Source: Actinomycetota bacterium
Lineage (GTDB): Bacteria; Actinomycetota; Thermoleophilia; Gaiellales; Gaiellaceae
Assembly (NCBI GenBank): GCA_013694685.1
Contig: JACDBY010000259.1
Span: 1-11,524 of the forward strand
Direction of reading: 5' to 3'
Length of the DNA stretch: 11,524 nucleotides
The translations under genes and the position numbers were made by a program. The notes beneath the pieces were generated by a model that did no database searches, was not told the DNA's origin, and was given only the letters and a program-made list of their open reading frames with translations. This document shows, piece after piece, positions 1-11,524 of the stretch (the first letter of the stretch is position 1; each line of letters starts with the position of its first letter).

Positions 1-256
1 CCTCTGCATGCAGCTCGGCGCCGACGGCGTCTTCGTCGGCTCGGGGATTTTCAAGTCGGGCCGCGATCTGACGCTCGATCCCGACGGCTGGGCCGACGAC
101 GTCTCGCGTCGCGCGAAGGCGATCGTCCAGGCGACGACGCACTACGCCGATGCGAAGATCCTTGCCGATGTCTCGGCGGGTCTCGGGGTACCCATGGTGG
201 GCATCTCGGCGAGCGGCCTCACCGAGGCCGAGCGGCTCGAGCTCCGCGGCTGGTAG
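1..256 (+). CDS. pdxS: Pyridoxal 5'-phosphate synthase, PdxS subunit (3' end only)
   Basis: This is the C-terminal part of the PLP synthase barrel subunit; the 5' end lies outside the window, and the reading frame is already open at base 2. The start of the visible protein carries the PdxS signature [17 protein letters not shown], the second phosphate-binding region of the (beta/alpha)8 barrel. It is followed by [12 protein letters not shown] and a C-terminus near VPMVGIS, as in the family. PdxS condenses ribose 5-phosphate, glyceraldehyde 3-phosphate and ammonia to PLP in the cytoplasm, with ammonia delivered by PdxT, which is encoded 216 bp downstream. Between SGIFKS and RAKAIV there are about 17 residues ([17 protein letters not shown]), roughly ten more than in the homologues I remember. 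The internal ATG at base 8 is not the real start. Confidence 0.95.
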
Positions 257-267
257 CGCGAGAGCCT

Positions 268-390
268 CTAGGAGCCGAAGAGCGCGATCGAGGCGCCGAG
301 GAGCGCCGCGATCGACGAGGCACCGAGGTACCAGCCGACACGCGCCGCGAGGAGGCGAAGGTCGATGCTTCCGTTCCGGCGCACGATCAT
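268..390 (-). CDS. Small membrane peptide of unknown function, 40 aa
   Basis: This reverse-strand ORF fills much of the gap between pdxS and pdxT and converges on pdxS with 11 bp between the stop codons. It begins with ATG at 390 and ends with TAG at 270-268. The first 18 residues are basic (MIVRRNGSIDLRLLAARVG). Residues 20-38 form one hydrophobic segment (WYLGASSIAALLGASIALF), fitting a single-pass membrane peptide with a positive N-terminal side. Nearly all third codon positions are G or C, as in the neighbouring real genes, which argues against a chance ORF. No clear Shine-Dalgarno is seen; an AATACT hexamer lies about 9 nt before the start and could give an almost leaderless mRNA. I do not recognise the family. 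A chance ORF remains possible. Confidence 0.45.
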   Translation of the reverse strand: MIVRRNGSIDLRLLAARVGWYLGASSIAALLGASIALFGS

Positions 391-395
391 CGTGC
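381..395. promoter_or_regulatory. Odd palindrome, possible operator
   Basis: The 15-bp sequence has 7-bp arms GCACGAT and ATCGTGC around one central base. It overlaps the start codon of the reverse 40-aa ORF and lies about 65 bp upstream of the putative pdxT -10 element. It has the form of a dimeric repressor site, but no regulator or second copy supports this. Confidence 0.25.
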
Positions 396-460
396 TCGGA
401 GTATTCGAGCCTCTGCGTCTCGTGTCGCTCCCCTGAAAGGGGGATCCCGGCCGCCGGATC

Positions 461-466
461 TACACT
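461..466 (+). promoter_or_regulatory. Putative pdxT -10 element (leaderless start)
   Basis: TACACT lies exactly 6 nt before the pdxT ATG, so a transcript starting about 7 nt downstream would begin at or next to the start codon. A purine run (GGAGGG) fills those 6 nt and touches the ATG, too close to serve as a normal Shine-Dalgarno. No good -35 is visible at 16-18 bp. The spacing matches rel, ruvC and the gene at 5564. Confidence 0.45.
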
Positions 467-472
467 GGAGGG

Positions 473-1042
473 ATGGACGGACGGCCGGCGCGGATCGGGG
501 TTCTCGCCCTGCAGGGGGCGTTTCGCGAGCATGCGTTCGCGCTCAGGCGGGCTGGTGCGGAGGTCGTCGAGGTGCGGCTGCCGGCCGACCTCGACGGGCT
601 CGACGGCCTCGTCGTCCCCGGCGGGGAATCCACGACGATCACGAAGCTCGCGCGGATCTACGGCCTCGACGAGGCGATCCGGCGGTTCACAGAGCCGATC
701 CTCGGGACGTGCGCGGGCATGATCCTGCTCGATCGCGACCACCTCGGTCTCGTCGATCTCGAGGTCGAGCGGAACGCGTACGGACGCCAGGTGGCGAGCT
801 TCGAGGCCGACCTCGAGCTCGCGGGGGAAGCAGAGCCCTTCCGGGGCGTCTTCATCCGGGCGCCCCGCGTCCGCGAGGTTGGCGAGGGTGTCGAGGTGCT
901 CGCGGAGCATCGAGGCGAGCCGGTGCTCCTCCGCGACGGTCGCGTCCTCGTGGCTGCGTTCCACCCCGAGCTGACAGACGACCCCCGCGTCCACGAACGG
1001 TTCCTCGAGCTCGTCATGGAGGCGAAGAGTGTCAGGGCATAG
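473..1042 (+). CDS. pdxT: Pyridoxal 5'-phosphate synthase, glutaminase subunit PdxT
   Basis: PdxT hydrolyses glutamine and channels ammonia to PdxS for PLP synthesis. The 189-residue protein has the full class I (triad) glutaminase layout: [10 protein letters not shown] near the N-terminus (residues 8-17), the PGGEST oxyanion motif at 49-53, the nucleophile Cys80 in GTCAGM, and the His164/Glu166 pair in FHPEL. The length is typical for the family (about 190 aa). The ATG at 473 places the conserved IGVLALQG at the usual distance from the N-terminus. The last 14 bp overlap the start of yebC, suggesting co-transcription and translational coupling. Unlike many genomes, pdxS and pdxT are not directly adjacent: 216 bp separate them, holding a reverse-strand ORF and a putative separate promoter. 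Confidence 0.97.
1018..1022 (+). promoter_or_regulatory. Ribosome binding site of yebC
   Basis: GGAGG lies 6 nt before the GTG at 1029, inside the end of pdxT. It fixes the yebC start at the codon giving MSGHSKW, the conserved YebC N-terminus, and shows that this gene, unlike pdxT, is translated from a Shine-Dalgarno site within a longer mRNA. Confidence 0.75.
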
Positions 1043-1784
1043 CAAGTGGTCGACCATCAAGCACAAGAAGGGCGCGGCCGACGCCAAGCGCGGCAAGCTC
1101 TTCTCGAAGCTCTCGCGCGCGATCATGGTCGCGGCGAAGGAGGGGGGCGCCGATCCGGCCTCGAACCTCGCGCTCCAGAATGCGATCGAGAAGGCGCGCT
1201 CGTACTCGATGCCGAAGGACAACATCGAGCGGGCGATCGCGAAGGGAGCGGGGGAGGGCACCGACGGGGCGAGCTTCGAGACGGTTGTCTACGAGGGGTA
1301 CGGCCCCGAGGGCGTCGCGGTGATCGTCGAGGCGCTCACCGACAATCGAAACCGCACGGCCTCCGACGTCCGGCATCTGTTCTCGAAGTACGGGGGTAAC
1401 CTCGGCGCGACCGGCGCTGTCGCCTGGCAGTTCGAGCGGCGCGGCGTCCTGCTCGTGATCGCCGAGGGTGTGGACGAGGACGAGCTCGTGCTCACTGCCG
1501 CGGACGCCGGCGCCGACGACGTTGAGCGCGACGGAACGAGCTTCGTCGTCTCATCCGCTCCGGACAAGCTCTCGAGCGTCCGAGCGTCGCTCGAGGCCGC
1601 GGGCTTCGCCCTCGAGTCGGTGGGCCTCTCGATGGTGCCGAAGACGACCGTCGCGATCGGCGACGAGTCGACCGCGAAGCAGGTCGTCCGGCTGGTTGAG
1701 GGTCTCGAGGACTCCGACGACGTGCAGGACGTCTACGCGAACTTCGACATTCCCGAAGAGGTGCTCGAGGCTGCGGCCTCGTAG
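1029..1784 (+). CDS. yebC: YebC/PmpR (TACO1) family protein
   Basis: This is a 251-residue YebC family protein, the usual length. The N-terminus [16 protein letters not shown] is the family signature, followed by [18 protein letters not shown] (residues 23-40), the block [10 protein letters not shown] (61-70), [23 protein letters not shown] (88-110) and the C-terminal [13 protein letters not shown]. The family was described as transcriptional regulators (PmpR) and, more recently, as ribosome-associated factors that help translate difficult stretches such as polyproline; which role applies here cannot be read from the sequence. The GTG start overlaps the pdxT end by 14 bp and has a good Shine-Dalgarno. 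Association with ruvCAB downstream is conserved in many bacteria. A palindromic repeat follows 11 bp after the stop codon and may end or modulate the transcript. Confidence 0.96.
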
Positions 1785-1795
1785 GCGAAGAGCAC

Positions 1796-1817
1796 GTGTC
1801 CGACTGAAGTCGGACAC
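1796..1817 (+). repeat. Palindromic repeat, copy 1
   Basis: Perfect 10-bp arms GTGTCCGACT and AGTCGGACAC flank a GA centre. The copy is preceded by GAAGAGCAC (1787-1795), a flank shared with copy 2 and, with one change, with inverted copy 4. It sits between the yebC stop and ruvC. It can form a stable hairpin but has no following T run. Confidence 0.9.
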
Positions 1818-1820
1818 GGG

Positions 1821-1852
1821 TCGGACAGCTCGGAAACAGGAGTTGTCCGAGC
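1821..1852 (+). other. Second, alternative hairpin in the yebC-ruvC gap
   Basis: Right after repeat copy 1, two overlapping inverted repeats are present: TCGGACA (1821-1827) with TGTCCGA (1844-1850), and GCTCGGA (1828-1834) with TCCGAGC (1846-1852). They compete with each other, and the first arm can also pair with TGTCCGA inside copy 1 (1797-1803). This gives several mutually exclusive folds just before ruvC. Confidence 0.4.
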
Positions 1853-1859
1853 GGCTCCG

Positions 1860-1865
1860 TACCCT
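1860..1865 (+). promoter_or_regulatory. Putative ruvC -10 element (leaderless start)
   Basis: TACCCT lies exactly 6 nt before the ruvC GTG. There is no Shine-Dalgarno at a proper distance; the nearest purine run, AGGAG, is about 30 nt upstream. No -35 is recognisable, so the call rests on the spacing shared with pdxT, rel and the gene at 5564. Confidence 0.35.
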
Positions 1866-1871
1866 CCATAC

Positions 1872-2360
1872 GTGAAGGTCCTCGGCATCGACCCTGGGAC
1901 GGCTGCGTGCGGGTACGGAATCGTCCTCGAAAGCGGCGGGCGAATCAGAGCGGTTGCGCACGGGTGTTGGACGTCGGGCGCCAGAGAGCGCCCGGAGCTT
2001 CGGCTCAGGAGGATCTTCGACGGGGTCGCCGCGCTCATCCGGGAGCACGAGCCGGACGCTGTGGCGCTGGAGGAGTCGTTCGTCGGTGCCGACGCCCGCA
2101 TCGCGCTCTTCGTCGGGCAGGCGCGCGGCGCCGCGCTCGTCGCGGCCGCGTCGGCCGGAGTCGCGTGCACCGAATACGCGCCGGCGCGCGTGAAGCAGTC
2201 GGTGTGCGGCTACGGCCGGGCCGACAAGGGCCAGGTGGCGCGCATGGTTCGCATGCTGCTCTCGCTCGAGGCGGAACCCGCGACCTCGCACGAGTCGGAC
2301 GCGCTCGCCGTCGCGATCTGCCATGCGTCGATGCCGCCCCTCGCACGGGTCGCCTCGTGA
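1872..2360 (+). CDS. ruvC: Crossover junction endodeoxyribonuclease RuvC
   Basis: RuvC is the dimeric resolvase that nicks Holliday junctions symmetrically, working with the RuvAB motor. The 162-residue protein starts at GTG (VKVLGIDPGTAACGYG) and shows the RNase H-like active site: Asp7 in GIDPG, Glu67 in ALEESF, and His140 with Asp143 in SHESDALAVA, the D-E-H-D set known from Thermus RuvC. The segment RVKQSVCGYGRADKGQV (107-122) is the conserved DNA-binding region. The length is slightly short but complete. It is separated from yebC by an 87-bp gap with the palindromic repeat and a possible promoter, and from ruvA by only 10 bp with a strong Shine-Dalgarno, so ruvC and ruvA are surely in one transcript. 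Confidence 0.97.
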   Translation: MKVLGIDPGTAACGYGIVLESGGRIRAVAHGCWTSGARERPELRLRRIFDGVAALIREHEPDAVALEESFVGADARIALFVGQARGAALVAAASAGVACTEYAPARVKQSVCGYGRADKGQVARMVRMLLSLEAEPATSHESDALAVAICHASMPPLARVAS

Positions 2361-2365
2361 GGAGG
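2361..2365 (+). promoter_or_regulatory. Ribosome binding site of ruvA
   Basis: GGAGG immediately follows the ruvC TGA and lies 5 nt before the GTG at 2371. It selects the start giving MISRLRG, the conserved RuvA N-terminus, over the ATG at 2323 inside ruvC. Confidence 0.8.
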
Positions 2366-2370
2366 CCGGC

Positions 2371-2946
2371 GTGATCTCGCGCCTCCGCGGGCATCCCGCC
2401 GGCCGGAGCGGGGATGGGCTCGTGCTCGACGTGAACGGCGTCGGCTATCTCGTGGCAGCGACGCCCGGGATCCTGCGACGCGCCTCGGCCGGATCGGAGC
2501 TCACCGTCGAGACGTACCTCCACGTCCGTGAGGACGCCCTGCAGCTCTACGGCTTCGTCGATGCGGACGAGCGCGAGCTCTTCGTGCACCTGCTCACCGT
2601 GAGTGGCATCGGGCCGAAGGTCGCGCTCGCGGTCGTCTCGGGGTCGCCCGCGTCCGAGCTTCGTCGTGCGATCGCGCTCGGCGACCACGCCCGCTTCCAG
2701 GCGATCCCCGGCATCGGCAAGAAGACCGCCGAGCGCATCGTGCTCGAGCTGAAGGAGAAGCTCGGCGCCGCGCTCGAGCCCGGAATCGTGAGCATTGCCG
2801 ACGCGCCCGGTCATCTCGTCGCCCGCGACGCGCTCGTCGAGCTCGGTTACACGGTGCTCGACGCCGAGCGCCTCCTCGCCGAGACCGATCCGGAGCTCGC
2901 ACCCGAGGAGCGAGTGCGGATCGCGTTGCGTGGAGCGGCGGCATGA
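2371..2946 (+). CDS. ruvA: Holliday junction branch migration complex subunit RuvA
   Basis: RuvA tetramers bind the four-way junction and load the RuvB motors. The 191-residue protein has the three family domains: an OB-fold at about 1-62 (MISRLRG...GVGYLV...EDALQLYGF, with the acidic pin at Glu54/Asp55); a tandem helix-hairpin-helix domain with [10 protein letters not shown] (78-87) and [19 protein letters not shown] (112-130); and the C-terminal RuvB-contacting domain at about 148-190 ([10 protein letters not shown]...EERVRIAL). The linker between domains II and III is short. The GTG start follows a clear Shine-Dalgarno. The TGA stop overlaps an ATG (ATGA, 2943-2946) that opens a 36-codon ORF running up to ruvB. 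Confidence 0.96.
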
Positions 2947-3053
2947 GCCGGTCGCGAGTACAGGGGGCGCGGCTGAGGCCACGCCCCGAACATCCTCGGT
3001 CTCCCGGGCGTGGCTTCGACCACGCCCGTCACGCCCGCCGGGGATACGGATGA
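2943..3053 (+). CDS. Possible 36-codon ORF coupling ruvA and ruvB
   Basis: An ORF of 36 codons (begins [16 protein letters not shown], ends HARRGYG) starts at an ATGA overlapping the ruvA stop and ends at a TGA overlapping the ruvB ATG, again as ATGA (3050-3053). A GGAG at 2932-2935 lies 7 nt before its ATG. The peptide is rich in Arg, Pro, Gly and His and resembles no family I know; that composition is also typical of chance frames in GC-rich DNA. It runs through both hairpins of this gap. If translated, it would more likely act as a coupling leader for ruvB than as a functional protein. It may be coincidence. Confidence 0.25.
2964..2987 (+). other. Hairpin 1 in the ruvA-ruvB gap
   Basis: Arms GGGGCGCGGC (2964-2973) and GCCACGCCCC (2978-2987) pair with one C-A mismatch around a TGAG loop. 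No T run follows, so it is not a standard intrinsic terminator. Confidence 0.55.
3005..3028 (+). other. Hairpin 2 in the ruvA-ruvB gap
   Basis: Perfect 9-bp arms CGGGCGTGG (3005-3013) and CCACGCCCG (3020-3028) surround a CTTCGA loop. Its left arm (GGGCGTGGC, 3006-3014) is also perfectly complementary to the right arm of hairpin 1 (GCCACGCCC, 2978-2986), so an alternative 9-bp stem would disrupt both hairpins. Confidence 0.6.
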
Positions 3054-4054
3054 GCCAATTCCTCGCGCCCGCTCTGGGGCCGGAGGACGAAGAGGCCGAA
3101 CGGTCGCTGCGACCGAAGCGCCTCGAGGACTTCGTCGGGCAGGAGCGCGTCAAGGAGCAGCTACGGATTGCCCTCGAGGCCGCGACCGGACGGTCGGAGG
3201 CGCTCGACCACGTCCTCCTCGCCGGGCCGCCGGGCCTCGGCAAGACGACGCTCGCGCAGATCATCCGCGAGGAGCTCGGCGTGGGGCTCCGGACGGTCGC
3301 AGGGCCCGCGCTCGAGAAGAAGGACATCGCGGCGATCCTCACCACGCTCGAGCCGCGCGACGTCCTCTTCGTCGACGAGATCCATCGCCTCACGCGCTCG
3401 GCCGAGGAGATCCTCTATCCGGCGCTCGAGGACTTCAGGCTCGACATCGTCTTCGGTCAGGGAGCGGCGGCCCGCACGCTGACGCTCGACCTGCCGCCGT
3501 TCACGCTCGTCGGCGCGACGACGCGCACCGGTCTCCTGACGACGCCGTTGCGCGACCGGTTCGGGATGACGTTCCGCCTGGGCTACTACGACCCGGGGCA
3601 GCTCGCCTCGATCGTCCGCCGCTCGGCCGGGATCCTGGGCGTCGAGCTCTCCGAGGACGCCGCCGACGAGATCGCCTCCCGCTCGCGTGGCACGCCGCGC
3701 ATTGCAAACCGCATCCTCCGGCGCGTTCGCGACGTCGCGGAGGTGCGGCACGCCGGGGCGATCACCACGGAGGTGGCCCGCGAGGCGCTCGAGCTGCACG
3801 AGGTCGACGAGCAGGGTCTCGAGCGGATCGACCGCGAGCTGCTCGAGGCGATCGCGCACAAGTTCGGCGGCGGTCCGGTGGGGCTCTCGACCCTCGCCGT
3901 CGCGCTGGGCGAGGAGACCGACACGATCGAGGACGTCTACGAGCCGTACCTCCTCAAGCTCGGGTTCCTGCAGCGAACCCCGCGCGGGCGCGTGATCACC
4001 GAGCTCGGGCGCGCGCACCTCGGAACGGTGCAGGACGAGGAGAGTCTCTTCTGA
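3050..4054 (+). CDS. ruvB: Holliday junction branch migration ATPase RuvB
   Basis: RuvB is the hexameric AAA+ motor that drives branch migration on RuvA-bound junctions. The 334-residue protein has Walker [10 protein letters not shown] (59-67), Walker B LFVDEIH (106-112), sensor 1 GATTRTG (155-161), the arginine finger in LRDRFG (Arg170), sensor 2 [10 protein letters not shown], and the winged-helix C-terminus ([25 protein letters not shown]). The length matches the family. The ATG at 3050 gives [23 protein letters not shown], the usual start region; the frame is open further upstream, but that sequence is not RuvB-like. GGGGA at 3040-3044 is a weak ribosome site. A 103-bp gap with two hairpins separates it from ruvA, unusual for this normally tight pair. 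Confidence 0.97.
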
Positions 4055-4077
4055 CGGCGCATCTCTGGACGCCCGGG

Positions 4078-4380
4078 ATGGCAGGCCCGCTCGAGGAGCT
4101 CGTCAAGCGGATCCTCCGGCGCGTCGAGCAGTTCAAGGAGGAGCATGGCCTGGCGGAGGTCGTCGTGAGCATCGAGCTCGTCGACGGATCGCTCCACCGC
4201 TTGAAGACGCTCTCCGCCGAGCCCGGCTTCGGGTTCCTCAGCTTCTGCCCGCACTGCGGCGAAGGGGAGGATCCCGAGGAGATCATCGTTCCACTCGGTG
4301 CCGTGCGCGAGATGCGGATCGGTGCCCCAGGGCCTGAGCAGACAGTCGGCTTCACGGGGACAGTGCAGTCGCGAGAGTGA
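4078..4380 (+). CDS. Uncharacterised 100-aa protein with a CPHC motif
   Basis: I do not recognise this family. The ATG at 4078 lies 23 bp after ruvB and opens a 100-residue protein. Residues 4-24 look like an amphipathic charged helix (PLEELVKRILRRVEQFKEEHG). A beta-rich core follows (VVVSIELVDGSLHRLKTL at 28-45, then FGFLSF and EEIIVPLGAVREMRIG at 68-82), and Cys57/Cys60 form a CPHC pair in between. The alternating strands resemble a small beta-barrel, and the single CxxC could bind metal with help from His or act in redox; two cysteines alone do not make a classic zinc ribbon. No signal peptide or membrane helix is seen. Position suggests transcription with ruvB. The frame is open well upstream inside ruvB, but only as its shadow. 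Confidence 0.75.
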   Translation: MAGPLEELVKRILRRVEQFKEEHGLAEVVVSIELVDGSLHRLKTLSAEPGFGFLSFCPHCGEGEDPEEIIVPLGAVREMRIGAPGPEQTVGFTGTVQSRE

Positions 4381-4398
4381 ACCCCGAGCCGTCTGGCA

Positions 4399-5079
4399 AT
4401 GACGAGGTGCGAACTGTCGGGTGGTCGCGTCACCCCTGGTGTCGTGCGCGTCGGGCAGACCGTGCGGCGGCCGATGGGGCCTCGTGCTCCATTCGTCCAC
4501 GAGTTGCTGCGGCATCTCGACGGCGTTGGCTTCGTTGGTGCGCCGAAGCTTCTCGGTGTGGACGACGTCGGTCGCGAGATCATCACGTTCCTTCCCGGAG
4601 CGCCGATGCCGGGAACAGTCATCCTCGGTGACGCCGAGATTCTGTCGGCCGCGATGCTTCTTCGGCAGTACCACGACGCTGCCGCCGGGATGTCAGCCGA
4701 CGTCCTGGGGCGTCACGAGACGGTCGTGCACGGCGATCTCGGGTCGTGGAACATCCTCTGGCTCGATGGAAACGCCGTGGCGTTGATCGACTTCGACGAG
4801 GCGCGCCCCGGAGAGCGCCTGGAGGATGTCGGCTATTTCGCCTGGAAGGGGTTGCGGCTCGTGGCCGAGGGTCCCCTGGTAGAGGATCAGCGGCGGCGCC
4901 TCTCCATCCTCGCCGAGGGATACGGCGTCCGCGTCGACGACGACCTTCTCGACGCCATCGAAGCAGCAGTCGCCTGGCTCACCGACAAGGGACGGGCGGA
5001 GGCGTGGCCGGACGACGCTCTGGCGCAACTCGACGGCAAGCGACGATGGCTCGGACAGGTTCGGCCGCGGCTTTTCTAG
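4399..5079 (+). CDS. Aminoglycoside phosphotransferase-family (APH) kinase-like protein
   Basis: This 226-residue protein belongs to the APH/choline kinase-like phosphotransferase superfamily. The catalytic loop is VVHGDLGSWNILW (residues 109-121, Asp113 and Asn118), and the Mg-binding motif is LIDFDEARPG (129-138, Asp131). The N-lobe is short: ELSGGRVTPGVVRVGQTVRRP holds the glycine-rich turn and strand, followed by a GREIITFLPG hinge (58-67). The substrate is unknown; many such actinobacterial proteins act on small metabolites, and resistance should not be assumed. An in-frame TGA at 4378-4380 fixes the start between there and the ATG at 4399, which has no good ribosome site. Its codons contain more T in third position than the neighbours (GTT, GGT), hinting at a different history. 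It converges with the next gene, sharing a CTAG. Confidence 0.85.
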   Translation: MTRCELSGGRVTPGVVRVGQTVRRPMGPRAPFVHELLRHLDGVGFVGAPKLLGVDDVGREIITFLPGAPMPGTVILGDAEILSAAMLLRQYHDAAAGMSADVLGRHETVVHGDLGSWNILWLDGNAVALIDFDEARPGERLEDVGYFAWKGLRLVAEGPLVEDQRRRLSILAEGYGVRVDDDLLDAIEAAVAWLTDKGRAEAWPDDALAQLDGKRRWLGQVRPRLF

Positions 5080-5540
5080 TCCCGAGGAAACTGGAGCGCG
5101 TGCCAGGAGGGTGTGGGCGCGAGCTCCAGAAGGGCGCGGCCGCCGCTAGGTTCGGCGTAGGCGAACTCGGCGTTGTCCTCGTCCCAGGCGACCTCGAGCA
5201 GCCCCTCCTTCACCCGGTGGTCGAGGTACGCGCCGCGGAACACGAGCTTGCGCAACCAGTAGACGAGCGACTCGCCCTCGACGAGCGCCAGACGCTCCCA
5301 ATGCCTGACGAGGTACGAGCCGAGAGTGCTGCGCGCCGCCGCGATCCGGCCGTCGGCAGCGAGCTCGACGAGGTCGGCGACCTCCTCGTCCTCGAGGTCG
5401 TTGGAGGCGACGAGTCCGAGCTTCACGGCCGCGGCGCCGACACGCTCCTCGAAGTCGCGCGTGCCGAAGGAGAAGCGGTACCCGAGAAACTCGAGCGTGT
5501 AGTCGTCGCCCGACGTGTAGTTCCACGCGTCTTCAACCAT
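5076..5540 (-). CDS. Uncharacterised 154-aa protein
   Basis: I do not recognise this family. The reverse-strand ORF starts at the ATG at 5540 (MVEDAWNYTSGDDYTLEFLGYRF) and ends at 5076, where its TAG and the phosphotransferase TAG share one CTAG (5076-5079). The protein is soluble and acidic, with a hydrophobic aromatic-rich N-terminus (YTLEFLGYRFSFG), a helical middle (residues 46-115, including EDEEVADLVELAADGRIAAA and YLVRHWERLALVEGESLVYWLRKLVFRGAYLDHRVKEGLLEVAW) and no cysteine pairs, signal peptide or membrane helix. Coding is supported by strong G/C third positions, precise packing against both neighbours, and a TANNNT hexamer 7 nt before the start. The function is unknown. Confidence 0.8.
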   Translation of the reverse strand: MVEDAWNYTSGDDYTLEFLGYRFSFGTRDFEERVGAAAVKLGLVASNDLEDEEVADLVELAADGRIAAARSTLGSYLVRHWERLALVEGESLVYWLRKLVFRGAYLDHRVKEGLLEVAWDEDNAEFAYAEPSGGRALLELAPTPSWHALQFPRD

Positions 5541-5546
5541 CGAGGA

Positions 5547-5558
5547 GAGGCTAGCCTC
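5547..5558. promoter_or_regulatory. Palindromic shared -10 element of a divergent gene pair
   Basis: GAGGCTAGCCTC is a perfect 12-bp palindrome in the 23-bp gap between two divergent start codons. Read on the plus strand, TAGCCT (5552-5557) lies 6 nt before the ATG at 5564. Read on the minus strand, the same hexamer (5553-5548) lies 7 nt before the ATG at 5540. Both genes would have leaderless mRNAs from one symmetric -10. No strong -35 is seen on either side. Confidence 0.5.
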
Positions 5559-5563
5559 CGGTC

Positions 5564-5773
5564 ATGAAAGACCGTCGGCTCGTCGCCGTGATGGTCGTGG
5601 CCGTACTCGCGACCTGGCTTGTCGGTGCGGCCGTCACGAGGTACTCGGTCGAGCAGATGGCGTACTTCGCGCCGATCGCTGTCTGCGTTCTCGGGGCCAC
5701 GGCGGGAGTGATCATGCTCTGGGTCAAGATCGTCATGCAGACCCGGCGCGAACGCCGCGAGCGACGCGCCTGA
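5564..5773 (+). CDS. Small two-helix membrane protein of unknown function, 69 aa
   Basis: The 69-residue protein has two hydrophobic segments, at about 6-24 (LVAVMVVAVLATWLVGAAV) and 33-57 (AYFAPIAVCVLGATAGVIMLWVKIV). A short loop joins them, and the C-terminal tail is very basic (QTRRERRERRA). By the positive-inside rule the basic N-terminus (MKDRR) and C-terminus would both be cytoplasmic. It resembles many small membrane proteins but no named family I know. Coding is supported by the gene-like third positions, the coherent topology and a -10-like TAGCCT 6 nt before the ATG. It is divergent from the 154-aa gene, from which it is separated by 23 bp, and is followed by repeat copy 2. Confidence 0.75.
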   Translation: MKDRRLVAVMVVAVLATWLVGAAVTRYSVEQMAYFAPIAVCVLGATAGVIMLWVKIVMQTRRERRERRA

Positions 5774-5787
5774 CGCCTGAAGAGCAC

Positions 5788-5809
5788 GTCTCCGACTGAA
5801 GTCGGACAC
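5788..5809 (+). repeat. Palindromic repeat, copy 2
   Basis: This copy is identical to copy 1 except for a G-to-C change at its third base (5790), which breaks one pair of the stem. The preceding GAAGAGCAC (5779-5787) is the same as in copy 1. It starts 14 bp after the stop of the two-helix membrane protein gene. Confidence 0.9.
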
Positions 5810-5835
5810 CGCCTGACCACGAGTGGCAGTTGCGG
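5809..5835 (+). other. Imperfect hairpin next to repeat copy 2
   Basis: Segments CCGC, CTG and CCA pair with TGG, CAG and GCGG, with a one-base bulge on the left and a two-base bulge on the right. It directly abuts copy 2, as hairpins also abut copies 1 and 3. Confidence 0.35.
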
Positions 5836-5872
5836 AACGCTGACGCGAAGGCGGCGGCCCTCAGGGGTCTGC

Positions 5873-5923
5873 CCCACCGTGAGGCGGGGATCAAGCGGTG
5901 GGATTGCGCTCCTGCGGAATCCC
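5873..5923 (+). other. Overlapping inverted repeats upstream of recJ
   Basis: CCCACCG (5873-5879) pairs perfectly with CGGTGGG (5896-5902). The second hairpin, GGGATTGCGC (5900-5909) with GCGGAATCCC (5914-5923) around TCCT, has a single G-G mismatch. The two share bases 5900-5902 and so exclude each other. The second looks like a decayed perfect palindrome of a different repeat family. Nothing else recognisable lies in 5774-5973. Confidence 0.45.
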
Positions 5924-5957
5924 CCTTCGCGCAGCCAGCACCGTCCGATGCCGTCCG

Positions 5958-5963
5958 TACCGT
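5958..5963 (+). promoter_or_regulatory. Possible recJ -10 element
   Basis: TACCGT lies 10 nt before the proposed recJ ATG at 5974, which would leave a leader of about 3 nt. Support is weak; the spacing is longer than at the other leaderless-like starts. Confidence 0.25.
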
Positions 5964-5973
5964 CGAGAAGGCG

Positions 5974-7854
5974 ATGCAGGATGGCCGCTGGACGACCCGA
6001 CCGTGCGACTGGAGCCGCGTGGAGGCTCTGGCCGAGGCGCTCGGGGTGAGCGAGACGACCGCCACCGTCCTCGTCCGCCGCGGGCTCGACGACCCGAACG
6101 CGGCGCGGGCGTTCCTCGAGCACGCGCCGCCACGCCATGACCCGTTTCTGCTCGGCGACATGGAGCAGGCGGTCGAGCGCATCCGGGCGGCGGTCGCTGC
6201 GGGCGAGCGGATCTGCGTCCACGGGGACTACGACGTCGACGGGATCTCCGCCACCGCCGTTGCCGTCCTCGTCCTGCGGGAGCTCGGCGCGAGGGTCGAA
6301 TGGAGGCTTCCGAGCCGCTTCGACGAGGGCTACGGTCTTGCCGCCGAGACGATCGAGCAGCTTGCCGCCGACGGGGTGCATCTCGTCCTGACCGTCGACT
6401 GCGGGATCACCGCGGTCGAGGAGGTGGCGCGGGCGAAGGAGCTCGGCCTGGATGTGATCGTCACCGATCATCATCGCCCGGGTGCGGCCCTGCCGGCGTG
6501 CCCGGTCGTCGCGACCCGCCCGTCGAGCTATCCCTGCGCCGACCTCTGCGGAACGGGCGTCGTCCACACGCTCGGGCGGGCACTCCTCGGTGACGACGAT
6601 CCTGCCCTCGGCCGGATGCTCGATCTCGTCGCGCTCGCGACGATCGCCGACGTCGTCCCGCTCGTCGACGAGAACCGGGCGCTCGCCGCGGCCGGCCTGC
6701 GGTCGCTCGCGCGGACACGCCGACCTGGGCTCCAGGCCCTCATGCAGTCGGCGAAGGTGGATCCGGCGGTCGTCGACTCGACTGCGGTCGGCTTCCGGCT
6801 CGCTCCCCGGATCAATGCCGCAGGACGCCTCGGCCGGCCCGACGTTGCGCTCCAGCTCCTGCTCACCGACGACCGGGGGGAAGCCGACCGGCTCGCGGCG
6901 GAGCTGGAGGATCTGAACCGGGAGCGCCAGGGGGTGGAGGAGAAGATCGTGCGGGAGGCGACGGCACGAGTCGACGCGATGTCACCGGAGGAGCGACGAC
7001 GACGAGGCTACGTCCTTTGGGACGAGGCCTGGCACGAGGGCGTGATCGGCATCGTCGCGTCGCGGCTCGTCGAGCGGTTCCACCGACCGGTCGTGCTCGT
7101 CGCGCGCAGTGGTGACGGATGGAAGGGATCGGGACGCTCGGTGTCCGATTTCGACCTCCACGGGGGCCTTGCGGCCTGCGCCGAGCACCTGCAGCGCTTC
7201 GGGGGCCACCGCGCGGCAGCCGGTCTCTCGATCGCGACCGAGCAGCTCGAGGCGTTCGCGGACGCATTCGCCGCTCATGCCGACGCGACACTCGCGGAAC
7301 TCGATCTCCGTCCCACGACGACGATCGACGCGGTCGTCGCGGCCGGAGACCTCACGCTCGAGCTCGCGCAGGAGCTCGACGGCCTCGCGCCGTTCGGGCT
7401 CGGCAACCCTGAGCCAACGCTCCTCGTCGCGAGCGTCGAGGCGACGGGCGCGGCGACCGTGGGCGAGGGAAAGCACCTCCGCTTCCGCATCAAGCAGCAG
7501 GATCGGGACGGCGGGTCAGCGATTGCATTCGGGCTCGGTGGTGAGCTCGAGCGGCTCATGGGTGCGCCGCGACTCGACGTCGCCTTTCGACTACAGGAGA
7601 ACCGCTGGAACGGCACCATCGCACCTCAGCTAGTCGTCCGCCGCCTCTTCGCGGCGGCAGTCGCCTACGACGCCGTGCGCACCCGGCTCGCGGGGGAGTG
7701 GCGCGCGGGCGAGGGCGCCTGGAGCGCCGAGGCGCGACGCGTCTTCGAGGAGCTCGGCCTGACCGCGGGCGGCGCCCGACGCGAGCTCTACGAGTCGCCG
7801 AGCTTCCGCGCGCTGCTCAACCTCGACGCCGTCGCGCTGCCCCTCGCGGCGTAA
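5974..7854 (+). CDS. recJ: Single-stranded-DNA-specific exonuclease RecJ
   Basis: RecJ degrades single-stranded DNA 5' to 3' in recombinational, mismatch and base-excision repair. From the ATG at 5974 the protein has 626 residues. DHH phosphoesterase motifs are intact: GDYDVDG (84-90), TVDCGI (140-145) and TDHH (164-167). ATIADVVPL follows, and the DHHA1 region carries FGGHRAAAGLSI. The OB-fold and C-terminal region follow, with PFGLGNPEP as a typical block. I chose 5974 because MQDGRWTTRP...EALAEALGVS aligns with the usual RecJ N-terminus; the frame stays open to a TTG-type start at 5830, but that adds 48 unfamiliar residues translated from the palindromic leader. The gene converges with the cupin gene, 20 bp away. 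It keeps functional company with ruvCAB. Confidence 0.93.
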   Translation: MQDGRWTTRPCDWSRVEALAEALGVSETTATVLVRRGLDDPNAARAFLEHAPPRHDPFLLGDMEQAVERIRAAVAAGERICVHGDYDVDGISATAVAVLVLRELGARVEWRLPSRFDEGYGLAAETIEQLAADGVHLVLTVDCGITAVEEVARAKELGLDVIVTDHHRPGAALPACPVVATRPSSYPCADLCGTGVVHTLGRALLGDDDPALGRMLDLVALATIADVVPLVDENRALAAAGLRSLARTRRPGLQALMQSAKVDPAVVDSTAVGFRLAPRINAAGRLGRPDVALQLLLTDDRGEADRLAAELEDLNRERQGVEEKIVREATARVDAMSPEERRRRGYVLWDEAWHEGVIGIVASRLVERFHRPVVLVARSGDGWKGSGRSVSDFDLHGGLAACAEHLQRFGGHRAAAGLSIATEQLEAFADAFAAHADATLAELDLRPTTTIDAVVAAGDLTLELAQELDGLAPFGLGNPEPTLLVASVEATGAATVGEGKHLRFRIKQQDRDGGSAIAFGLGGELERLMGAPRLDVAFRLQENRWNGTIAPQLVVRRLFAAAVAYDAVRTRLAGEWRAGEGAWSAEARRVFEELGLTAGGARRELYESPSFRALLNLDAVALPLAA

Positions 7855-7874
7855 CGGCCTGCCGGCCCGCGCGC

Positions 7875-8348
7875 CTACACCTCGCCGTCGTAGTACTCAA
7901 GCATCTCGCGCCGCATCATGAGTCGGTCGCGGTCGTCGCCGGGCCAGATCCCGACCTTGCCGCTGTCCGGATAGACCGCGATCGCCGGGGTCTGCTTCGT
8001 CGAGCTGATTACGACTCTGGCCGTCTCGTCGCCGAGACAGGTGACCTTGTGCGCGCCGTCGGGCCCGGACGGGAAGCAGACGATGTCGCCCCTGCCGAGC
8101 TCGTCCTCGCCACCGGGGTGTCGAAGCGTGACGTGGCCGGCGAGCACTACGAGCCACTCCTCCTCCGGATACTCGTAGTGGTAAGGGCAGATGCTCTGCC
8201 CCGGGGGCAAGTCGTAGAGCGACGCACCCATCTGGGATGCCCCGAGCGCCGGCCCGAGCCGCGTCGCGCCGACCCGGTATCCCTCGGGATCGCTCTCGTC
8301 GTACTCAGGGACGAGCTCGAACAGGTTGATGCGGCGAAGGCCGTCCAC
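7875..8348 (-). CDS. Cupin-domain protein
   Basis: This 157-residue protein has a single conserved-barrel cupin domain. Motif 1 is PYHYEYPEEEWLVVLAG (residues 55-71): His57 is followed by Glu59 where the classic motif has a second His, with Glu63 or Glu64 as the acidic ligand. Motif 2 is GDIVCFPSGPDGAHKV (87-102), giving His100. Metal binding is therefore likely but with a variant ligand set. The C-terminal part (KQTPAIAVYPDSGKVGIWPG) resembles uncharacterised cupins. The substrate cannot be deduced. The GTG at 8348 gives VDGLRRINLFEL; a TAGGAT hexamer lies 8 nt before it, suggesting a leaderless or nearly leaderless mRNA. It converges with recJ and diverges from the rel region. Confidence 0.85.
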   Translation of the reverse strand: MDGLRRINLFELVPEYDESDPEGYRVGATRLGPALGASQMGASLYDLPPGQSICPYHYEYPEEEWLVVLAGHVTLRHPGGEDELGRGDIVCFPSGPDGAHKVTCLGDETARVVISSTKQTPAIAVYPDSGKVGIWPGDDRDRLMMRREMLEYYDGEV

Positions 8349-8356
8349 TCAGATCG

Positions 8357-8362
8357 ATCCTA
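8357..8362 (-). promoter_or_regulatory. Putative -10 element of the cupin gene
   Basis: On the minus strand TAGGAT lies 8 nt before the GTG at 8348, giving an expected leader of 1-2 nt. No convincing -35 is seen and there is no Shine-Dalgarno. Confidence 0.4.
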
Positions 8363-8391
8363 GTGCTTCGTCCAGCACCGAACGGCGCGCG

Positions 8392-8508
8392 TCACGAGCT
8401 ATGACGCGCTCGGTCCGTCCGCGGACGACTTGCGCGAGAGCTGGCAGCGAGGAGCTGGAGCATCCGGAGGAGCCGGCGCCGCTCGAGGTAGGTCTGCAGG
8501 AGACGCAT
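8392..8508 (-). CDS. Possible 38-aa basic peptide ORF in the cupin-rel gap
   Basis: On the minus strand an ATG at 8508 opens a 38-codon ORF (MRLLQTYLERRRLLRMLQLL, then AASSRASRPRTDRARHSS). The first 22 residues would form a strongly amphipathic, basic helix and the tail is Arg/Ser-rich. It has a weak AAGGGTG before the start. It lies within the 240-bp gap between the cupin and rel starts (8349-8588), whose only other visible content is the two promoters. Composition is also compatible with a chance frame, so I give low confidence. Confidence 0.2.
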   Translation of the reverse strand: MRLLQTYLERRRLLRMLQLLAASSRASRPRTDRARHSS

Positions 8509-8554
8509 GACCACACCCTTTCGCTCACCCCGGATCGCCTCCTGCCGCAATAGG

Positions 8555-8582
8555 GTGACATGGGAGACTCGGCCCGTACACT
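8555..8582 (+). promoter_or_regulatory. rel promoter (-35 GTGACA, -10 TACACT)
   Basis: GTGACA (8555-8560) and TACACT (8577-8582) are separated by 16 bp, a good match to a vegetative sigma-70-type promoter. The -10 ends 6 nt before the ATG at 8589, so the rel mRNA is probably leaderless; no Shine-Dalgarno is present. This is the best supported promoter in the window. Confidence 0.6.
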
Positions 8583-8588
8583 GAGTCC

Positions 8589-10799
8589 ATGGCGGTCGTC
8601 GATGCCGAACGGCACCACGAGAGCCTCGTCGAGGAGCTGCTCGCAAGCGTCGAGACGTACAACCCTGACGTCGACCGCGACCTCGTCCGCCGCGCCTTCG
8701 AGGTCGCCGAGACGAGGCACCGCGGACAGGTACGCCGCTCCGGCGAGGAGTTCATCCACCATCCGTGGGGCGTCGCCTGGATCTGCGCCGAGCTCCACCT
8801 CGACGAGCAGACGATCGCGGCCGCGCTGCTCCATGATGTTGTCGAGGACACCGACGCGGAGCTCGACGAGCTGCGAGCCGAGTTCGGTGATGAGATCGCC
8901 GAGCTCGTCGAAGGCGTCACGAAGCTGACGCGTACGTCGTTCCAGAGCCGCGAGCAGGCCGAGGCCGAGAACTTCCGGAAGATGATCGTCGCGATGGCCA
9001 AGGACGTCCGGGTCATCCTGATCAAGCTCGCCGACCGGCTCCACAACATGCGCACGATCGAATACCAGGGCAAGCAGACGCAGGTGCGAAAGGCCAAGGA
9101 GACGCTCGAGGTCTACGCCCCGCTCGCGCATCGCCTCGGGATACACGCGCTCAAGTGGGAGCTCGAGGACCTCTCGTTCCAGATCCTCCACCCGCGCAAG
9201 TACGCGGAGATCAAGGCGATGGTCGCCGACCGACGCGAGGCACGCGAGCAGCAGGTCGACCAGGCGGGGACGATCCTCGGTCTCGAGCTCGAGAAGGCGG
9301 ACATCCCGGTCGTGATCTCGGGTCGCGCCAAGCACTTCTACTCGATCTACGACAAGATGGCCAAGAAGGGTCGCGAGTTCAACGAGATCTACGACCTCAC
9401 GGCGATGCGCGTCATTGCGGAGCGCTCGGGCGACGACGGAACACGCGACTGCTACGGCGCGCTCGGGATCATCCATTCGCTCTGGAAGCCGATGCCGGGG
9501 CGGTTCAAGGACTTCATCGCGATGCCGAAGCTCAATCGCTACCGGTCGCTCCACACGACCGTGATCGGGCCGGCGGGAACGCCGCTCGAGATCCAGGTGC
9601 GGACGCGCGAGATGCAGGAGGAGGCAGAGCTCGGCGTCGCGGCGCACTGGCTCTACAAGCGCGGACGTGCGGGCAAGCACGACGACGAGTGGCTTGCGTG
9701 GGTGCGGTCGCTCATGGACTGGCAGGGCGACGAGAGCGACGCCGCGGAGTTCATGCGCACGCTGCGCACCGACCTCTTCGACGACGAGGTCTACGTCTTC
9801 ACGCCGAAGGGCGAGGTGAAGACGCTCCCGGCGGGCGCGAGCCCGATCGACTTCGCCTACGCGGTGCACACGGACGTCGGCCACCGTACGGTCGGCGCCA
9901 AGATCAACGGTCGGATCGTGCCGCTCCACTATCGGTTGCAGAACGGCGACTTCGTCGAGATCCTCACGTCCAAGTCGGGGCGCGGGCCGTCACGCGACTG
10001 GCTTTCGCTCGCCGCCTCCTCGCGCGCACGCAACAAGATCCGGCAATGGTTCCAGCGCGAGACGAAGGGCGAGACAGAGCAGAAGGGTCGCGATGCCCTC
10101 GATCAGGCGCTCAAGGCGCAGAATCTGCCCTACAGGAAGCTGCAGGGCTCGAGCGTGCTCACCTCGGTGATCCGCGACCTCGGCTTCAAGAAGGCGGAGG
10201 ACTTCTACCTCGCGCTCGGCTCCGGGAAGATCGGCACGGGCCAGGTCGTCAACAAGGTGCTCCAGAGCCTGAAGACCGACGAGGTCGCCGAGGAGCCGCT
10301 CGTCACGATCAAGCCCGCGGGCCGCAAGCGAATCGTCACCGGCGACTCGCTCGGCGTCACCGTCCCCGGGGTGGAGGACGTGCTCGTCCGGCTCGCCAAG
10401 TGCTGCACCCCCGTGCCCGGCGACGACATCCGCGGCTACATCTCGCTCGGTCGCGGGATCACGATCCACCGGGGCGACTGCCCGAACGTCAAAGCGCTCA
10501 TGCGGAACCCCGAACGCTTCACGCCGGTCGAGTGGGAGGGTGGAGCGGCCTCGGCGAGCTTCCGGGTTCAGATCTCGGTCGAAGCCTGGGATCGAGCACG
10601 CCTGCTCGAGGACGTCGCCCGAACCTATGCCGAGCACGGCGCGAACATCGTCTCGTACGGCGGGTCGGTCGAGGACGGCATGGCCCGCAACTGGTATACG
10701 GCAGAACTCGGCGACACGAAGGATCTGCGTTCGCTGCTGAACGCCCTGCGGAACCTCGACGGCGTCTTCGACGCCTACCGCATGACGCCCGGCGGCTGA
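8589..10799 (+). CDS. rel: Bifunctional (p)ppGpp synthetase/hydrolase Rel
   Basis: Rel makes (p)ppGpp from GDP/GTP and ATP during starvation and hydrolyses it otherwise. The 736-residue protein has all long-RSH domains: an HD hydrolase with FIHHP (55-59) and LLHDVVED (80-87); a synthetase with RAKHFYSIYDKM (246-257), YDLTAMRV (Asp269), GRFKDFIAMPK (304-314) and LEIQVRT (Glu334); TGS at about 398-460 (VYVFTPKGEV...NGDFVEILT); a cysteine-containing domain with AKCCTPVPGDDI and GDCPN (Cys605, Cys606, Cys631); and a C-terminal ACT domain (658-733). The intact HD residues and the RFKD motif, typical of bifunctional enzymes rather than monofunctional RelA, indicate both activities. It is transcribed from its own leaderless-like promoter. 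Its TGA is part of a hairpin that starts a three-hairpin cluster. Confidence 0.97.
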   Translation: MAVVDAERHHESLVEELLASVETYNPDVDRDLVRRAFEVAETRHRGQVRRSGEEFIHHPWGVAWICAELHLDEQTIAAALLHDVVEDTDAELDELRAEFGDEIAELVEGVTKLTRTSFQSREQAEAENFRKMIVAMAKDVRVILIKLADRLHNMRTIEYQGKQTQVRKAKETLEVYAPLAHRLGIHALKWELEDLSFQILHPRKYAEIKAMVADRREAREQQVDQAGTILGLELEKADIPVVISGRAKHFYSIYDKMAKKGREFNEIYDLTAMRVIAERSGDDGTRDCYGALGIIHSLWKPMPGRFKDFIAMPKLNRYRSLHTTVIGPAGTPLEIQVRTREMQEEAELGVAAHWLYKRGRAGKHDDEWLAWVRSLMDWQGDESDAAEFMRTLRTDLFDDEVYVFTPKGEVKTLPAGASPIDFAYAVHTDVGHRTVGAKINGRIVPLHYRLQNGDFVEILTSKSGRGPSRDWLSLAASSRARNKIRQWFQRETKGETEQKGRDALDQALKAQNLPYRKLQGSSVLTSVIRDLGFKKAEDFYLALGSGKIGTGQVVNKVLQSLKTDEVAEEPLVTIKPAGRKRIVTGDSLGVTVPGVEDVLVRLAKCCTPVPGDDIRGYISLGRGITIHRGDCPNVKALMRNPERFTPVEWEGGAASASFRVQISVEAWDRARLLEDVARTYAEHGANIVSYGGSVEDGMARNWYTAELGDTKDLRSLLNALRNLDGVFDAYRMTPGG

Positions 10800-10816
10800 C
10801 GGGGGAGGACCGTCAG
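10796..10816 (+). terminator. Hairpin containing the rel stop codon
   Basis: Perfect 7-bp arms CTGACGG (10796-10802) and CCGTCAG (10810-10816) enclose a GGGAGGA loop; the rel TGA lies in the left arm. The next base starts repeat copy 3. No T run follows, so a role in termination or mRNA 3'-end protection is inferred. Confidence 0.45.
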
Positions 10817-10838
10817 GTGTCCGACTGAAGTCGGACAC
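10817..10838 (+). repeat. Palindromic repeat, copy 3
   Basis: The palindrome is identical to copy 1 but lacks the GAAGAGCAC flank, which is replaced by the rel stop hairpin. It lies 10 bp from inverted copy 4. Confidence 0.9.
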
Positions 10839-10848
10839 CAGGCGGCGG

Positions 10849-10870
10849 GTGTCCGACTTCAGTCGGACAC
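10849..10870 (-). repeat. Palindromic repeat, copy 4 (inverted)
   Basis: This is the exact reverse complement of copies 1 and 3 (TC instead of GA at the centre on the plus strand). On its own strand it is preceded by AAGAGCGC (10871-10878 on the plus strand as GCGCTCTT), matching AAGAGCAC of copies 1 and 2. Copies 3 and 4 thus form an inverted pair, which can fold as two hairpins or as one 22-bp stem with a 10-nt loop. Confidence 0.9.
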
Positions 10871-10894
10871 GCGCTCTTAGACGCTCGCGTTCCC

Positions 10895-10922
10895 GGAACC
10901 TGCGTGCGAGTAGAGGTGTAGA
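10895..10922 (+). promoter_or_regulatory. Possible ECF-type promoter of the sigma gene
   Basis: GGAACC (10895-10900) matches the -35 preferred by many ECF sigma factors. A 16-17 bp spacer leads to TGTAGA/GTAGAA (10917-10923), which is only a loose -10. Transcription would start almost at the GTG at 10932. Such a site would fit autoregulation, which is common for ECF genes. Confidence 0.35.
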
Positions 10923-10931
10923 AGGGGGGGA

Positions 10932-11489
10932 GTGGCGAGCCGACCACTGGACGAGAGCACCCTCGTCGCACGCGCGAAGCGCGGTGACGCGGCTGCCTAC
11001 GAGGAGCTCGTGCGCATGCATCAGCAACTGGCGTTTCGTGTAGCGCTCGTCGCCGCGGGTGACCGGGGCGATGCCGAGGAGGCCGTCCAGGACGGCTTCG
11101 TCAAAGCCCATCGAGCTCTCGGACGGTTTCGGGACGACGCGCCGTTCCGGCCGTGGTTTCTGCAGATCGTCGCGAACGAGGCGCGAAACCGCCGCCGCTC
11201 GGCCGGCCGACGCGCCGGTCTTCAGCTCCGGGTCGCGGCAGCGGCTTCGGGGGACGCGGCTCCGTCCCCCGAAGCGGCTGCCCTCCGGCACGATCGGCAG
11301 GCGACACTCCTCGCTGGGCTCGCACAGCTCGACGAACGCGATCGCGACGTCCTCGTCCACCGGTTCCTGCTCGAGCTCCGCGAAGAGGAGACCGCAGCCG
11401 CCCTCGGCGTCAGGCGTGGAACCGTCAAATCACGGACGGCGCGGGCGCTGGAGCGCCTGCGCGCGAGCGTCGGGGAGGGGCTGCGATGA
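10932..11489 (+). CDS. ECF-type RNA polymerase sigma factor
   Basis: This 185-residue protein has the two-domain layout of extracytoplasmic-function sigma-70 factors. Sigma2 lies at about 11-90 (LVARAKRGDAAAYEELVRMH, then DAEEAVQDGFVKAHRALGRF and FRPWFLQIVANEARNRRRS), and sigma4 at about 123-182 (LDERDRDVLVHRFLLELREEETAAALGV and the helix-turn-helix RRGTVKSRTARALERLR). Sigma1.1 and sigma3 are absent, as expected. The linker is Ala/Gly/Pro-rich. An in-frame TAG at 10911-10913 leaves the GTG at 10932 as the only usable start; AAGG at 10922-10925 in a long purine run is a possible ribosome site. The TGA overlaps the ATG of the next gene (ATGA), the usual arrangement with a cognate anti-sigma factor. 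Which signal it answers is unknown. Confidence 0.93.
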   Translation: MASRPLDESTLVARAKRGDAAAYEELVRMHQQLAFRVALVAAGDRGDAEEAVQDGFVKAHRALGRFRDDAPFRPWFLQIVANEARNRRRSAGRRAGLQLRVAAAASGDAAPSPEAAALRHDRQATLLAGLAQLDERDRDVLVHRFLLELREEETAAALGVRRGTVKSRTARALERLRASVGEGLR

Positions 11490-11524
11490 ACGACCTCGAC
11501 CGCGAGCTCGAGGAGCTCGCGCGC
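11486..11524 (+). CDS. Probable anti-sigma factor (5' end only)
   Basis: The ATG at 11486 overlaps the sigma factor stop as ATGA and opens a frame, MNDLDRELEELAR, to the end of the window. Only 13 codons are visible. The tight coupling to an ECF sigma gene and the acidic, helical start fit an anti-sigma factor, many of which are membrane proteins holding the sigma factor inactive. The identification rests on position; no zinc motif or membrane segment can be seen yet. Confidence 0.6.
   Translation, partial: MNDLDRELEELAR

Follow-up and report, generated by a model that had tools for sequence, protein, structure and literature searches.

A probable REP-like family of tagged hairpins in the Gaiella group

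Described REPs and the four copies in the window

The closest described systems to the repeat analysed here are the GTAG REPs with their RAYT (TnpA-REP) transposases. As presented in the accessible text of PMC3733652, PMC2817692 and PMC8266576, these are short tagged palindromes in many copies, mostly extragenic, that lie close to gene 3' ends, form inverted dimers, have covarying stems, and in some cases lie within genes or supply stop codons; our repeat shares all of these features. It differs in its tag, AGAGCAC, in that no flanking RAYT gene was found, and in that its stop codons come from the loop rather than from the tag. The host group is also not among the phyla named for GTAG REPs in the accessible part of PMC3733652. 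Group 3 REPs, which the available sections of PMC8266576 describe as perfect palindromes with loop-specific recognition, resemble the repeat at the sequence level in its perfect stem, fixed loop and tolerant tag. The CGTC-tagged REPs, as outlined in the same portion of PMC3733652, also have a 4-nt loop, a 9-bp stem and no known transposase, but our hairpin lacks the CGTC tag and its stem does not start with A/T pairs; CGTC did not emerge as the tag in our tag profiles.

Four copies of a 22-bp hairpin lie in the window (the whole 11,524-nt stretch of DNA analysed) where the original prediction had placed them: at 1796, 5788 and 10817 on the plus strand and at 10849 on the minus strand, the copy at 5788 differing by one base. 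Copy 1 (1796..1817, +) has a 9-bp stem and a TGAA loop at 1805-1808, begins 11 nt past the stop codon at 1784, and is preceded by the tag AGAGCAC (1789..1795, +). Next to it, the hairpin TCGGACAGCTC...GAGTTGTCCGA (1821..1850, +; arms 1821-1831 and 1840-1850) resembles the right arm and has a loop other than TGAA. Copy 2 (5788..5809, +) has one position unpaired (GTCTCC...GGACAC), begins 14 nt past the stop at 5773 and carries the same tag (5781..5787, +); no clear partner hairpin could be seen by eye alongside it. Copy 3 (10817..10838, +) begins 17 nt past the stop at 10799. Its divergent tag CGTCAG (10811..10816, +), recognized from the sequence and the tag profiles, resembles those of Gaiella sp. 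FR_16, and it is one of a few copies in its genome with such a tag. Copy 4 (10849..10870, −) is inverted relative to copy 3 with 10 nt between them and the tags outside; its own tag is AGAGCGC (10871..10877, −). The tags of copies 1, 2 and 4 were both read from the sequence and recovered by the tailed-site scan.

The directional tail claimed for three of the copies is there, as AAGAGCAC at 1788-1795 and 5780-5787 and as AAGAGCGC on the minus strand at 10878-10871, and the distances to the stop codons agree with the predicted limit of about 20 bp. An adjoining second hairpin, predicted for every site, was clear at two of them (1821-1850 and the inverted pair 10817/10849), with no clear one seen at 5788. 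The gene upstream of copy 1 is presumably yebC and that upstream of copy 3 relA, as we judge from the translations, from which ruvC, recJ and a sigma factor were also tentatively named. The 22-mer was absent from 200/200 dinucleotide shuffles of the window, even with up to three mismatches, and an Rfam scan of the window at gathering scores gave no match.

Copy number, pairing and placement

The host genome is a 2.56 Mb draft (86.7% complete, 4.57% contamination) of the same genus as Gaiella sp. FR_16. It holds 52 exact 22-mers and 78 tailed sites with up to three mismatches, the latter from 88 scan rows after 10 opposite-strand duplicates were merged by hand. The window, with 4 copies per 11.5 kb against 78 per 2.56 Mb, is thus a copy-rich spot, and the hundreds of copies that had been extrapolated from it were an overestimate, at least for this draft. 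The repeat is a palindrome of 20–40 bp in high copy number, as expected of a REP in the broad sense; its 78 sites fall below the more than 100 copies that are usual according to the abstract of PMC2817692. The unit is 29 bp long, with the one-sided tag AGAGCAC directly 5' of the 9-bp stem with its TGAA loop. Among 51 exact hairpins, GAGC occupies positions −6 to −3 in 42 and the full tag is present in 33, and in the tag profiles conservation stops at the tag on one side and at the right end of the hairpin on the other.

Since the copy finder itself demands 8/10 paired positions, pairing was counted in separate scans that left the right-hand letters free. All nine pairs are intact in 61/70 sites so obtained from the host genome, and the stem pairs covary while the loop is constant. 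Pair 6/17 is C-G in 56 sites, G-C in 8, T-A in 3 and unpaired in 3; in Thiotrichaceae UBA4486, which has TGAA-loop hairpins of its own, this pair is broken in 20/54 sites, there as A-A. The idea that the C-G and G-C stem types are obligate partners was dropped. The inverted partners of G-type copies were C-type in 23/23 cases, but the enrichment of the G-type in inverted pairs was weak or reversed (Fisher p = 0.013 in the host genome, 0.064 in FR_16, and 0.17 in the reverse direction in the congener G003).

Placement was assessed for 82 copies on 53 host contigs (434 kb of the 2.56 Mb, window included), a set in which exact copies are over-represented because a contig was included if it carried the repeat or a Y1 gene. 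A codon-usage script provided the gene calls and designated ∼91% of the DNA as coding. Nevertheless, 57 copies are intergenic, 18 overlap called genes and 7 lie at contig edges. A gene 3' end lies within 30 nt of 29/57 intergenic copies, compared with 13.1 (sd 3.2; maximum 24) in 2000 simulated runs, so that the copies are, like REPs, mostly extragenic and close to gene 3' ends. In 9/82 copies the loop provides the gene's stop codon, which shows a low-harm way for such an element to settle on gene ends, and one gene contains the unit within an in-frame insert of 13 residues that the FR_16 protein lacks.

Such positions raise the alternative that the hairpins are retained as terminators or mRNA 3'-end stabilizers, their usefulness and not mobility setting where they are found. 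The paired stems and the predicted stability of the RNA fold (computed as −14.6 kcal/mol for a single hairpin and −51.0 kcal/mol for copies 3 and 4 of the window paired as one long hairpin) are in keeping with this, as are two gaps filled in both this species and FR_16. However, a TTTT within 14 nt to the right of the hairpin occurs in 0/82 copies, and T makes up 12.8% of those 14 nt, so the copies lack the T-run of a classical intrinsic terminator, one of the suggested roles. Retention for usefulness also leaves unexplained the near-fixed stem and loop letters, the species-specific one-sided tag, the copies inside genes and the empty orthologous places described below. We regard it as unlikely as the main explanation; a terminator or stabilizer role fits better as a second role of the hairpin.

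Many near-identical palindromes 3' of genes, together with tandem arrays of the palindrome in FR_16, could also mark sites for a protein that binds double-stranded DNA, such as a regulator, a nucleoid protein or an uptake system. Uptake words differ from these copies in their overlap with genes, only 18/82 copies overlapping called genes in DNA called ∼91% coding. Moreover, a duplex site needs neither a TGAA strand tied to the tag side nor covarying pairs, and we find this explanation very improbable.

Congeners, dimers and the search for a transposase

Presence and absence of copies, scored here between congeneric species rather than strains, differ at several orthologous places that are filled in one congener and vacant in another. 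Loci L105, L138, L125 and L121 are occupied in the host genome and empty in FR_16, the reverse is true of L129/L186, and the stretch after relA is empty in 5/5 congeners where relA was found. Two gaps, L112/L185 and that at yebC, are occupied in both species, so that old, retained copies are possible.

The same hairpin bears other tags in two congeners, near-GTAG in FR_16 (C72 G74 T48 A49 G90 per cent) and ACAGCC in G003; the near-GTAG form is confined to FR_16, AGAGCAC taking its place in the host genome. REP transposases may be guided to their cleavage site by the tag; PMC8266576 reports that the sites shifted in vitro when the tag was changed. One possible, still tentative reading is that the TGAA-loop hairpin is a constant recognition body and the tag a swappable guide; a REP transposase would then be retargeted in nature through a change of guide, with singlets, not doublets, as the form that spreads.

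Dimers with copies up to 120 nt apart number 15 in the host contigs (6 tail-outside, 4 tail-inside, 5 same-direction) and 23 in the FR_16 loci (3, 16 and 4, respectively), and G003 has 3 tail-outside, 2 tail-inside and 2 same-direction; inverted dimers, as in REPs, thus occur in all three genomes. The tail-inside dimers of FR_16, with a spacing of 27–32 nt in 11/16, resemble REPINs as characterized in the available portion of PMC3116915. The host genome differs from REPINs, in which most copies are doublets and singlets are the less conserved form: 53/82 copies lack a neighbouring copy within 120 nt, and these singlets are not less conserved (exact in 41/53, versus 17/29 clustered copies; p = 0.08, on contigs selected for copies).

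These dimers, and the failure to find a flanking Y1 gene, would also suit an insertion sequence or MITE moved by another transposase class, of which the palindromes would be the ends or the remnants. The predominance of singlets and the confinement of conservation to tag and hairpin argue against it, the class searched being PF01797 alone, and we consider it quite unlikely.

The transposase search used the PF01797 profile, which matched in 40/61 genomes searched and in 4/5 genomes reached through loci. The 22-mer family does not flank the Y1 (PF01797) genes of the three carrier genomes, the host, G003 and G004 (the host draft being 86.7% and G003 80% complete), so the RAYT gene flanked by the palindrome that the original prediction proposed to look for was not found there. 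In congener G001, a Y1 gene is bordered on each side by a sister TGAA-loop hairpin.

Candidate cognates were examined and rejected. In the host, L092 is flanked by a different palindrome that occurs three times in the genome, twice beside this gene, and L093 is a weak, broken PF01797 match. The G003 gene is flanked by GTCAGGTCTTGCATTC, and the FR_16 gene L094 sits among GGTGTCWGACACC sites. The latter, which number 67 in FR_16, 19 in the host, 1 in G003 and 0 in four other congeners, had been suspected of belonging to one system with the 22-mer, but were taken as a separate family because their flanks (left, TTGACA...CG; right, CG) lack the 22-mer tags.

The hairpins of Thiotrichaceae UBA4486 share the core GTGTCNGNC-TGAA-GNCNGACAC, in many copies among the matches listed, but differ in their tags (ending in AC, or ACGA) and in their stem letters, and belong to a distant phylum, possibly through misassembly or transfer. 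There the hairpin flanks a Y1 gene, interrupted by unknown bases, on one side only. In IMG/VR, five stretches fit a looser pattern, none with a TGAA hairpin of at least seven pairs.

A probably mobile hairpin and its meaning for the group

Because of the copy number, one-sided tag, covariation, 3'-end placement, empty orthologous places, in-frame insert, dimers and Y1 flanks in G001, we consider it probable that the repeat is a REP-like tagged hairpin moved in single-stranded form by a putative RAYT-type enzyme encoded elsewhere; it may also act at mRNA 3' ends. The strand bearing the tag and the TGAA loop would fold when single-stranded; the HuH/Y1 transposase, of RAYT type, may then recognize the loop, the stem and perhaps the tag, cut the folded strand and rejoin it at new places. 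Copies would persist chiefly where a gene is followed by a short gap; the loop can double as a stop codon there, and the hairpin, on entering the mRNA 3' end, may stabilize the message. Points that weigh against this reading are the unflanked Y1 genes of the host, G003 and G004, the lack of GTAG, the two shared gaps, the broken pair 6/17 and the one-sided flank in UBA4486.

The REP/BIME-like mobile family originally proposed is supported as regards its many copies, directional tag, placement in gaps and at 3' ends, inverted dimers and presence or absence between congeners, but not as regards hundreds of copies or a flanking RAYT gene. Three outcomes had been named that would speak against it; instead, there are more than four copies genome-wide, placement is non-random and the tail is kept in further copies.

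A literature search returned, in the text accessible for its hits, nothing relevant on a REP family in the Gaiella group (Thermoleophilia) or on this repeat. The result would place a REP family in that group. One hairpin with three tags in sister species provides a natural test of the tag as guide, and the host genome is a case where singlets, not doublets, look like the spreading unit.

Anatomy and copy number of the tagged hairpin

The original prediction placed four 22-mers in the window, at 1796, 5788, 10817 and, inverted, 10849; all four were confirmed, and none of 200 shuffles of the window gave a match at up to three mismatches. The proposed tail is present on three of these copies (AAGAGCAC or AAGAGCGC), but not on the copy at 10817, which has CGTCAG instead. 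The sites do lie just 3' of stop codons, starting 11, 14 and 17 nt beyond them. The draft genome to which the window belongs as contig 234 (2,558,738 bases, 493 contigs, 86.68% complete) holds 52 copies of the exact 22-mer and, when up to three mismatches are allowed, 78 distinct sites with the tail (88 matches merged by hand); a looser definition gives 82 copies in 53 contigs (434 kb).

The hairpin is a 9-bp stem closed by a TGAA loop. GAGC stands at −6 to −3 in 42, and the full AGAGCAC in 33, of the 51 exact hairpins with enough left sequence. Across the 82 copies the tag reads AGAGCAC, with each of its seven letters conserved at 78–98%, and to the right of the hairpin the top letter reaches at most 55% at any position. 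Counted with the right half left free, all nine pairs are intact in 61/70 sites of this genome, 53/57 in the congener Gaiella sp. FR_16 and 13/15 in the congener G003. In the 70 sites, pair 6/17 is C-G in 56, G-C in 8, T-A in 3 and unpaired in 3; pair 8/15 is A-T in 62, G-C in 4, G-T in 2 and unpaired in 2. In UBA4486, a gammaproteobacterial Thiotrichaceae draft, all nine pairs are found in only 16/54, and 20 of the 54 have A-A as pair 6/17. When the stem letters were fixed and any loop was allowed, T and A were the loop ends in 120 of the 126 counts from our genome (both strands counted). Right-arm fragments (GTCGGACA) recur within 50 nt to the right of the hairpin in 17/82 copies (for example at loci L140 and L101) and within 50 nt to the left in 6/82.

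Placement by genes and occupancy among congeners

The 82 copies lie in tandem gaps (35), convergent gaps (14), divergent gaps (8), at contig edges (7) or overlapping called genes (18), in contigs whose called coding share is 91.5%. Of the 57 intergenic copies, 29 had a gene 3' end no more than 30 nt away, compared with a simulated 13.1 (sd 3.2; maximum 24 in 2000 runs), while 16 lay near gene 5' ends against 15.0 expected, i.e. no excess. Nine copies supply the stop codon of a gene, always as GTG TCC GAC TGA, giving protein ends EHVSD (six), EQVSD, ERVSD and EPVSD, and in five more the stop ends 3–6 nt before the hairpin. A long gene at L121 carries the unit in frame (~9366–9394), within an insert of 13 residues that the FR_16 protein lacks.

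The gene read as relA, which is followed in our genome by an inverted pair of copies, was found in 6/7 genomes of the genus, and the 260 nt after its stop contain no copy in any of five congeners (G002, G003, FR_16, G005 and G006). The gene read as yebC was found in 7/7. It is followed in FR_16 by two hairpins of the family, arranged differently from ours, in G001 by a different, imperfect hairpin sharing the CTGAAG centre, and in G002, G003, G005 and G006 by no copy; the downstream gene is a different one in G002, G003 and G005. Among common neighbourhoods, four (L105, L138, L125, L121) are occupied in our genome and empty in FR_16, one (L129/L186) is empty in ours and occupied there, and both genomes have copies at L112/L185 and in the yebC gap.

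Candidate transposases and the grouping of copies

It had been suggested to look for a RAYT (REP-associated Y1 transposase) gene flanked by the repeat; none of the PF01797 matches in our genome (two), G003 (one) or FR_16 (one) is flanked by the 22-mer family. In G001 (L097, 3240–4122), a Y1 gene (52.7 bits to NF047646, cut-off 80) lies between sister TGAA-loop hairpins, GGGTGAGGC-TGAA-GCCTCACCC, which have 19 matches in G003, 8 in G001, 2 in G002 and none in our genome. Three TGAA hairpins stand ~0.2–0.5 kb upstream of a Y1 gene of UBA4486, which is interrupted by unknown bases. Because of the hairpins near these two genes, a RAYT is the likeliest, though unproven, candidate for moving the hairpin.

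Other palindromes accompany other such genes. The intact REP-type transposase gene in our genome (L092, contig 241) is flanked by CTACGTGCCTGGCAC, with only three genome copies. The sole PF01797 gene found in FR_16 (L094) is surrounded by sites of a second palindrome family, GGTGTCWGACACC (GTGTCWGACAC sites; L094, L289–L328), whose left flank contains TTGACA and which has 67 copies in FR_16, 19 in our genome and one in G003. Gene starts (31) and ends (27) are about equally frequent downstream of these sites, and several copies in our genome adjoin TTGTCCACAG, a DnaA-box-like sequence.

Dimers, defined as two copies at most 120 nt apart, have tags outside, tags inside or the same direction in 6, 4 and 5 cases in our genome, 3, 16 and 4 in FR_16, and 3, 2 and 2 in G003; 11 of the 16 tag-inside dimers of FR_16 are spaced 27–32 nt. 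Singlets make up 53/82 of our copies. Exact copies are 41/53 of singlets versus 17/29 of clustered copies (p 0.08), which leans against the REPIN model, with the reservation that the contigs were chosen for holding copies; in that model a REP doublet is the mobile unit. FR_16 also has tandem arrays at L072 (1065–1745) and L086 (751–1073), with units of ~133 and ~60 bases, every unit containing the hairpin.

Relation to known REPs and the tags of sister species

The exact palindrome was present in 4/61 relatives, and a pattern with freer stem letters in 7/103 genomes of the family and 7/399 of the class sample, with high copy number, in these two samples, only in our genome, FR_16 and, with fewer copies, G003. 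Among the matches listed for GTDB contigs were FR_16 (JAOSJZ010000001), G003 and UBA4486 (many copies), and four other genomes with one or two copies each. UBA4486 (L172–L235) carries the hairpin core under two further tags, one with AC at its end and the other ACGA.

Against the portions of PMC3733652, PMC8266576, PMC3116915, PMC2817692 and PMC6006769 used for comparison, the 22-mer family shows the traits of REPs broadly defined. It differs from GTAG REPs in that neither the GTAG tag nor a RAYT flanked by the repeat was found in our draft genome, and it is therefore not filed among them; it most likely works as they do. The words actinobacteria and actinomycet are absent from the main text of PMC3733652. 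This is a real REP-like family and, as far as our searches reach, its tag and host group are new. The tag of FR_16 (61 copies) reads C 72, G 74, T 48, A 49 and G 90 per cent, with C at 85 per cent to the right of the hairpin, and that of G003 (20 copies) A 55, C 50, A 55, G 55, C 70 and C 75 per cent, with G at 75 per cent to the right. The most useful point is that sister species share one hairpin under three tags.
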